A stretch of DNA of 64,000 bases, taken from Sutcliffiella horikoshii. GTDB taxonomy: Bacteria; Bacillota; Bacilli; Bacillales; Bacillaceae_I. This document shows positions 1 through 64,000 of this stretch, piece after piece (position 1 is the first letter of the stretch; the number at the start of each line of letters is the position of its first letter). The stretch lies in the NCBI GenBank assembly GCA_001636495.1, contig KV440964.1, positions 1,814,666-1,878,665 on the forward strand, in the 5' to 3' direction. A model generated the notes under the pieces. That model saw only the letters and a program-made list of their open reading frames with translations, made no database searches and was not told the DNA's origin. Both the position numbers and the translations under genes were made by a program.

Positions 1-147
1 AGCAATTGCTTCTAATGTTTGCTTCACCTGAAACGAAGTAGTCTCCCTTGCCATCAACTGCTTATTTGTTCTGTTCAAGCGAAAGATTGTTACTAACCCA
101 CTGCCAATCACTAAGAAGAAAGATAAGGCCTTAAACAGATTTTTCAT
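1..147 (-). CDS. small membrane-anchored protein, N-terminal part only
   Basis: An open frame reading leftward starts at an ATG at 147 and runs off the window edge, so only 49 residues are visible. A GGGGAG ribosome binding site lies just upstream. The start MKNLFKALSFFLVIGSG gives one hydrophobic segment (about residues 5-20) after two lysines, followed by a polar, charged stretch, which suits a single-pass membrane anchor facing outward or a small YtxH-like or YrvJ-like protein. I do not recognise the family. It is divergent from tcdA. The gene is real in my view because of the ribosome site and hydrophobic start, but its function is unknown. Confidence 0.6.
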   Translation of the reverse strand, partial: MKNLFKALSFFLVIGSGLVTIFRLNRTNKQLMARETTSFQVKQTLEAIA

Positions 148-253
148 TACAAACTCCCCGCCTTCAATAAAAAATAAATATCCAGTAACTATTCCCTTTA
201 TTATAAGGCATATAAACCCATTTCGTAAAAAAGAAAAATTCCTATCCGACTAC

Positions 254-281
254 TTGCTTTTCATCCAAAGTATGTTATATT
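254..281 (+). promoter_or_regulatory. candidate SigA promoter of tcdA
   Basis: TTGCTT at 254-259 and TATATT at 276-281 are separated by 16 bp and lie about 65 bp upstream of the tcdA start. It is the only good pair in the 200-bp gap between the divergent genes. Inferred by eye. Confidence 0.45.
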
Positions 282-347
282 CGATTTCGGGTACAATCTT
301 TAAAAGACAAATGAAATGAAACAAGCGATAAATGGAGTTGATATGCA

Positions 348-1115
348 ATGTTACACCAATTTTCAAGGAATGAATTGGCAATAGGTATAGAAGGTTTAGA
401 GACCCTAAAGAACAGTACGGTTGCTGTATTAGGGATAGGAGGAGTGGGATCTTTCTCCGCTGAGGCATTGGCACGTTCTGGTGTAGGTCGTCTCATTCTT
501 GTGGATAAAGATGATGTGGATATTACAAACGTGAACCGCCAGATCCATGCACTTATGTCCACTGTAGGACAACCTAAAGCTGATCTGATGAAAGCGCGTA
601 TCCAGGACATCAATCCTGACTGTGAAGTAATTGCTCTTAAAATGTTCTACACTGAAGAAACGTACGAAGAGTTCTTCAGCTACGGTCTGGATTATGTCAT
701 TGATGCATCAGATACGATTTCTTATAAAATCCACTTGATGAAAGAATGTTTAAAGCGAAAGATACCAATGGTCTCCAGTATGGGGGCGGCGAACAAGATG
801 GATCCTACACGTTTCAAAATGGCAGACATCTCAAAGACCCATACAGATCCAATTGCAAAAGTAATACGAACACGACTTCGTAAAGAAGGAATCCACCGCG
901 GAATTAAAGTGGTATTCTCGGACGAAAGCCCGATTGTCATTCGTGAGGACGTGCGTAAAACAGTTGGAAACGACAAGGCGGAAATTCGCAAAGCGAAAAT
1001 GCCACCTTCCTCGAACGCATTCGTACCATCTGTTGCAGGTCTTATTCTTGGCGGATATGTAATCAACGATATCCTGAAAGATGTAAAAATTCAGCGTGTT
1101 GGTGGTCAACAGTAA
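348..1115 (+). CDS. tcdA: tRNA threonylcarbamoyladenosine dehydratase TcdA
   Basis: A ThiF/MoeB/E1-like enzyme of 255 residues that uses ATP to dehydrate t6A at tRNA position 37 to the cyclic ct6A form (known for the TcdA/CsdL/YrvM family). The nucleotide-binding loop GIGGVGS is at residues 29-35, followed by the LVDKDDVDITNVNRQ segment (about 51-65) whose aspartate and asparagine/arginine pair bind ATP in this superfamily. Length and gene order match B. subtilis yrvM. The start is ATG with GGAG upstream. It is a single-gene unit ended by a strong hairpin that it shares with the convergent rsfA-like gene. Confidence 0.93.
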   Translation: MLHQFSRNELAIGIEGLETLKNSTVAVLGIGGVGSFSAEALARSGVGRLILVDKDDVDITNVNRQIHALMSTVGQPKADLMKARIQDINPDCEVIALKMFYTEETYEEFFSYGLDYVIDASDTISYKIHLMKECLKRKIPMVSSMGAANKMDPTRFKMADISKTHTDPIAKVIRTRLRKEGIHRGIKVVFSDESPIVIREDVRKTVGNDKAEIRKAKMPPSSNAFVPSVAGLILGGYVINDILKDVKIQRVGGQQ

Positions 1116-1121
1116 ATTAAA

Positions 1122-1153
1122 AGAAGGTCCCGTCAATTTTGACGGGACCTTCT
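1122..1153. terminator. bidirectional terminator between tcdA and rsfA
   Basis: A perfect 15-bp stem (AGAAGGTCCCGTCAA and its complement) with a two-base loop lies between two convergent genes. Short T-rich flanks make it usable on both strands. Confidence 0.8.
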
Positions 1154-1160
1154 ATAGTTA

Positions 1161-1853
1161 TCACATGACTTCATCCTGCACGCCGCCGGTCATTCTTCGT
1201 GCGCGGTCCATGATTTGGACGAGCATTTCATAATCTTCGTTTATCGCAACTTGTTGTTCTTCTAAATTCTTAAGTTGTTTTTCAAGAGATTGATTCTTTT
1301 GTTTCAGCAAGTGGTTTTCTCTTTGCAATCTTTCACTTTCCAACTGCAAGCGGTAATCAGAGTTTTGACTTTGTTGTAAGTTTTGCAGAAAATGTATGCA
1401 GTCATCCAGGGTGATGGAGGAAGCAACAGCTGCATTTCTTACCGGAAGTGGTGCATACTCTTCATCTTCCATATCATATTCGAATGGAAGTTTGTTATCA
1501 TTTTCGCTTGAAGCGGCTTTTGGTGCAGGCAGCCACTGCATTTCCAGAGGCTGATTTTCGACTTTCCTTTTAGGAACTGGCCCGCTTTTTTGTTTTTGAT
1601 CCATTTTCGCCAGCTTTTCCTGCGCTCGCTTCTTTTCTTTTCGTTGCTTCTTGGCGATGGCAACTGCAGGTTCATATTTCTTTCTTACTTCGGCATTCCA
1701 TCTGAAACCACAAGCTGCTGATGTGCGGTTTAACGCATCCCCGACCTCTTCAAAAGCTGCAAGCTGTGTACCACCATCTCTTATGTATCGTAAAACAGTC
1801 TCTGCAAGTAATAAATCATCTTCGTGAGACCATGCATCCTGTCTGACTTTCAT
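1161..1853 (-). CDS. rsfA: RsfA-family prespore-type transcription regulator
   Basis: This 230-residue protein has a Myb/SANT-like DNA-binding domain at its start (MKVRQDAWSHEDDLLLAE through GFRWNAEVRKKY, residues 1-60), a basic and proline-rich middle, and a long heptad-type coiled coil near the C-terminus (about 170-220). In B. subtilis RsfA is made in the forespore under SigF and tunes other SigF genes. I moved the start 12 codons in from the longest frame because TTAAGGAG sits nine bases before the internal ATG and the family begins at this methionine. Several RsfA paralogues exist in bacilli, so paralogue identity is less sure than the family. Confidence 0.82.
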   Translation of the reverse strand: MKVRQDAWSHEDDLLLAETVLRYIRDGGTQLAAFEEVGDALNRTSAACGFRWNAEVRKKYEPAVAIAKKQRKEKKRAQEKLAKMDQKQKSGPVPKRKVENQPLEMQWLPAPKAASSENDNKLPFEYDMEDEEYAPLPVRNAAVASSITLDDCIHFLQNLQQSQNSDYRLQLESERLQRENHLLKQKNQSLEKQLKNLEEQQVAINEDYEMLVQIMDRARRMTGGVQDEVM

Positions 1854-1937
1854 TTCAATCCACTCCTTAAAACGGTCGTTTTCTACCATCTTTTCCAGAA
1901 TAGAGAAATAATATACGAAAGTTTACTAGATTAACAT

Positions 1938-1973
1938 AAAAAATAAGGGATACTCGCTCAGCCCTTATTTTTT
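1938..1973 (-). terminator. terminator of rarA
   Basis: A perfect 12-bp stem (AAAAAATAAGGG and its complement, loop of 12) overlaps the rarA stop codon. On the minus strand it ends in a run of Ts. Confidence 0.75.
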
Positions 1974-3236
1974 CCTCTTCGTATTCTCATATATCTGCGC
2001 AAGAGCGGTCTCGAATTTGCTCGTATCTTTCGGTTTATAATAAGATTTATGCTTCAACTTGTCCGGTAAATATTGTTGTGCCACCCACCCGCTTGGGTAA
2101 TCATGAGGGTATTTATATTCTACTCCACGTCCTAAGCTGGTAGCGCCCTTATAGTGGGCATCCTTCAAGTGGGCGGGCACTTCCCCAACAAGTCCTTTCC
2201 GGATATCCGCCAAGGCTTCATCCAACGCTTTATAGGCGGAGTTGGATTTAGGAGATAGGCAAAGTTCGATGACGGCGTTTGCCAGCGGAATACGGGCTTC
2301 AGGAAAGCCTAAACGTTCAGCAGCTTCAATTGCAGACAATGTCCGTGCCCCGGCCTGCGGGTTGGCTAAACTGATATCTTCATAGGCAATGACAAGGAGG
2401 CGTCTTCCGATGCTCACTAGATCGCCCGCTTCAATCAACCTCCCCAAATAATGCAGTGCAGCATCCACATCACTGCCCCGAATGGACTTTTGGAAAGCAG
2501 AGAGGACGTCGTAATGTCCATCTCCATCCTTATCATGATAAAAGCTTTTTTTCTGCAGGCATTCTTCCGCCGTTTCCACCCCTATGACAATTTCCCCGTC
2601 TTCATTTGGACTTGTGGAAAGTACAGCAAGTTCCAACGCATTCAGTGCCGAACGGACATCCCCGCCGCATCCATTTGCAAAATGCTCCAAAGCTCCATCA
2701 TCAAGTTTAACCTGTTTTTCTCCAAGACCTCGTTCCTTGTCTTCCAATGCCTGCATGATAACATGCTTGATCTCGATCACAGAAAGAGGATGAAGCTCGA
2801 AAATCTGGCATCTGCTCCGAATGGCAGGATTGATGGCATGATAAGGGTTGCTCGTAGTTGCCCCAATTAGCACAATTCTTCCATTCTCAAGGTGGGGCAA
2901 TAGAAAATCCTGTTTTGCCTTATCCAAACGATGCACCTCATCAAGAATAAGGACGACCTTCCCTGACATCTTTGCTTCTTCCGCCACTATTTCCATATCT
3001 TTTTTATTATGAACCACCGCATTCAATGTTCGGAATGCATATTGCGTGCTACCGGCAATTGCTGTGGCTATCGACGTTTTTCCAATTCCAGGCGGTCCGT
3101 AAAGAATCATGGAGGAGAGGTGTTTGGCTTTTACCATTCTTTGAATGATTTTACCTTCCCCTACTAGATGTTCCTGTCCGACCATTTCTTCTATTGTGCG
3201 CGGCCTCATCCGAAAGGCCAGTGGTTTGTTATTCAT
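1965..3236 (-). CDS. rarA: replication-associated recombination protein A (RarA/MgsA)
   Basis: AAA+ ATPase of 423 residues acting at stalled replication forks, homologous to clamp-loader subunits. The Walker A motif GPPGIGKT is at residues 47-54 and the Walker B/DEVH box at 99-102. Sensor and C-terminal tetramerisation regions follow, including DVRSALNALE and the conserved YKYPHDYPSGWVAQQYLP segment near the end. The longest frame starts at a GTG; I prefer the ATG four codons in, which matches the family N-terminus (KPLAFRMRP) and follows AGGAAGG. Position matches B. subtilis yrvN. It is divergent from the YczE-like gene. Confidence 0.93.
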   Translation of the reverse strand: MNNKPLAFRMRPRTIEEMVGQEHLVGEGKIIQRMVKAKHLSSMILYGPPGIGKTSIATAIAGSTQYAFRTLNAVVHNKKDMEIVAEEAKMSGKVVLILDEVHRLDKAKQDFLLPHLENGRIVLIGATTSNPYHAINPAIRSRCQIFELHPLSVIEIKHVIMQALEDKERGLGEKQVKLDDGALEHFANGCGGDVRSALNALELAVLSTSPNEDGEIVIGVETAEECLQKKSFYHDKDGDGHYDVLSAFQKSIRGSDVDAALHYLGRLIEAGDLVSIGRRLLVIAYEDISLANPQAGARTLSAIEAAERLGFPEARIPLANAVIELCLSPKSNSAYKALDEALADIRKGLVGEVPAHLKDAHYKGATSLGRGVEYKYPHDYPSGWVAQQYLPDKLKHKSYYKPKDTSKFETALAQIYENTKRKK

Positions 3237-3334
3237 TGAAATAAACACCTTCCTGCTTACAATGACATCTAATGTCCCATACCCACTGTACCATAATTAT
3301 CATCATGGTTTAAAATGTAAAACCTTTGGAATTA

Positions 3335-3343
3335 TGCTATAAT
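3335..3343 (+). promoter_or_regulatory. extended -10 promoter element upstream of the YczE-like gene
   Basis: TGCTATAAT is a perfect extended -10 hexamer. It lies about 55 bp before the next start codon, and no good -35 is visible. Confidence 0.45.
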
Positions 3344-3398
3344 AGGATAGATTTTATATAGAGATAGAAATTAGGGAACATAGAAGGGTAGAGACAGT

Positions 3399-4073
3399 AT
3401 GCAAGGTGAGCGGAGTATAGGCAGACGGTTGTTTTTGGCGAAATGGTCCATCTATTTCATCGGACTATTCATCATGGCATTTGGAATTGTATTGATGATA
3501 CGTGCAAACCTTGGCAGTGCGCCATGGGATGTCTTTCATATCGGGCTTTTCTACCAGATTGGACTGACGATTGGTACGTGGTCCATCATAGTTGGCTTTT
3601 TTATTTTGGTTATTTCCGCCATTATATCCAAAAAGCTTCCCCAGATGGGAGCTTTTCTGAATATGCTCATGGTCGGGATCTTTATCGATCTGTACTTGAT
3701 GATTCCGCAGTTGCATACACCCGATACCATCATGGGGAAAATCACGATGCTTATCCTTGGAATTGTTATTATCGGAGTTGGAATAGGCGTTTATATTTCA
3801 TCGCGGTGCGGGGCAGGCCCAAGGGACAGCCTGATGATTGCTCTGACCGAAGTGACAGGGTGGAAAGTGCAATATATTAGATTAGGAATGGAATTAGTAG
3901 TATTATGTTTAGGTTGGCTATTAGGTGGTCCCATTTTTATCGGAACCATACTATTCAGTCTTACCATTGGAAGCATCGTCGGCCTGACACTGCCGGCCTG
4001 TCAAAAAACAACGGACTTATTACTTTATAAAATTCAACATAGAAACGATAAAAAGGTAACTTTTCAAATATAG
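3399..4073 (+). CDS. YczE/YitT-like integral membrane protein
   Basis: This 224-residue protein has about five hydrophobic membrane helices. It begins with a basic cytosolic tail, then WSIYFIGLFIMAFGIVLMIRA, and contains the NLGSAPWDVFHIGL and SSRCGAGPRDSLMIAL segments (about 35-48 and 138-152) typical of the YczE/YyaS membrane family. No transport substrate is established for this branch. YczE in B. subtilis affects surfactin production by an unknown mechanism. The start is ATG with AAGGG upstream, and it reads into cymR after a 32-bp gap, possibly cotranscribed. Function is unknown. Confidence 0.75.
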   Translation: MQGERSIGRRLFLAKWSIYFIGLFIMAFGIVLMIRANLGSAPWDVFHIGLFYQIGLTIGTWSIIVGFFILVISAIISKKLPQMGAFLNMLMVGIFIDLYLMIPQLHTPDTIMGKITMLILGIVIIGVGIGVYISSRCGAGPRDSLMIALTEVTGWKVQYIRLGMELVVLCLGWLLGGPIFIGTILFSLTIGSIVGLTLPACQKTTDLLLYKIQHRNDKKVTFQI

Positions 4074-4105
4074 AAATTGAATAGAAAGAGTAGAGGTGTT
4101 GGGAA

Positions 4106-4522
4106 ATGAAAATTTCAACCAAAGGACGTTACGGCTTAACTATTATGATTGAACTTGCAAAAAATGTGGGAGAAGGTCCGCTTTCTCTAAAATCGATTGC
4201 CCAGACGCATGATTTGTCAGAGCACTATTTGGAGCAACTGATTGCACCTTTACGTAACGCAGGACTGGTAAAAAGTATAAGAGGTGCTTATGGTGGATAT
4301 ATTTTAGCAGATGAGCCTACTAAAATTACAGCAGGAGACATTATTCGAGTTCTAGAAGGACCAATCAGCCCTGTTGAAGTAATTGATGATGAAGAACCGG
4401 CAAAGCGTGAACTATGGATCCGTATTCGCGACGCGGTAAAAGACGTATTGGATAGCACAACTCTGGACGATCTGGCCAATTACGAAGGCGGAGATCAAGA
4501 AGCTTACATGTTCTATATTTAA
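4106..4522 (+). CDS. cymR: CymR, master repressor of cysteine metabolism
   Basis: Rrf2-family winged-helix regulator of 138 residues. The DNA-binding helix and wing are seen in LSEHYLEQLIAPLRNAGLV and RGAYGGYIL (about residues 39-72). It lacks the three-cysteine Fe-S cluster motif, as CymR does. In B. subtilis it represses sulfur-uptake and methionine-to-cysteine genes when complexed with CysK. Here it lies directly ahead of the cysteine desulfurase gene, the conserved order. A plausible target, the yrrT-mtnN-mccA-mccB operon, lies 37 kb downstream with a matching site. Confidence 0.9.
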   Translation: MKISTKGRYGLTIMIELAKNVGEGPLSLKSIAQTHDLSEHYLEQLIAPLRNAGLVKSIRGAYGGYILADEPTKITAGDIIRVLEGPISPVEVIDDEEPAKRELWIRIRDAVKDVLDSTTLDDLANYEGGDQEAYMFYI

Positions 4523-4563
4523 GAAATAAATAGGATTAACTAGAATGAAAGGAGGCGTCCTCA

Positions 4564-5712
4564 TTGAAACAGATCTATTTAGACCATGCAGCAACGGCAC
4601 CTATGCACCCGGCTGTCCTCGATAGTATGCTTCCTGTCATGAAAGAAGATTTCGGAAATCCCTCGAGTATCCACGGTTTTGGGAGAAAAACAAGACATCT
4701 GGTGGATGAGGCAAGACATGTTGCTGCCAACGCAATTGGAGCAAAAGAAACGGAAATCATTTTCACAAGCGGCGGGACAGAAGCCGACAATCTGGCCATT
4801 ATCGGGGTAGCCCGGGCCAACAAATCCCGTGGAAAGCATATCATTACAACACAAATTGAGCACCATGCCGTTCTTCATACATGTGAACAGTTGGAAAAGG
4901 AAGGCTTTGAGGTTACCTATCTGCCTGTTGATGAACAAGGGCAGGTTAGACTGGATGACTTGAAAGAGGCACTATCAGACCAAACCATCCTAGTAACTGT
5001 CATGTATGGCAACAACGAAGTGGGTACTATCCAGCCCATTAAGCAAATAGGGGAAGTGCTAAAAGAACATCCAGCCTATTTTCATACGGATGCTGTACAA
5101 GCCTTCGGACTTCTTCCAATCAAAGTGGACGAACAAGGCATCGATTTCCTCTCCATGTCCTCACACAAAATCAACGGACCAAAGGGAGTAGGGTTTTTAT
5201 ATGCTAGATCGGGCACGAATTTTTCTGCACTTACCTTTGGCGGAGAACAGGAACGGAAACGCCGTGCGGGTACGGAAAATGTAGCAGGCATCGTTGGCTT
5301 GAAAACAGCGATTGAACTAAGCATGGAGCAAGCAGAAGAAAAAGTGGCATTGTATAGAAATTTTAAAGAAACCATGCTTCAAATTTGGCACGAAGAAGAT
5401 GTCTCGTTTCAAATTAACAGCGGATCAGAAGAAACATTGCCACATGTGTTGAATGTTTATTTTCCAGGGACGAATGTGGAGTCCTTGCTTGTCAACATGG
5501 ATTTGGCAGGAATCGCAGTATCAAGCGGCTCGGCCTGCACAGCAGGCTCCATTGACCCGTCCCATGTCTTAGTCGCCATGTTCGGAAAAGACTCAGACAA
5601 AATTGCATCCTCCATCCGCTTCAGCTTCGGACTTGGAAACACAATCGAAGACATCACACACGCTGCCAAAGAAACAGCCAAAGTCGTAAAACGCCTTACG
5701 CGTAAAAAATAA
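4564..5712 (+). CDS. yrvO: cysteine desulfurase paired with MnmA (YrvO/IscS-like)
   Basis: A PLP enzyme of 382 residues that removes sulfur from cysteine as a persulfide and, in B. subtilis, hands it to MnmA for tRNA 2-thiouridine. Lys202 in SSHKINGPKG binds PLP, and Cys325 in SSGSACTAGS is the persulfide-forming cysteine in the long flexible loop typical of the IscS-like group. Translation starts at a TTG preceded by AAAGGAGG, 41 bp after cymR. A dispersed repeat separates it from mnmA, its expected sulfur acceptor. Confidence 0.9.
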   Translation: MKQIYLDHAATAPMHPAVLDSMLPVMKEDFGNPSSIHGFGRKTRHLVDEARHVAANAIGAKETEIIFTSGGTEADNLAIIGVARANKSRGKHIITTQIEHHAVLHTCEQLEKEGFEVTYLPVDEQGQVRLDDLKEALSDQTILVTVMYGNNEVGTIQPIKQIGEVLKEHPAYFHTDAVQAFGLLPIKVDEQGIDFLSMSSHKINGPKGVGFLYARSGTNFSALTFGGEQERKRRAGTENVAGIVGLKTAIELSMEQAEEKVALYRNFKETMLQIWHEEDVSFQINSGSEETLPHVLNVYFPGTNVESLLVNMDLAGIAVSSGSACTAGSIDPSHVLVAMFGKDSDKIASSIRFSFGLGNTIEDITHAAKETAKVVKRLTRKK

Positions 5713-5740
5713 TTAGCTTATGTGTAAATAAGATTTCCCT

Positions 5741-5865
5741 GTTGATTGAAGTGCAAGGAGTGAGACTCCTGCGGGAGGTAGCGGTAGGTTGAGACCCCGC
5801 AGGCGCATGCCGAGGAGGCTCAAGCATCGCCCCGCGGAAAGCGAACTCCTGGAACGCAAATCAAT
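5741..5865 (+). repeat. dispersed palindromic intergenic repeat, copy 1
   Basis: A 125-bp GC-rich element between yrvO and mnmA. It has the family core: ACTCCTGCGGGAGGTAGCGG, then GAGACCCCGCAGG, GAGGAGGCTCAAGC, CGCCCCGCGGAAAGCGA and a terminal AAATCAAT that complements the opening ATTGA. Paired arms such as CCTGCGGG/CCCGCAGG predict strong secondary structure. Five more copies lie in this window. Confidence 0.85.
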
Positions 5866-5897
5866 AGGAGTTATATAGAGTACTGAAATAAATTTAA

Positions 5898-7028
<1,131 letters not shown>

Positions 7029-7032
7029 AAGT

Positions 7033-7066
7033 GAAAACCTCGATTCCATAAGGAATGGAGGTTTTC
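7033..7066 (+). terminator. terminator after mnmA
   Basis: GAAAACCTCGATTCC pairs with its near-perfect complement (one mismatch) across a four-base loop, five bases after the stop codon, then TCTCT. Confidence 0.65.
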
Positions 7067-7115
7067 TCTATGATATACTAAAAAGACTTATGAAATAGAT
7101 GAGGTGTCTGAACAG

Positions 7116-7772
7116 ATGAAAGACCATAATGCAAAAGGTATTCAATACCTTCAAGAAGGAAAATACGAGGAAGCACTTGCGGCTTTCTCGAAAGAAATTG
7201 AACAGAACCCAGATAACGCGGTAGCATATGTGAACTTTGGAAATGTCCTGAGTGCTGTTGGCGAGCTGGAAAAAGCAATGAAGTTCTTTGAACGTGCGTT
7301 GGAAAAAGATGACGCAATCGGAACTGCTCACTACGGTCTAGGAAATGTCTATTATCAACTAGAAAAATGGAACGAAGCTAAAGATCAGTTTGAACTTGCG
7401 ATGAAAAAAGGTGTGAACGACAGTGACATCTTCTTCATGCTAGGAATGACTTTATTGCCATTTGACCAGCCAAAGCTTGCTCTTCCGTATTTTCAACGTG
7501 CTGTAGAATTGAAGCCAGAAGATGCAGAAGCAAGATTCCAATACGGATTGTGCTTAGCAGGCCAAGGCTTGATCAAAGAAGCTACAACAGAGTTTGAAAA
7601 GGTGGTAGAGGAGGACCCATTGCATGCGGATGCTTATTATAATTTAGGGGTTGCCTATGCCTACCAAGAAAATAGGGAAAAAGCATTGGAGAATTTGGAT
7701 AAAGCATTGGACGTCCAAGCAGATCATATGCTAGCTGCCCATGCGAAAAAAATTCTTACAGAAGAAAACTAG
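7116..7772 (+). CDS. yrrB: TPR-repeat protein YrrB
   Basis: A soluble protein of 218 residues built almost wholly of tetratricopeptide repeats: at least five 34-residue units with the usual spacing, for example NPDNAVAYVNFGNVLSAVGE, GTAHYGLGNVYYQLEKWNEA, AEARFQYGLCLAGQGLIKEA and ADAYYNLGVAYAYQENREKA. TPRs form protein-binding superhelices; the partner is not known. Gene order matches B. subtilis yrrB, between mnmA and recD2. I placed the start at the ATG four codons into the frame, nine bases after GAGGTG. It is 18 bp from recD2 and probably cotranscribed with it. Confidence 0.88.
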   Translation: MKDHNAKGIQYLQEGKYEEALAAFSKEIEQNPDNAVAYVNFGNVLSAVGELEKAMKFFERALEKDDAIGTAHYGLGNVYYQLEKWNEAKDQFELAMKKGVNDSDIFFMLGMTLLPFDQPKLALPYFQRAVELKPEDAEARFQYGLCLAGQGLIKEATTEFEKVVEEDPLHADAYYNLGVAYAYQENREKALENLDKALDVQADHMLAAHAKKILTEEN

Positions 7773-7790
7773 GGAAAGGAGGGAAATCCC

Positions 7791-10193
7791 ATGAAGGACC
7801 AAAAGCAACAATCCTCTCTCGATTTATTCGAGGAACATGAAAAGTTTATAAAAGGATCGCATCTAGTCACCATTTTCCATAATGAATCCAATATGTATTC
7901 AGTGGTGAGGATCAGGGTGACGGAGACGAATGTTGCATATGATGAAAAAGAAGCGGTCGTTACTGGTTATTTCCCTCGTATCCATGAAGACGAGACATAC
8001 ATATTTTTTGGACAGATGAAGGAACACCCTCGATTCGGCCTTCAATTTCATGTAGAGCACTTTCGTAAGGATATTCCGCAAACAAGACATGGTATTGTTC
8101 AATATCTTTCAAGTGATCTCTTTTCAGGAATAGGAAGAAAGACGGCCGAGAAAATAGCGGATGCACTAGGTGAAAATGCCATTTCTAAAATATTGGAAAA
8201 CCCTTCTGTGTTGGATTCCATCCCAAAGCTTGCCGGCGATAAGGCAAAACTGCTGTATGACACGTTGATGGAACATCAAGGGTTAGAGCAGGTCATGATT
8301 GCCCTGTCACAGTTTGGATTTGGTCCTCAGCTTTCCATGAAAATTTATCAGGCCTATAAAGATCAGACAATCGAAACGCTTCAGAAGAACCCTTATGCAC
8401 TTGTGGAAACAGTAGAAGGTATTGGGTTCGCTAGAGCAGATGAACTTGGAAATCATTTCGGGATATCAGGCAATCATCCGGATCGCATCAGGGCAGGCTG
8501 CCTGTATATGTTGGAACAGCATTCTATGCAGGATGGTCATTGTTATGTGTACGAGAATCAGCTTACCGAAGCGGTCGTCAGGCTACTAAACGAAAAGCAA
8601 CATGGTTTAGTTGCAGACTCTGACATTTCTCGGGAAATTTTGCAACTGACGGAAGAGGGAAAGTTAAAAGCAGAAGAAGGTAAAGTGTACTTACCTAGTC
8701 TCTATTTTTCAGAGCAAGGGGTGGTGACAAATATCCAAAGGGTGCTGGAACAGACCCAATATGCCGAACAGTTTCCAGAGTCGGAGTTTTTGCTGGCATT
8801 AGGTGAACTAGAAGACAGATTGAAGGTTCAGTATGCTCCTTCTCAAAAAGAGGCGATTCAGCAAGCATTAATGACTCCGATGCTACTTTTGACAGGAGGA
8901 CCTGGTACAGGTAAAACGACCGTTATTAAAGGAATTGTTGAACTGTACGCGGATCTTCATGGTTGTTCTTTGGAACCAAATGATTACAGCAAGGAAGATC
9001 CATTCCCCATTATGCTTGTGGCCCCAACAGGCCGTGCTGCAAAGCGAATGAGTGAAGCAACTGGGCTGCCTTCTGTGACCATTCATAGGCTACTTGGCTG
9101 GAACGGTTCGGAAGGATTTCAACATGATGAAGAAAATCCCATCCTAGGGAAACTTCTTATTGTGGATGAAGTGTCGATGGTTGATATTTGGCTTGCCAAT
9201 CAATTATTTAAATCTCTTCCACAAGATGTCCAGGTTGTTTTAGTAGGAGATGAAGATCAGCTTCCTTCCGTTGGTCCTGGTCAGGTGTTAAAAGATTTAC
9301 TCGCCTCCAAAGTGATACCTACTGTTCAGCTGACAGATATCTACAGACAAGCAGATGGATCGTCTATCATCGAGCTTGCGCATGATATGAAAGACGGTCT
9401 AGTGCCAGCAGACATTTCATCTGGACAGAAAGACCGATCTTTTATAAAATGCGGCCAAACGCAAATATTGGATGTAGTAAAAAAGGTGTGTGCAAATGCG
9501 CAAAGCAAAGGGTATACAGCACGTGATATTCAAGTGCTTGCTCCGATGTACAGGGGAACAGCTGGAATAGACAAACTAAATGAAATGCTTCAAGAACTTT
9601 TTAATCCTAAGAGTGACCAAAGAAGAGAACTGAGCTTCGGCAATGTCGTCTACCGAACAGGTGATAAAGTCCTGCAGCTTGTCAATCAACCGGAAAGTCA
9701 TGTTTTCAATGGTGACATCGGTGAAGTTGTCTCCATCTTTTATGCGAAAGAAAATACCGAAAAACAGGATATGGTGATTGTATCCTTTGATGGCAATGAG
9801 GTAACTTATACGAAGCAGGATCTTGGGCAGATAACCCACGCCTACTGCTGTTCCATACATAAGTCTCAAGGAAGTGAGTTCCCTATTGTGGTATTACCCG
9901 TAGTGAAAAGTTATTACAGGATGTTACGAAGGAATCTACTTTACACTGCTGTGACACGTGCCAAACGTTTTTTAATTCTTTGCGGCGAAGAAGAAGCATT
10001 AAAACTCGGAGTGCAGCGAGCGGATGAAATGGCAAGGCAAACATCATTGAAAGAAAGGCTTCAAATAAAACAGTCCGGAACGTTGCCAGACGAAGAAGTC
10101 ATGGATCCTGTCCTCCAAGAAGTCCCTTTCTGGAAAGACGCCAGCATCGGCATGGAAAATATAAGTCCATACGATTTTATGGATGAAGAATAG
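7791..10193 (+). CDS. recD2: ATP-dependent 5'-3' DNA helicase RecD2
   Basis: Superfamily 1B helicase of 800 residues, the stand-alone RecD type with a long N-terminal region. Helix-hairpin-helix segments occur around residues 105-220. Helicase motif I GGPGTGKT is at 369-376, the Walker B DEVSMVD at 459-465, and the final TAVTRAKRFLILCGE is motif VI. RecD2 works in replication-fork progression and repair. There is no RecBC here, as expected for bacilli that use AddAB. The ribosome site AAGGAGG precedes the ATG. Confidence 0.93.
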   Translation: MKDQKQQSSLDLFEEHEKFIKGSHLVTIFHNESNMYSVVRIRVTETNVAYDEKEAVVTGYFPRIHEDETYIFFGQMKEHPRFGLQFHVEHFRKDIPQTRHGIVQYLSSDLFSGIGRKTAEKIADALGENAISKILENPSVLDSIPKLAGDKAKLLYDTLMEHQGLEQVMIALSQFGFGPQLSMKIYQAYKDQTIETLQKNPYALVETVEGIGFARADELGNHFGISGNHPDRIRAGCLYMLEQHSMQDGHCYVYENQLTEAVVRLLNEKQHGLVADSDISREILQLTEEGKLKAEEGKVYLPSLYFSEQGVVTNIQRVLEQTQYAEQFPESEFLLALGELEDRLKVQYAPSQKEAIQQALMTPMLLLTGGPGTGKTTVIKGIVELYADLHGCSLEPNDYSKEDPFPIMLVAPTGRAAKRMSEATGLPSVTIHRLLGWNGSEGFQHDEENPILGKLLIVDEVSMVDIWLANQLFKSLPQDVQVVLVGDEDQLPSVGPGQVLKDLLASKVIPTVQLTDIYRQADGSSIIELAHDMKDGLVPADISSGQKDRSFIKCGQTQILDVVKKVCANAQSKGYTARDIQVLAPMYRGTAGIDKLNEMLQELFNPKSDQRRELSFGNVVYRTGDKVLQLVNQPESHVFNGDIGEVVSIFYAKENTEKQDMVIVSFDGNEVTYTKQDLGQITHAYCCSIHKSQGSEFPIVVLPVVKSYYRMLRRNLLYTAVTRAKRFLILCGEEEALKLGVQRADEMARQTSLKERLQIKQSGTLPDEEVMDPVLQEVPFWKDASIGMENISPYDFMDEE

Positions 10194-10239
10194 GTGACGG
10201 TGTCAATCGGCTAAAATAGGGTAATTACCAATAGGAAAG

Positions 10240-10270
10240 AAGCTTGTCCACCAATGGGCAAGCTTTTTTT
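10240..10270 (+). terminator. terminator after recD2
   Basis: AAGCTTGTCC pairs with GGGCAAGCTT (one G-T pair) and is followed by seven Ts. It lies between recD2 and the convergent 10.3-kb gene. Confidence 0.8.
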
Positions 10271-10288
10271 GGTTTTTACGTGTTCACC

Positions 10289-10858
10289 TTACTGTTTGAT
10301 TTCTGCGGCGGTAAAAGTAATGGGACCGTATGCAAAGACACTTAAGTCATCAGAAAACGGACCTTTTTGAGCTGTCAGATAATAGGTTACATTTTTTGCA
10401 TCAGCAGGAATCACATCCACAAACTGAGTAACAGATTCTGTTGCATCGTCGTTTCCTTCTGCGTCAATTTCTACAATGCTTTGATAAATTAGATTTGCAG
10501 GGGAGATGGTCCCTCGATAAATTCTTGTAAATACATCTGCAAATTCCGGCGAGTTGTTGTTTACGTGGTAAAGGCCATTTAGCCATACGACATTCCCTTT
10601 TTCGACATCCTTCAGAGTGGCTGTAGCAATGACTTGTGGTTGAGTGCTTAGAGGGAAGGTTAGAGATAAGGGTGTGGTTACAATGGGATCGAATGTTTGA
10701 TAAGCAAATTCGACTAATGTTGAACTATCCTTCTTATGGTCCTTCTTGTCATGCTTCTCACAGTGATCCTTCTTATCATGCTTCTTATAGTCAAATTTTG
10801 CTGCGTCGTCTTCCATAGCCATTTTGTGTTCACTTTTGTAATAATAATATTTAGGCAT
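10289..10858 (-). CDS. unrecognised protein with His/Lys/Asp-rich head and beta-rich domain
   Basis: This 189-residue protein starts at an ATG after a very strong AGGAGGTG site. Residues 1-7 are tyrosine-rich (MPKYYYYK). Residues 22-46 are a low-complexity run of K, H and D (KKHDKKDHCEKHDKKDHKKD) that could bind metal or polyanion. The rest is a soluble, threonine- and valine-rich domain with alternating hydrophobics that suggests a beta sandwich. There is no signal peptide and no membrane helix. Tyrosine/histidine-rich heads followed by a beta domain are common in spore coat or exosporium proteins, so a spore-surface role is my inference only. The gene interrupts the recD2-yrrD order. Confidence 0.7.
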   Translation of the reverse strand: MPKYYYYKSEHKMAMEDDAAKFDYKKHDKKDHCEKHDKKDHKKDSSTLVEFAYQTFDPIVTTPLSLTFPLSTQPQVIATATLKDVEKGNVVWLNGLYHVNNNSPEFADVFTRIYRGTISPANLIYQSIVEIDAEGNDDATESVTQFVDVIPADAKNVTYYLTAQKGPFSDDLSVFAYGPITFTAAEIKQ

Positions 10859-11044
10859 AAATTTTCACCTCCTTCTAATGAATTCTTTACATACTATTCG
10901 ATTTGCGAAATACTGCTTGGTCAATGGTGGAGAAAATTGGCCTGTTTTTGAATTGAAACACCTATTTTAAAATGGAAAACCTTTCGCAGTATCATCAGAA
11001 CCATTCAAACAAAAGCTAGTAATGTTCGAAAAGAGGTGGATTCT

Positions 11045-11518
11045 TTGAGAACATTTTCTCGAGTGATTGGGATGCTAATTTACGATACGGCATCCGGGAA
11101 TAAGGTTGGCCGAGTAAAAGATCTTTGCATGGAAGAACCAGGGCGCATCAAAGGACTGATCATCGATGGAAAAGGCATTTTCCATCGAGCCAAATTTCTT
11201 CCATTCGAATATATTCACTCCTTTGGCGATGAAGGAATCATGGTGGGAGAGCACGCTCTTCAACCCATTACCAAAAAGGACGGACAAGTGTACTATCACC
11301 ATTTTCACGGTATAAAAGGCAAATCGTTTATAACGGGAGAAGGGGATAAGCTTGGTCTTTTGGATGATGTATATTTCGAAGAGGAAACGGGCACAATCGT
11401 AGGATATGAGGTAACGGACGGTTTTTTCGCAGATCTGTCAGAAGGAAAGAAGATTATAAAGAATCCTACAGATCTTGTTATTGGAAAAGATACCGTCGTC
11501 GTTTCTGTACTATCCTAA
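11045..11518 (+). CDS. yrrD: PRC-barrel domain protein YrrD
   Basis: A 157-residue protein with two PRC-barrel-like halves: FSRVIGMLIYDTASGNKVGRV (residues 4-24) and GDKLGLLDDVYFEEETGTIVGYEV (about 102-125). These are small six-stranded barrels found in RimM and photosynthetic reaction centre H subunits. The job in bacilli is unknown. It starts at a TTG six bases after GAGGTGG rather than at the earlier GTG, which lies inside that ribosome site. It begins a short operon with the next two small genes. Confidence 0.8.
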   Translation: MRTFSRVIGMLIYDTASGNKVGRVKDLCMEEPGRIKGLIIDGKGIFHRAKFLPFEYIHSFGDEGIMVGEHALQPITKKDGQVYYHHFHGIKGKSFITGEGDKLGLLDDVYFEEETGTIVGYEVTDGFFADLSEGKKIIKNPTDLVIGKDTVVVSVLS

Positions 11519-11533
11519 CGCGAGGTGTCAATG

Positions 11534-11728
11534 ATGGTCCTTTGTTGTCCTAATTGCAAAAGTAAAGATATCGGCAAAATCGGTGTGAATCAGTATTATT
11601 GTTGGGGTTGTTTTATTGAGCTTTCCGTTTCCAAAGGAATGGTCCATACTCATCAGGTGGAAGAGGATGGGACGTTAAGTTCTTTGGATGATTTGTTTCA
11701 TGAAGACGATCGACAAATTAGTATGTAA
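11534..11728 (+). CDS. small zinc-ribbon-like protein
   Basis: A 64-residue protein with two CxxC pairs, CPNCKSKDIG near the start and YYCWGC about 17 residues later, a compact zinc-ribbon pattern, followed by an acidic tail (EEDGTLSSLDDLFHED). A gene of this type sits in the same place in B. subtilis (yrzR, as I recall). The frame opens at a GTG that is part of the ribosome site; ATG 11534, six bases after GAGGTG, is my choice. It lies 15 bp after yrrD. Function is unknown. Confidence 0.75.
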   Translation: MVLCCPNCKSKDIGKIGVNQYYCWGCFIELSVSKGMVHTHQVEEDGTLSSLDDLFHEDDRQISM

Positions 11729-11749
11729 CTAAAAATGGGAGTGAGTCGC

Positions 11750-11905
11750 ATGAACAGAGCTATGACATCCTTGTTAATGATTGGCCTTGGAGCCGCTGCC
11801 ACTCGACTTAGCCGAAATAATGATGTGCAAAACTTTTTGGGAGATATGACCTCCAAACGTAATATGAAGAAAATGAGAAAGCAAGCCAAGCGATTGTTTT
11901 CTTAA
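11750..11905 (+). CDS. yrzQ: YrzQ-family small protein (DUF3918)
   Basis: A 51-residue basic protein starting MNRAMTSLLMIGLGAAATRL, a short hydrophobic N-terminus, and ending in a strongly basic amphipathic helix (SKRNMKKMRKQAKRLFS). This is the pattern I know for YrzQ/DUF3918 proteins found between yrrD and alaS in bacilli. GGGAGTGAG precedes the ATG. Its role is unknown; small hydrophobic/basic proteins of this sort often sit at the membrane. Confidence 0.75.
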   Translation: MNRAMTSLLMIGLGAAATRLSRNNDVQNFLGDMTSKRNMKKMRKQAKRLFS

Positions 11906-11911
11906 TATGTG

Positions 11912-11941
11912 AGCCCGTTCCTATAGTAGGAGCGGGTTTTC
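11912..11941 (+). terminator. terminator after yrzQ
   Basis: AGCCCGTTCCTA pairs with TAGGAGCGGGTT (two wobble pairs) across TAG, followed by TTTCT. Confidence 0.65.
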
Positions 11942-11945
11942 TATT

Positions 11946-12068
11946 TTGATTTCCGTTCCAGGCGCTTCGCTTGCCTGCGGGCGGTCCGTGAGCCTCCTCA
12001 CTCCGCTTCAGGGGTCTCACCTGTCCCTTCCTCCCGCGGGCGTCTGCGCGCCTTCCACTCCAATCAAC
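11946..12068 (-). repeat. dispersed palindromic intergenic repeat, copy 2 (reverse orientation)
   Basis: The same element as copy 1 read on the other strand: TTGATTTCCG at the left end, GAGCCTCCTC and GGGGTCTCA in the middle, CCCGCGGG near the right and AATCAAC at the end. It lies in the 320-bp space between yrzQ and the pyrimidine block. Apart from this, the space holds the candidate pydC promoter. Confidence 0.8.
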
Positions 12069-12073
12069 TAGTT

Positions 12074-12112
12074 GACTGTCGTTTTACACTTTGGACAGTC
12101 CCCGCCTATTAT
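12074..12112 (+). promoter_or_regulatory. candidate promoter and operator of the pydC-preT-preA-hydA operon
   Basis: TTTACA (12083-12088) and TATTAT (12107-12112), 18 bp apart, look like a SigA promoter. An inverted repeat, GACTGTC (12074-12080) and GACAGTC (12094-12100), brackets the -35 box, a position suited to a regulator. Both are read by eye. Confidence 0.45.
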
Positions 12113-12225
12113 GATTTAACATTATGTATAGTGAAATACTCATCTAAAGAAAGTAGAATGAATATAAAGTTCTAATTATTCAAACAATTTATTTTTATTA
12201 GCATTCATCAAAAGGAGGTTCATGT

Positions 12226-13116
12226 ATGTCCGACAAAGTGATGATTGGTTTAATTCAGGCGTCGAATGATGTGGATGGCAAGGAAGCTGTTGAGATCCAC
12301 AAGAAGGCGGCCATCGAAAAGCATATTAAGCTGGTAAGGGAAGCGAAAGCGAAAGGTGCACAGATCATCTGCCTGCAGGAGATCTTTTATGGTCCGTACT
12401 TTTGCAGTGAACAGAATGCTAAGTGGTATGAGGCAGCCGAGGAAATACCTAACGGGCCAACAACCAAACTGTTCCAGGATCTTGCAAAGGAGCTTGAAGT
12501 GGTTATTGTTCTTCCGATTTACGAACGGGAAGGAATCGCGACTTATTATAATACCGCAGCGGTCATTGATGCGGACGGAAAATATCTTGGTAAATACCGA
12601 AAACAACATATCCCGCAGGTTGGAGTGGGGGACCAGGGGCACGGCTTCTGGGAAAAATTCTACTTTAAACCGGGGAATCTTGGGTACCCGATTTTTGATA
12701 CGGCATACGCAAAAGTTGGCGTGTACATATGTTATGACCGCCATTTTCCTGAGGGAGCACGCTTACTTGGTTTAAAGGGAGCGGAAATAGTATTCAATCC
12801 ATCTGCCACTGTGGCAGGACTCTCTGAATACCTGTGGAAGCTTGAACAGCCTGCACATGCAGTAGCAAACGGCTATTATGTGGGGGCCATCAACAGGGTA
12901 GGAGTGGAAGGCCCTTGGAAGATGGGCGAATTTTATGGACAGTCCTATCTGGTGGACCCGAGGGGGTCTTTCGTTTCCATCGGAAGCAGAGATCAGGATG
13001 AAGTGATCATCGGTGAGATGAACAAGAAACTGATTCGTGAAGTGAGAGATGTATGGCAGTTTTATCGTGATAGAAGACCTGAAACATATGAAGAAATGAC
13101 AGCACTTTTACCGTAA
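12226..13116 (+). CDS. pydC: beta-ureidopropionase (N-carbamoyl-beta-alanine amidohydrolase)
   Basis: Nitrilase-superfamily enzyme of 296 residues that hydrolyses N-carbamoyl-beta-alanine to beta-alanine, CO2 and ammonia, the third step of reductive pyrimidine breakdown. The catalytic triad is visible: Glu52 (CLQEIFYGPYF), Lys126 (GKYRKQHIPQ) and Cys169 (GVYICYDRHFPEG). Other carbon-nitrogen hydrolases share this triad; the assignment to beta-ureidopropionase rests on the HIPQVGVGDQGHGFWEKFYF segment and on the neighbours preT, preA and hydA. AAAGGAGG precedes the ATG. Confidence 0.85.
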   Translation: MSDKVMIGLIQASNDVDGKEAVEIHKKAAIEKHIKLVREAKAKGAQIICLQEIFYGPYFCSEQNAKWYEAAEEIPNGPTTKLFQDLAKELEVVIVLPIYEREGIATYYNTAAVIDADGKYLGKYRKQHIPQVGVGDQGHGFWEKFYFKPGNLGYPIFDTAYAKVGVYICYDRHFPEGARLLGLKGAEIVFNPSATVAGLSEYLWKLEQPAHAVANGYYVGAINRVGVEGPWKMGEFYGQSYLVDPRGSFVSIGSRDQDEVIIGEMNKKLIREVRDVWQFYRDRRPETYEEMTALLP

Positions 13117-13236
13117 AGGTTGAGAGGTGGCTCATTCGTAGTTTGTGAACCTAATTCCTACATAGAATCCTGGGCACATGCGTCGATTTGGGTCACTTTT
13201 TTTCTTGCGAGTCTGCAAAAAAAGGAGCGTGGGTGT

Positions 13237-14607
13237 GTGAAAGGAGCAACGAAACGAATAGACCTGGAAAATTTGGCCGTGAATTTTATGGAAGCAAAGC
13301 CCGGATTGACGGATAGGGAAGCGGTGGAAGAGGCAAATCGCTGTCTGTACTGCTATGATGCTCCCTGTATAGTTGCCTGTCCAACAAGTATTGACATTCC
13401 TTCTTTTATCAAAAAAATTGCATCAGGCAACCTGAAGGGTTCCGCGAAAACAATTATGAGTGCCAATCCGGTCGGTGCAAGCTGCTCACGTGTATGTCCG
13501 ACAGAGGAGTTGTGTGAAGGGGCTTGTGTTTTGAACCATCATACAAAACCGATTGTCATTGGCGACCTCCAGCGATATGCCACTGATTGGGCTATACGAA
13601 ACGATCAGACACTTTTCGAAAAGGGTAAATCCAATGGTAAAAAAGTGGCGGTTGTGGGTGGTGGACCAGCGGGACTTTCTGCAGCGAGGGAACTTGCGTT
13701 GCTAGGATTTCAAGTAACGATTTTTGAAGCCGAGAAGGAAGCGGGTGGGTTGAACACGTATGGGATTGTTTCATTCCGGCTTCCAAAACGGGTTTCCTAC
13801 TGGGAAGTGGACCAGGTAAGAAGCTTAGATGTTGAAATCCGTACAAGTACAAGAGTAGGGGTGGACATCTCTGTAGAGGAGATTCTTTCCGAATACGACG
13901 GTGTCATTTTAGCAATCGGAATGTCAAGTGTTCCTATGCTTGGAATAGATGGGGAGGATCTAAATGGCGTTTATGACGCAATAGAATTCGTCAAAGACAC
14001 TAAAACGAATTCTATTTCTGATAAGTTCCTTGGAAAAAATGTGGTGGTGATCGGAGCAGGAAATACCGCTATAGACGGAGCTACCTGTTCAATTAGGCTT
14101 GGAGCGGAAAATGTGAAAATTCTATATCGTAGAACACAGGAAGAGATGACTGCCTATGATTTTGAGTACGAGTTCGCCAAGCAGGATGGAGTAGAATTCC
14201 GTTGGCTTACTGCACCAAATCGAATTATTGGAAATGAAAAAGGCGAGGTCACGGCCATTGAATGTGTGAAGATGGAGCTTGGTGCACCAGGTCCAGATGG
14301 GAGAAGAAGACCTGTGAAGGTGGAAGGTTCCGAATTTACCCTGCAGGTGGATGCTGTCATTAAAGCTATCGGGCAGACAAGATACACGAAACTGATTGAG
14401 GAATTTGGACTCACACATGATGGGGGAGTGGTGAAAATAGATCCGTTTTCGCATCAGACATCCCATGAGCAGGTGTTTGCTTGTGGAGACGTCGTGTTCG
14501 GTAAAGGTCAGGGCGAGGCGATGGTCGTAACGGCTGCTGAACAGGGGAAGCTTACCGCCTACGCACTCTATGAGAAATTGGTGAAAAGTAAAATAGAAAC
14601 GGCCTAA
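13237..14607 (+). CDS. preT: dihydropyrimidine dehydrogenase subunit PreT
   Basis: This 456-residue flavoprotein passes electrons from NAD(P)H to PreA for reduction of uracil and thymine. An N-terminal Fe-S domain has Cys36, 39, 44 and 48 and Cys83, 87, 93 and 97. The FAD motif GGGPAG is at 141-146 and the second nucleotide motif GAGNTA at 273-278; both match the GltD-like fold. The open frame extends 39 codons further upstream, but GTG 13237 follows AAAGGAGCG and gives the family N-terminus, so I start there. The 120-bp gap after pydC shows nothing else. Confidence 0.88.
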   Translation: MKGATKRIDLENLAVNFMEAKPGLTDREAVEEANRCLYCYDAPCIVACPTSIDIPSFIKKIASGNLKGSAKTIMSANPVGASCSRVCPTEELCEGACVLNHHTKPIVIGDLQRYATDWAIRNDQTLFEKGKSNGKKVAVVGGGPAGLSAARELALLGFQVTIFEAEKEAGGLNTYGIVSFRLPKRVSYWEVDQVRSLDVEIRTSTRVGVDISVEEILSEYDGVILAIGMSSVPMLGIDGEDLNGVYDAIEFVKDTKTNSISDKFLGKNVVVIGAGNTAIDGATCSIRLGAENVKILYRRTQEEMTAYDFEYEFAKQDGVEFRWLTAPNRIIGNEKGEVTAIECVKMELGAPGPDGRRRPVKVEGSEFTLQVDAVIKAIGQTRYTKLIEEFGLTHDGGVVKIDPFSHQTSHEQVFACGDVVFGKGQGEAMVVTAAEQGKLTAYALYEKLVKSKIETA

Positions 14608-14630
14608 TAATTTTGTGAGGGGGGAAAGCA

Positions 14631-15917
14631 TTGGCAGATCTATCGATAAATTTGGCAGGAATAAAATCACCAAACCCTTTTTGGCTAGCTTCCGCACCAC
14701 CGACAAACTCGGGCTATCAGGTGCAGCGTGCTTTTGAAGCAGGCTGGGGAGGGGCTGTATGGAAAACGCTCGGGGACCCGATCATCAATGTATCATCGAG
14801 GTTTGCTGCGGTAAGTTTTAACGGGCAGCGAGTGGCAGGTTTTAATAATATTGAGCTTATCACGGACAGACCATTGGAAGTGAACTTAAGGGAAATCGCG
14901 GAAACTAAAAAGAGGTTTCCGGACAGGGCGGTAATTGCTTCCTTGATGGTCGAACCAAAACAAGAGAAATGGCATGAAATCGTCAAAAAGGTGGAAGCGG
15001 TCGGGGTGGATGGACTGGAGTTGAACTTCGGCTGTCCGCACGGAATGGCGGAACGCGGTATGGGCTCTGCTTCAGGTCAGGTTCCAGAGCTGGTGGAAAA
15101 GCAAACATACTGGGCAAAAGAAGCGGCTAAGACTCCTGTGATTGTAAAACTGACTCCTAACATCACGGATATCACTGTGACAGCGGAGGCAGCAGTCAGA
15201 GGTGGAGCGGATGCGGTAAGTATGATCAATACGATCAACAGTCTTGCAGGAGTGGATCTGGATAGCTGGAATACGGTCCCGCATGTTGGTGGCAAAGGAG
15301 CTCATGGCGGGTATTGTGGTCCTGCTGTAAAGCCTATCGCACTTAATATGGTCGGGGAATGTGCTAGAAACCATCGAATTAATGTACCTATTTCCGGGAT
15401 GGGTGGCGTTTCGAACTGGCAGAATGCCGTGGAATTCATGCTGATGGGTGCAACAGGCGTACAAATCTGTACAGCCGCCATGCACCACGGTTTCCGAATA
15501 GTTGAAGACATGATTGATGGCCTGAACAACTATTTGGATGAAAAAGGGATAGCAAGAGTCATGGATCTTGTAGGGAAATCTGTACCTAAGTACTCAGATT
15601 GGGGCAATCTCGATCTGAATTATAAAATAGTAGCTAGAATCAATCAGGATACTTGTATCAACTGTAATAAATGCCATATCGCCTGTGAGGATACGTCCCA
15701 CCAGTGCATCGATATGCTGAAGGACCCTGCAGGTAGATCCTATTTACAGGTGAGGGAAGAGGATTGCGTAGGCTGTAATTTATGCTCAATCGTCTGTCCG
15801 GTGGAGGATGCCATCAGCATGGTGGAGCTTCCGCATGAACAACCGCCAATGACATGGAACGACCGGCAGACCGCCCTTGGTTTATTAAAGCAATGTGAAG
15901 TGGATACGGTTAAATAA
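14631..15917 (+). CDS. preA: dihydropyrimidine dehydrogenase catalytic subunit PreA
   Basis: A 428-residue FMN and Fe-S protein that reduces uracil or thymine to the dihydro form with PreT. The N-terminal two thirds is a dihydroorotate-dehydrogenase-like barrel (LELNFGCPHGMAERGMG and the GVQICTAAMHHGF phosphate-site region). The last 90 residues are a ferredoxin domain with two four-cysteine motifs (CINCNKCHIAC and CVGCNLCSIVC). It starts at a TTG after GAGGGGGG. Spacing is 23 bp from preT and 16 bp to hydA, so it is one operon. Confidence 0.9.
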   Translation: MADLSINLAGIKSPNPFWLASAPPTNSGYQVQRAFEAGWGGAVWKTLGDPIINVSSRFAAVSFNGQRVAGFNNIELITDRPLEVNLREIAETKKRFPDRAVIASLMVEPKQEKWHEIVKKVEAVGVDGLELNFGCPHGMAERGMGSASGQVPELVEKQTYWAKEAAKTPVIVKLTPNITDITVTAEAAVRGGADAVSMINTINSLAGVDLDSWNTVPHVGGKGAHGGYCGPAVKPIALNMVGECARNHRINVPISGMGGVSNWQNAVEFMLMGATGVQICTAAMHHGFRIVEDMIDGLNNYLDEKGIARVMDLVGKSVPKYSDWGNLDLNYKIVARINQDTCINCNKCHIACEDTSHQCIDMLKDPAGRSYLQVREEDCVGCNLCSIVCPVEDAISMVELPHEQPPMTWNDRQTALGLLKQCEVDTVK

Positions 15918-15933
15918 GGGGGAAGAAACAAAA

Positions 15934-17358
15934 ATGGCAGCAAAAAAACTAATAAAGAACGGAATAATTGTAACAGCAAGCGACCAGTATGAAGCGGACA
16001 TTTTGATTGACGGAGAAACGATCTCCTCCATCGGACTAAATCTGTCTTCAGCCGATGCAGAAGTGATTGATGCAAAGGGATGCTATATATTCCCTGGAGC
16101 AATTGACCCGCATACCCATTTGGATATGCCCTTTGGAGGTACCGTTACAAAGGATGATTTTGAAAGTGGAACGATGGCTGCGGCTTTTGGGGGCACGACA
16201 ACCGTTATCGATTTTTGCTTGACGGAAAAAGGGAAGCCGCTTCAAAATGCCATTCAGACCTGGCATGACAAGTCAAAAGATAAAGCGGTCATCGATTACA
16301 GTTTCCATTTGATGATAGGCGAAATAAATGAAAAGGTTTTAAATGAGCTACCTCAAGTAATTGATAGCGAAGGAATTACCTCTTTCAAAGTGTTCATGGC
16401 CTATAAAAATGTGTTTCAGGCGGATGATGCCACGTTGTTTCATACCTTAAAGGCGGCCAAGGATCTTGGGGCGCTTGTCATGGTCCATGCAGAAAACGGG
16501 GATGTCATTGATTATCTGACAAAGGAAGCATTGAAAAACGGCAATACGGATCCGATTTATCATGCACTCACAAGACCGCCAGAGGTGGAAGGAGAAGCAA
16601 CAGGAAGAGCTGCACAGCTTACTTCCCTTGCAGATTCTCAGCTTTATGTGGTCCATGTATCCTGTGCAGAGGCGGTAGAAAAGATAGCAGAGGCAAGAAA
16701 CAAAGGGGTGGAGATCTGGGGGGAGACTTGTCCACAATATTTAGCCCTTGATCAAAGCTATTTGGAAAAGCCGAATTTTGAAGGTGCTAAATATGTCTGG
16801 TCGCCGCCACTGCGTGAAAAGTGGCACCAAGAAGTTTTATGGAATGCGCTCAAAAGCGGTCAGCTTCAAACACTCGGATCTGATCAATGCTCTTTTGACT
16901 TTAACGGACAAAAGAGTCTAGGGAAAGGTGATTTCACGAAAATACCGAATGGTGGACCGATGATTGAAGACCGAGTCAGTATCCTATTTTCCGAGGGTGT
17001 GAAAAAGGGACGTATATCCATCAATCAGTTCGTGGATATCGTATCCACACGTGTAGCAAAACTTTTCGGGATGTTCCCGAAGAAAGGGACCATTTCCGTC
17101 GGTGCCGATGCGGATATCGTCATTTTTAATCCGGACCATGAGCGCACCATTTCGGCTTCTACCCACCATATGGCCGTTGATTATAATGCTTTTGAAGGAA
17201 TGAAAGTAACCGGAGAGCCGGTTTCCGTGATGGTGCGAGGAGAGTTTGTCGTTCGCGATAAGCAGTTTGTCGGAAAGGCCGGAAGCGGGCAATATATAAA
17301 ACGGAACAAGTATGGAGCGACCTCCCAGTTAAAACAGAACGAAACACTGTCCATTTAA
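15934..17358 (+). CDS. hydA: dihydropyrimidinase
   Basis: This amidohydrolase of 474 residues opens the dihydrouracil ring to N-carbamoyl-beta-alanine. The binuclear metal site is complete: His60 and His62 (DPHTHLDMPFGG), the carboxylated Lys152 (SFKVFMAYKN), His185 (MVHAENGD), His241 (VVHVSC) and Asp317 (GSDQCS). The start is ATG 15934, eight bases after GGGGGAAG and 13 codons inside the longest frame, which would overlap preA. It is the last gene of the four-gene operon. Hydantoinases are close relatives; the PreT/PreA/PydC neighbours argue for pyrimidines. Confidence 0.9.
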   Translation: MAAKKLIKNGIIVTASDQYEADILIDGETISSIGLNLSSADAEVIDAKGCYIFPGAIDPHTHLDMPFGGTVTKDDFESGTMAAAFGGTTTVIDFCLTEKGKPLQNAIQTWHDKSKDKAVIDYSFHLMIGEINEKVLNELPQVIDSEGITSFKVFMAYKNVFQADDATLFHTLKAAKDLGALVMVHAENGDVIDYLTKEALKNGNTDPIYHALTRPPEVEGEATGRAAQLTSLADSQLYVVHVSCAEAVEKIAEARNKGVEIWGETCPQYLALDQSYLEKPNFEGAKYVWSPPLREKWHQEVLWNALKSGQLQTLGSDQCSFDFNGQKSLGKGDFTKIPNGGPMIEDRVSILFSEGVKKGRISINQFVDIVSTRVAKLFGMFPKKGTISVGADADIVIFNPDHERTISASTHHMAVDYNAFEGMKVTGEPVSVMVRGEFVVRDKQFVGKAGSGQYIKRNKYGATSQLKQNETLSI

Positions 17359-17396
17359 ACTACCAATCCTAAAAACTACATCCTGCCAACCTCCGT

Positions 17397-17431
17397 ATGC
17401 TTGACCTACAAAACTCACTTAGGTCAAGCAT
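17397..17431 (+). terminator. hairpin after hydA, probable terminator
   Basis: A perfect 12-bp stem ATGCTTGACCTA with an 11-base loop, 39 bp after the hydA stop, followed by TTGTTGT. The T-run is weak. Confidence 0.5.
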
Positions 17432-17469
17432 TTGTTGTATCTACCTTGTCTAATTTAAAGAGTTTTATA

Positions 17470-17600
17470 GCTGGTGATTGGAGCAATAGGCGTAGACTCC
17501 AGCGGGGGGATAGCGACAATCTTGAGACCCCGCAGGGCGAAGCACGAGGAGGCTCAAGGTCGCCCCGCGGAAAGCGAAGCCGTTTGCGGAAATCACCAGC
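17470..17600 (+). repeat. dispersed palindromic intergenic repeat, copy 3
   Basis: A 131-bp copy bounded by perfect 10-bp inverted ends GCTGGTGATT and AATCACCAGC. It has the core GACTCCAGCGGGG, GAGACCCCGCAGGG, GAGGAGGCTCAAGG and CGCCCCGCGGAAAGCGAAG. It fills most of the 284-bp gap between hydA and the transporter. An open frame at 17401-17646 is only the repeat read through. Confidence 0.85.
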
Positions 17601-17642
17601 GGTGTATAACAGGGCCTTAAATTTAGTTAATGGGGTGTTGAG

Positions 17643-19109
17643 ATGAAAAAGAATGAAAGCTATTTAAAATCACCGGACCTTCTACCGATTTCTCATTCTG
17701 CGAGAAAAATCGGTACATTAGGTTTTGCGGTCATGTGGGTTGGGATGGCAGTGGTACTCGCAGCGTTTGCCATTGGAGGAGCAGGTGTTCAAAGTTTATC
17801 GCTCGGATGGGTTATTGTGGCGACCATTATCGGAAGTGTTGCCATCGGTTTATTCATGACGATTACAGGGGACATCGGCATTGAACATGGACTCTCATTC
17901 CCTGTATATATGCGGGCGCCATTCGGTACGATAGGGACACATATCCCTTCCATTATCCGTGGATTGGCTGCATCCTTCTGGTTTGGTATCAATACGTTCT
18001 TTGGTGCCACCGCCATGAACGCCATTCTTTTTACATTGACTGGCTTTGATAACTGGTTTGTCTGTTTCCTCCTATTTGCTGCCGTCCAGCTACTAAATAC
18101 GGCACTGGGAATCAAAGCGGTAGAACGATTTGCGGATCTCGCTGCACCAATCATCATAATCATTTCTGCCTGGATGTACACCACCCTCTCAGAAAGTGCA
18201 TTGGAACAAGGAAGAGAGGTATGGTCATGGATTGAAAGTCCGGTGACAGGAGGGGCAGCGGTAACAGCTTTCCTTATCGTCATTTTCAGTAATATGGGCT
18301 TCTGGGCAACATTAGCTGCGGACATTCCATCCATTTCCCGGTTTATCAAAGCCCCAAAATATGAAAGGAATTGGCTGAAGCGGAATAAGTCCAGCATTGT
18401 AGGTAGTGTGATTGCTTTGCCGATTACACAAACCTTTATGGTAGCTATCGGTGGTGTTTCTTATATCGCAGTATCGAACTACGATCCTGTCGTTGCGCTG
18501 CAGGAAGCTGCAACAGGAATTGTTCTTGGAGTACTTTTGTTGATGATCATATTTGCACAATGGTCCACCAATGCTTCCGCCAACCTGATTCCAGCTGCAA
18601 CAATCTTCTCTAATGTCGGTGGTCCGAAAGTTCCGTTCTGGGCGGGCGTTGTGATTGCAGGAGTCGTTGGTTCGGTCGTTCAACCATGGAACCTGTTTGA
18701 TATTTTGATACCGGTCCTGTTAATTGTAGGAGGCATTCTATCTGCTATCGTAGGGATATTGTTTGCGGATTACTACTTGTTGAGAAAACGGAGAGTAAAT
18801 GTCCAAGATTTGTATGAAGACAATGGACAATTCCGATACACGAAAGGATTTAATATTGCTGGATTCATCTCTTGGTTTGTTGGAGGAGCGGCTGCTTACT
18901 ATTTGGCCAACTACTCGTTCATTGTCGGTTTTGTAGTAGGTGGAGGCTTGTATTACGTCCTTGCGAAATATTGGTATTTCAAAAAATATCAGCAAGCGGA
19001 AATCGAAGACCCGGATGATGAAAAATACCTTGGAATCACCGTCGGAAGGGATTGGGTTATTCTCGATGAGGCGGATGCTTACGAAGAACCAAAGGAGCTT
19101 TCGAGCTGA
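17643..19109 (+). CDS. NCS1-family nucleobase permease
   Basis: A 488-residue membrane protein with about twelve hydrophobic helices and the NCS1 (nucleobase:cation symporter 1) signatures: a short N-terminal SPDLLPISHSARKIG, GIEHGLSFPVYMRAPFG near helix 3 and GIKAVERFADLAAP further on. Members carry uracil, cytosine, allantoin or hydantoins. Position directly behind the pyrimidine-breakdown operon suggests uracil or thymine, which is inference. TTGAG near the start is the end of the GGGGTGTTGAG ribosome region. Two small genes follow closely. Confidence 0.85.
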   Translation: MKKNESYLKSPDLLPISHSARKIGTLGFAVMWVGMAVVLAAFAIGGAGVQSLSLGWVIVATIIGSVAIGLFMTITGDIGIEHGLSFPVYMRAPFGTIGTHIPSIIRGLAASFWFGINTFFGATAMNAILFTLTGFDNWFVCFLLFAAVQLLNTALGIKAVERFADLAAPIIIIISAWMYTTLSESALEQGREVWSWIESPVTGGAAVTAFLIVIFSNMGFWATLAADIPSISRFIKAPKYERNWLKRNKSSIVGSVIALPITQTFMVAIGGVSYIAVSNYDPVVALQEAATGIVLGVLLLMIIFAQWSTNASANLIPAATIFSNVGGPKVPFWAGVVIAGVVGSVVQPWNLFDILIPVLLIVGGILSAIVGILFADYYLLRKRRVNVQDLYEDNGQFRYTKGFNIAGFISWFVGGAAAYYLANYSFIVGFVVGGGLYYVLAKYWYFKKYQQAEIEDPDDEKYLGITVGRDWVILDEADAYEEPKELSS

Positions 19110-19132
19110 CTATTTGAGAGGAGGAATATTTT

Positions 19133-19363
19133 TTGAGTGATTATCAACAATATATAGCAGAAAAAGATAAGATAGATTTTTTCATAAATAAAGGGTTCCG
19201 TATCAAGAATGTAGAAGAGAACTTAGAGGGAGCGTTTCTTGTCCTGGAAATGAACGATGGAAAAAAAGACATTCCTCATGAAGAGACTCTACACATCAAA
19301 CATGCAGATTCGCGGAAATATTTTGCCTCCCTATTAATCAAACAGCAGCGGCAAGAAAGTTAA
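19133..19363 (+). CDS. small hypothetical protein downstream of the permease
   Basis: A 76-residue soluble, charged protein (MSDYQQYIAEKDKIDFFINK...). It starts at a TTG after a strong GAGAGGAGG, 23 bp after the permease stop, so it is likely cotranscribed. No cysteines, no membrane helix and no motif that I recognise; the N-terminal third looks helical and the middle (GAFLVLEMNDGKKDI) strand-like. It might be a partner or regulator of the transporter, but nothing in the sequence shows it. Confidence 0.6.
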   Translation: MSDYQQYIAEKDKIDFFINKGFRIKNVEENLEGAFLVLEMNDGKKDIPHEETLHIKHADSRKYFASLLIKQQRQES

Positions 19364-19435
19364 TAAAATCCTCATAGTTTGAGCAAGGTTGGAATAAAAT
19401 CATGTAAACTGCATCGTGAAGGGAGTATTCTTTTT

Positions 19436-19669
19436 ATGGAATATCAATTGAAATGCAAAGAAAGCGCTTATCCTTGTGAGGTAACCATTGATGAGGATAA
19501 CAACAGGTTTACGATCCGTAAGGCGGATTCGAGCGGGGAATTCTTCAATTCTCCCGAAGAACTGGTAAATTGGATTTTGGAGAACTGGGATTCAAGTGAC
19601 TTCAATGACGAAGGGGAATTTCAGGAAATGGTCCAGGAAATACAGTTGTATTTTCCGATAAATAATTAA
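19436..19669 (+). CDS. small acidic hypothetical protein
   Basis: This 77-residue acidic protein begins MEYQLKCKESAYPCEVTIDE. I use the ATG at 19436, which follows GAAGGGAG, not the TTG 19 codons upstream, which has no ribosome site. Two early strands with Cys7 and Cys14 are followed by a helix-rich acidic half (SPEELVNWILENW). Short proteins of this pattern occur in bacilli and are sometimes misnamed threonine dehydratase; I know no function. A strong terminator follows at once. Confidence 0.6.
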   Translation: MEYQLKCKESAYPCEVTIDEDNNRFTIRKADSSGEFFNSPEELVNWILENWDSSDFNDEGEFQEMVQEIQLYFPINN

Positions 19670-19677
19670 GTGTTAAT

Positions 19678-19718
19678 AAAAGATGACATGTTGGGATATA
19701 CCGGACATGTCATCTTTT
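19678..19718 (+). terminator. terminator closing the permease transcription unit
   Basis: AAAAGATGACATGT forms a perfect 14-bp stem with its complement around a 13-base loop and ends in TTTTGTGTT. Confidence 0.8.
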
Positions 19719-19722
19719 GTGT

Positions 19723-19771
19723 TATTTTGTCAGAATTTTTAATTAAATTACGCACCAGCTTACGTTATAAT
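19723..19771 (+). promoter_or_regulatory. pucR-like upstream region: shared TATTTTGTCAGA motif and -10 box
   Basis: TATTTTGTCAGA at 19723-19734 recurs exactly at 21533-21544 ahead of the dehydrogenase gene. A TATAAT -10 box lies at 19766-19771, 44 bp before the start codon; a standard -35 is not evident, which would suit activator dependence. Confidence 0.4.
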
Positions 19772-19815
19772 AAAAGTATGGTTTTAGGACCTAGTAATAA
19801 GAAAGAGGTGAATAG

Positions 19816-21423
19816 ATGAAAACCATGCTGTCCCTAAAGGAAATTATGAATCGGAAACAGTTTGAAAGATCCGAAGTAATAGCAGGGGAACAAGGCATGC
19901 ACCGCCAAGTGAAATGGGTTCATGTCGTAGAGATAACCAATATAGAAAAGCTGTTGAATGGACAAGAACTGATATTATCCACAGGAGTATCTTTCGGTGA
20001 GAATATGGGGAAGTTCCGTTCATTTGTCCAACAGCTGATAAACTGTCAAGCTGCCGGTTTATGTATTGAAAAAGGTGCCTATATCTCCTCCATCCCACAG
20101 GAAATAATTGATTTAGCCAATGCCGAACAATTCCCTCTCATCCTCTTTCATCAGGAAGTGTCATTTGTAGATATTACGCAAGATATTCATTCTGTCTTGA
20201 TAAACCAGCAATATCAGATGATCTCTCAATTGGAAAGCTACTCTCAGACCTTGAACAAGAAATTGTTAACCATCACCCATGAGCTTGAAATCCTCATCTA
20301 CCTACAAGAACATTTGGAAACACAGATTATATACGAAAACGGTAACCAGGAAAAGTTCTTCATCCCTGATGTACCCATTCATGAAAGGAAAAAGCTCCTT
20401 TGCTCCGTGAAGTCCGATTCGCCAAAGGGAAAATACTTAAAGGAATCTGTGCAGGTGCTCGACAAACAGCATGGTATCATTCATATCCTTTCACAAAACC
20501 GAACGATGAGCGAGTTCGACCATCTTCTTTTGGATCGAACCGTTACAGCCCTCGCCCAGCATATTCTAAGAGGGTTGTATGTGGAGGAAAAGAGAAGATT
20601 GGAAGAAAGCGAGTGGCTTCGAAGTTGGCTAGAAGGTGGTCAGAGCAAGGAATCCATCCGCGATTTTCTGGGACGGAATGAAGCTATTTTTCATAAAGGT
20701 GGAGTAGTCCTTCTTTGTAAAAAGAAGAATCAGCTGGCGCCCTCTTTGGACAAAACCTATCTGACACTCTTATTCCGCTCCATTTTCGAACAGCAGGGTT
20801 TCTCGGTATTTTTTACGGAAATGAAAAACACGCTGACAGTCATCTTGATCAACAGAAGGGAGGAACGAGGTTGGAAGGAGAGGCTTTTCGAAGGTGCCTC
20901 TGTCCTTCTTGGGAAGCAAAAAGATAACAAAGGGAATTACACGTTACGCCTTGCGGTAGGGAAATACGTCCAACCGCTTGATCAGCTTTCGAGAAGTTAT
21001 CAATCTTCCTGGGAGGCTTTGCAGATACAGGAACAGTTGCTGAAAGAAGAGCATTTTTCCTTTTTTGAAGACCTTCATATTTACCGTCTTATTTCGTTCA
21101 TGCAAAAGCATCATGATCTACGTGATTTTGTCATGGAATATTTGGAGCCTGTGATTATCTATGATCAAAAGAATAATGGAAAGCTACTCGAAACGTTAAA
21201 AATCTATCTAGCTTGTAACGGATCGAAGAAAGAGACGGCGAGCAGGCTCTATATCGTCAGACAGACACTCTATCACAGGATACAGAAGCTCGAGAATTTG
21301 TTGGGGGAGGACTTCATGAATTCCGAAAAGAGATTGGTGATCGAGTTCATGGTGATGGTATATGAATACTTGAATACAACTAATGCGTATTTGGACGGGG
21401 ATAGCAAGACATATTCCGTCTAA
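19816..21423 (+). CDS. PucR-family transcription regulator
   Basis: This 535-residue regulator has the PucR architecture. An N-terminal purine-catabolism-regulator-like domain (SLKEIMNRKQFERSEVIAGE to about residue 125) is followed by a middle segment with a coiled coil and a GGDEF-like fold. The C-terminal helix-turn-helix is in LKIYLACNGSKKETASRLY and RQTLYHRIQKLENLLGED (about 455-500). PucR controls purine breakdown in B. subtilis; paralogues control other nitrogen or amine pathways. It sits between the permease unit and the dehydrogenase and aminotransferase genes, so control of pyrimidine or beta-alanine use is likely but not shown. Confidence 0.85.
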   Translation: MKTMLSLKEIMNRKQFERSEVIAGEQGMHRQVKWVHVVEITNIEKLLNGQELILSTGVSFGENMGKFRSFVQQLINCQAAGLCIEKGAYISSIPQEIIDLANAEQFPLILFHQEVSFVDITQDIHSVLINQQYQMISQLESYSQTLNKKLLTITHELEILIYLQEHLETQIIYENGNQEKFFIPDVPIHERKKLLCSVKSDSPKGKYLKESVQVLDKQHGIIHILSQNRTMSEFDHLLLDRTVTALAQHILRGLYVEEKRRLEESEWLRSWLEGGQSKESIRDFLGRNEAIFHKGGVVLLCKKKNQLAPSLDKTYLTLLFRSIFEQQGFSVFFTEMKNTLTVILINRREERGWKERLFEGASVLLGKQKDNKGNYTLRLAVGKYVQPLDQLSRSYQSSWEALQIQEQLLKEEHFSFFEDLHIYRLISFMQKHHDLRDFVMEYLEPVIIYDQKNNGKLLETLKIYLACNGSKKETASRLYIVRQTLYHRIQKLENLLGEDFMNSEKRLVIEFMVMVYEYLNTTNAYLDGDSKTYSV

Positions 21424-21430
21424 CGTGTAT

Positions 21431-21471
21431 AGAAAGGCTGGTTTACTCAGGAAACCAACCTTTCTTTTTTT
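21431..21471 (+). terminator. terminator after the pucR-like gene
   Basis: AGAAAGGCTGGTTT pairs with AAACCAACCTTTCT (one mismatch), followed by a run of seven Ts. Confidence 0.8.
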
Positions 21472-21510
21472 CTGGCAAAATGTCAGGGCCAAAACCTTAT
21501 CCATTTTACA

Positions 21511-21544
21511 TTTTGTCTAATGAAAGCCTTTCTATTTTGTCAGA
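21511..21544 (+). promoter_or_regulatory. candidate regulator sites upstream of mmsA
   Basis: Two copies of TTTTGTC occur, at 21511-21517 and 21535-21541, 24 bp apart (just over two helical turns). The second sits within TATTTTGTCAGA, identical to a site before the pucR-like gene. TTGTCTAAT in the first also occurs before the permease at 17446-17454. Confidence 0.4.
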
Positions 21545-21594
21545 TAATAGTCATAAGTTCTAAAAATTCTATTAATGAATGAGGAGGACAAAAC

Positions 21595-23061
21595 ATGACA
21601 ATCACTTCAAAAGAAACAGCGGTTTTGCAGAATTTCATAGATGGAAAATGGGTGGATTCCAAGGGAACGGAACAGATGGAAGTAATCAACCCTGCAACAA
21701 AAGAGTGCTTGGCGAAAGTTCCCATCTCGACCAAAGGGGATGTGGAGGAAGCAGTTAAGGCGGCCAAGTCCGCTTTTCAAACGTGGAAGAATACACCGGT
21801 CCCTAAGCGTGCCCGTATTATGTATGCTTATCACCACCTGTTGACGGAAAATCATGAGGAGCTGGCAAAGCTGATCGTGCTCGAAAACGGAAAAGCTTTC
21901 AAGGAAGCGCATGGGGAAGTACAGAGAGGCTTGGAGTGCGTGGAGTTTGCAGCAGGTGCCCCGACTTTGATGATGGGGGAAACCTTATCCAATATAGCAG
22001 AAGAAATTGACTCCAGTATGTACCGGTATCCTCTCGGAGTAGTGGGGGGAATTACACCTTTTAACTTTCCGATGATGGTTCCGCTATGGATGTTCCCACT
22101 TGCGATCGCTTGCGGAAATACGTTTGTGCTGAAGCCTTCAGAGCGTACGCCAATGCTCGCCAATCGGTTAGTGGAGCTATTTTCAGAAGCCGGAGCGCCG
22201 GATGGGGTGTTGAACATCGTCCATGGGGCACATGATGTGGTAAATGGTCTCCTAGATCATGAGGATGTCAAAGCGATCTCCTTTGTGGGATCCCAACCTG
22301 TAGCGAAATATGTGTATGAAACCGCAGCGAAAAATGGTAAAAGGGTTCAGGCGCTATCAGGAGCGAAGAACCATCATGTGGTCATGCCAGATGCGAACAT
22401 GGAAAAAGCAGCTCAGCATATTTTGACTTCCGCATTCGGGAGTGCCGGTCAGCGATGCATGGCATGCAGTGCGGTGGTAGTTGTCGGTGATAATGACCAA
22501 TTTGTAGAAGAATTGAAAAATAAGGCCAACTCTCTGACAATTGGAAACGGTATGGATGAGGAAGTATTGTTAACGCCTGTCATTCGTGAAAGCCACAGGG
22601 AAAAAGTACTTGCGTATATCAAGCAAGGAGTTAAAGAAGGCGCATCCCTCATCAGGGATGGACGGAAGGAAATGGAGGAGATGTCAGAAGGCAACTACCT
22701 TGGGCCAACCATCTTCGACCACGTGACTCCTGAAATGACGATTGCCAAGGAAGAAATTTTCGCACCGGTACTGAGCCTTCTTCGGGCAAAGGACCTTGAT
22801 GAAGCATTGTCTCATATCGAAAAATCCCGTTTCGGAAATGGTGCCACCATTTACACAAAAGATGCCAAGTCGGTGAGACAGTTCCGTGAAGAAGCTGATG
22901 CTGGCATGATCGGTGTGAATGTAGGTGTGCCTGCAACCATGGCATTCTTCCCGTTCTCAGGTTGGAAAGACTCCTTCTACGGAGATCTCCATGTAAACGG
23001 AAAAGACGGAGTGAATTTCTTTACCCGTAAAAAAATGATTACATCAAGATTCGATTTTTGA
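21595..23061 (+). CDS. mmsA: CoA-acylating methylmalonate/malonate-semialdehyde dehydrogenase
   Basis: Aldehyde dehydrogenase of 488 residues in the MmsA/IolA branch, which converts malonate semialdehyde to acetyl-CoA (or methylmalonate semialdehyde to propionyl-CoA) with CO2 release. The catalytic Cys288 lies in [12 protein letters not shown], the branch-specific motif. It has the [17 protein letters not shown] segment typical of MmsA. It lacks the glutamate that hydrolytic ALDHs use, consistent with CoA transfer. Placed next to the aminotransferase, it would finish the uracil (malonate semialdehyde) or thymine (methylmalonate semialdehyde) route. AGGAGG precedes the ATG. Confidence 0.88.
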
Positions 23062-23089
23062 AATAAGGATTAGTTAATAGAATATCCCA

Positions 23090-23274
23090 GCTGTTGATTG
23101 GAGCACAGGGCGAAGACTCCTCGAAAATGCTACGCATTTTCTTCGTGCGATGTTTAGCTGTCGAAGCCTTCCTTGTCCTACGGGAGGTAGCGCTTAGAGG
23201 AGACCCCGCAGGCTTGCCGAGGAGGCTCCGCAAGCGCACCGTGGAAAGCGAAGCCCTGTGCGGAAATCAACAGC
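23090..23274 (+). repeat. dispersed palindromic intergenic repeat, copy 4 (long 185-bp subtype)
   Basis: Inverted ends GCTGTTGATT and AATCAACAGC bound a 185-bp element. Relative to the short copies it carries about 60 extra bases, including the hairpin GAAAATGCTACGCATTTTC and a CTTCGTGCGATGTTTAGCTG segment. It is nearly identical to copy 6 at 58468-58652, including equal length. It is readable as an open frame in line with the next gene and can mislead start prediction. Confidence 0.88.
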
Positions 23275-23321
23275 GGCGATGGAATTTCCCCAAATCCTTA
23301 AAAATGGAAAGGGTGTATCGG

Positions 23322-24683
23322 ATGGCGAAAGTAAATCAGACGCAAGAACACAACTTATTGGCTCAGGATGATCGCTATGTATGGCATTCCATGAAACCTT
23401 ATAACCCAACTTCCACAATGGTGGTGAAAGAGGCAAAAGGTGCGTGGGTAACAGATATTGACGGGAACCGTTATTTAGACGGAATGTCGGGTCTTTGGTG
23501 TGTGAATGTCGGTTACGGAAGAACGGAACTTGCAGAAGCCGCGTATGAACAGCTGAAAGAACTGGCTTATTTTCCATTAACTCAAAGTCATGTCCCTGCC
23601 ATCAAGCTTGCCGAAAAGCTAAACGAGTGGCTAGGGGAGGAATACGTCATCTTTTTTTCCAACAGTGGCTCAGAAGCGAATGAAACAGCTTTTAAAATTG
23701 CGAGGCAGTATCATGCCCAGCGTGGCGATGCGAACCGCTACAAAATCGTTTCCAGATACCGTTCTTATCACGGAAATACAATGGGCTCCCTTGCCGCCAC
23801 AGGTCAGGCGCAACGAAAATATAAATATGAACCATTAGCTCCAGGCTTTGTGCATATCCCGCCACCGGACACATATAGGATGGAAGATGCCCAAACGGAA
23901 GATCCCATGAAGATGCGCTGCGTGAAGGATGTAGATCAGGTGATGACCTGGGAGCTCAGTGAAACCATAGCAGCCATGATCATGGAACCGATCATAACAG
24001 GGGGAGGAATTCTTACCCCGCCTGACAATTACATGGGGGCAGTCGCTGAAATTTGTAAAAAACATGGCGCCCTTTTGATTGTTGATGAAGTAATATGTGG
24101 TTTCGGAAGAACAGGAAAGCCATTTGGATTTATGAATTATGGCGTGAAACCCGACATCATCACGATGGCCAAAGGAATCACCAGTGCATACCTCCCGCTG
24201 TCTGCAACGGCGGTGAAGAAGGAGATCTATGAACAATTCAAAGGGACAGAAGAATATGATTACCTGCGTCATGTCAACACTTTTGGCGGAAGCCCTGCAT
24301 CATGTGCCTTGGCATTGAAAAATCTTGAAATCTTGGAGAATGAAAAACTAATAGAGCGTTCTGCTGAAAAAGGAGCAGTATTATTAAGTGAACTCAGATC
24401 ACGATTATCGGATCATCCATATGTCGGTGATGTGCGTGGAAAAGGGCTACTAGTCGGATTGGAACTTGTTAAAAACAAGGGTACGAAAGAGCCGATTGAA
24501 ATAGAGAAGATAAATGGGGTCATTGCTTCATGCAAAAAGAAAGGCTTGATAGTGGGGAAAAACGGGGCCACAGTCGCAGGATTCAATAATGTGCTGACCC
24601 TTTCACCACCTCTGTCAATCAGTGATGAAGACCTTCAGTTCATCATTAAGACGGTTGCGGATTCTATTTTGGACTTGAAGTAA
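23322..24683 (+). CDS. class III aminotransferase, probably beta-alanine:pyruvate type
   Basis: PLP-dependent omega-aminotransferase of 453 residues. PLP is held by Lys284 (TMAKGITSAYLP), with Asp255 in the LLIVDEVICGFGRTG motif binding the ring nitrogen and a FSNSGSEANETAFK phosphate-site motif near 112-125. The frame runs back into repeat copy 4, but GGAAAGGGTG six bases before ATG 23322 and the family N-terminus set the start there. In this setting it would turn beta-alanine (or 3-aminoisobutyrate) into the semialdehyde used by MmsA. Related enzymes use putrescine or taurine, so the substrate is inferred from neighbours. Confidence 0.82.
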   Translation: MAKVNQTQEHNLLAQDDRYVWHSMKPYNPTSTMVVKEAKGAWVTDIDGNRYLDGMSGLWCVNVGYGRTELAEAAYEQLKELAYFPLTQSHVPAIKLAEKLNEWLGEEYVIFFSNSGSEANETAFKIARQYHAQRGDANRYKIVSRYRSYHGNTMGSLAATGQAQRKYKYEPLAPGFVHIPPPDTYRMEDAQTEDPMKMRCVKDVDQVMTWELSETIAAMIMEPIITGGGILTPPDNYMGAVAEICKKHGALLIVDEVICGFGRTGKPFGFMNYGVKPDIITMAKGITSAYLPLSATAVKKEIYEQFKGTEEYDYLRHVNTFGGSPASCALALKNLEILENEKLIERSAEKGAVLLSELRSRLSDHPYVGDVRGKGLLVGLELVKNKGTKEPIEIEKINGVIASCKKKGLIVGKNGATVAGFNNVLTLSPPLSISDEDLQFIIKTVADSILDLK

Positions 24684-24740
24684 AATGACCGTATAAATAC
24701 TTATAACTAAATAGAGAATAACGAGTAGGAGGCGTTTCTC

Positions 24741-25799
24741 TTGGAAAATCAGAAGAAATGGCTGTTACGGCTAGGTACACTTCTACTCGTTATGATTATT
24801 TTGTATGTCTTCATGAAGCTGAGTCCCTTATGGGAGCCAGTTTTGAGGGTTTTATTTATTATTAGTATCCCGTTTTTCATTAGTATTTTTATAACATATC
24901 TATTGCACCCGGTAGTAGAATACACACACAACAGAGGAATGCCGAGACCTATCGCAATTCTTCTCATCTATCTTTTGTTCTTTGGTGGAATCGGCCTCTT
25001 AGCCTACAAAGGAATACCTGTCATCATTGATCAGCTGTGGGAGCTGTCAGACAACTTCCCACGTTTGGCTCAAACATATAGTGGTTGGATCAAGCAGATT
25101 CATAGCTCCACCTCCAGTTGGCCGGACGGAATTCATGAGAGGGTAGATCAGACCTTCAGTGAATTTGAAGGGATGTTATCCAATCTTTTGACTAGGGTTG
25201 TAGCGGGTTTAAAAGGACTGTTAAATTCTTTTTTCATTCTGATTGTCATCCCTTTTATTGTGTTTTACCTATTAAAGGATTATGACCAAGTGAAGAAAAC
25301 CCTCTGGTATCTTACCCCGAGGAGATGGCGCGAGCCAGGTATGGCCTTTTTAAAAGATGTGGACATCTCCCTTGGCAGCTATATAAGAGGGCAGCTGACT
25401 GACTGCTTAATTATTGGTTTTCTGGCAACGGCTAGCCTTTGGTTGAGTGGAATGAAATACCCTTTGGTGCTTGGTGTGATTATAGGAATAACTAATATTA
25501 TCCCTTATTTTGGACCAATTATCGGTGCATTTCCTGCTGTCATCATTGCTGCCACGATTTCAGTGAAAATGGTTTTTCTTGTCATTATCATCATCTTTGG
25601 CCTGCAGTTTGTAGAGGGCAATATATTATCTCCTTTAATTGTCGGAAAGAGTCTGCATATCCACCCAGTCTTCATCATTTTGGCTTTGCTGATTGGTGGA
25701 GAGATTGCGGGTGTGGTCGGCTTGATTTTGGCTGTACCGGTATTTGCTGTCATGAAGGTGACTCTGACTCATCTTACCGCTCATTTCATCAAACATTGA
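24741..25799 (+). CDS. yrrI: AI-2E family transporter-like membrane protein YrrI
   Basis: This 352-residue membrane protein of the AI-2E/PerM family has about seven or eight hydrophobic helices: a pair at the start, one near 60-80, a central pair near 155-175, then a cluster from 205 to the end. The family motifs GVIIGITNIIPYFGPIIGA and GLQFVEGNILSPLIVGKSL are present. Members export varied substrates or act as Na+/H+ antiporters; none is established here. It starts at a TTG after AGGAGG. Its stop codon overlaps the alaS promoter. Confidence 0.82.
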   Translation: MENQKKWLLRLGTLLLVMIILYVFMKLSPLWEPVLRVLFIISIPFFISIFITYLLHPVVEYTHNRGMPRPIAILLIYLLFFGGIGLLAYKGIPVIIDQLWELSDNFPRLAQTYSGWIKQIHSSTSSWPDGIHERVDQTFSEFEGMLSNLLTRVVAGLKGLLNSFFILIVIPFIVFYLLKDYDQVKKTLWYLTPRRWREPGMAFLKDVDISLGSYIRGQLTDCLIIGFLATASLWLSGMKYPLVLGVIIGITNIIPYFGPIIGAFPAVIIAATISVKMVFLVIIIIFGLQFVEGNILSPLIVGKSLHIHPVFIILALLIGGEIAGVVGLILAVPVFAVMKVTLTHLTAHFIKH

Positions 25800-25824
25800 C
25801 AACGGACTTTCTGTTGCATATAAT
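25796..25824 (+). promoter_or_regulatory. SigA promoter of alaS
   Basis: Consensus TTGACA (25796-25801) and TATAAT (25819-25824) are separated by 17 bp. It overlaps the yrrI stop codon and starts the T-box leader about 35 bases before its stem I. Confidence 0.85.
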
Positions 25825-25859
25825 CGAAGCATAATAGCTACATACATTAATTCAAAGAA

Positions 25860-26095
25860 GGATCTGAGTACGTTACAGTCCATCCTGACGAGCACATTGC
25901 TCAGGTAGAGAGGAATTCCATGGCTGAAAGAATTCCAGGATGAAGGGTAAGGGAAAGCTAATCCGGAGAGCAGGGTAAAATCCTGCCGGCTTGCACCGTT
26001 AAAGCAATCTGAGAGATGATGGAATTTTTCTGTCATAATCAGGGTGGTACCGCGAGAACACTCTCGTCCCTGTTTTAGGGACGGGAGTTTTTTGT
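25860..26095 (+). ncRNA. T-box riboswitch leader of alaS (alanine specifier)
   Basis: A leader RNA that senses uncharged tRNA-Ala. Stem I closes by GGAT (25860-25863) with ATCC; the S-turn AGTA is near 25867, and opposite it the likely specifier codon GCT (Ala) is at 25957-25959. The AG-bulge and apical region AGAGAGGAATTCC/GAATTCC follows the usual pattern. The T-box sequence AGGGTGGTACCGCG is at 26041-26054. A terminator, ACTCTCGTCCCT and its complement with TTTTTTG, lies at 26060-26095. The specifier agrees with the downstream gene. Confidence 0.9.
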
Positions 26096-26150
26096 TTTCC
26101 TGAGAAGGAAACAGGAGTAATGACAGTAACATTTAAAGGAGGAAAATATC

Positions 26151-28784
26151 ATGAAACACCTAACATCCGCTCAAGTACGTCAAATGTTCCTAGACTTCTT
26201 CAAAGAAAAAGGACATTCGGTAGAACCTAGCGCATCCCTTGTCCCCCATGAAGATCCATCCCTACTATGGATCAACAGTGGAGTCGCAACATTAAAAAAA
26301 TACTTCGATGGACGTGTCATTCCGGCAAACCCTCGTATTTGCAACGCGCAAAAATCTATCCGCACAAACGATATTGAAAACGTAGGGAAAACTGCCCGTC
26401 ACCACACTTTCTTTGAAATGCTGGGTAACTTCTCCATCGGCGAGTACTTCAAGAAAGAAGCAATCGATTGGGCGTGGGAGTTTCTTACAAGCGAAAAATG
26501 GATTGGATTTGACCCTGAAAAACTATCCGTTACGATTCATCCGGAAGATGAAGAAGCATACCAGTACTGGAATGAAATTATTGGTGTTCCAGCTGAAAGA
26601 ATCATTCGCCTTGAGGGCAACTTCTGGGACATCGGAGAAGGCCCAAGTGGACCGAACACGGAAATTTTCTATGACCGTGGAGAAAGCTATGGTAACGACG
26701 AAAATGATCCGGAACTATATCCTGGAGGCGAGAATGAACGATACCTGGAAATTTGGAACTTGGTATTCTCCGAGTTCAACCACAACCCAGATCATACATA
26801 CACACCGCTTCCAAAGAAAAATATTGATACAGGTATGGGCCTTGAGCGTATGGTATCTGTTATTCAAGACGTACCAACGAACTTTGATACAGATCTTTTC
26901 ATTCCGATTATTGAAGCGACTGAAAATGTTTCTGGTGAAAAATACAGAACTGATATAGAAAAAGATGTCGCATTCAAAGTGATTGCAGACCATATCCGTA
27001 CCGTGACATTTGCAGTCGGAGACGGTGCCCTTCCTTCCAACGAAGGCCGTGGCTATGTTCTTCGCCGCCTATTAAGAAGAGCGGTTCGATACGCAAAGCA
27101 ACTTGGCATCAACCGTCCGTTCATGTACGATCTTGTGCCGGTTGTAGCGGAAGTCATGGTGGATTTTTATCCGGAAGTAAAAGAAAAGCAGGACTTCATC
27201 CAACGGGTAGTGAAAACGGAAGAAGAGCGTTTCCATGAAACACTGAATGATGGCTTGGCGATCCTTTCTACTGTCATAGCAAAAGCGAAAGAGGAAGGGA
27301 ATACAGTGGTTTCCGGTGCAGACGCATTCCGTCTTTATGATACGTACGGATTCCCTGTTGAGCTAACAGAAGAGTATGTGGAAGAACAGGGCATGTCTCT
27401 TGATCACGAAGGGTTCGAACGAGAGATGGAAGGACAGCGTGACCGCGCTCGTTCCGCTCGTCAAGATTCCAGTTCCATGCAGGTGCAATCTGGAGTGCTT
27501 GGGGAAATCCGCTCAGAAAGCAGTTTTATCGGATATGACCAGCTTTCCTCAGAAACAACACTTTCCGTTATTGTCAAAGATGGACAGCTGGCAGATTCAG
27601 CCGTGACCGGTGATGAGGTCCAGGTTATTTTGGCGGAGACACCTTTTTATGCAGAGAGCGGTGGACAGATTGCAGACCACGGCTATATCGTGACAGAATC
27701 CGGAAGAGGATTTGTGAAGGATGTTCAAAAAGCTCCTAATGGCCAGAATTTACACACTATCGTTGTAGAAGAAGGTGTGTTGAACAGGGAGCAGACGGTG
27801 AAAGCGGAAGTTCATGCGAAAAATCGTGCTCAAATCATCAAAAACCATACTGCTACACATATCTTGCACCAAGCATTGAAGGATGTTCTTGGAACGCATG
27901 TCAACCAAGCTGGTTCCCAGGTAACTGCAGACCGCCTTCGTTTCGACTTTTCACACTTTGGTCAGGTGACCCATGAGGAAATCGAGAAAATCGAAGCGAT
28001 TGTCAACGAAAAGATATGGGCGAGTCTTAATGTTGTCATCGAAAATAAATCCATCACAGAAGCAAAAGCGATGGGTGCTATGGCACTGTTTGGCGAGAAA
28101 TACGGTGACATTGTTCGCGTCGTACAGGTCGCAGATTACAGCCTGGAGCTTTGCGGTGGTTGTCATGTACCGAATACGTCTGAAATTGGACTGTTCAAGA
28201 TCGTGTCTGAGTCCGGTATCGGTGCAGGAACACGTCGTATGGAAGCTGTAACAGGTGAAGGTGCATATCGTCTATTGAACGATCAGGTGCAGTTATTGAA
28301 AGATGCTGCAGCAAAACTGAAAACTAAACCACAGGAAGTAGGAGCAAGAATCGATGTCCTTCTTTCGGATATGAAAGAATTGCAAAGAGAGAACCAATCC
28401 TTGGCTTCCAAGCTTGGAAACATCGAAGCATCCAGCCTTTCTTCCAAAGCAAAAGACGTCAATGGCGTAACGATGCTTGTGAGCAAAGTGGCAGGTACAG
28501 ACATGAATAACCTGCGTACGATGGTGGATGATTTAAAAAATAAGCTCGGTTCTGGTATTATAGTACTTGCAAGCGTTCAAGATGGAAAAGTGAATATTTC
28601 TGCAGGTGTTACAAAAGATTTAATCGAAAAAGGTTACCATGCCGGCAAAGTTGTAAAAGAAGTGGCTACACGTTGCGGTGGCGGCGGTGGCGGCCGTCCG
28701 GATATGGCACAAGCGGGCGGAAAAAACCCGGAACAAGTCGATTCTGCATTACAATCTGTTGAAGATTGGATAAAATCCGTTTAA
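26151..28784 (+). CDS. alaS: alanyl-tRNA synthetase
   Basis: Full-length class II synthetase of 877 residues. The N-terminal catalytic core includes [20 protein letters not shown] (motif 2 region) and [21 protein letters not shown]. The editing domain carries the zinc site [12 protein letters not shown] and [13 protein letters not shown] (about residues 565-680). The C-terminal oligomerisation domain ends with the glycine-rich [24 protein letters not shown] precedes the ATG. Expression is governed by the T-box leader. The alaS-ireB-ruvX-yrzB order is conserved across Firmicutes. Confidence 0.97.
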
Positions 28785-28808
28785 CATTGCCGACATTTGG
28801 TGTACAAT
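28780..28808 (+). promoter_or_regulatory. candidate promoter of ireB-ruvX-yrzB
   Basis: TTTAAC (28780-28785) and TACAAT (28803-28808) with 17-bp spacing, at the end of alaS and 59 bp before the ireB start. Confidence 0.45.
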
Positions 28809-28866
28809 AAAGGTAACAATTTACAAGCAGATAGAAAAAAAGAAGTCTAAGAGAGAGGTGCAAATG

Positions 28867-29133
28867 ATGAGCTCCTTTGACAAAACAATGAAGTTTAACT
28901 TTCCGGAAGATGCATTGGAAGCTAATGTTGATGACGTATTAATAACGGTTTATGAGGCGTTGCAGGAAAAAGGGTACAATCCGATTAACCAGATTGTTGG
29001 TTACCTGTTATCCGGAGACCCTGCATATATCCCTCGTCATAAAGAAGCAAGAACGCTTATTCGGAAAATTGAAAGGGACGAGCTGATTGAAGAATTAGTG
29101 AAGTCCTACTTAGAACAGCACCGCAAGGAGTAG
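28867..29133 (+). CDS. ireB: IreB/YrzL family regulatory phosphoprotein
   Basis: Small soluble protein of 88 residues that starts [15 protein letters not shown], with the highly conserved [20 protein letters not shown] (about 39-58) and [17 protein letters not shown]. In Enterococcus faecalis IreB is phosphorylated near its N-terminus by the kinase IreK and lowers cephalosporin resistance; the B. subtilis counterpart is YrzL. Threonine 7 lies in the expected phosphorylated region. I start at ATG 28867, six bases after GAGGTG. The ruvX gene follows after three bases. Confidence 0.92.
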
Positions 29134-29136
29134 TAC

Positions 29137-29553
29137 ATGCGCATTTTGGGCTTAGACGTCGGCTCCAAAACTGTCGGTGTCGCCGTCAGTGATGAAATGG
29201 GATGGACGGCACAAGGTTTGGAAACGATAAAAATTGATGAAGCAGTAAAAAATTTGGGCTTTAAGCGATTGAAACAAATCATCGCAGAATACAAGCCGGA
29301 AAAAGTAGTAATAGGACTACCCAAAAACATGAACGGCTCTATCGGCCCCCGGGGAGAAGCAAGCAAGCACTACGGTGAAATGCTGACCTCCAAAACAGGG
29401 CTGCCTGTCATTTATTGGGATGAACGTCTTTCTACTGTAGCAGCAGAAAGGATCCTCCTCTCTGCTGACGTAAGTAGAAAAAAGAGAAAACAAGTAATCG
29501 ACAAGATGGCTGCCGTTGTCATTTTACAAGGATATTTGGACAGCCAACAATAA
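29137..29553 (+). CDS. ruvX: RuvX/YqgF family putative nuclease (16S rRNA processing)
   Basis: This 138-residue RNase H-fold protein (YrrK/YqgF). The first acidic residue is in [19 protein letters not shown], a second is in [18 protein letters not shown] and the third in [16 protein letters not shown]. coli YqgF acts in 16S rRNA 5'-end maturation; some homologues cut Holliday junctions in vitro. The gene is tightly packed between ireB and yrzB, as in most Firmicutes. Confidence 0.93.
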
Positions 29554-29569
29554 ATTAGAGGTGAGCATA

Positions 29570-29854
29570 ATGGAACACGGAGAACAAAATATTACAGTAG
29601 TAGACGAAAACGGGAACGAACAGTTATGTGAAGTGCTTTTCACATTTGACTCAGAAGAGTTTGGAAAGTCTTATGTATTATACTATCCACTTGGAGCGGA
29701 AGATGATGATCAGGACGACATCGAAATTCATGCATCCAGTTTCGTACCTAGCGAGTCAGAACAAGGTGGCGATCTTCAGCCGGTTGAAACGGATGAAGAG
29801 TGGGATATGATCGAGGAAATGTTGAACACATTCTTGGCCGAAGAAGAAGAGTAA
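29570..29854 (+). CDS. yrzB: DUF1292 protein YrzB
   Basis: A very acidic protein of 94 residues with the DUF1292 pattern: [31 protein letters not shown] and a C-terminal [17 protein letters not shown] helix. I place the start at ATG 29570 after GAGGTGAG, 16 bp after ruvX; the longer frame overlaps ruvX. The protein is always found with ruvX and ireB, but its job is unknown. Confidence 0.9.
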
Positions 29855-29872
29855 GAAGAGAATTAGAATAGC

Positions 29873-29915
29873 AAAAGAGAGCAAGCAGAAAAATTCTGTT
29901 TGCTCTCTTTTTATG
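29873..29915. terminator. bidirectional terminator between yrzB and nsrR
   Basis: An 18-bp stem (AAAAGAGAGCAAGCAGAA with one mismatch to its partner) and a three-base loop, with T-runs on both strands, lies between convergent genes. Confidence 0.85.
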
Positions 29916-30372
29916 TGCTGCTTTCACCCTGTTTCTGCTCAGGAAACAATAGGGAGGTCAGCTGTTCTCTATTGGTTATTAGATCTTGTAACGTATAGCG
30001 GTCTAACACCGAAAGGAATGCTTGAAGTGCTTGATATAAAATACCCTTAAGTTTGCAATTAGGGGAAATGATACAGGAGGAATGGTCCTGGAAGCACTCG
30101 ACCATATGGAAGTCTTCCTCGGTCTCGCGCACGAGCTTTCCAATGTTTATTTCCTCAGGTAATACAGCCAGCTTGAAGCCCCCGTTACGACCGCGAATCG
30201 TCTCTACGTAGCCAAGTTTTCCAAGATTAAAGGTAACCTTCATCAGATGGTTTTTGGAGATGCCATAGGACTCCGCAATATCCTTGATCTGAACAAGCTT
30301 GTTCTCTTCAGGTGCGCTAGCTAAATATAATAAAACTCTCAGTGAGTAATCGGTATATAGTGTAAGTTTCAT
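29911..30372 (-). CDS. nsrR: nitric-oxide-sensing Rrf2 repressor NsrR
   Basis: Rrf2-family regulator of 153 residues. The winged helix is seen in YGISKNHLMKVTFNLGKLGYV and RGRNGGFKL. The Fe-S cysteines lie in VECFQDHSSCIISPNCKL (about 91-108), the three-cysteine NsrR pattern, which separates it from CymR. NsrR represses NO-detoxification genes such as hmp and, in B. subtilis, nasD; none of these is in the window. The start is ATG 30372 after GGAGGGAG, five codons inside the frame. No NsrR target site is obvious nearby. Confidence 0.85.
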   Translation of the reverse strand: MKLTLYTDYSLRVLLYLASAPEENKLVQIKDIAESYGISKNHLMKVTFNLGKLGYVETIRGRNGGFKLAVLPEEINIGKLVRETEEDFHMVECFQDHSSCIISPNCKLKGILYQALQAFLSVLDRYTLQDLITNREQLTSLLFPEQKQGESST

Positions 30373-30617
30373 ATTCTCCCTCCACATTTATTTTACCATA
30401 ACCTTTAATCTGAATGAAAATGGAAAAACTACTAAATCAAAGAAAGGGGAAAATCCTAATAAATTCAATAATATTAGGACAAAAGTAATGCGCCGATCGT
30501 GAAAAATGGTAAAATGTGATGTAGGAATGTGTCGGAAAAACAAAAATGCTTGTTTTTTTGTCAAAAACGTAATGAAATTGTTGTATAATAAATTGGTGTG
30601 CGAGAGGGGGGCTTTTT

Positions 30618-31757
30618 TTGTCAGAGAAAAATAGCAAGGACAGTATTCAAGAAAAGTTGAAAGAGAAGCATTTTGAAGCGAAGATTGTTCGCCGCATCGT
30701 GTTTACCGTGTTCGTCATTCTTATGCTTGCCTTGACCGGCGTAATCGGTGGCGGTTATTTCTATATAAAAAATGCACTAAAACCAGTGAACGAGGAATCA
30801 ACAGAAACCAAAATGGTAGATATACCGATAGGATCATCTCCAACCGCGATAGGTAATATCCTCGAAGAAAACGGAATTATCCATAATGGAAAAGCGTTCC
30901 GCTACTACGTGAAATTCAAAAATGAATCCGGTTTTCAGGCAGGGGAGTATGAATTGAGTCCTTCCATGAATCTGGATGATATTATTGGCTTCTTGAAAGA
31001 AGGGAAGGTACAACAGGATGTGCTGTTCACAATTACCATCCCAGAAGGAAGACAGCTGGAACAGATTGCTGTTATCCTTGAAAACAGAATCGGTCTAAAA
31101 GAAGAAGATTTCCTAGAAACAGTCAATGACAAGAAGTTTATTGAAAGCATGATGGAAAAGTATCCTAATGTAGTAACGGAAGAATTACTGGATGAGGATA
31201 TCAAATATGCTCTGGAGGGTTACCTGTTTCCTGCAACCTATCCATTCTATGTGGAAAACCCAACTGCCGAAGAAGTCATTGACGTTATGCTTCAGAAAAC
31301 AAGTGAAATTCTTTCGGACGATGAAGTTCGAATCGGAATGGCAAACAGGGATCTCACACCACATCAATTGCTGACAATGGCTAGTCTAATCGAGGCGGAG
31401 GCAACAGTACAAACAGATCGTGAAAGCATCTCAAGTGTCTTTTACAACCGTATGGATGTTGGAATGCCGCTTCAAACGGATCCGACAGTATTGTATGCGT
31501 TAGGGGAACACAAAGAAAGAACTTTATATGAACATCTTGAAGTGGATTCTCCATATAACACCTATAAACATCAAGGTCTACCTCCTGGACCGATTGCCAA
31601 TGCAGGAGTATCTTCATTGCAGGCGGCAATGAACCCTGCGGAGACGGAGTACTACTACTTCTTGGCAACTCCTGACGGGAAAGTACTATTCAACGAAACA
31701 CTGGAAGAGCATAATAGCGATAAGAACCAATATATCACGAACCAAGACAACAGCTAG
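30618..31757 (+). CDS. mltG: endolytic murein transglycosylase MltG
   Basis: Membrane-anchored lytic transglycosylase of 379 residues that cuts nascent peptidoglycan glycan strands (YrrL/YceG family). One transmembrane helix at about residues 27-50 is followed by a LysM-like segment (VDIPIGSSPTAIGNILEENG) and the YceG catalytic domain. The catalytic glutamate is Glu259 in LLTMASLIEAEA, with QTDPTVLYALG and NTYKHQGLPPGPIANAG downstream. It starts at a TTG after GAGGGGGG. A TATAAT at 30584-30589 may be its -10 box. Confidence 0.93.
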   Translation: MSEKNSKDSIQEKLKEKHFEAKIVRRIVFTVFVILMLALTGVIGGGYFYIKNALKPVNEESTETKMVDIPIGSSPTAIGNILEENGIIHNGKAFRYYVKFKNESGFQAGEYELSPSMNLDDIIGFLKEGKVQQDVLFTITIPEGRQLEQIAVILENRIGLKEEDFLETVNDKKFIESMMEKYPNVVTEELLDEDIKYALEGYLFPATYPFYVENPTAEEVIDVMLQKTSEILSDDEVRIGMANRDLTPHQLLTMASLIEAEATVQTDRESISSVFYNRMDVGMPLQTDPTVLYALGEHKERTLYEHLEVDSPYNTYKHQGLPPGPIANAGVSSLQAAMNPAETEYYYFLATPDGKVLFNETLEEHNSDKNQYITNQDNS

Positions 31758-31764
31758 GGCTGTA

Positions 31765-31802
31765 GGGGAGGTGCGAAATTAACTCGCATTCCCCATTTTT
31801 TT
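31765..31802 (+). terminator. terminator after mltG
   Basis: GGGGAGGTGCGA pairs with TCGCATTCCCC with one bulge, then seven Ts interrupted by one A. Confidence 0.7.
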
Positions 31803-31944
31803 GTGGTAAAATATATCGAGTTGTTTTGAACTAATTGTGATGAACTAAAGGGATTAACATGCTAAGAGGGTTCCTCGTATGGAGGTCACCTCTATTTTCT
31901 TTGTTTATAGAGACTTTTTATATAGAAAAAGGAGGCTGCCTACG

Positions 31945-32607
31945 TTGGAAGCCAATGATAATAAAGTGATTACCTATCTTGATTCCCTTGTCCCCAAAAG
32001 AAACGATATTGCTGCCAAAATGGAAAAGCTTGCAAAAGAGGATAATGTTCCGATCATGGATCTTGTTGGAATGGAGACATTGCTCCAGCTGTTAAGGCTG
32101 TCGCAACCGAAGCGAATCCTTGAAATCGGTGCAGCAATCGGATACTCGGCGATCCGAATGGCACAAGCAATACCGGATGTGACCATCGTAACAATCGAGC
32201 GGGATGAACATAGATATATGCAAGCAAAGCAACATATTAATGAAGCTGGAATGGACAATCGGATTGATTTAATATTCGGGGATGCCCTGGAGGTGCTCGA
32301 ACAAGTAGAACAGAAAGAACCGTTCGATCTTATATTTGTAGATGCAGCGAAGGGTCAGTATGAGCGCTTTTTTACAATGTACGAGCCCCTATTGAATGAC
32401 TCAGGTGTCATTATTACAGATAATGTACTGTTCCGTGGACTGGTTGCAGAGGACCAGGAAGCGATTGAACCGAAAAGAATAAGAAATCTCGTGAAAAAAA
32501 TTGACCGTTACAACAGATGGCTGATGGAACACCCAAATTATATTACTACCATCCTGCCGGTCGGAGATGGAATTGCCATCAGTAAAAAAAGAGGTGAAAC
32601 AAGTTGA
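31945..32607 (+). CDS. trmR: tRNA 5-hydroxyuridine O-methyltransferase TrmR
   Basis: Class I SAM methyltransferase of 220 residues (YrrM). The SAM-binding motif is ILEIGAAIGYSAIRMA; FDLIFVDAAKGQYERFF and GVIITDNVLFRG are the metal-dependent O-methyltransferase motifs. In B. subtilis it methylates ho5U34 to mo5U34 in tRNAs. I start at TTG 31945 after AAAGGAGG; the longer frame has no ribosome site. Its stop overlaps the start of trhP1, and both genes belong to the same modification pathway. Confidence 0.88.
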   Translation: MEANDNKVITYLDSLVPKRNDIAAKMEKLAKEDNVPIMDLVGMETLLQLLRLSQPKRILEIGAAIGYSAIRMAQAIPDVTIVTIERDEHRYMQAKQHINEAGMDNRIDLIFGDALEVLEQVEQKEPFDLIFVDAAKGQYERFFTMYEPLLNDSGVIITDNVLFRGLVAEDQEAIEPKRIRNLVKKIDRYNRWLMEHPNYITTILPVGDGIAISKKRGETS

Positions 32608-33530
32608 AGAAACCGGAACTGTTAGTGACTCCAATTGATATCGAAAATATGAAAGATTTGATTGATGCTGGTGCAGACGCATTCGTAATAGGCGAACAGC
32701 GGTATGGCCTTCGTCTAGCAGGAGAATTTAGCAGACAGGAAGTGGAAGAGGCAATTGCGCTTGCACATAGTCAGAACAAAAAGGTCTATGTTGCAATGAA
32801 TGCCCTTTTTCATAACGAAAAAGTGGAAGAGCTTTCCGACTATCTTCAATTCCTGAACGAGGTGAAAGCTGATGCAGTGATTTTTGGTGATCCTGCAGTA
32901 TTGATGGCTGCCAAAGAAGTGGCGCCAGATATGAAGCTTCATTGGAATACGGAAACAACTGCAACCAACTATTACACCTGTAATTACTGGGGCAGAAAAG
33001 GCTCCAAACGCGCCGTGCTTGCCCGTGAAATGAACATGGATTCCATTGTGGAAATCAAAGAAAATGCAGAAGTGGAGATTGAAGTGCAAGTACACGGAAT
33101 GACTTGCATGTTCCAATCGAAACGGTCTTTAATCGGGCATTACTTCGAATACCAGGGGAAGACGATGGAAGTGGAAAAGGGTAAAGAACGAGCGATGCTT
33201 CTCCATGATAAAGAGCGTAACAATAAATACCCTGTCTATGAAGATGAGAATGGAACACATATCATGAGTCCGAACGACATGTGCATCATCGATGAATTAG
33301 AAGAGATGATTGACGCAGGGGTGGACAGCTTCAAAATTGATGGAGTGCTTCAGACTCCTGAATATATGGTGGAAGTATCAAAACGTTACCGTAAAGCGAT
33401 AGATTTATGTGTGGATGATAGAGAGCAATACGAGGAAATTAAAGACGATCTTCTAAGTGAAATGGAAGAGCTACAGCAGGATCACCGTCCGCTGGATACA
33501 GGATTCTTTTTCAAGGAAACAGTCTATTAA
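32604..33530 (+). CDS. trhP1: U32 family protein TrhP1, tRNA 5-hydroxyuridine synthesis
   Basis: A 308-residue peptidase-U32-type protein (YrrN). U32 proteins in this branch are not peptidases; TrhP uses prephenate and an Fe-S cluster to hydroxylate U34 of tRNAs. The TIM-barrel-like half shows ADAFVIGEQRYGLRLAGEFS and MKLHWNTETTATNYY, but the four-cysteine cluster motif seen in the partner is absent here (only scattered cysteines). This fits a two-subunit TrhP1/TrhP2 enzyme, as in B. subtilis. It starts at a TTG overlapping the trmR stop. Confidence 0.85.
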   Translation: MKKPELLVTPIDIENMKDLIDAGADAFVIGEQRYGLRLAGEFSRQEVEEAIALAHSQNKKVYVAMNALFHNEKVEELSDYLQFLNEVKADAVIFGDPAVLMAAKEVAPDMKLHWNTETTATNYYTCNYWGRKGSKRAVLAREMNMDSIVEIKENAEVEIEVQVHGMTCMFQSKRSLIGHYFEYQGKTMEVEKGKERAMLLHDKERNNKYPVYEDENGTHIMSPNDMCIIDELEEMIDAGVDSFKIDGVLQTPEYMVEVSKRYRKAIDLCVDDREQYEEIKDDLLSEMEELQQDHRPLDTGFFFKETVY

Positions 33531-33551
33531 GCAGAAAAGGAGGTAGCCTAT

Positions 33552-34823
33552 ATGACAACCTATGTTAATGACAAGATTTCAAAAATAGTAGATGGCAAAC
33601 GTGTTATTGTGAAGAAGCCTGAATTGCTTGCACCAGCAGGTAATCTGGAAAAATTGAAGATTGCCGTTCAATATGGTGCAGATGCCGTATTCATCGGTGG
33701 GCAAGAATACGGACTTCGATCAAACGCTGGAAACTTCACCTTTGAAGAAATGGCGGAAGGTGTAAAATTTGCCGAGAAATTCGGGGCGCGAATTTATGTT
33801 ACAACGAATATCTTTGCTCATAACGAAAATATGGATGGCCTTGATGATTATCTTCGCGGCATTGGAGAGGCAGGGGTGCACGGAATTATCGTCGCTGACC
33901 CGCTCATCATTGAAACATGCCGCAGAGTGGCGCCGAAACTTGAAGTGCATTTAAGCACACAGCAATCCTTATCTAACTGGAAAGCTGTTCAATTTTGGAA
34001 AGAGGAAGGATTGGAGCGTGTCGTTCTTGCACGAGAAACGAGTGCAGAAGAGATCCGTGAAATGAAAGAAAAAGTGGACATAGAGATTGAAACGTTCATC
34101 CATGGAGCCATGTGTATCGCCTATTCTGGCCGTTGTACATTAAGTAATCACATGACAGCGCGGGACTCCAACCGAGGCGGCTGCTGCCAATCCTGTCGTT
34201 GGGATTATGACCTGTATGAAATGAAGGACGGAGAAGAGAAAGCGTTGTTTGGTGAAGACGATGCACCATTCGCCATGAGTCCTAAGGATTTGAAGCTGAT
34301 CGAATCCATTCCAAGAATGATCGAGCTTGGAATTGACAGCCTGAAAATTGAAGGGCGTATGAAATCCATCCACTATGTGGCGACAGTCGTCAGTGTGTAC
34401 CGCAAAGTAATTGATGCATATTGTGCAGATCCTGATAACTTTGTCATCCAACAAGAATGGTTGGAAGAGCTTGATAAATGTGCAAACCGTGAAACGGCTC
34501 CAGCATTTTTTGAGGGAGTTCCTGGGTATAAAGAGCAGATGTTTGGTAACCATAGCAAGAAGACTGCCTTTGACTTTGTAGGACAGGTACTTGACTATGA
34601 CGCAGAAACGCAAATGGTAACAATGCAACAAAGAAACTTTTTCAAACCTGGTGAGGATGTCGAATTCTTCGGTCCGGGAATGGAAAACTTCACACAAACT
34701 ATAGAGAAAATTTGGGATGAAAAGGGCAAAGAGTTGGATGCAGCTCGTCACCCATTACAGATCGTCAAATTCAGAGTGGAAAAACCGGTCTATCCAAATA
34801 ACATGATGCGAAAGGGGCAGTAA
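33552..34823 (+). CDS. trhP2: U32 family protein TrhP2, catalytic partner for tRNA ho5U34
   Basis: This 423-residue U32 protein (YrrO) carries the conserved Fe-S cysteines in [19 protein letters not shown] and [13 protein letters not shown] (about residues 183-218). The N-terminal barrel is similar to TrhP1 ([21 protein letters not shown]), and a C-terminal beta domain (about 340-423) is present that TrhP1 lacks. It follows trhP1 by 21 bp with AAAGGAGG before the ATG. Together trhP1, trhP2 and trmR make ho5U34 and then mo5U34 in tRNAs. Confidence 0.9.
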
Positions 34824-34827
34824 GGAA

Positions 34828-35463
34828 ATGGGGAAAAAACCGATCGTAATCGGGGTAGCCGGAGGTTCTGGCTCAGGAAAAACAAGTGTAACGAAAGCAA
34901 TTTTTGATCATTTTACAGAGAAATCCATCCTGATGCTAGAACAGGATTATTATTACAAGGATCAAGCAGATGTCCCAATGGAAGAGAGATTGAAAACAAA
35001 TTATGATCATCCACTTGCATTCGACAATGATCTGCTTATCAAGCATGTTGAGACCTTATTACAATATGATAGCGTGAAAAAGCCTGTTTACGACTACACA
35101 CTTCACACAAGATCCACTCAGGTGATAGAAGTAGAACCGAAGGATGTTATCATTGTAGAAGGAATTTTGGTATTAGAAGACGAGCGTTTGCGTAACTTAA
35201 TGGATATAAAGCTTTTTGTGGACACCGATGCCGATATCCGCATCATCCGCCGCATGCTTCGCGACATCAAAGAACGTGGACGTACCATTGATTCTGTCAT
35301 CGAACAATATGTAACGGTAGTTCGCCCGATGCATAACCAATTCATCGAACCGACGAAGAGATATGCAGACATCATCATCCCAGAAGGTGGACAAAATCAC
35401 GTTGCTATCGACCTGATGGTAACAAAAATTCAAACAATTCTTGAACAAAAAGAGATTTTGTAA
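34828..35463 (+). CDS. udk: uridine kinase
   Basis: Phosphorylates uridine and cytidine to UMP and CMP in pyrimidine salvage. It has 211 residues. P-loop GGSGSGKT is at 12-19; EQDYYYKDQ and the [13 protein letters not shown] nucleoside-binding segment follow, and [13 protein letters not shown] is the family motif. It lies four bases after trhP2, as in B. subtilis. It salvages pyrimidines while the 12-25 kb block degrades them. Confidence 0.95.
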
Positions 35464-35509
35464 TAACATATGATAAGCTAGAGAATTTTCCAATTGTGGA
35501 AGGAGCGAC

Positions 35510-35540
35510 GATGTATTCCATTTAATGGGTACATCTTTTT
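35510..35540 (+). terminator. probable terminator after udk
   Basis: GATGTATTCCA pairs imperfectly with TGGGTACATC, then five Ts. It lies in a 161-bp gap that shows nothing else. Confidence 0.5.
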
Positions 35541-35624
35541 CCGCATTTACATAGGCTTTGAACTTTATTGCCATAAAGAAACAACGTAAATTGGGGAATG
35601 CAATTACAGAAGGAGTGAAAAGTC

Positions 35625-36098
35625 ATGGCACAAGAGAAAGTATATCCAATGACACAAGCAGGGAAAGACAAGCTTGTGCAAGAATTAGACAACCTGAAAT
35701 CCGTAAGACGTAAAGAAGTGGTAGAACGAATTAAGATAGCGCGTAGCTTCGGAGACCTGTCAGAGAACTCCGAATATGATTCCGCAAAAGAAGAGCAGGC
35801 ATTCGTGGAAGGCCGTATCACGCTTCTTGAGCAAATGGTCCGTAACGCAAAAATCATCCAAGAAGACAAAGAAACAGATGCAGTCGGCCTAGGGAAGACA
35901 GTAACGTTTATGGAGCTTCCAGACGGCGAAGAAGAAACATACACTATAGTAGGTAGTGCGGAAGCTGATCCGTTCGAAGGGAACATTTCCAACGAATCAC
36001 CAATGGGAAGCTCTCTTATGGGCAAACGTGTAAACGATCAAGTAACCATCCAGACTCCAGGCGGAGAAATGAACGTGAAGATTGTTTCTGTAAAATAA
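35625..36098 (+). CDS. greA: transcription elongation factor GreA
   Basis: A 157-residue secondary-channel factor that stimulates RNA polymerase to cut back-tracked transcripts. The N-terminal coiled coil has the acidic tip segment [20 protein letters not shown] (about 43-62). The C-terminal FKBP-like domain contains the conserved [32 protein letters not shown] precedes the ATG. It sits upstream of pbpI and yrrS with a dispersed repeat in between. Confidence 0.96.
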
Positions 36099-36147
36099 GT
36101 AAGGCTGTTTATGAAAGTTACTTGCAATCTAAAAGTTAGATGGAAGA

Positions 36148-36270
36148 GTGGATTGTAGCGAAAGGCACTCGACTCCGGCGGGAGGTAGCGGTAGACTTGA
36201 GACCCCGCAACGAAGTGAGGAGGCTCAAGCACCGCCCCGCGGAAAGCGAGTGACTGAAGCGAAAAGAAAC
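36148..36270 (+). repeat. dispersed palindromic intergenic repeat, copy 5
   Basis: A copy between greA and pbpI with the core CTCCGGCGGGAGGTAGCGG, GAGACCCCGCAACG, GAGGAGGCTCAAGC and CGCCCCGCGGAAAGCGAG. Its ends have diverged from the others. Short inverted flanks, GGCTGTTT (from 36103) and AAACAGCC (to about 36316), enclose the whole spacer. Confidence 0.8.
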
Positions 36271-36335
36271 GGTCAACCTTACAAGTCGATAACATCGGTT
36301 TCTATAGAAAACAGCCGCCTTGATTAAAAAGATTG

Positions 36336-36368
36336 CACCTCGTCAACAATGTTGATGAGGTGTTTTTT
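36336..36368 (+). terminator. hairpin with T-run that contains the pbpI ribosome binding site
   Basis: CACCTCGTCAAC (36336-36347) pairs with GTTGATGAGGTG (36351-36362, one G-T pair), followed by seven Ts. The right arm contains GAGGTG, which is the only ribosome site for the ATG at 36370; the T-run is the spacer. Confidence 0.75.
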
Positions 36369-36369
36369 T

Positions 36370-38145
36370 ATGCAACGGTTAATCAAAGGGAGAATCAATA
36401 AACTGGGAATCTGTGTGATCTTGCTCTTAAGTCTGCTTGTCGCAAGACTGATACAAGTGCAGCTGATCAGCACGGAATCCTTTACAGATGATCATATAAA
36501 TCTAATTGAAGCGAGTGTCAAACAGCGGACGCAATCTTTGGTAATTGACGAAGGGCGTGGGAGATTCATCGATCGGAATGGCCAACCGCTTACCCATGAT
36601 TATTTTCCAAGTGTCATATTGTTCCCTTTTCTTAACGGTCTTGATTGGCCCAAAGGCGAGCTTGCCGGCATACTTGGCATGAGTACATCCGAAATTGACA
36701 GGCTGCTTGCTGATGCTGAAAAACCGGTAGTGCTTTCAGAAAGCTTGACAGAAGAGAAGATGGAGAGAATTAATGAGCTTGATTATCCTGGAGTGGTGGC
36801 GTTGTATCGCCAGTTCAAGCTGGAGGACAACATAGCTGAACATGTAATTGGTGTGACACGAGAGGACTCGGAAACATTTGTAAAACGCTATTCGGAAAAG
36901 GTGGAAAAAGAGAACTATTCGCCACATACGCCAATCGGTGTTTCTGGATTGGAGGAAGCATTCGATGAAATCATCCTGCCGGAAGGCTCCACCAAACTCT
37001 TATATCACGTAGACCGCTTCGGTGGTCCCTTATTTGGTATTGATGTACGTTATATGTCACCATCCAACCCGTATTATCCTCTATCTATCAAGACCACACT
37101 AGATAAGGAGATCCAGCAGATGGCGGAGAAAGTGTTGGATGAATACCAAGTGAAAAAAGGTGGCCTGGTTATTTTGGACATTGCCAAAAATGAAGTCGTT
37201 GCAATGGCCTCCAACCCATCTATTGATCCTGAGAATCCCCTAAAAGGTCCAGGTGCCCATAACCTGATGATTGAGCCTCATTTTCCTGGCTCTGTCTTCA
37301 AGACGGTCGTGACAGCAGCGGCAATCGAGGAGAATATGGTGGATAAAGAAATGACGTATAATTGTGACTTGGATATAAGGGGTAACCTCTTGACCGATGA
37401 AAAGAAACGTATGGGAACCCTTAACCTGGAAACCAGCTTTGCCCAAAGCTGTAATTATACCTTTGGAGAAATCGGAAAACAGTTGGCGGAAAAAGACACG
37501 AACGTGTTGGATAGGTATGCAGAAATATTAGGATTGACAGGAACAGTCGGATGGAGGGGAGACATGTTCGGCTTTGAAGATTTCATACAGATACCCGGTG
37601 AAAAAGAGAGCATCGTCTGGACAGATGATAATGAAAAACGCGTCCCGCTCGCTGTTGCCCAAACCTCCATCGGGCAAAAGGATGTAAAGGTGACTCCGCT
37701 TGCTGTGGCCAACATGATGGCAACCATTGCCCGTGGCGGCAAATCAAAGGAAGTGAAGCTTGTGAGTGACATCCTTTATAAAAACGGGACTTCACTCTAT
37801 ACATTTCCAGAGCATGACAGAGAGGTGGATAAGCTATCTCCTTATACGGTTATGCAGCTTCAACATCTTCTACGGGAAGTGGTGGCAGCAGACACTGGAA
37901 CTGGCTGGAGGATGCGTGGTCTACCTTATGAGGTGGCTGGCAAAAGTGGTACAGCCCAGACGGGAAAACTTGCAGAAGGTGATAGGGAACTGCTCAATAG
38001 GTGGTTTGCAGGATATTTTCCTATCCAAAGTCCTAGATATGCCATGGTAATGGTGGAGTTGGATGTGTTAGATGAGAATAATGTTTCATCTGTTTATGCA
38101 GATATGGTTCAACGGTTGTACGATTGGGAAAACCCGGAAAGATAA
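36370..38145 (+). CDS. pbpI: class B penicillin-binding protein PbpI (PBP4b)
   Basis: Transpeptidase of 591 residues (YrrR). A single N-terminal membrane helix (about 11-30) anchors it outside the cell. It has a PBP dimerisation-type domain and a transpeptidase domain with the three active-site motifs: SVFK with Ser308, SCN at 360-362 and KSGTAQTG from 525. In B. subtilis pbpI is expressed under SigF in the forespore. I start at ATG 36370 after GAGGTG, not the upstream ATGs that lie inside the terminator hairpin. Confidence 0.88.
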   Translation: MQRLIKGRINKLGICVILLLSLLVARLIQVQLISTESFTDDHINLIEASVKQRTQSLVIDEGRGRFIDRNGQPLTHDYFPSVILFPFLNGLDWPKGELAGILGMSTSEIDRLLADAEKPVVLSESLTEEKMERINELDYPGVVALYRQFKLEDNIAEHVIGVTREDSETFVKRYSEKVEKENYSPHTPIGVSGLEEAFDEIILPEGSTKLLYHVDRFGGPLFGIDVRYMSPSNPYYPLSIKTTLDKEIQQMAEKVLDEYQVKKGGLVILDIAKNEVVAMASNPSIDPENPLKGPGAHNLMIEPHFPGSVFKTVVTAAAIEENMVDKEMTYNCDLDIRGNLLTDEKKRMGTLNLETSFAQSCNYTFGEIGKQLAEKDTNVLDRYAEILGLTGTVGWRGDMFGFEDFIQIPGEKESIVWTDDNEKRVPLAVAQTSIGQKDVKVTPLAVANMMATIARGGKSKEVKLVSDILYKNGTSLYTFPEHDREVDKLSPYTVMQLQHLLREVVAADTGTGWRMRGLPYEVAGKSGTAQTGKLAEGDRELLNRWFAGYFPIQSPRYAMVMVELDVLDENNVSSVYADMVQRLYDWENPER

Positions 38146-38238
38146 TGTCAATCCTTTTCACTGTGCTTTTTATAGTATTGATGGTACAATAAGCTATTGT
38201 AATTATACTATTTTTGGCTCTGACTAGGAGGGACTATC

Positions 38239-38946
38239 GTGTCTTTAAACTTTAACAAAGGTGGCTCACGTTACGGCCGAACAACCAAGCGCAAAAAAAC
38301 AAACATGATCTTGAATATCCTGATTGGTGTTGTATTCATATTTATTATCGTTCTTGCTTCTTCCCTGTTCTTTGGGAAAAATGATCCTGCTACTGATAGC
38401 GAAAATCAGCTGGCTACAGAAGAACAAGAACTAAGCGAAACACAAGAGAACGAAACAGAGGAAGAATCCGAGGAAACGGCTCCTTCTGAAGAAGAGGAGA
38501 AATCTGAATCTGAGGAAGCGAAAAAAGAAAAAGAAGAAGCTGAAAAAGAAAAAGCTGAGAAAGAAAAAGAAAAAGAAGAGAAGGAGTCCAATGAGGGTGA
38601 CGATTCTGAAACAGAGGTCTCCGAAAACTCCGATGACCCTAATGTTATCAAAACAATGACAAATCCAGGCTGGGGCCCAGTAGGCACAACTCAGTCAGAA
38701 CCGCATACTTCCGTCTATGACGAAGGGCATGTGGACTGGAAAGAAAAGCTTGATGCCGTTCATGCCGCAACTGGTCTGAACAGTGGCGACTATACCCTTT
38801 ACTTCCTTGGAAATGGCGGCAGCGAGCATCTAGCAGTGGCCTCCATTAAGGATAAATCCACCGGGGAAAACTTCAAAGTATATTTGGAGTGGGTGACCAA
38901 CAAAGGTTGGAAGGCCACCAAGGTAGAGCAGGTTAAGTCGTTGTAA
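38239..38946 (+). CDS. yrrS: DUF1510 membrane protein YrrS
   Basis: This 235-residue protein has a short basic cytosolic N-terminus (SRYGRTTKRKKTN), one membrane helix (about 24-45) and then an extremely Glu/Ser/Lys-rich spacer (about 60-135), likely extended. A compact C-terminal DUF1510 domain follows (NPGWGPVGTTQSEPHTSVYD onward, about 143-235). It follows pbpI as in B. subtilis, where yrrS and pbpI are one sporulation operon. It starts at a GTG after AGGAGGG. Function is unknown, probably at the septum or forespore membrane. Confidence 0.88.
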   Translation: MSLNFNKGGSRYGRTTKRKKTNMILNILIGVVFIFIIVLASSLFFGKNDPATDSENQLATEEQELSETQENETEEESEETAPSEEEEKSESEEAKKEKEEAEKEKAEKEKEKEEKESNEGDDSETEVSENSDDPNVIKTMTNPGWGPVGTTQSEPHTSVYDEGHVDWKEKLDAVHAATGLNSGDYTLYFLGNGGSEHLAVASIKDKSTGENFKVYLEWVTNKGWKATKVEQVKSL

Positions 38947-38963
38947 TATAAGTGTGAGTGTTG

Positions 38964-38992
38964 GACCTATCCCTTGGGGTGGGTCTTTTTTT
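38964..38992 (+). terminator. terminator after yrrS
   Basis: GACCTATCCC pairs with GGGGTGGGTC (mismatched centre), then seven Ts. Confidence 0.65.
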
Positions 38993-39247
38993 ATTGGTTT
39001 GAGTTTTGCATGGGGAGGCGTGCTGTGCTGCTCGTGCGCCGGATGAAGGGCTTGAGGTCAAGGGATTGAAGTGTTAAAGGGCTTTTAATGGGAAAGTTGT
39101 AGAAATGTGTGGAGCGGGTTAGGTTTTGGGGTTGTTGAAAATAGGTAATCGGGTGGTTTTGGTACCAGGGAAATCAAGGTGGAGAGAATTGTGGGTGGTG
39201 TCGGTTGGTGCGTTTTTTTGTCGAACTGCTCGTAAATGTTGTGTTTC

Positions 39248-39339
39248 GGCTCGTATTTTTGCGGAGTGGAAAATAAATTGTACGTAATGGCTCGTATTTT
39301 TGCGGAACGGAAAATAAAAGTAGGAGTTTGGAAAATAAA
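39248..39339 (+). repeat. short tandem-like repeats in a gene-free 515-bp spacer
   Basis: GGCTCGTATTTTTGCGGA followed by a variable pair and GGAAAATAAA occurs at 39248-39277 and again at 39289-39318 (41-bp period). A third partial copy, GGAGTTTGGAAAATAAA, is at 39323-39339, and a degraded GCTCGTAAATG lies upstream near 39229. The rest of the spacer (38993-39462) has no convincing gene; open frames in it are short, without ribosome sites, and rich in repeats. Confidence 0.65.
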
Positions 39340-39462
39340 CTCTTGAACGAAATATCTCAAAATCGTCCCGCAAATCAAATGCTTAAAAAATGCTGACTTC
39401 TAAGCAGGATATTAAGTGAAATGAAGAGAATACAGTTAAAAGTCAGTAAAAGGAGGTAAAAA

Positions 39463-40422
39463 ATGATCAAAAAGCAAAGAGAAAAATCGAATAGGCTTCA
39501 AACGCACCAGGCAGGAATGCGAAGAGTCCCAAAAAGCCATCCTAAATATCCAATGATAGAAAAAGAACATGGTAGGTTGCACTACGGTCATAAAGGAGAA
39601 GTGGCAATGGATTATTTCTTAACCTTTCTCCCAGATGACAAATACTTAATTCTTAATAGTCTCAGGCTTGAAGATCCAAAAGGTAGATATTTTCAGATGG
39701 ACACAGTTCTTATATCGCAGACGCATTGTATTATAATTGATTCAAAATATATAAATGGGATTTTAGAGTTTGACGAACAAGCAAATCAACTATTAAGACA
39801 CTTACCTGATAATGGCGGTATAGAAAAATTAAGCGATCCTATTTCTCAAATGGCACGTCAAAGACATCAGCTTGCACTTCGGTTAGAGAAGCATAATTTT
39901 CCCCCGATTCCAATCGCAAGTCTCATAGCTTTAACCCATTCAAGTGCCACTCTCATCAAAACAACACCCTCCATTCGAAAGAAAGTCACATTCCATACGA
40001 ACTTACCAAACAGAATAAAAGAAATTAACGATATTCACACCACTGAACATCTTAGTATGAAGGAACTTCTTAAGCTATCCAAAGTCATGATAAAAAAGCA
40101 TACACCTGATAAGTTTAATCTTCTTGCCTATTATAAGATACCACCCGATGAATTAATACTTGGGGTAATATGTACTTCTTGTACATGTGCTCCGATGCAG
40201 AAAAAGAGGTCAACATGGTATTGCTTAAAATGTGGGGCGTGTTCTAAAGTCACACATTTAGAAGCGCTTTTAGATCATAAACTATTAATTGGAGATACCG
40301 TCACAAATAAAGAAATACGGTGTTTTCTTCAACTACCAACCCCAACAGCCACTTCCAAATACTTAGCTTCTCTTAACCTCAGATTTGAAGGGGACTTTAA
40401 AGGCAGGAGATATTTCCTGTAA
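39463..40422 (+). CDS. NERD (nuclease-related) domain protein with C-terminal zinc ribbon
   Basis: This 319-residue protein has a NERD-type domain at about residues 40-150. GRLHYGHKGEVAMDYFLTFL is the usual opening and QMDTVLISQTHCIIIDSKYI carries the aspartate and DSK residues of the restriction-endonuclease-like core. A helical middle follows. Near residues 236-260 there is a zinc-ribbon pattern, CTSCTCAPMQ then WYCLKCGAC, and the last 50 residues look like a helical winged region. NERD proteins are common in bacilli, and their role in DNA processing or defence is unproven. The gene is more AT-rich than its neighbours and follows a repeat-filled spacer. AGGAGGT precedes the ATG. Confidence 0.75.
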   Translation: MIKKQREKSNRLQTHQAGMRRVPKSHPKYPMIEKEHGRLHYGHKGEVAMDYFLTFLPDDKYLILNSLRLEDPKGRYFQMDTVLISQTHCIIIDSKYINGILEFDEQANQLLRHLPDNGGIEKLSDPISQMARQRHQLALRLEKHNFPPIPIASLIALTHSSATLIKTTPSIRKKVTFHTNLPNRIKEINDIHTTEHLSMKELLKLSKVMIKKHTPDKFNLLAYYKIPPDELILGVICTSCTCAPMQKKRSTWYCLKCGACSKVTHLEALLDHKLLIGDTVTNKEIRCFLQLPTPTATSKYLASLNLRFEGDFKGRRYFL

Positions 40423-40433
40423 TGGCAATATAA

Positions 40434-40460
40434 CAAAAAACGCTCACTCCCGAGCGCTTT
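40434..40460 (-). terminator. terminator of yrzA
   Basis: On the minus strand AGCGCTCGGGAGTGAGCG folds on CGCTC/GAGCG and ends in six Ts. Confidence 0.65.
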
Positions 40461-40463
40461 AAC

Positions 40464-40673
40464 TCATTTAACCTTCAGTTTAAAATGCACCACCGCACTA
40501 TAAAACCGTCTGCCTTCCTCATCCAGATGCATCTGATGAGATACAGAATGGACGCCAAGCATTATGGCGCGGTTATGGTCAATTTGTTCATTTATTTTCT
40601 TCTCTAATGTCTTTGGGTCAAGTGCTTCAAAGAACTCCACTTTATCTTCCAATAAACTGAATTCAAAGTTCAT
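40464..40673 (-). CDS. yrzA: DUF2536 protein YrzA
   Basis: A small soluble protein of 69 residues with the DUF2536 pattern: LLEDKVEFFEALDPKTLEKK, INEQIDHNRAIMLGVHSVSH and a final strand FYSAVVHFKLKV. I start at ATG 40673 after AAAGGA, six codons inside the longest frame. It is divergent from the yrrT operon, its usual neighbour in bacilli. Function is unknown. Confidence 0.88.
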   Translation of the reverse strand: MNFEFSLLEDKVEFFEALDPKTLEKKINEQIDHNRAIMLGVHSVSHQMHLDEEGRRFYSAVVHFKLKVK

Positions 40674-40838
40674 AATTCCAAGTCCTTTCATCGGGTTTAT
40701 TTCACAGAAAAATCAGAACGTTTGCAACCGCTCTCATCCTTTTATTACTAGGATTCTATATTTATCTTACCAAACAATTTCGTTGAAGAAAATAGCGAGA
40801 TGTGATAGATTAAGAACAGTTATTTTTTTAAAACATAC

Positions 40839-40854
40839 TATACTCATAGGAATT
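40839..40854 (+). promoter_or_regulatory. -10 box and CymR-like site before yrrT
   Basis: TATACT at 40839-40844 is a likely -10 box. ATAGGAATT at 40846-40854 matches the conserved core (AT-N-GGAATT) of the CymR operator, placed at the expected transcription start, where a repressor would block. The upstream half of the known consensus matches poorly. Confidence 0.55.
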
Positions 40855-40882
40855 ATATAAATTATAGGTGGAGTGATCATCA

Positions 40883-41524
40883 ATGGGACGTGAATTCGTC
40901 GAACTGTTTAATGATTGGGCAAACTATTATGATGCAACGGTGAGCGGCAAGGACCAGGAATATGCGGAGGTTTTCCGTGGATATGAGGACATTCTGAAGG
41001 ATGTGGCTTCTAAAGCTCTAAGTCCTGTCGTTGAATTTGGAGTAGGGACTGGGAACCTCACAGCAGAACTGCTGAAAAATGGCCATAAAGTTTATGCGAT
41101 TGAGCCATCCAAAACGATGAGAGAGAAGGCGGCAGAAAAGCTACCAAAGTCGGTCAATCTGGAGGATGGTGACTTTTTGAGTTTTCCAGTACCATCTGAA
41201 TCGATCCAATCCATCGCCAGCACCTATGCATTTCATCATCTGACAGATGCAGAAAAGGAAGAAGCGGTGGCGCACTATGGAAAGTTACTTCATAAAGGTG
41301 GTAAAATAGTATTTGCTGATACGGTCTTTGAAAATGAAGAAGCGTACAGAGCGACAATTGAACAGGCAGAAAAGCATACGTTTCTGAACTTGGCCAACGA
41401 TTTGAAAACGGAATATTATACAACGATGGACGTCCTCACCAATATTTTTGAAAAGAATGGTTTCAAAGTGGAGTACCAGCGTTTTAATCATTTTGTCTGG
41501 GTAATGGAAGCGACAAAACAGTAG
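40883..41524 (+). CDS. yrrT: SAM-dependent methyltransferase YrrT
   Basis: Class I methyltransferase of 213 residues. The SAM motif is [16 protein letters not shown] (about 47-62), with [12 protein letters not shown] and [16 protein letters not shown] downstream. In B. subtilis yrrT heads the operon converting methionine-derived SAM products to cysteine; its own substrate is unproven but it fits a SAM-to-SAH step. GGTGGAG lies before the ATG. It is 80 bp ahead of mtnN. Confidence 0.9.
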
Positions 41525-41604
41525 CAGGCGGGCATTCACACTCTCTCTTTTCGAAAAAGTGAGGAAGTCCGTCCGCTCATTCTATGAAAAGAGGGATTCT
41601 CGTA

Positions 41605-42306
41605 ATGAAAGTAGCAATTATCGGAGCAATGGAAGAAGAAGTAACCATCATGCGTGAAAAGATAGAAGGCATGGAGACAACGACTGTAGCAGGTTGTGAA
41701 TACTATACTGGAACACTGAATGGCGTGGATGTCATCCTCTCAAAATCAGGAATTGGAAAAGTGAATGCGGCGCTCAGCACAGCATTGCTTTTAGAGCGCT
41801 TCAAACCTGAAGTAGTCATCAACACTGGTTCTGCAGGTGGGTTCTCTCCATCCTTGAACGTTGGGGATGTTGTTATTTCAACAGAAGTTCGTCACCATGA
41901 TGTAGATGTGACGGCATTTGGATACGAGTATGGACAAGTTCCGGGCTTGCCTGCAGCATTTGAAGCAGATGCGAAGCTTATGACCGTTGCAAAGAAGGCG
42001 GCACAAAACGTGAGCGGGATGCAGGTTGTGGAAGGGCTGATCGCAACAGGTGATTCCTTCATGAATGACCCGGTACGTGTGGAAGCGGTTCGTGAAAAGA
42101 TGCCCCAGTTGCAGGCGGCGGAGATGGAAGCAGCGGCCATTGCACAGGTCTGTCATTCCTTTGAAGTGCCGTTTGTGGTAATTCGTGCCTTATCAGATAT
42201 CGCAGGGAAAGAGTCGAACATCAGCTTCGACCAGTTCCTAAGCAAGGCGGCATTGCATTCTTCCATGCTGATTGAAAATATGCTAAGCGAGCTGAAAAAC
42301 GCTTAA
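41605..42306 (+). CDS. mtnN: methylthioadenosine / S-adenosylhomocysteine nucleosidase
   Basis: This 233-residue enzyme releases adenine from MTA and SAH, giving S-ribosylhomocysteine for LuxS. The N-terminus [13 protein letters not shown] holds the general-acid glutamate region. [16 protein letters not shown] and the ATGDSFM and [14 protein letters not shown] motifs (about 150-185) bind ribose and base. The late [10 protein letters not shown] holds the catalytic aspartate. The start is ATG 41605 after GAGGGA, seven codons inside the frame. Confidence 0.95.
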
Positions 42307-42339
42307 CACACAGAGATAATGTGTGCGGGGGGATACATG

Positions 42340-44401
<2,062 letters not shown>

Positions 44402-44416
44402 TAATAGAAATTTAGG

Positions 44417-44446
44417 CCCTATAGGAGCGAGTCTCTTATAGGGTTT
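44417..44446 (+). terminator. terminator after mccB
   Basis: CCCTATAGGAG pairs with CTCTTATAGGG (one mismatch), then TTTTCTT. Confidence 0.75.
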
Positions 44447-44481
44447 TCTTATGATAAAATTATCAACCCCCGGAAAAAATC

Positions 44482-44490
44482 TGATATAAT
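44482..44490 (+). promoter_or_regulatory. extended -10 promoter element of the M32 carboxypeptidase gene
   Basis: TGATATAAT is a perfect extended -10, with a weak TTATCA 19 bp upstream. It lies 49 bp before the start codon. Confidence 0.5.
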
Positions 44491-44539
44491 AGGTAGAGTA
44501 TACATAATTTTCATACTATTTTTACTAGGGGGATAACGC

Positions 44540-46075
44540 ATGTCAACTGTACCTGTTTTAGAAACAAACATACAAGAGAAAGTAGACGCATTCAACAAGC
44601 TTGATGAGAAGCTTTGCCATTATAATGATGTATTGGGACTGCTTAGCTGGGATTCTAAAACGAAAGCTCCAAAGAAAGGGAGGTCGTTATTTGGGAAGGC
44701 ACGCGGTACATTATCGACAGAAGCGTTCAAATTATCGATTTCTCAAGAAATGGGAGAACTGCTTACTTTCCTAACAAAAGAGGATGTATGGTCACAATTA
44801 GATGAAGCTACGAAGGCCTGTATAGCAGAACGCCAAAAGAATTATGAAAAATCCAGTAAAATTCCTGCTGAGGAATACCAGGAATACGTCATCTTGGTCA
44901 ATGATGCCAATGAGGCATGGGAAGAAGCTCGTGAAAAGAATGATTTCGCATCCTATGCTCCTGTCCTCGAAAAAGTCTTGGCGTTCAAAAAGAAATTTGG
45001 GGAGTACTATGGATATGAGGGTCATCCATACAATGCCATGCTCAATGAATTTGAACCTGGCTTGACGGTAGAGAAACTCGATGTGCTGTTCAAAGAACTC
45101 CGTGAGAAAAGCGTGGAAATTTTAAATAAAATCAAAGCTTCAAAGTCTCAACCACGTGAGGATATTTTTGCACAAGATTACGATGTCGAGGCACAAAAAA
45201 AATTCAATCAATTCATACTTCCGCTTATTGGCTTCGATATGGATGGCGGACGTCTGGATGAAACGGTCCACCCGTTTGCTTCTTCTGTGAATACTGGAGA
45301 TGTGCGAATCACTACTCGTTTTTTGAAAGATAATGTCCGTTCTGCCATTTTTGGTACCATTCATGAGGCCGGTCATGGTATGTATGAGCAAGGTGTGAAC
45401 CCTGATTTTGAGGGAAGAGTCATTCGCAGAGGAACCTCTTTTGGAATCCACGAGTCTCAATCACGCTTTCTTGAAAACATGGTAGGGCGTAGTAAAGAGT
45501 TTTGGACCTTTTTCTACAAGGATCTACAGGAACACTTTCCGGAGCAATTGAAAGATGTTTCCCTAGAAGATTTCTATGCAGCAACCAACAGGGTGGAGCC
45601 TTCCTATATTCGTGTCGAAGCGGATGAGCTAACGTATAATCTTCACATCATGATCCGTTATGAAATTGAAAAAGGGTTATTTGCAGGGGAATATGAAGTG
45701 AAGGATTTACCTAATGTCTGGAATGAAAAGATGGAGGAATACCTTGGGGTAACTCCACCGACAGATACATTAGGTGTCCTGCAGGATGTACACTGGTCCT
45801 TCGGCGGGTTCGGCTATTTCCCTTCCTATTCCCTTGGGAATCTTTATGCGGCCCAGATCCTTTATACGTTCATCAAAGAGATGCCTGATTTCTACGATAA
45901 AATTGAGCAGGGAGACTTCATGGCGATACGAGGTTGGTTAAGAGAAAACATCCATCAATATGGTAAGCTATATTCTCCAAACGACTTGATTGTCAAGGTG
46001 ACAGGTGAAGAGCTGGATGCAAAGTACCTGGTTCAATACCTAGAAGAAAAGTATTCTGCTATTTATCAGTTTTAA
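44540..46075 (+). CDS. M32 family metallocarboxypeptidase (YpwA-like)
   Basis: This 511-residue cytoplasmic zinc carboxypeptidase. The active-site HEAGH is at residues 275-279 in FGTIHEAGHGMYEQG. The family motifs HPFASSVNTGDVRITTRF and GIHESQSRFLENMVGRS flank it, the latter with the third zinc ligand glutamate. VEADELTYNLHIMIRYEIE follows. B. subtilis has this gene (ypwA) elsewhere in its genome, so its place here is a local difference. The ribosome site is GGGGGA before an ATG. Confidence 0.93.
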   Translation: MSTVPVLETNIQEKVDAFNKLDEKLCHYNDVLGLLSWDSKTKAPKKGRSLFGKARGTLSTEAFKLSISQEMGELLTFLTKEDVWSQLDEATKACIAERQKNYEKSSKIPAEEYQEYVILVNDANEAWEEAREKNDFASYAPVLEKVLAFKKKFGEYYGYEGHPYNAMLNEFEPGLTVEKLDVLFKELREKSVEILNKIKASKSQPREDIFAQDYDVEAQKKFNQFILPLIGFDMDGGRLDETVHPFASSVNTGDVRITTRFLKDNVRSAIFGTIHEAGHGMYEQGVNPDFEGRVIRRGTSFGIHESQSRFLENMVGRSKEFWTFFYKDLQEHFPEQLKDVSLEDFYAATNRVEPSYIRVEADELTYNLHIMIRYEIEKGLFAGEYEVKDLPNVWNEKMEEYLGVTPPTDTLGVLQDVHWSFGGFGYFPSYSLGNLYAAQILYTFIKEMPDFYDKIEQGDFMAIRGWLRENIHQYGKLYSPNDLIVKVTGEELDAKYLVQYLEEKYSAIYQF

Positions 46076-46092
46076 TAAAAACTGAATATAGG

Positions 46093-46132
46093 AAAAAGGC
46101 CTTCTGCCATTGAAGTAGCAGAAGGCCTTTTT
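46093..46132. terminator. bidirectional terminator between the M32 gene and a small lipoprotein gene
   Basis: A perfect 15-bp stem AAAAAGGCCTTCTGC, loop of 10, lies between convergent genes and has T-runs on both strands. Confidence 0.85.
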
Positions 46133-46139
46133 AGGTTCA

Positions 46140-46316
46140 TTATTCATCCTCATCATTCTTCTTCGTGTAGAGAGTCCCATCTTTTGTATTTTCTTCTATT
46201 TCACCGTTCGATGTACTTGGGTTGTCGACAATAATGATTTCTTCCGTCGTATCACTTGCAGAGGAACAGGCAGTCAGCAAGGATAAAAGGCAAAACGCGA
46301 CGAATAGTTTTTTCAA
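46140..46316 (-). CDS. small lipoprotein, 58 residues
   Basis: A short frame with a complete lipoprotein signal: MKKLFVAFCLLSLLTACSS, with lipobox LTAC and the lipidated Cys17. The mature part is about 40 acidic residues (SASDTTEEIIIVDNPSTSNG onward), probably unstructured. It starts at a TTG seven bases after GGAGGGGGG. It shares the 46093-46132 terminator with the M32 gene. I do not recognise the family. The strong ribosome site and lipobox support it as real. Confidence 0.7.
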   Translation of the reverse strand: MKKLFVAFCLLSLLTACSSASDTTEEIIIVDNPSTSNGEIEENTKDGTLYTKKNDEDE

Positions 46317-46566
46317 ATTCGTTCCCCCCTCCCCAATTTATTGTTCCATTATAACGAGATTTACCAGGAGAAAACAGTTTTGACTTTCGAAATTAACAGA
46401 TTGATAGGAAGTTCCTAAGAAACCTGGGCCAAAGAGTGGGGAGAAGGTTCCTTTATCAGGAATAATAAGGTAGAAGTCACCGACTTTCCTCACCGTGCGG
46501 AAAAAATTACAAGCCGGACAAACTTACAAACTATGTTAAAGTGAATGGTAGATGGGGGGAATCTAG

Positions 46567-46800
46567 ATGAATGCGAAAGAGTTACAAGCAAAGATTCAGG
46601 ATTATACTAGATATGCCATGATATTAACGACCGTCAGTGTTTTTTTATATATAGGTGTGGCTTTTCAACATGCAGGAAAAGAAGCCATGCAGATTTTTTC
46701 AATGATGGGAACTACGGTCATCCTGCTTAGTGGGGCTGTGTTTTTTGTTGTAAAAACGAGGAAACTTAAGAAATTGCTTCAAGAACAAGATGATCAATAA
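46567..46800 (+). CDS. yrhC: YrhC-like small membrane protein
   Basis: A 77-residue protein with two membrane helices: YAMILTTVSVFLYIGVAF (about 17-34) and FSMMGTTVILLSGAVFFVV (about 44-62), and a basic C-terminal tail. YrhC follows mccB in B. subtilis and has this layout; here it is displaced by the M32 gene and a lipoprotein gene. Assignment is from layout and position, so moderate. GATGGGGGG precedes the ATG. The 250-bp space upstream shows no further gene. Function is unknown. Confidence 0.65.
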   Translation: MNAKELQAKIQDYTRYAMILTTVSVFLYIGVAFQHAGKEAMQIFSMMGTTVILLSGAVFFVVKTRKLKKLLQEQDDQ

Positions 46801-46809
46801 TAATGCAAG

Positions 46810-46842
46810 AAAGGAGCCTTACATGATGATGGGGCTCCTTTT
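46810..46842 (+). terminator. terminator after yrhC
   Basis: AAGGAGCC pairs with GGCTCCTT around a 14-base loop, followed by TTTT; it may serve both strands, since the nuclease gene converges. Confidence 0.7.
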
Positions 46843-46861
46843 TAGTTTTGTGGTTTAAAGG

Positions 46862-47695
46862 TTACCGTTTTGATTTTCGATATCCAGCTGCCTCTGCTTC
46901 TTCTTCGGTGTTAAAACATTCCTCTGGGTTAGTCCTATCATAGTAGGCTCCAGTTTCTACATGGTAGATTTTCTCTCCACTCGAGCTGATATTGCCTTTG
47001 ACAGTACAATTTTCCGTAACAGGATTATTCTCCTGAGTTTTTTTCGAATCAGAATCAGGATTGTCTACATATTCAGGATAGAAACCATCTTCCTGTGCAT
47101 AGTTCTCGACACTCCAAATTCCCACACCCTCCGCCTGAGCTTTTTCTTGAATTTCCTGATATTGATCAACATGGCGTGTGTTTGGGGGATATATATATGC
47201 GACACGAGCCAAGCCTCTTTTCAGAAGTTCTTCTTGGGCGGAGACTCCGTTCACATATACATAGGCCAAGATTCGGCCGTAACGGTCTCGCTCACTGACA
47301 TCAAGTTCAAGTTCCAACTTTCCTCCTGCCGCAAATTCTTCCATGAATTCTTTCGCTTCCGGTCCAAAGGGTTGTGGACCGTTCATCCTAGGGTGGTTGG
47401 TTTCGGGTGTATCGACTAGAAGAAAACGCACATTTTCTTCTTTTTCGTTGATGATTACCTTAATCGTGTCCCCATCAATGACTTTAATAAGTGGGACCTC
47501 TGAGCGTGGAAATTCGTGTTCCTCTTCTGGTTCAGTTTGCGTTTCGTCTGTAGCTGTTTCACTGGGAGTTTGATTTTCAACCTGTTCGTCCTTGGTAGAA
47601 TCATCTTCCATCAAATTGGAGGAGCCACCTTCAACAGCGCATCCTGTCAATACAAGAACAAGTGTCAAACACCATACATGTAAAATCGTTTTCAT
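46862..47695 (-). CDS. thermonuclease (SNase-like) lipoprotein with C-terminal sunset domain
   Basis: A secreted, lipid-anchored nuclease of 277 residues. The signal is MKTILHVWCLTLVLVLTGC with the lipidated Cys19. An acidic linker follows. The staphylococcal-nuclease fold begins LIKVIDGDTIKVII and contains FLLVDTPETN, ERDRYGRILAYVYV and the GLARVAYIYPPN segment, with the active-site arginines and aspartates present. The C-terminal 50 residues (VKGNISSSGEKIYHVETGAYY) are a sunset-type domain common in bacilli nucleases. I start at ATG 47695 after AAAGGTGA. Confidence 0.88.
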   Translation of the reverse strand: MKTILHVWCLTLVLVLTGCAVEGGSSNLMEDDSTKDEQVENQTPSETATDETQTEPEEEHEFPRSEVPLIKVIDGDTIKVIINEKEENVRFLLVDTPETNHPRMNGPQPFGPEAKEFMEEFAAGGKLELELDVSERDRYGRILAYVYVNGVSAQEELLKRGLARVAYIYPPNTRHVDQYQEIQEKAQAEGVGIWSVENYAQEDGFYPEYVDNPDSDSKKTQENNPVTENCTVKGNISSSGEKIYHVETGAYYDRTNPEECFNTEEEAEAAGYRKSKR

Positions 47696-47862
47696 TATTG
47701 TCACCTTTCTGTCCAAAAAAATCTTTTCCAATTATACCACGGAAGGGAATAGAATCCGGAGAGAATTTTGAACTAAGTTTAACAGGTGGAAAAGTTGGGT
47801 ATTTATTGTTTGTGCTTTTAGGAAATGCTAAAGAGAAAATAATGGCTGGGAGTGAGCAGGTT

Positions 47863-48816
47863 TTGATAACCTTTCGAGATGTAACAAAAACCTATGAGGA
47901 TGGAACCGTAGCGGTGCAATCCTTTAACCTCGAAATAAAAGAAGGGGAATTTTTCGTATTGATAGGCCCGAGTGGATGTGGGAAGACAACCACACTGAAG
48001 ATGATCAACCGATTACATAATGTTACAAATGGAGACATCCTTATTGATGGAAAGAGTATCTCCGACCATAATATTCATGAACTGCGCTGGAATATTGGTT
48101 ATGTCTTACAGCAGATTGCCCTGTTTCCTCATATGACAATTGAAGAGAACATTTCCATCGTACCGGAACTTAAATCCTGGAAAAAAGTGGATATCTCCAA
48201 ACGGGTGGATGAACTTCTCGACCTTGTGGGACTTGATCCCTCTACCTATAAAAAGCGCAAGCCATCTGAATTATCAGGTGGACAACAACAGCGTGTTGGC
48301 GTCGCAAGAGCCCTTGCGGCAAATCCGCCCATCATTTTGATGGACGAGCCATTCAGTGCACTTGACCCTCTAAGCCGAGAGCAATTGCAACAGGATTTTT
48401 TGAAATTAAAGGAGAAAATCCAAAAAACAATCGTCTTTGTCACACATGATATGAACGAAGCACTGACGCTTGGTGACCGGATCTGCCTAATGAAGGACGG
48501 AGAAACCGTACAAGTGGGAACACCGGAAGAGTTTATTAATCATCCTAAAGATGACTTTGTAAAATCATTTATTGGCGATAGACGAAGTGTTCTTCAACAA
48601 CCCATCGGAGAATTGTTGGAGCACCTGAAACTCGACCCGCCTGTAACACCTTCGCGGGAAGTGGACAGCAGTGTCCCTCTTGGTGAAGCGTTGGCGGTAT
48701 TAAGCGAAGAAAAAGTGCTCACGGTAATGCGTGAAAATGAACCGGTAGGAATATTGACAAGTGAAAATGCCCTTCAATTTCTACATATTCATAGCAAAGA
48801 AGGAGGGCTTGTATAA
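47863..48816 (+). CDS. osmolyte ABC transporter ATP-binding protein (OpuA/OpuC type)
   Basis: This 317-residue ATPase powers betaine, carnitine or choline import. Walker A GPSGCGKT is at 35-42. The Q-loop is in VLQQIALFPHMTIEEN, the signature is LSGGQQQRVGVARAL, and Walker B is IILMDEPFSALDP. A shortened CBS-like tail (LGEALAVLSEEKVLTVM) follows. The frame extends far upstream over the nuclease gene. I favour TTG 47863, six bases after GGGAGTGAG, giving MITFRDVTKTY; ATG 47842 is the alternative. Its stop overlaps the next start by one base. Confidence 0.85.
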   Translation: MITFRDVTKTYEDGTVAVQSFNLEIKEGEFFVLIGPSGCGKTTTLKMINRLHNVTNGDILIDGKSISDHNIHELRWNIGYVLQQIALFPHMTIEENISIVPELKSWKKVDISKRVDELLDLVGLDPSTYKKRKPSELSGGQQQRVGVARALAANPPIILMDEPFSALDPLSREQLQQDFLKLKEKIQKTIVFVTHDMNEALTLGDRICLMKDGETVQVGTPEEFINHPKDDFVKSFIGDRRSVLQQPIGELLEHLKLDPPVTPSREVDSSVPLGEALAVLSEEKVLTVMRENEPVGILTSENALQFLHIHSKEGGLV

Positions 48817-50339
48817 TGACTTTCCTTCAGGACTTATACGCTGCACGAGGGGACCAGCTTTGGACCGCCCTGCTTGAACATATTCAAATATCAGTCATAG
48901 CCCTTGCCATTGCAGTATTCATTTCTGTTCCGCTTGGGGTATTTTTAACTAGAAAGGAACGTATTGCTGAACCCATTATCGGAGTAACAGCGGTTCTGCA
49001 AACCATTCCTTCCCTTGCTTTATTGGGGCTGCTTATCCCTCTTGTTGGAATAGGGTTTGTACCAGCAATCATTGCATTATTTCTTTATGCATTGCTGCCA
49101 ATCCTAAGAAACACCTATACAGGGATAAAGGAAGTGGATCCATCACTACGCGAAGCCGCTAAAGCGATGGGGATGACATCCATGAAAAGACTGTTCCGAG
49201 TGGAGCTTCCACTTGCTTTACCGGTTATCATGGCAGGAATTCGTACTGCAATGGTGCTGATTATCGGAACGGCAACCATTGTCGCCTTGATTGGAGCTGG
49301 AGGATTGGGGAGTCTCATCCTTCTTGGAATCGATCGAAACGACAATGCCTTGATCCTGTTGGGCGCAATTCCGGCAGCACTCCTTGCTATTTTGTTTGAT
49401 ATCGTCTTACGTATGATTGAAACGGCAGCTAAAAAAGGAGCCGGGAAAAAAGCCTTGATTATTGGTATCGTGGTGGTCCTTCTTTTCCTATCTCCATTTG
49501 CGATCATGAAAGCAACTGAGGCAGACCTTGTCATCAGTGGTAAAATTGGAGCGGAGCCAGATATTATCATCAACATGTACAAATTATTGATTGAAGAAGA
49601 GACGGACTTGAGTGTGGAGTTACGTCCATCGCTTGGTAATACAAGCTTTGTTTATAGAGCGCTCAAAAATAAAGACATCGACATCTATCCTGAGTATTCC
49701 GGAACGGCCATTGTCACCCTGTTGGAACAGGAGCCGGTAAGCATTGATGACGAGGAAGTATTTGAACAAGCAAAAAAAGGACTGCTGGAAAAGGATGGAC
49801 TGGTTTTCTTGCAACCAATGGGCTTTAATAACACCTATGCCTTGGCGGTGCCGGAGGACTTTGCAGAAGAGAATGATATAAATACCATTACTGATCTGGA
49901 TGGAGCAAAAAATGAGATAAAGGCAGGATTCACCCTGGAATTCTCTGACCGTGAAGATGGCTATCTTGGCATTCAGGAAGTGTATGGCATTACCTTCCCT
50001 AACCTCACAACCATGCAGGCCAAGTTAAGATACCAGGCAGTGGAAAGTGGAGATGTCAACCTGGTGGATGCATACTCAACAGATGCGGAAATTAAACAAT
50101 TCGATCTCCGGGTCCTTGAAGATGACAAAAATCTATTCCCACCATATCAGGGAGCAGCATTACTGAGAAAAGAGACCCTTGATAAACATCCAGAACTGGA
50201 AGATATCCTAAATCAATTGGAAAATCAAATCAATGACGATGAAATGCGCGACATGAATTATCAAGTCACAGTAGAAGGCAAAACAACCTATGAAGTGGCA
50301 AAAGAGTTTCTTGAAAGAAAAGGACTTTTAGGCGAATAA
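48816..50339 (+). CDS. fused permease and substrate-binding protein of an osmolyte ABC transporter
   Basis: A 507-residue fusion. Residues 1-205 form the permease with about six helices and the EAAKAMGMTSMKRLFRVELP coupling loop. After another helix (about 212-232) comes an extracytoplasmic OpuAC-like binding domain (LVISGKIGAEPDIIINMYKL to the end, about 240-507). The fusion makes a separate lipoprotein unnecessary and is known in the OpuB-like family. Substrate (betaine, choline or carnitine) cannot be told by eye. It is coupled to the ATPase gene by the TAATG overlap. Confidence 0.88.
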   Translation: MTFLQDLYAARGDQLWTALLEHIQISVIALAIAVFISVPLGVFLTRKERIAEPIIGVTAVLQTIPSLALLGLLIPLVGIGFVPAIIALFLYALLPILRNTYTGIKEVDPSLREAAKAMGMTSMKRLFRVELPLALPVIMAGIRTAMVLIIGTATIVALIGAGGLGSLILLGIDRNDNALILLGAIPAALLAILFDIVLRMIETAAKKGAGKKALIIGIVVVLLFLSPFAIMKATEADLVISGKIGAEPDIIINMYKLLIEEETDLSVELRPSLGNTSFVYRALKNKDIDIYPEYSGTAIVTLLEQEPVSIDDEEVFEQAKKGLLEKDGLVFLQPMGFNNTYALAVPEDFAEENDINTITDLDGAKNEIKAGFTLEFSDREDGYLGIQEVYGITFPNLTTMQAKLRYQAVESGDVNLVDAYSTDAEIKQFDLRVLEDDKNLFPPYQGAALLRKETLDKHPELEDILNQLENQINDDEMRDMNYQVTVEGKTTYEVAKEFLERKGLLGE

Positions 50340-50340
50340 A

Positions 50341-50380
50341 CGAAAAAAAACTAGGCTGAGCGGCCTAGTTTTTTTTCGTT
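50341..50380. terminator. bidirectional terminator between the Opu operon and the RRNPP regulator
   Basis: A perfect stem of about 16 bp, CGAAAAAAAACTAGGC and its complement, with a six-base loop between convergent genes. Confidence 0.85.
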
Positions 50381-50387
50381 AATCAAT

Positions 50388-51275
50388 TTAATCAATAAGG
50401 ATGGATAACTCATCAATTTTTTCTTTAATATGCTTAACAAACACCTTATTCTCCTGGATGATAAAAATTTGAATAGATTTATTATAATATTCCATGGCAA
50501 TATCATGATTAAGTAGCAGGCTGAAATTGTAGCCGATATGGTAGTAAAGGTTTCCTAGACCATATAAGCTGTTCTGACTTACACACCACTTTACCGCGAG
50601 TTTACAAGTTTCGTTCGATTCTTCTAATTTGTTCATTCTTGTTAATGTTTTTGCTTTGTTATATAAAATTTTTGTTTTAATTGTAGGATCGTGATGGTAA
50701 GGAATTTTCAAATAGCTGTTAATGGCAAGGTTGAATATTTTTAATGCTTCATCGAAATTTTTAGTCTCAAAATGCACAATAGCCATGCTATTAAGAATTT
50801 CTATTTCTCTCTCTCCTAACAATTTAGAGGTCATTTTTGTTAGGTCCAGGGCACTTTGTAATAGTCTTAAAGCCTCGCGTTTATTCTTTTTTAAATGATA
50901 GACGCATACCCCTTCGGTAGATAGTAGAAATTGCTTGTTTTTACGGTTGTTGACGAATAAAGGGTTTTTTCTCTCATTCTCGACTATAGTGTAAACCTCT
51001 TCGAATTCACTGCGATTTAATAATTCTTTAACCTGTGTGAAAACCTCATTTACGTAGGAAAGTTGAGGGTTTGTAGCTAAATCATAAAAATAATTTATAT
51101 CCACTCCAAGCCTTTCTGCTATATAATATAATGTGTTAGCAAGAGGATACACCTCCCCCTTCTCAATCTTACTGATCTGTGACTGTGTACAGATCCCTTC
51201 ACTCAACTCAGCTTGTGATAAGTTTAGTGCAGATCGCAGGATTTTTATCTCTTTCCCAATTAACGAAAAATCCAC
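50388..51275 (-). CDS. PlcR/NprR-like (RRNPP) peptide-responsive transcription regulator
   Basis: A 295-residue regulator with two parts. Residues 6-62 are an XRE-type helix-turn-helix (IKILRSALNLSQAELSEGIC, SQISKIEKGEVYP). Residues 70-295 are helical repeats of the TPR kind (ILNSMAIVHFETKNFDEALK, GLGNLYYHIGYNFSLLLN, AMEYYNKSIQIF). This is the RRNPP architecture in which TPRs bind a short imported peptide. The length fits PlcR (285) better than NprR. It starts at a GTG after AGGATGTGA. It is divergent from a 40-residue secreted peptide gene, its likely ligand source. The gene is visibly AT-rich, with A/T-ending codons. Confidence 0.85.
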   Translation of the reverse strand: MDFSLIGKEIKILRSALNLSQAELSEGICTQSQISKIEKGEVYPLANTLYYIAERLGVDINYFYDLATNPQLSYVNEVFTQVKELLNRSEFEEVYTIVENERKNPLFVNNRKNKQFLLSTEGVCVYHLKKNKREALRLLQSALDLTKMTSKLLGEREIEILNSMAIVHFETKNFDEALKIFNLAINSYLKIPYHHDPTIKTKILYNKAKTLTRMNKLEESNETCKLAVKWCVSQNSLYGLGNLYYHIGYNFSLLLNHDIAMEYYNKSIQIFIIQENKVFVKHIKEKIDELSILID

Positions 51276-51325
51276 AATATATCACATCCTAACTAATAAA
51301 ATATTCCTAGAGTTATAATTTGAAA

Positions 51326-51378
51326 CGAAAATCATAGTAAACAGAAGAAAAACATAGATTTGTTCGAAAAATCATTCG
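51326..51378. promoter_or_regulatory. candidate operator between the RRNPP regulator and its peptide gene
   Basis: CGAAAATCATA (51326-51336) and CGAAAAATCATTCG (51365-51378) are near-identical and 39 bp apart, in the shared 199-bp spacer. The second includes two TTCGA half sites. These are candidate binding sites for the regulator. A TAAAAT at 51412-51417 could be the peptide gene's -10 box. Confidence 0.35.
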
Positions 51379-51474
51379 ATAACGGGGGATTTGCGTTTTT
51401 TTAATATAGTGTAAAATACTTATTAAAGATAGCTTTCCAGTAATCCAAATAAAAAGTAGAAAGAGGTTATGATA

Positions 51475-51597
51475 ATGAAGAAGTTCATCTTAACATTTCT
51501 AGTAGTTTCTTTAACGTTGTTTGGCGCAAGTGCAGTTACTTCTCATGCTGGTCCATCTGATGACTACAAAACGAATGAGTTACCACCACTTTATTAA
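51475..51597 (+). CDS. secreted signalling pro-peptide (PapR-like), 40 residues
   Basis: A short gene encoding a complete Sec signal peptide (MKKFILTFLVVSLTLFGASA, cleavage likely after Ala20 or Ala25) and a 15-20-residue mature tail ending TNELPPLY. PapR of the B. cereus group has the same layout (about 48 residues, signal peptide, C-terminal ..LPFEF/Y) and its processed C-terminal heptapeptide activates PlcR. By analogy the active form here would be close to NELPPLY. AAGAGG lies eight bases before ATG 51475; an in-frame ATG six bases upstream is too close to it. It is divergent from the regulator and 26 bp before the next gene. Confidence 0.75.
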   Translation: MKKFILTFLVVSLTLFGASAVTSHAGPSDDYKTNELPPLY

Positions 51598-51623
51598 TTA
51601 TAATAAAAAGGAAGGTTGATATC

Positions 51624-51860
51624 ATGTCGACGACAAGTACGAACACTTTTGAGCTTACTTGCTTTTGGTTTATCGTAGTAGATCGTGAGCAGAAGGCACG
51701 TAGGCGTTACAGGGTTGCCCAGCTTGTGGATTACAAAAATAAAACTTATTCAGAAGTCTCTAAGTGGTTTGAAACATTGTTTCAAGAGTACAGTGTAGTC
51801 AGAGTGGGCAAAGGTACCATCCCTTCCAAATTGAAAAAATACCCTTATATTCAATATTAA
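51624..51860 (+). CDS. unrecognised 78-residue protein in the peptide-signalling cassette
   Basis: A small soluble basic protein (MSTTSTNTFELTCFWFIVVD...) with an alternating strand at residues 9-20, a basic RRRYRVAQLV strand and an amphipathic helix (TYSEVSKWFETLFQEY), ending in KKYPYIQY. There is no signal peptide and a single cysteine. AAAGGAAGG precedes the ATG. It is 26 bp after the pro-peptide gene and ends at a strong terminator, so the two are almost certainly one transcript. I know no family. It may be the output of the signalling pair. Confidence 0.7.
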   Translation: MSTTSTNTFELTCFWFIVVDREQKARRRYRVAQLVDYKNKTYSEVSKWFETLFQEYSVVRVGKGTIPSKLKKYPYIQY

Positions 51861-51861
51861 G

Positions 51862-51890
51862 ATCTTCCTATTTCGATAGGAAGATTTTTT
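51862..51890 (+). terminator. terminator of the peptide transcript
   Basis: A perfect 9-bp stem ATCTTCCTA with a six-base loop, followed by six Ts, starting two bases after the stop codon. Confidence 0.85.
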
Positions 51891-52094
51891 GTTCTACAGG
51901 TTGAACATTTGTTCTTCTTATTGAAATTGTACCATTAATCGTCAGAATTGGCACATTAATTAATGTTTTCTAGAAATAGTTAGTATGACACTTAATTTTG
52001 GATTTATTTTGAAGTGTACTTGCACACGAAAGCCTTTTCCTACATAAGAATTACTACTAGGCTCTTGCCTAAGCATTTCTATGGAGGTGAAAGT

Positions 52095-52808
52095 GTGTCA
52101 AGCATATTAGCATCGGTAGGATACTTAATCAAAGAACTTGTTTTCCTAGTTTCTTACGTCAAAAACAATGCATTTCCACAACCATTGTCATCTGGGGATG
52201 AAGCGAAATACCTCAAATTGATGGCAGAGGGAAATGAAGAGGCAAGGAATCTACTTATTGAACATAACCTGCGGCTTGTGGCACATATTGTAAAAAAGTT
52301 TGAAAATACTGGGGAAGACTCGGAAGATTTGATCTCCATCGGGACTATAGGTTTGATCAAGGCGATAGAAAGCTTCCACTCCGGAAAAGGGACGAAGCTG
52401 GCGACCTATGCGGCAAGATGTATAGAAAACGAGATACTGATGCATCTCAGAGCCTTGAAAAAAACGAAAAAAGATGTATCGTTGCATGACCCGATAGGTC
52501 AGGATAAAGAAGGAAACGAAATCAGTCTGATAGACGTCTTGAAATCAGAGTCCGAAGACGTTATAGATACCATTCAACTAAATATGGAGCTTGAGAAAAT
52601 TAAGGTTTATATTGATGTGCTAGATGAAAGGGAACGGGAAGTGATTGTTGGCCGGTTCGGTCTCGACCTGAAAGACGAAAAAACGCAGCGGGAAATAGCC
52701 AAAGAACTCGGAATCTCTAGAAGCTACGTCTCACGGATCGAAAAGCGTGCCCTCATGAAAATGTTCCACGAATTCTACCGCGCCGAAAAAGAAAAGAAAA
52801 AACAATAG
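52095..52808 (+). CDS. sigK: RNA polymerase sigma-K factor (pro-SigK), uninterrupted
   Basis: Late mother-cell sporulation sigma factor, 237 residues. The N-terminal pro-sequence ([20 protein letters not shown]) is hydrophobic and is removed by SpoIVFB. Region 2 is seen in [21 protein letters not shown] and [20 protein letters not shown], and region 4 in [14 protein letters not shown] and [20 protein letters not shown]. The coding frame is continuous, with no skin-type element. It starts at GTG 52095, five bases after GGAGGTG. It is preceded by 234 bp from the peptide cassette with no other gene. Confidence 0.95.
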
Positions 52809-52822
52809 TATGATATAGTGAG

Positions 52823-52854
52823 AACCCCTTGGTGGCAAATAGCTCCAAGGGGTT
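52823..52854 (+). terminator. terminator after sigK
   Basis: A perfect 10-bp stem AACCCCTTGG with a 12-base loop, followed by a short TTTCG. Confidence 0.65.
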
Positions 52855-52869
52855 TCGATGTGAAGGGGG

Positions 52870-52905
52870 AAATTCCTGTGGGGGTCTGACCCCCCACAGG
52901 AATTT
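52870..52905. repeat. long perfect palindrome, REP-like
   Basis: A perfect 15-bp stem AAATTCCTGTGGGGG with the six-base loop TCTGAC. There is no T-run, so it is not an ordinary terminator. The centre GGGGGTCTGACCCCC resembles palindromes dispersed in several Firmicutes genomes. Confidence 0.6.
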
Positions 52906-53038
52906 AATATCCCCGTAACCAAAATGTAATGAACAAATCCAAAATTTTTCCCGTTTTCTCCGCGTTTGCCCTGTCTATTTTGTGGGATGTGCATATGGTA
53001 GTAGTGTAGATACCTAGATGGAGAAAGGGGTTGTTGGT

Positions 53039-53197
53039 ATGTACGGGTACCCTGGGTTTGGTTGTTGTCCTCCTCCATATCCTGGACCATGTGGGCCTGG
53101 ATTTTATGGTGGATGGTTGTATGGACTTCTGGTAATTCTGTTTATCCTGTTGCTCATTGGCGGCGCATATTATTGTAAGAATCACCTATACAGATAA
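53039..53197 (+). CDS. small YjcZ-like membrane protein, probable sporulation protein
   Basis: A 52-residue protein: a Gly/Tyr/Pro/Cys-rich head (MYGYPGFGCCPPPYPGPCGP) and one C-terminal membrane helix (WLYGLLVILFILLLIGGAYY). This head-plus-LVVLFILLLIIG pattern is that of YjcZ-type small sporulation proteins. AAAGGGG lies eight bases before the ATG. A hairpin follows directly. Being next to sigK fits a sporulation role, which is inference. Confidence 0.72.
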   Translation: MYGYPGFGCCPPPYPGPCGPGFYGGWLYGLLVILFILLLIGGAYYCKNHLYR

Positions 53198-53228
53198 GCT
53201 TATGCTTTCGGGCATAGGCTTTTTTTTG
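53196..53228 (+). terminator. terminator after the YjcZ-like gene
   Basis: AAGCTTATGC pairs with GCATAGGCTT (one mismatch) around TTTCGG, followed by seven Ts. A short palindrome TTTCGCAATGCGAAA follows at 53232-53246. Confidence 0.75.
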
Positions 53229-53336
53229 AAGTTTCGCAATGCGAAATTTACGCGTGCCAAATAGTTTGGAATTGTAGAAATATTTACACACTTCGTTTAT
53301 AATGAACTCATAATGCCAAAAGGGGGACATTACATC

Positions 53337-55112
53337 GTGACAACTAAAACTTACCGGGAAACATGGGACTTAGAAGTATTTTTCCAAGGCGGAAGTAATT
53401 CAGAAGAATTTCATACATATTTAACAGAAATACAAAGAGAGTTAGAACAATTCGAACAAGAGATACAAGCATTCTCTACAGACTCACTGGAGGACGTATT
53501 GACATCTTATGAAAGTGTGGTCAAGAAAGTAGTTCAAGCTTCCGCATTCATCAGTTGTCTCCTTGCACAGGACGTCAAGGACAAGACCGCTTCTCAACTG
53601 CAAGGGCGAGTGGCACAATTGCATGCGAAGCTTCAAGTTCAATTGGGTGCATTGGATGAGAAGTTGGTAGGAATTGATGAAGCTTCTTGGACAAGTCTTA
53701 TTCAAAGGGATGTATTTCAGCCTTTGGAGTATGTTTTAAATGAAAGAAGACGCAGAGCGGGAGATAAACTTCCGGCTGTACAGGAAAAACTGATAACATC
53801 CCTCGCAGTTGATGGCTATCATGCTTGGGGGAAGCTATATAATTCAATCGTCGGCACCATTAAAATCCCTGTGGAAGAAAACGGGGGAGTAAAGGAGCTT
53901 TCAGTAGGGCAAGCACAAAATCGCTTTTCCAATGGTGATCGTGAAGTCCGTAAAAAAGTATCATCTGCTTGGAAGAAAGCGTGGGAAGGCCAAGCGGAAA
54001 CCATTGCAGCTGCATTGAACCACCTTGGAGGCTTCCGTCTGCAAGTGTACGAGCAACGAGGTTGGGATTCTGTTTTGAAGGAGCCACTTGAAAACAATCG
54101 GATGAAACAGGAAACGCTTGATATGATGTGGCAGGTGATTACCGATCACAAAGGAACATTGAAGAAATACCTGGAACGCAAGGCGGAGCTTTTGGGTCTG
54201 GAGAAACTGAACATGTACGATGTGTCCGCTCCACTATCTGCAGAAGAAACCATCCTGTCTTACCAAGAAGGGGCGGAATTTATCATAGAGCAATTCTCTA
54301 AGTTCGGTCCGGAGCTTACAGAGTTTACGAAGAAATCATTCGAGGACCGCTGGATTGAGGCAGAAGACAGAGCAGGAAAACGTCCGGGCGGCTTCTGTAC
54401 AAGCTTCCCTGTATCCGGCCAGTCCAGAATCTTTATGACCTATTCCGGTACGCTGTCCAACGTCTCCACCTTGGCTCATGAGTTGGGACATGCATTCCAT
54501 CAGCATGCCATGCATGGAGTGCCGACTTTAAACCGTTTCTACGCGAGCAATGTGGCGGAAACGGCGTCCACATTCGCCGAAATGATTGTGGCCGATGCAG
54601 CAGTGAAGTATGCAAAGGACGAACAGGAGAAGATTTCCCTGCTTGAAGATAAAATTCAGCGCAGTGTCGCATTCTATATGAATATCCATGCCCGCTTCCT
54701 GTTTGAAACAAGATTCTATGACGAACGTAAAAATGGCCTTGTAAGTGTGGAAAGACTGAATGAATTGATGGTAGAGGCGCAAAAAGAGGCATATTGTGAT
54801 GCATTAGGTGAATACGATTCTACGTTCTGGGCATCTAAAATGCACTTCTTTATTACACAGGTTCCTTTCTACAACTTCCCGTATACATTCGGGTACTTAT
54901 TCTCCCTGGGTATCTATACACAAGCTTTGGAAGAAGGGGCAAATTACGAAGAGAAATATATTGCTTTATTAAAAGATACTGCGTCCATGACGGTGGAGGA
55001 TTTAGCGAAGAAGCACCTTGGCGTCGATCTGACACAGCGTGACTTCTGGGAAAAAGCAGTGAAAAAATCACTTGAAGACGTGGAAGAATTTTTGCATCTG
55101 ACAAGTAAATAA
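53337..55112 (+). CDS. pepF: M3 family oligoendopeptidase (PepF type)
   Basis: Cytosolic zinc oligopeptidase of 591 residues that degrades short peptides. The active-site HELGH is at 381-385 in STLAHELGHAFHQHAMHG, with the third ligand glutamate in NVAETASTFAEMIV. N-terminal helices (about 20-180) form the substrate channel. I favour the GTG start at 53337 after AGGGGG, giving MTTKTYRETWDLE; the ATG eight codons upstream has no ribosome site. B. subtilis homologues differ in position. Confidence 0.9.
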   Translation: MTTKTYRETWDLEVFFQGGSNSEEFHTYLTEIQRELEQFEQEIQAFSTDSLEDVLTSYESVVKKVVQASAFISCLLAQDVKDKTASQLQGRVAQLHAKLQVQLGALDEKLVGIDEASWTSLIQRDVFQPLEYVLNERRRRAGDKLPAVQEKLITSLAVDGYHAWGKLYNSIVGTIKIPVEENGGVKELSVGQAQNRFSNGDREVRKKVSSAWKKAWEGQAETIAAALNHLGGFRLQVYEQRGWDSVLKEPLENNRMKQETLDMMWQVITDHKGTLKKYLERKAELLGLEKLNMYDVSAPLSAEETILSYQEGAEFIIEQFSKFGPELTEFTKKSFEDRWIEAEDRAGKRPGGFCTSFPVSGQSRIFMTYSGTLSNVSTLAHELGHAFHQHAMHGVPTLNRFYASNVAETASTFAEMIVADAAVKYAKDEQEKISLLEDKIQRSVAFYMNIHARFLFETRFYDERKNGLVSVERLNELMVEAQKEAYCDALGEYDSTFWASKMHFFITQVPFYNFPYTFGYLFSLGIYTQALEEGANYEEKYIALLKDTASMTVEDLAKKHLGVDLTQRDFWEKAVKKSLEDVEEFLHLTSK

Positions 55113-55119
55113 TAGAAGA

Positions 55120-55160
55120 AAAGAGGAATTTCCGCACAAAGGAGATTCCTCTTTCTTTTT
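55120..55160 (+). terminator. terminator after pepF
   Basis: AAGAGGAATTTCC pairs with GGAGATTCCTCTT (one wobble), then TTCTTTTT. Confidence 0.8.
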
Positions 55161-55300
55161 AGGCAGTAGCTTTGACTAAAAATTATTAGTGTAGTTGCGG
55201 ACCAAATGTTATAATATCACTCATGGAGTCAAGATGACCCCAGAATTATTCGAATAAAAACCCTTTAATATAGATAGATTCAAACTTGGAGGAATGCGAT

Positions 55301-56083
55301 TTGTTGAAAAATATATATAGACTGTCCATTGAATTGACGAATCATAAACTGTCATCGACAGCTGTTAAAAGGTTCGCTAGTTCAAAGCTGAGCAAGCGGT
55401 TTATCCCGTCGTTTGCAAAGGTATATAATATTAATACAGAAGAAATGCAGGAGAAGATTGATACGTTCCCAACCTTGCAGCAATTTTTCATACGAAACCT
55501 GAAGCCCAATGTTCGACCAATTGATTCTGGGAAGAATTCTGTGGTTAGCCCGGTGGATGCGGTGGTAGAAAAAACAGGTGCCATTACCGACGACCTTCTG
55601 CTTACAGCAAAAGGAATCGACTATTCTGTAGGAGAAATGCTGTCTAACCCCGATCTTGCCAAAAAATACATGGGTGGCTCTTACATGGTACTCTATCTGA
55701 GTCCAAGTCACTATCATAAAATCCACACTCCTATTACAGGGAATGTCACAAAACAGTGGACACTTGGTGGGAAATCCTATCCTGTTAACCAAATGGGATT
55801 AAAATATGGCAAGGAACCTCTAGCTAAAAATTATCGCAGATTAACGGAAATCGAAAATAATGGGAAGCACGTAGTTGTCGTGAAGGTGGGGGCAATGTTT
55901 GTCAACAGTATTGAACTGACACATGAAAGTGAACAGCTTGTCAAAGGGGAAGAAATGGCGTATTTCTCTTTTGGATCAACTGTTATCCTGTTGTTTGAAA
56001 AGAACGGTTTTGTGATGGATGAAACAATTAAGGAAAAAGAAGAGGTTAAGGTAGGTCAAAAGATTGGAACGTGGCTAAGCTAG
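55301..56083 (+). CDS. psd: phosphatidylserine decarboxylase
   Basis: Makes phosphatidylethanolamine from phosphatidylserine. The 260-residue proenzyme cuts itself inside FGST near its end, where Ser226 (YFSFGSTVILLFEK) becomes the pyruvoyl group. VVSPVDAVVEKTG holds the catalytic aspartate, and YLSPSHYHKIHTPITG the histidine pair. FGST replaces the more usual LGST. Two TTG codons in a row follow GGAGG; I took the first (spacing eight). The partner pssA is not in the window. Confidence 0.92.
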   Translation: MLKNIYRLSIELTNHKLSSTAVKRFASSKLSKRFIPSFAKVYNINTEEMQEKIDTFPTLQQFFIRNLKPNVRPIDSGKNSVVSPVDAVVEKTGAITDDLLLTAKGIDYSVGEMLSNPDLAKKYMGGSYMVLYLSPSHYHKIHTPITGNVTKQWTLGGKSYPVNQMGLKYGKEPLAKNYRRLTEIENNGKHVVVVKVGAMFVNSIELTHESEQLVKGEEMAYFSFGSTVILLFEKNGFVMDETIKEKEEVKVGQKIGTWLS

Positions 56084-56107
56084 TGGAGGCACTAGCTTTT
56101 CTTTTTT
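56077..56107 (+). terminator. terminator of psd
   Basis: A perfect 9-bp stem AAGCTAGTG with a GAGG loop overlaps the psd stop codon and is followed by TTCTTTTTTT. Confidence 0.85.
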
Positions 56108-56160
56108 TAGGATTCTAATAGAACCCCGCTGGAGTCTACAATCCAATTCTCAAAAAACAA

Positions 56161-56186
56161 AAAGAACCGGGGATGCCGGCTCTTTT
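56161..56186 (-). terminator. terminator of sda
   Basis: On the minus strand AAAAGAGCCGG and CCGGTTCTTT fold around a five-base loop, ending in TTTTTG; it begins at the sda stop codon. Confidence 0.75.
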
Positions 56187-56325
56187 AGGAAGTTGCTTTA
56201 ATTTTATAGCTGAGGGAACGGCGTTTAATCTCTAATTCGATCAGTAGAATAAAATCATGGCTTAATTTCAATTCTGTCGCTTTGTGATAGGATTCCAGTA
56301 AAAGTTCATCAGAAAGTTTTCTCAT
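56185..56325 (-). CDS. sda: sporulation checkpoint protein Sda (histidine kinase inhibitor)
   Basis: A 46-residue two-helix hairpin, [20 protein letters not shown] then [17 protein letters not shown], that matches B. subtilis Sda in length and pattern. Sda binds KinA and KinB and stops sporulation during active replication or DNA damage. The conserved leucine/phenylalanine face (LLLES, HDFILL) is intact. It starts at ATG 56325 eight bases after AGAGG. DnaA boxes lie about 165-265 bp upstream, matching the known DnaA control of sda. Its position next to yqeG is conserved. Confidence 0.9.
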
Positions 56326-56490
56326 CAGATTGGCCTCTGCCCTGCACCTCCTAGTGTTTCGTCACTATGTATTGTCGAATTGGTTGTGTGTGATAGTCAG
56401 TTCTAGTCTCTATAAGATGATCATATAATGATAGTTTCACTTGTTGTATGATAACTCTACCACGTATTTTTTCGCAGAACAACCGTTCTG

Positions 56491-56589
56491 TTATCCACAG
56501 TAAGCAGTGGATAACATGTGGGTAATCTGTTTATAATTACCAGTAAGCGAGATAGGGCAGACTGTATAATGTAGATAAGTTTATCCACA
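56491..56589. promoter_or_regulatory. cluster of DnaA boxes in the sda-yqeG spacer
   Basis: Perfect TTATCCACA at 56491-56499 and 56581-56589, plus near-matches on the minus strand, TTATCCACT (56506-56514) and TTACCCACA (56517-56525). The 497-bp spacer between the divergent sda and yqeG has no gene; this cluster is its main content. DnaA regulates sda in B. subtilis. Confidence 0.75.
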
Positions 56590-56822
56590 GGTGTTGAAAT
56601 CGTCAGGAATTTGTCGAAAAGTTTTTATTTTTAACACTTTTTATAAGAAATTGGATGCATGATAACACTAGAAATATCGATAATTTGCTTAACACGGACA
56701 CGGAATTTAGGTAAGATGGTAAAGTGTTTAAATTGATAAGGGATATGTCCATTTAAATTTATGGCTCTTGTGAACATGACTGTAACAAAGCCGAATAATA
56801 GAAACAAATAGAGGGTGATAGG

Positions 56823-57338
56823 ATGTTTAAGTATTTTCTACCTGCACAGCACGTAAAGAGCGTGTTTGAGATAAAGCCGCAAGAGTTGAAGGAAAAAGGT
56901 ATTAAAGGAATCATCACTGACCTAGACAACACATTGGTCGAGTGGGATCGTCCTGAAGCCACTCCAGCTTTAATTGAGTGGTTTAAGAGTATGCAGGATG
57001 CCGGTATCATGGTGACGGTTGTTTCCAACAATAAGCTCAAAAGAGTGAAGCTGTTTTCGGATCCATTGGGAATCAATTATATCTATGGTGCAAGAAAGCC
57101 GATGAGACGTGCTTTCAGAAGAGCGCTTAAAGATATGAAGCTTCAAAAGGAAGAAGTGGTGGTAATCGGTGATCAGCTTCTGACAGACGTATTGGGAGGA
57201 AACCGTTTGGGGCTGCACACAATCCTTGTCGTTCCGGTTGCCCAGACGGACGGGTTTGTGACGAAGTTCAATCGCCGTTTGGAAAGGCGTATCCTTTCCT
57301 GGATGAAACGTAAAGGTATGATTAATTGGGAGGACTAA
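56823..57338 (+). CDS. yqeG: HAD-family phosphatase YqeG
   Basis: A HAD-IIIA phosphatase of 171 residues. The nucleophile motif is IITDLDNTLVEWDRP with Asp33 and Asp35; VTVVSNNKLKRV gives the second motif and VVVIGDQLLTDVLGGN the acidic fourth motif. The family is related to mitochondrial PTPMT-like phosphatidylglycerophosphatases; the substrate in bacilli is not firmly set. It heads the long yqeG-yqeM operon. GAGGGTGATAGG precedes the ATG. Confidence 0.92.
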   Translation: MFKYFLPAQHVKSVFEIKPQELKEKGIKGIITDLDNTLVEWDRPEATPALIEWFKSMQDAGIMVTVVSNNKLKRVKLFSDPLGINYIYGARKPMRRAFRRALKDMKLQKEEVVVIGDQLLTDVLGGNRLGLHTILVVPVAQTDGFVTKFNRRLERRILSWMKRKGMINWED

Positions 57339-57343
57339 CAGAT

Positions 57344-58447
57344 ATGGAAGAACAAGTAGTATGTATCGGGTGCGGTGTGGCCATCCAGACGGAAAACCCG
57401 AAAGAACTAGGGTATGCCCCGCCTTCTTCATTGGATAAGGAAGCGGTCATCTGTAAGCGATGCTTTCGCTTGAAGCATTATAATGAAATACAAGATGTTT
57501 CCCTAACGGATGATGACTTTATCCGGATATTGAATTCAATCGGACAGACAAAAGGGTTGGTCGTAAAGATTGTTGATATCTTTGATTTTGATGGAAGCTG
57601 GCTGCCTGGACTTCATCGCTTTGTAGGTAGTAACAAAGTGTTGTTGGTTGGGAATAAAGTGGATCTTCTGCCTAAGTCCGTCAAGCCGAATAAGGTGATC
57701 AACTGGATGAAACAAGCAGCCAAGGAGCTCGGCCTGAAACCGGAAGATGTCTTCCTTATCAGTGCAGATAAAGGAACCGGTGTAAAAGAATTGGGCCAAG
57801 CAATCGAGGACTATCGTGCAGGTGAGGATGTGTATGTGGTCGGCTGTACGAACGTTGGTAAATCAACCTTCATCAACCGAATTATCCGTGAATTCTCAGG
57901 GGAGAAAGATGTTATCACAACATCCCAGTTCCCAGGAACCACTCTTGATCTCATCGATATTCCATTGGATAACGGAAGTTCTCTGTACGATACACCAGGA
58001 ATCATCAACCGCCATCAGATGGCACACTTTGTGGATAAAAAAGAATTGAAAGTCATCTCGCCTAAGAAGGAAATCAAGCCGAAAATTTTTCAGTTGAATG
58101 AAGGACAAACCTTGTTCTTCGGGGGATTGGCACGTTTTGATTATGTAAAAGGTGGTCGCAACTCGTTTACATGCTATGTATCCAATGATCTTTATATCCA
58201 CCGGACGAAGCTGGAGAATGCAGAAAATGTGTACAAGGAGCATCTTGGTGACCTCCTCCAGCCACCTGGTCAAGACTATGCGGATACCTTCCCAGAACTT
58301 GTAGCACATGAATTTACAATAAAAGATGAGAAATCGGATATCGTCTTTTCCGGTCTAGGGTGGGTCACGATCAATGAACCTGGAATCAAAGTGGTCGCAC
58401 ACGTACCAAAAGGCGTCGGCGTAATGGTTCGTAAATCCTTAATATAA
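57344..58447 (+). CDS. yqeH: ribosome biogenesis GTPase YqeH
   Basis: Circularly permuted GTPase of 367 residues needed for 30S assembly. A zinc finger comes first (Cys7, Cys10, Cys37, Cys40). The GTP motifs appear in permuted order: G4 VGNKVDLLP, G5-like ISADKGTG, then G1 GCTNVGKST and G3 DTPG. A C-terminal TRAP-like RNA-binding domain follows. I start at ATG 57344 after GGGAGG, six bases after yqeG. Repeat copy 6 follows. Confidence 0.95.
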   Translation: MEEQVVCIGCGVAIQTENPKELGYAPPSSLDKEAVICKRCFRLKHYNEIQDVSLTDDDFIRILNSIGQTKGLVVKIVDIFDFDGSWLPGLHRFVGSNKVLLVGNKVDLLPKSVKPNKVINWMKQAAKELGLKPEDVFLISADKGTGVKELGQAIEDYRAGEDVYVVGCTNVGKSTFINRIIREFSGEKDVITTSQFPGTTLDLIDIPLDNGSSLYDTPGIINRHQMAHFVDKKELKVISPKKEIKPKIFQLNEGQTLFFGGLARFDYVKGGRNSFTCYVSNDLYIHRTKLENAENVYKEHLGDLLQPPGQDYADTFPELVAHEFTIKDEKSDIVFSGLGWVTINEPGIKVVAHVPKGVGVMVRKSLI

Positions 58448-58467
58448 ACATTAGCATGATTCTATAA

Positions 58468-58652
58468 GCTGGTGATTGAAGCACAAGGCGAAGACTCCTC
58501 GAAAATGCTACGCATTTTCTTCGTGCGATGTTTAGCTGCCGAAGCCTTCCTTGTCCTACGGGAGGTAGCGCTTAGGGGAGACCCCGCAGGCTTGCCGAGG
58601 AGGCTCCCCAAGCGCCCCGTGGAAAGCGAAGCCATGTGTGGAAATCACCAGC
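58468..58652 (+). repeat. dispersed palindromic intergenic repeat, copy 6 (long 185-bp subtype)
   Basis: Inverted ends GCTGGTGATT and AATCACCAGC. It is the same length as copy 4 and nearly identical to it, including the extra GAAAATGCTACGCATTTTC hairpin. The two copies differ in their ends by paired changes that keep both ends complementary. It lies between yqeH and aroE inside an otherwise tight operon. Confidence 0.88.
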
Positions 58653-58693
58653 GGTGTAAAATAAACCTTTTGTATAATTGGAGGGAGGCAGTC

Positions 58694-59530
58694 ATGAAAA
58701 AACTTTACGGAGTCATAGGTGCTCCCATTGAACACTCCATGTCGCCACTTATCCATAATGATGCATTCCATCAAAAAGGCTACAATGCCCACTACCAAGC
58801 CTTTCACGTAGAGCCCAAAAACCTTAAAGAAGCAGTTGTTGGTATGCGTGCACTTGGAGTGAGCGGTTTTAATGTCACCATCCCCCACAAAGAAGCCATC
58901 ATTCCCCTGCTCGATGAAGTGGATGATGCAGCAGGGCGTATCGGGGCCGTCAATACCGTAGTGAACAGAGATGGCATACTCTTCGGCTATAATACAGACG
59001 GCAGAGGCTATGTTGAAGCATTGAAAGAAATAACGAGTTTGAGCAATAAGCGCATCCTTATCATCGGGGCAGGGGGAGCGGCTAGAGCGATTTTCTATAC
59101 ATTGGCTCAAGAAGAAGGCATCCAGGTCGACCTTTATAATCGTACAGCTTCCAAATCGGCTGATCTAATACATGAATTTTCGCTTGGGCACCTTGCACAA
59201 ACCATATCGCTCGATGAGGCTATAGAAAGACTTGGAGACTATGATGTGGTGGTACAGACCACATCTGTCGGGATGTTTCCAAAAACCGATGAGTCTCCGG
59301 TACCATTGAAAAAGATCAAACAGGGGGCCGTCTTCAGTGATATCATCTATAACCCATATGAAACAAAGTTATTGAAGGATGCTAAAGTGTTAGGTGCGGT
59401 GACACAGAATGGTGTTCACATGTTTGCTTATCAGGCTGCACTTGCGTTTGAACACTGGACAGGCCACTTACCTGATACCGATAGAATGAAGAAGTTAGTG
59501 AAAGAACAACTAGGAGGAATATCATGTTAA
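58694..59530 (+). CDS. aroE: shikimate dehydrogenase
   Basis: Reduces 3-dehydroshikimate to shikimate with NADPH in aromatic amino acid synthesis. It has 278 residues. Shikimate-site residues are in IEHSMSPLIHN (about 12-22), the catalytic Lys66 in FNVTIPHKEA, and the cofactor loop GAGGAARAIFYTL follows near residue 130. The frame runs back through repeat copy 6, but ATG 58694 after GGAGGGAGG gives the family start MKKLYGVIGAP. It overlaps yqeI by seven bases. Confidence 0.94.
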   Translation: MKKLYGVIGAPIEHSMSPLIHNDAFHQKGYNAHYQAFHVEPKNLKEAVVGMRALGVSGFNVTIPHKEAIIPLLDEVDDAAGRIGAVNTVVNRDGILFGYNTDGRGYVEALKEITSLSNKRILIIGAGGAARAIFYTLAQEEGIQVDLYNRTASKSADLIHEFSLGHLAQTISLDEAIERLGDYDVVVQTTSVGMFPKTDESPVPLKKIKQGAVFSDIIYNPYETKLLKDAKVLGAVTQNGVHMFAYQAALAFEHWTGHLPDTDRMKKLVKEQLGGISC

Positions 59531-59817
59531 CTGGTAAACAAAAAAGATTCTTGCGCGCAGAGGCGCATCATTTAGATCCGATTTTCCAAGTGGGAAAAGG
59601 CGGAGTGAATGAAAACATGACAAAACAGATTTCAGAGGCTTTAGAAGTCAGAGAACTATTGAAGGTAAGTGTGCTACAAAATTGCGAGGAAGATCGTAAA
59701 GTGGTAGCAGAAGAGCTGGTTGCCGGAACAAAAGCCGAGCTTGTACAAGTGATTGGTAGTACCATCATTCTGTATAAGGAATCAAAAGAAAACAAACAAA
59801 TCGTATTACCTAGATAA
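59524..59817 (+). CDS. yqeI: CRM-domain RNA-binding protein YqeI (YhbY family)
   Basis: A 97-residue single CRM domain linked to 50S ribosome assembly. KQKRFLRAEAHHLDPIFQVG is the conserved start, with the GKGG loop (VGKGGVNENM) at about 24-33 that binds RNA, and the late VQVIGSTIILYKES strand. It overlaps the aroE end, so it is translationally coupled. Confidence 0.93.
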   Translation: MLTGKQKRFLRAEAHHLDPIFQVGKGGVNENMTKQISEALEVRELLKVSVLQNCEEDRKVVAEELVAGTKAELVQVIGSTIILYKESKENKQIVLPR

Positions 59818-59835
59818 ATGGATGGAGGGATTATG

Positions 59836-60402
59836 ATGAATAAAGTAGGCATAATTGGCGGTACATTCGATCCGCCTCACCTTGGTCATCTTTTGATTGC
59901 TAATGAAGTGAGACAGAAATTGGCTCTCGATGAAATTTGGTTTATGCCTAACCACATCCCTCCCCATAAGCAGAAAGATGCTATTACGCCAACGGAAATC
60001 AGGGTTGAAATGCTTGATGCCGCTGTGGAATCTAATGGTAGCTTTCGGGTGGAGACCATTGAGCTTCTGAGGGAGGGTCCCTCCTATACATATGATACAA
60101 TGTTGTTATTAAAGGAAAGAAATCCGCATACGAGCTTCTACTTCATCATAGGGGCAGATATGGTCGAGTACTTGCCTAAATGGCACAACATAAAGAAACT
60201 GCTGGAAATCGTCACTTTTGTGGGAGTCAAACGTCCAGGGTACTCTTTCACTTCGGAATATCCGGTGCTTGAGGTGGAAACACCACAAATGGACATCAGC
60301 TCCACGATGATTCGGAAGCGGGTTCAAGAAGGATGGACTTCTCAATATCTGGTGCCTGAGAGGGTAAAAGAAATAATAGAGGGGAAACGCCTATATGAAT
60401 AG
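59836..60402 (+). CDS. nadD: nicotinate-nucleotide adenylyltransferase
   Basis: Forms deamido-NAD from NaMN and ATP. It has 188 residues. The nucleotidyltransferase motif [11 protein letters not shown] is at 8-18; the second motif is in the C-terminal [21 protein letters not shown] and [15 protein letters not shown] bind the nicotinate half. I chose the second of two adjacent ATGs for proper distance from GGAGGGA. It overlaps yqeK by eight bases. Confidence 0.95.
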
Positions 60403-60973
60403 AGAAAAAGCATTAAGACTGGTGAAGGACCAACTGACGGAGCGGAGATATGTGCATACTCTCGGGGTGGTGGAAACGGCGGTTAAATTAGCGGACCTTT
60501 ATAAGGTTGACGCTGATAAGGCAGAGCTTGCCGCCATTTTCCATGATTACGCCAAATTCCGGGACAAAGCGGAAATGCGTCAAATTATCATCGATCAGAA
60601 AATGCCTCAGGATCTTTTGCAGTATCATGATGAATTATGGCATGCACCGGTGGGAGCCTACCTGGTGGAGAAAGAGGCCGGGATTACCGACCCTGAAGTG
60701 CTAGAAGCCATAAGATGCCACACATCTGGAAAAATAAATATGAGCACTTTGGATAAGGTTCTCTATGTTGCTGATTATATTGAACCGGGCCGGGATTTCC
60801 CAGGAGTGGAACAGGTTCGCGAATCCGCCATGAATTCTCTTGATATCGCAGTCATACAGGCCATGAAGAACACCATTTCTTTTTTATTGAAGCGGAATCA
60901 GCCCATCTATCCTGATACATTTCACGCATACAACGATATGACCATGAAGGTTAAAGAAAGGAAGTTAACATAA
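60395..60973 (+). CDS. yqeK: HD-domain Ap4A hydrolase YqeK
   Basis: Metal-dependent HD phosphohydrolase of 192 residues. Ligands are visible in [17 protein letters not shown] (His), [11 protein letters not shown] (the HD pair), WHAPVGAYL and CHTSGKINM. The family cleaves diadenosine tetraphosphate symmetrically. Packed between nadD and rsfS with overlapping or abutting ends on both sides, it belongs to the same message. Confidence 0.92.
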
Positions 60974-61324
60974 ATGTCTAAAGAATTATTACAACTTGCA
61001 GCAAAGGCTGCAGATGATAAACGTGCAGAAGAATTGGTTGCATTAAATATGCAGGGAATCTCCCTTGTGTCGGATTATTTCCTAATCTGTCACGGTAATT
61101 CAGATAAACAGGTTCAGGCAATTGCCCGAGCAATCAAAGAAGCGGCTGATAAAAACGGCCAAAATGTCCGCAGAATGGAAGGCTTTGATGAAGCACGCTG
61201 GGTCCTTGTTGATCTAGGGGATGTCGTGGCCCATGTATTCCATAAAGATGAGCGCGGCTATTACAACCTGGAACGTCTTTGGGGAGACGCTCCTCGTGAA
61301 GACATTCAAATCGAGTTAATGTAA
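60974..61324 (+). CDS. rsfS: ribosome silencing factor RsfS
   Basis: A 116-residue protein that binds uL14 on the 50S subunit and blocks subunit joining when nutrients fall. Family features are AAKAADDKRAEELVALNM, the SLVSDYFLICHGNSDKQVQA strand-helix unit and the end segment ARWVLVDLGDVVAHVFHKDE then YYNLERLWGDAP. It abuts yqeK and yqeM with no spacer. Confidence 0.95.
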   Translation: MSKELLQLAAKAADDKRAEELVALNMQGISLVSDYFLICHGNSDKQVQAIARAIKEAADKNGQNVRRMEGFDEARWVLVDLGDVVAHVFHKDERGYYNLERLWGDAPREDIQIELM

Positions 61325-62077
61325 ATGGCTTACGGACAGTTTGCATATATTTATGATCAATTGATGCAGGATGTACCTTATGACAAGTGGGTCTCCTTTG
61401 TTCAGGCTACCAAAGAACAACACTATAAAAGTGATTCAAAAAATTTTTCAGTAGTGGATGTCGGGTGTGGCACTGGTGAGCTTGCCATTCGCTTTGCAAA
61501 AGAGGGATGGGAAGTGGCAGGGGTGGACCTTTCAGAAAGCATGTTGGCCATGGCCCATGAGAAGGCAACCAATGCTGGCGTTTCCATTCCGTTTTATGAG
61601 CAAAACATGGCGGAGCTTGAAGGATTCCAGGACGTCGATTGCATCACAATTTTCTGTGATTCCCTGAATTACCTGGAATCAGAAGAAGACGTCATAAACA
61701 CCTTCTCCTCTGCCTATAAGCAGTTGAGGGAAGGGGGCCTCTTATTATTCGACGTCCACTCCCTCTACAAAATGACACAGGTATTCATGAACAACACGTT
61801 CACGAGTGCGGAAGAAGAGGTTGCTTACATATGGAACAGCTTCCCTGGAGAGCATCCAAACAGTGTCGAGCATGAGCTATCCTTCTTTGTTCAAGAGGAG
61901 GAAGCAGACCGATATACGCGGTTTGATGAACTCCATTTCCAGCGCACCTTCCCAGTCGAGGTCTATAAAAAATGGCTGGAGGATGCGGGCTTCACGATTT
62001 TATCAGTAACAGGTGATTATTCCACCGAATACTTAGCGGGAAATGCAGAGAGAGTATTTTTCACCGCAAAAAAATAG
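61325..62077 (+). CDS. yqeM: class I SAM-dependent methyltransferase YqeM
   Basis: A methyltransferase of 250 residues. The SAM motif VVDVGCGTGELAIRFAKEGW lies at about 43-62, with GVDLSESMLAMAHEKA and FCDSLNYLESEEDV after it. The substrate is unknown. It starts directly after the rsfS stop and ends the yqeG-yqeM run, with a terminator at its stop codon. Confidence 0.92.
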   Translation: MAYGQFAYIYDQLMQDVPYDKWVSFVQATKEQHYKSDSKNFSVVDVGCGTGELAIRFAKEGWEVAGVDLSESMLAMAHEKATNAGVSIPFYEQNMAELEGFQDVDCITIFCDSLNYLESEEDVINTFSSAYKQLREGGLLLFDVHSLYKMTQVFMNNTFTSAEEEVAYIWNSFPGEHPNSVEHELSFFVQEEEADRYTRFDELHFQRTFPVEVYKKWLEDAGFTILSVTGDYSTEYLAGNAERVFFTAKK

Positions 62078-62111
62078 GCATCCCATTTTAAGGGAGCCTA
62101 TTTTATTTTTT
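62071..62111 (+). terminator. terminator after yqeM
   Basis: AAAATAGGCATCCC pairs with GGGAGCCTATTTT (one bulge or mismatch) and is followed by a T-run; it overlaps the stop codon. Confidence 0.8.
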
Positions 62112-62165
62112 TTGAAAAAATTAAAGGTATTTGTCGGCTGATGACGAATATCCTTATTAGTGAAA

Positions 62166-62984
62166 TCAATGAAACTGTTTTTTGACCTCCACAAGATCTT
62201 CATCAAACTTCTCATGCGTCTTTTGGATTACATGATGAAACACATCGCCCAACTCATTCTCAAGCACCTTGATGCCTTCTCCGGTAACGCCGCCCTTTAC
62301 ACAAACCTTTTCTTGCAAAGTCTGAAGTGTATAAATATCTTTTTCAATCAATTTTCCCATTCCAATAATCATTTGACTTGCCAAATCTGTCGCTTGCTCC
62401 TTGGAGATTGCCGTCTCACTCACAGCCCCGTCAATGAACCTCTGCAAGATATAACTGAAAAATGCCGGCCCGCAACTGACAATATCCGATGCCACCCTTG
62501 TAACATTTTCCTTAATATGAATAGGTGTTGAAATTTTTGAACATATATTCAGTAGAAACTCCCTGTAATCTTCCCGCACATTATCACCGAACGTGACCAA
62601 TGTTACACCCGCAAGAGCGCGGTTGGTGATGCTGGGAATAATGCGTGCCGCCTGGCAGTTGATAATCGTTTGTAGCTGACCAACAGATACCGGGCTTGTT
62701 ATGGAAATCACACATTTTTCGGCAGATAACTCTTTATTTATTTTCGTTAAAAGGGGGTGAATATCCAATGGTTTTACGCATAGAAAGATGATGTCTGCAT
62801 GATGAACCACCTCTTCTGCGGTTTCAGCCACATGTAGATCAGGATATTTTCGCTGCAATGTAAATGCCTTTTCTATTGAACGATTTGTAATCGTAATATT
62901 CTCAGGAGGTACTGCTTTCGAGTCGACAAATGATTCAACCAAGATTCTCCCCATGTTACCTGTGCCGATCATTCCAATCTTCAT
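62166..62984 (-). CDS. comER: late competence protein ComER (pyrroline-5-carboxylate reductase family)
   Basis: A 272-residue NAD(P)-binding protein of the ProC family. MIGTGNMGRILVESF is the cofactor loop, and IIFLCVKPLDIHPLL and ISITSPVSVGQLQTII match ProC motifs. ComER is not needed for competence in B. subtilis; reports link it to biofilm and sporulation in some bacilli. It is divergent from comEA, the conserved arrangement. GGAGGAGGG lies upstream of the ATG. Confidence 0.9.
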   Translation of the reverse strand: MKIGMIGTGNMGRILVESFVDSKAVPPENITITNRSIEKAFTLQRKYPDLHVAETAEEVVHHADIIFLCVKPLDIHPLLTKINKELSAEKCVISITSPVSVGQLQTIINCQAARIIPSITNRALAGVTLVTFGDNVREDYREFLLNICSKISTPIHIKENVTRVASDIVSCGPAFFSYILQRFIDGAVSETAISKEQATDLASQMIIGMGKLIEKDIYTLQTLQEKVCVKGGVTGEGIKVLENELGDVFHHVIQKTHEKFDEDLVEVKKQFH

Positions 62985-63067
62985 GTTTTATTCCCTCCTC
63001 CATCCAAAAAGTTTCTCATACACTATATGTATTTAGACTTAAACTTATGAATAGAAGGTGAAATGCG

Positions 63068-63727
63068 TTGAAAGAATTGTGGTATGTCCATAAATCAAAA
63101 GTATTGATTGTTGTTGGTGTTTTTGTGGTATTTTGTTTTTTTATTTGGTCCAGGCTGTATGTTCCTGCTGAAACGCAGGCGGAACAGCAGGTGAGTTATC
63201 TGATGGAGGCACCAGATGAAGATAAAGAAGAGGCTATAGAAGATGTTGATGTTGTGATGGATACCGTACACCCAAAAAGTGAAGAGGTATTAATAGATAT
63301 CAAAGGTGCAGTCTTTCAACCTGGGGTGTACAGAATGAAAGAGGGGGAACGGGTCATTGATGCAGTGGAGAAGGCTGGAGGATTTTTGGAGGATGCAGAT
63401 ACAAGGAAAGTTAACTTAGCATCACTGCTCTCAGATGAAATGGTGATTATCGTTCCACATGAGGGAGAAGAAGGCGAGGGGGAGGTTCTTATCATATCAG
63501 GCAGTAGCCCCGCCTCTGACCCAGTCGGCGGAAAAATAAATATCAACTCTGCATCGCAGGATGAACTCACAAGCCTGACAGGAGTCGGACCCGCAAAGGC
63601 CCTGGCCATCATCGATTACAGGACGGACCATGGTTTGTTCAAAACTATCGAGGAAATTATGAATGTGACAGGAATCGGAGAGAAATCCTTTGAAAAGATC
63701 AGAGATGAAATTACTGTAGCCAATTGA
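63068..63727 (+). CDS. comEA: DNA receptor ComEA for transformation
   Basis: Membrane-anchored DNA-binding protein of 219 residues. One helix near residues 12-32 anchors it; an acidic linker is followed by an SLBB domain (VLIDIKGAVFQPGVYRMKEG, about 77-96) and the C-terminal double helix-hairpin-helix (INSASQDELTSLTGVGPAKA, about 160-179) that holds double-stranded DNA. It starts at a TTG after GAAGGTGA. It is the first gene of the comE operon. Confidence 0.94.
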   Translation: MKELWYVHKSKVLIVVGVFVVFCFFIWSRLYVPAETQAEQQVSYLMEAPDEDKEEAIEDVDVVMDTVHPKSEEVLIDIKGAVFQPGVYRMKEGERVIDAVEKAGGFLEDADTRKVNLASLLSDEMVIIVPHEGEEGEGEVLIISGSSPASDPVGGKININSASQDELTSLTGVGPAKALAIIDYRTDHGLFKTIEEIMNVTGIGEKSFEKIRDEITVAN

Positions 63728-63796
63728 ATTGACGAAGGACAAGAATACCCGATACACTAGAGATATTGTTGAGAAGATGAGGGGGCATGACGGAAG

Positions 63797-64000
63797 ATGA
63801 CAAGAATCTCTTGGAATCAATACTTTATGGCGCAAAGCCATCTATTAGCACTAAGAAGCACCTGTACAAGACTTGCAGTCGGTGCAACGATTGTGCGGGA
63901 TAAACGGATCATTGCTGGAGGTTATAACGGCTCCATTGCCGGTGGGGTCCATTGCATAGATGAAGGATGTTATGTCATTGATAATCATTGTGTCAGAACC
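63797..64000 (+). CDS. comEB: ComEB, dCMP deaminase family, N-terminal part only
   Basis: The first 68 codons are visible before the window ends. MTRISWNQYFMAQSHLLALR and ATIVRDKRIIAGGYNGSIAG match B. subtilis ComEB; GGVHCIDEGCYVIDNHCVRT begins the zinc-site region, with the catalytic HAE motif expected just beyond the edge. The family deaminates dCMP; its role in competence is unclear. GAGGGGG lies 11 bases before the ATG. Confidence 0.9.
   Translation, partial: MTRISWNQYFMAQSHLLALRSTCTRLAVGATIVRDKRIIAGGYNGSIAGGVHCIDEGCYVIDNHCVRT

Follow-up and report, generated by a model that had tools for sequence, protein, structure and literature searches.

A divergent PlcR-type receptor with a predicted peptide signal in Sutcliffiella: an apparently exchangeable pair beside a near-invariant small gene

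A compact group of three genes in Sutcliffiella horikoshii raises the question of whether it encodes a self-contained quorum-sensing system and, if so, whether the unit was acquired or which part of it moves. The genes lie in the window, the 64,000-nucleotide stretch of contig KV440964.1 analyzed here, where a first-pass annotation had described a regulator, a divergent 40-residue secreted protein and a third small gene on the peptide strand, bounded by strong terminators, AT-rich relative to their surroundings and next to sigK. All elements of this layout were recovered (Table 1). Both flanking hairpins fold strongly (−24.1 and −23.1 kcal/mol on the two strands, z about −7.5, on the left; −14.5 kcal/mol, z −4.5, on the right); a simple terminator scan listed only the right-hand one of the two, and the left-hand one is supported by folding. 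The third gene starts 26 nt past the end of the propeptide gene, with a ribosome binding site of the AAGGAAGG type. GC content is 33.3% in the cassette versus 43.7% in the opu gene. The left neighbor is an opu-type glycine-betaine transporter operon, and to the right lie a sigma factor at about 52095-52805 with sigma-70 regions 2 and 4, which we take to be sigK, and, at a greater distance, an M3 oligopeptidase F gene.

Table 1 Features of the cassette and its borders (positions in the window).
Feature	Position	Strand	Basis or remark
Bidirectional intrinsic terminator	50340..50379		Between opu-type gene and regulator; hairpin of 18 (+) / 17 (-) pairs
PlcR-type RRNPP regulator (HTH + TPR), 295 aa, GTG start	50388..51275	-	Pfam; PlcR homology
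Shared divergent spacer, 199 bp	51276..51474		Conserved blocks on regulator and propeptide sides
Predicted pheromone precursor, 40 aa, Sec-type signal peptide	51475..51597	+	ELP conservation; start and ribosome binding site
Third gene, 78-aa protein, proposed constant output	51624..51860	+	Conservation in family; synonymous > non-synonymous changes
Intrinsic terminator closing the propeptide-third gene transcript	51859..51888	+	13-bp stem, then T run

The regulator combines the N-terminal helix-turn-helix and TPR-like repeats that had been annotated (HTH_19, 42.8 bits; TPR_12, 44.7 bits) with a match to RNPP_C of 56.7 bits (cut-off 26.5), the order of domains expected of RRNPP(A) receptors, and its length falls within their 250-500 aa. 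When it was compared with solved proteins, PlcR (2qfc) matched residues 5-289, nearly the whole length (E 2.2e-19, 73 bits), and was the only full-length match, the other three being short HTH-type chains. The AlphaFold2 model consists entirely of helices (pLDDT 91.3, pTM 0.73). The protein is the sole RNPP_C match in its genome and is 98% identical to the regulator of S. horikoshii biET1, the nearest named relative. Alignment to PlcR, counted by hand, placed the retained YNxAK residues at N206 and K209 (PlcR N201 and K204), of which N206 is at least 90% conserved among 26 sequences; N205 and K208 of PlcRa are probably their equivalents. In the same kind of count against 2qfc, PlcR Lys87, Lys89, Gln237 and Tyr275, reported to grip the PapR glutamate (PMC6568020, PMC3519770), corresponded to N87, S89, N242 and F279. 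This loss is at least coherent, because the predicted signal NELPPLY lacks glutamate at the corresponding position. By sequence, the protein belongs among the PlcR-type RRNPP receptors.

The divergent gene encodes the candidate signal, and its product (MKKFILTFLVVSLTLFGASAVTSHAGPSDDYKTNELPPLY, 40 aa) has, by inspection, the basic start and hydrophobic core of a Sec-exported precursor and ends in NELPPLY. We placed the start at 51475 in preference to an in-frame ATG at 51469, which is only 2 bases away from GAGG and which 6 of 15 genus orthologues lack. A match to NCBIfam PhrK (18.1 bits, below the cut-off of 35) was taken as signal-peptide likeness only, and that identity was rejected. The exported-looking 40-residue protein of the first-pass annotation is kept in all 17 family orthologues (the window, 14 other genomes of the genus and two other genera), in each case beside the regulator. 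ELP is invariant at the C-terminus of all 17, which end in NELPPLY/H, NELPSIH, TELPTRH, QELPYQH, KELPPQH or NELPHRH. NELPPLY is thus a PapR-type C-terminal heptapeptide whose acidic-Leu-Pro core matches the [DE]LP of PapR7, ADLPFEF (PMC3519770, PMC6568020); PapRa7 is given as CSIPYEY (PMC3519770).

Regulator and propeptide are, as annotated, encoded on opposite strands across a shared spacer, and alignment of 15 orthologues revealed two conserved blocks in it, at about 51301-51317 on the regulator side and about 51404-51420 on the propeptide side. The former overlaps the presumed −10/start region of the regulator. The latter contains a conserved TAAAAT/TATTAT −10-like element (TAAAAT at 51412-51417 in the window) with no clear −35. 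Activator-dependent promoters often have no clear −35, and this arrangement is as expected for such a promoter. The search for an operator gave little to build on. Only short arms emerged from an inverted-repeat scan of the spacer, and a palindrome at about 51362-51383 was rejected as an operator since it is not conserved among the orthologues. The spacer motif ATTCCTANANTTATA has one exact site in the genome and 19 sites with up to one mismatch versus 18 in the control, and no regulon could be deduced from a motif that is not enriched. No match to the PlcR box (TATGNAN4TNCATA) with up to two mismatches falls wholly inside the spacer (51276-51474). Ten exact boxes occur in the genome versus one in the control, none of them in the cassette, but base composition alone leads us to expect about nine by our own arithmetic and these sites were not built on.

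It had also been suggested that the AT-rich unit was possibly acquired, and here the annotation was not supported. Of 18 genomes from the GTDB family, 17 carry the three genes together, and the cassette is AT-rich in every one of these (29.5-35.8% GC), so its composition is an old property of the locus rather than a mark of recent arrival, and acquisition from outside was rejected. At E 0.01 neither plasmids nor phages contained a match to the third gene, and viral contigs gave no confirmed one. Regulator relatives (30-38% identity) were found at E 1e-20 in nine plasmid records, including one from Sutcliffiella, and in no phage at the same threshold. The coordinates of the Sutcliffiella plasmid match are those of a PlcR-like paralogue on a plasmid-like contig (L020).

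What moves seems instead to be the receptor-signal pair inside the cassette. Segments of the locus were compared in 136 genome pairs, with pairs above threshold listed; the "opu" segment of G016 and G017 is non-homologous (about 40%) and therefore uninformative. The clearest mosaic is G013, the genome with the QELPYQH signal. Compared with G010, G012 and G004, its left flank is 86-97% and its third gene 98-99% identical, whereas the stretch from the regulator through the spacer to the propeptide is only 56-68% identical. Its right flank is 92-97% identical in G010 and G012; in G004 an identity of 96-97% reaches as far as the first half of sigK, after which the sequences are non-collinear (48-56%). 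The divergent block of G013 is instead nearest to that of G009 (71-81%), a genome whose flanks and third gene are 66-85% identical to those of G013, and at the protein level L018 (G013) is 82% identical to L017 (G009) versus 60% to L007 (G010). Milder mosaics were observed for G008-G014 (opu 92, regulator 83, propeptide 68, third gene 98, sigma factor 99% identity), G006-G007 (89, 80, 68, 98 and 94%) and G006-G005 (90, 79, 69, 97 and 95%). As the regulator is generally less conserved than the flanks in many of the 136 pairs, these may reflect fast divergence, an explanation that does not easily extend to G013, whose block has a closer relative elsewhere. Regulator, spacer and propeptide thus seem to form one exchangeable unit, and the simplest reading seems to be that receptor and signal were replaced together by homologous recombination between relatives, as would be expected of a matched pair under diversifying selection.

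The third gene behaves differently. A single good match was found per genome in 15 of the 16 genomes of the genus, as well as in G016 and in G017; among the 18 family genomes it is absent only from G001 (80% complete), and it lies within the cassette in all 17 that have it. In 14 aligned sequences 37 of 78 columns are invariant. Because synonymous codon changes outnumber non-synonymous ones in 10 of 10 orthologues (for example 21 to 5; weakest 5 to 3), we accept the gene as coding, and the codon pattern indicates that it is under purifying selection. The predicted protein has no evident signal peptide and was modeled as a small bb-a-b-a fold (pLDDT 84.7). Searches of Pfam, NCBIfam, PHROG and PDB sequences gave no convincing match; the best PDB-sequence row, ribosomal protein uL29 (E 0.0014 over 36 positions), and the best PHROG match (E 0.035) were both judged to be chance.

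In a sample of 397 Bacillales genomes the third gene was found in 17 by sequence and in 18 by profile. The extra genome, G044 (E 2.4e-4), belongs to another family, and its homologue likewise follows a divergent propeptide and a PlcR-like regulator. A widened profile also matched G086, of the same genus, in which the propeptide and the third-gene homologue lie on one side of a transposase gene and two tandem regulators on the other; near a second, weaker match in G086 (L151, E 3.5e-4) neither a propeptide nor a regulator was seen. Matches thus occur in 2 of 7 genomes of this genus; counting only clean genomes with a completeness of at least 90%, they occur in 2 of 4. The predicted signals there look different (GFGHYHG and GFGYIHG), which argues that the third-gene family is not bound to one signal. 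Moreover, where the pair changes, the third gene remains that of the surrounding chromosome, which makes a part in signal recognition unlikely and favors an output; that it is a constant output we regard as roughly an even call.

The divergent layout had been set against that of PlcR-PapR, in which the peptide gene lies downstream in the same direction. The divergence is real, but it is no oddity of this locus. In the order sample, the 13 regulators from outside the family that scored best (L096-L108, of which L097 is the same sequence as L042) all have a divergent ELP propeptide. A further 40 regions were hand-picked from the listed matches to cover families, not at random, and one was dropped as it contained no regulator. 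Propeptides were sought by a crude hydrophobicity and ribosome-binding-site rule and then judged by eye, and short hydrophobic ORFs that satisfied the rule without resembling propeptides (for example in L142) were scored "none". Among these 39 picked regulators, 16 have a divergent propeptide (12 ELP, 2 DLP, 1 QLP, 1 other), four a downstream propeptide (LP without the acid) and one a distant candidate; in the remaining 18 no adjacent propeptide was recognised by this procedure. Regulators with no recognised peptide gene, whose wide occurrence would have spoken against a module, are thus found among distant relatives but not within the family. On a tree of 85 regulators the "divergent" label requires 11 changes versus 23.6 in shuffles, and the four regulators with downstream propeptides form one group; one regulator (L143) was labeled "none" despite a possible divergent propeptide 689 bases off. 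Given this clustering and the state of the best relatives, divergence appears to be the normal layout of this branch. A survey of RRNPP systems describes those of Bacillales as encoding the pheromone immediately downstream (PMC9765709).

Several relatives encode more than one copy of the signal. In L011, L013 and L014 a second precursor with 9, 7 and 7 ELPxIH copies, respectively, lies between the propeptide and the third gene, and each of these arrays includes one ELPSIH, which is also the core of the single-copy propeptide. ELPPIY is repeated nine times in L096 and eight times in L098, and tandem copies are also present in L108 and L118. The largest precursor, a 230-aa divergent ORF upstream of the regulator in L125 (G115:C1:3701400-3706000), contains 14 near-identical ELPTMY copies, more than the up to six and up to eight per precursor mentioned in PMC9765709 and PMC11343458, respectively. 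Like those tandem-copy RRNPPA propeptides, these precursors hold several pheromones each; unlike them, three genomes here add a second precursor beside the single-copy one.

Downstream genes also differ among the extra-family relatives, comprising a family of about 100 aa, one of 69 aa and others, the last presumably protease-like, GAF-like and OsmC-like. The ~100-aa family (MxDIxMKVNPSFFDEECAIVFSFYF...) occupies the place of the third gene in L101-L107, L109, L110, L112, L113 and L116-L118; one member tested had no Pfam match, and profile comparison gave no kinship to the third gene, so that relation was rejected. In L108 (G088:C7 near 157737-158612) a five-copy ELPPVH precursor diverges from a PlcR-type regulator and is followed by a protease-like gene, which we take to encode a bacillolysin-type secreted protease; the layout recalls NprR-NprX, which adjoins its protease. 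Four downstream propeptides of PlcR-like regulators in family f44 (L121, L126, L129 and L133) end in LPAQH, LPNQH or LPSQH, and L121 adjoins an opu-type-looking transporter gene.

Overall, we consider it highly probable that the locus is a matched PlcR-type receptor and peptide signal, because of the full-length PlcR homology, the helical model, the invariance of ELP, the linkage of the genes and the apparent exchange of the pair. The proposed quorum-sensing module thus stands as regards the receptor, the exported-looking propeptide and the self-contained unit, but not as regards its acquisition. In the mechanism we propose, the 40-aa propeptide would be exported by Sec, trimmed to a C-terminal peptide around NELPPLY and re-imported, whereupon the peptide would bind the TPR domain of the divergent regulator. 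The bound regulator would act on the shared spacer and switch the propeptide-third gene transcript, and, if it worked like PlcR, positive feedback would raise propeptide and third gene together. The third gene would be the constant output of this switch, and regulator, spacer and propeptide its specificity unit, exchanged among relatives by homologous recombination. Tentatively, and at somewhat less than an even chance, we read the whole as a modular cassette in which an exchangeable receptor-spacer-signal "key" is combined with an unchanging output gene, the founding member of a new protein family: Sutcliffiella species would trade pherotypes under selection, the 78-aa effector would stay near-invariant, and the same effector family would be wired to GFGHYHG or GFGYIHG in another family.

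A possible but doubtful alternative accepts the receptor-peptide pair and makes the third gene a feedback modulator that binds the regulator, the peptide or the processing, the true targets lying elsewhere. A small, near-invariant protein without evident signal peptide that never leaves the cassette would suit this role, the variety of downstream genes in extra-family relatives means that position alone is no proof of output, and PlcRa is reported to affect over a hundred genes (PMC3519770). However, a partner that binds receptor or peptide should co-vary with the swapped pair, whereas the third gene keeps with the flanks at 98-99% identity, and no candidate operator was enriched elsewhere in the genome. 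The sign of regulation could also be the reverse, the regulator repressing the divergent promoters until the peptide releases it, as in some Rgg or PrgX systems. The conserved block over the presumed −10/start of the regulator lies where an autorepressor site might be, but we judge this version unlikely, as the propeptide promoter, with its −10-like element but no clear −35, resembles many activator-dependent ones and the closest characterized relatives, PlcR and PlcRa, are described as peptide-activated (PMC3519770, PMC6568020).

Still less probable, and in our view very improbable, is that the small secreted protein, perhaps structural or bacteriocin-like, is not the signal of the regulator, which would then be an orphan XRE/TPR repressor. 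The picked distant regulators with no recognised propeptide would fit this; the invariant ELP core and its likeness to PapR, the tandem ELPxxH/Y copies of several relatives and the apparent exchange of regulator and propeptide as one block all argue against it and for the matched pair.

PlcR-PapR of the Bacillus cereus group is like the proposed matched pair in its HTH and TPR receptor of similar length, which aligns whole-length, and in its Sec-type propeptide with a C-terminal heptapeptide of the form x-[DE]-L-P-x-x-aromatic/His. It differs in its distant sequence, its co-directional downstream peptide gene, its PlcR box and the glutamate with its binding residues, all absent here, the box from the spacer; the cassette has a dedicated third gene. 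PlcRa-PapRa of B. cereus, a PlcR paralogue, has papRa upstream of plcRa (PMC3519770), but PapRa has 93 aa with an internal signal and the PlcRa target is abrB2. Receptor and signal also vary together in pherotypes, of which four PlcR-PapR classes are reported from the B. cereus group (PMC6568020). Here, by contrast, the variation is an intergenomic mosaic whose breakpoints bracket regulator to propeptide and leave the third gene constant. Streptococci, too, reportedly have transferable pherotypes. Literature searches on Sutcliffiella quorum sensing and peptides and on ELPPxx strings turned up no description of the system, though supplements of RRNPP surveys may list it. A PlcR-PapR-type receptor and signal are known, while gene order, absence of the PlcR box, third gene and swap behavior set this system apart. 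PlcR-PapR-type signaling is known mainly as a virulence switch; if our reading is right, it would extend to a broad range of environmental Bacillales that use an ELPxx(H/Y/F) signal code. The cassette would then offer, in environmental spore-formers, a small natural system whose pheromone specificity can be separated genetically from its output, and both the divergence and spread of receptor-signal pairs and the role of a near-invariant small protein could be tested directly.

Two further observations concern the genus. Several Sutcliffiella genomes contain a second RNPP system (L022-L027); its regulators are, like L020, PlcR-like paralogues with divergent propeptides that end in DDPGIGWRY or PTLPSED, and several genomes therefore seem to carry two signaling systems. 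In G004 (L006; G004:C17 near 186000) the sigK frame breaks after ...CIENEI and is then non-collinear with its sister genomes, as if a skin-like element interrupted sigK.
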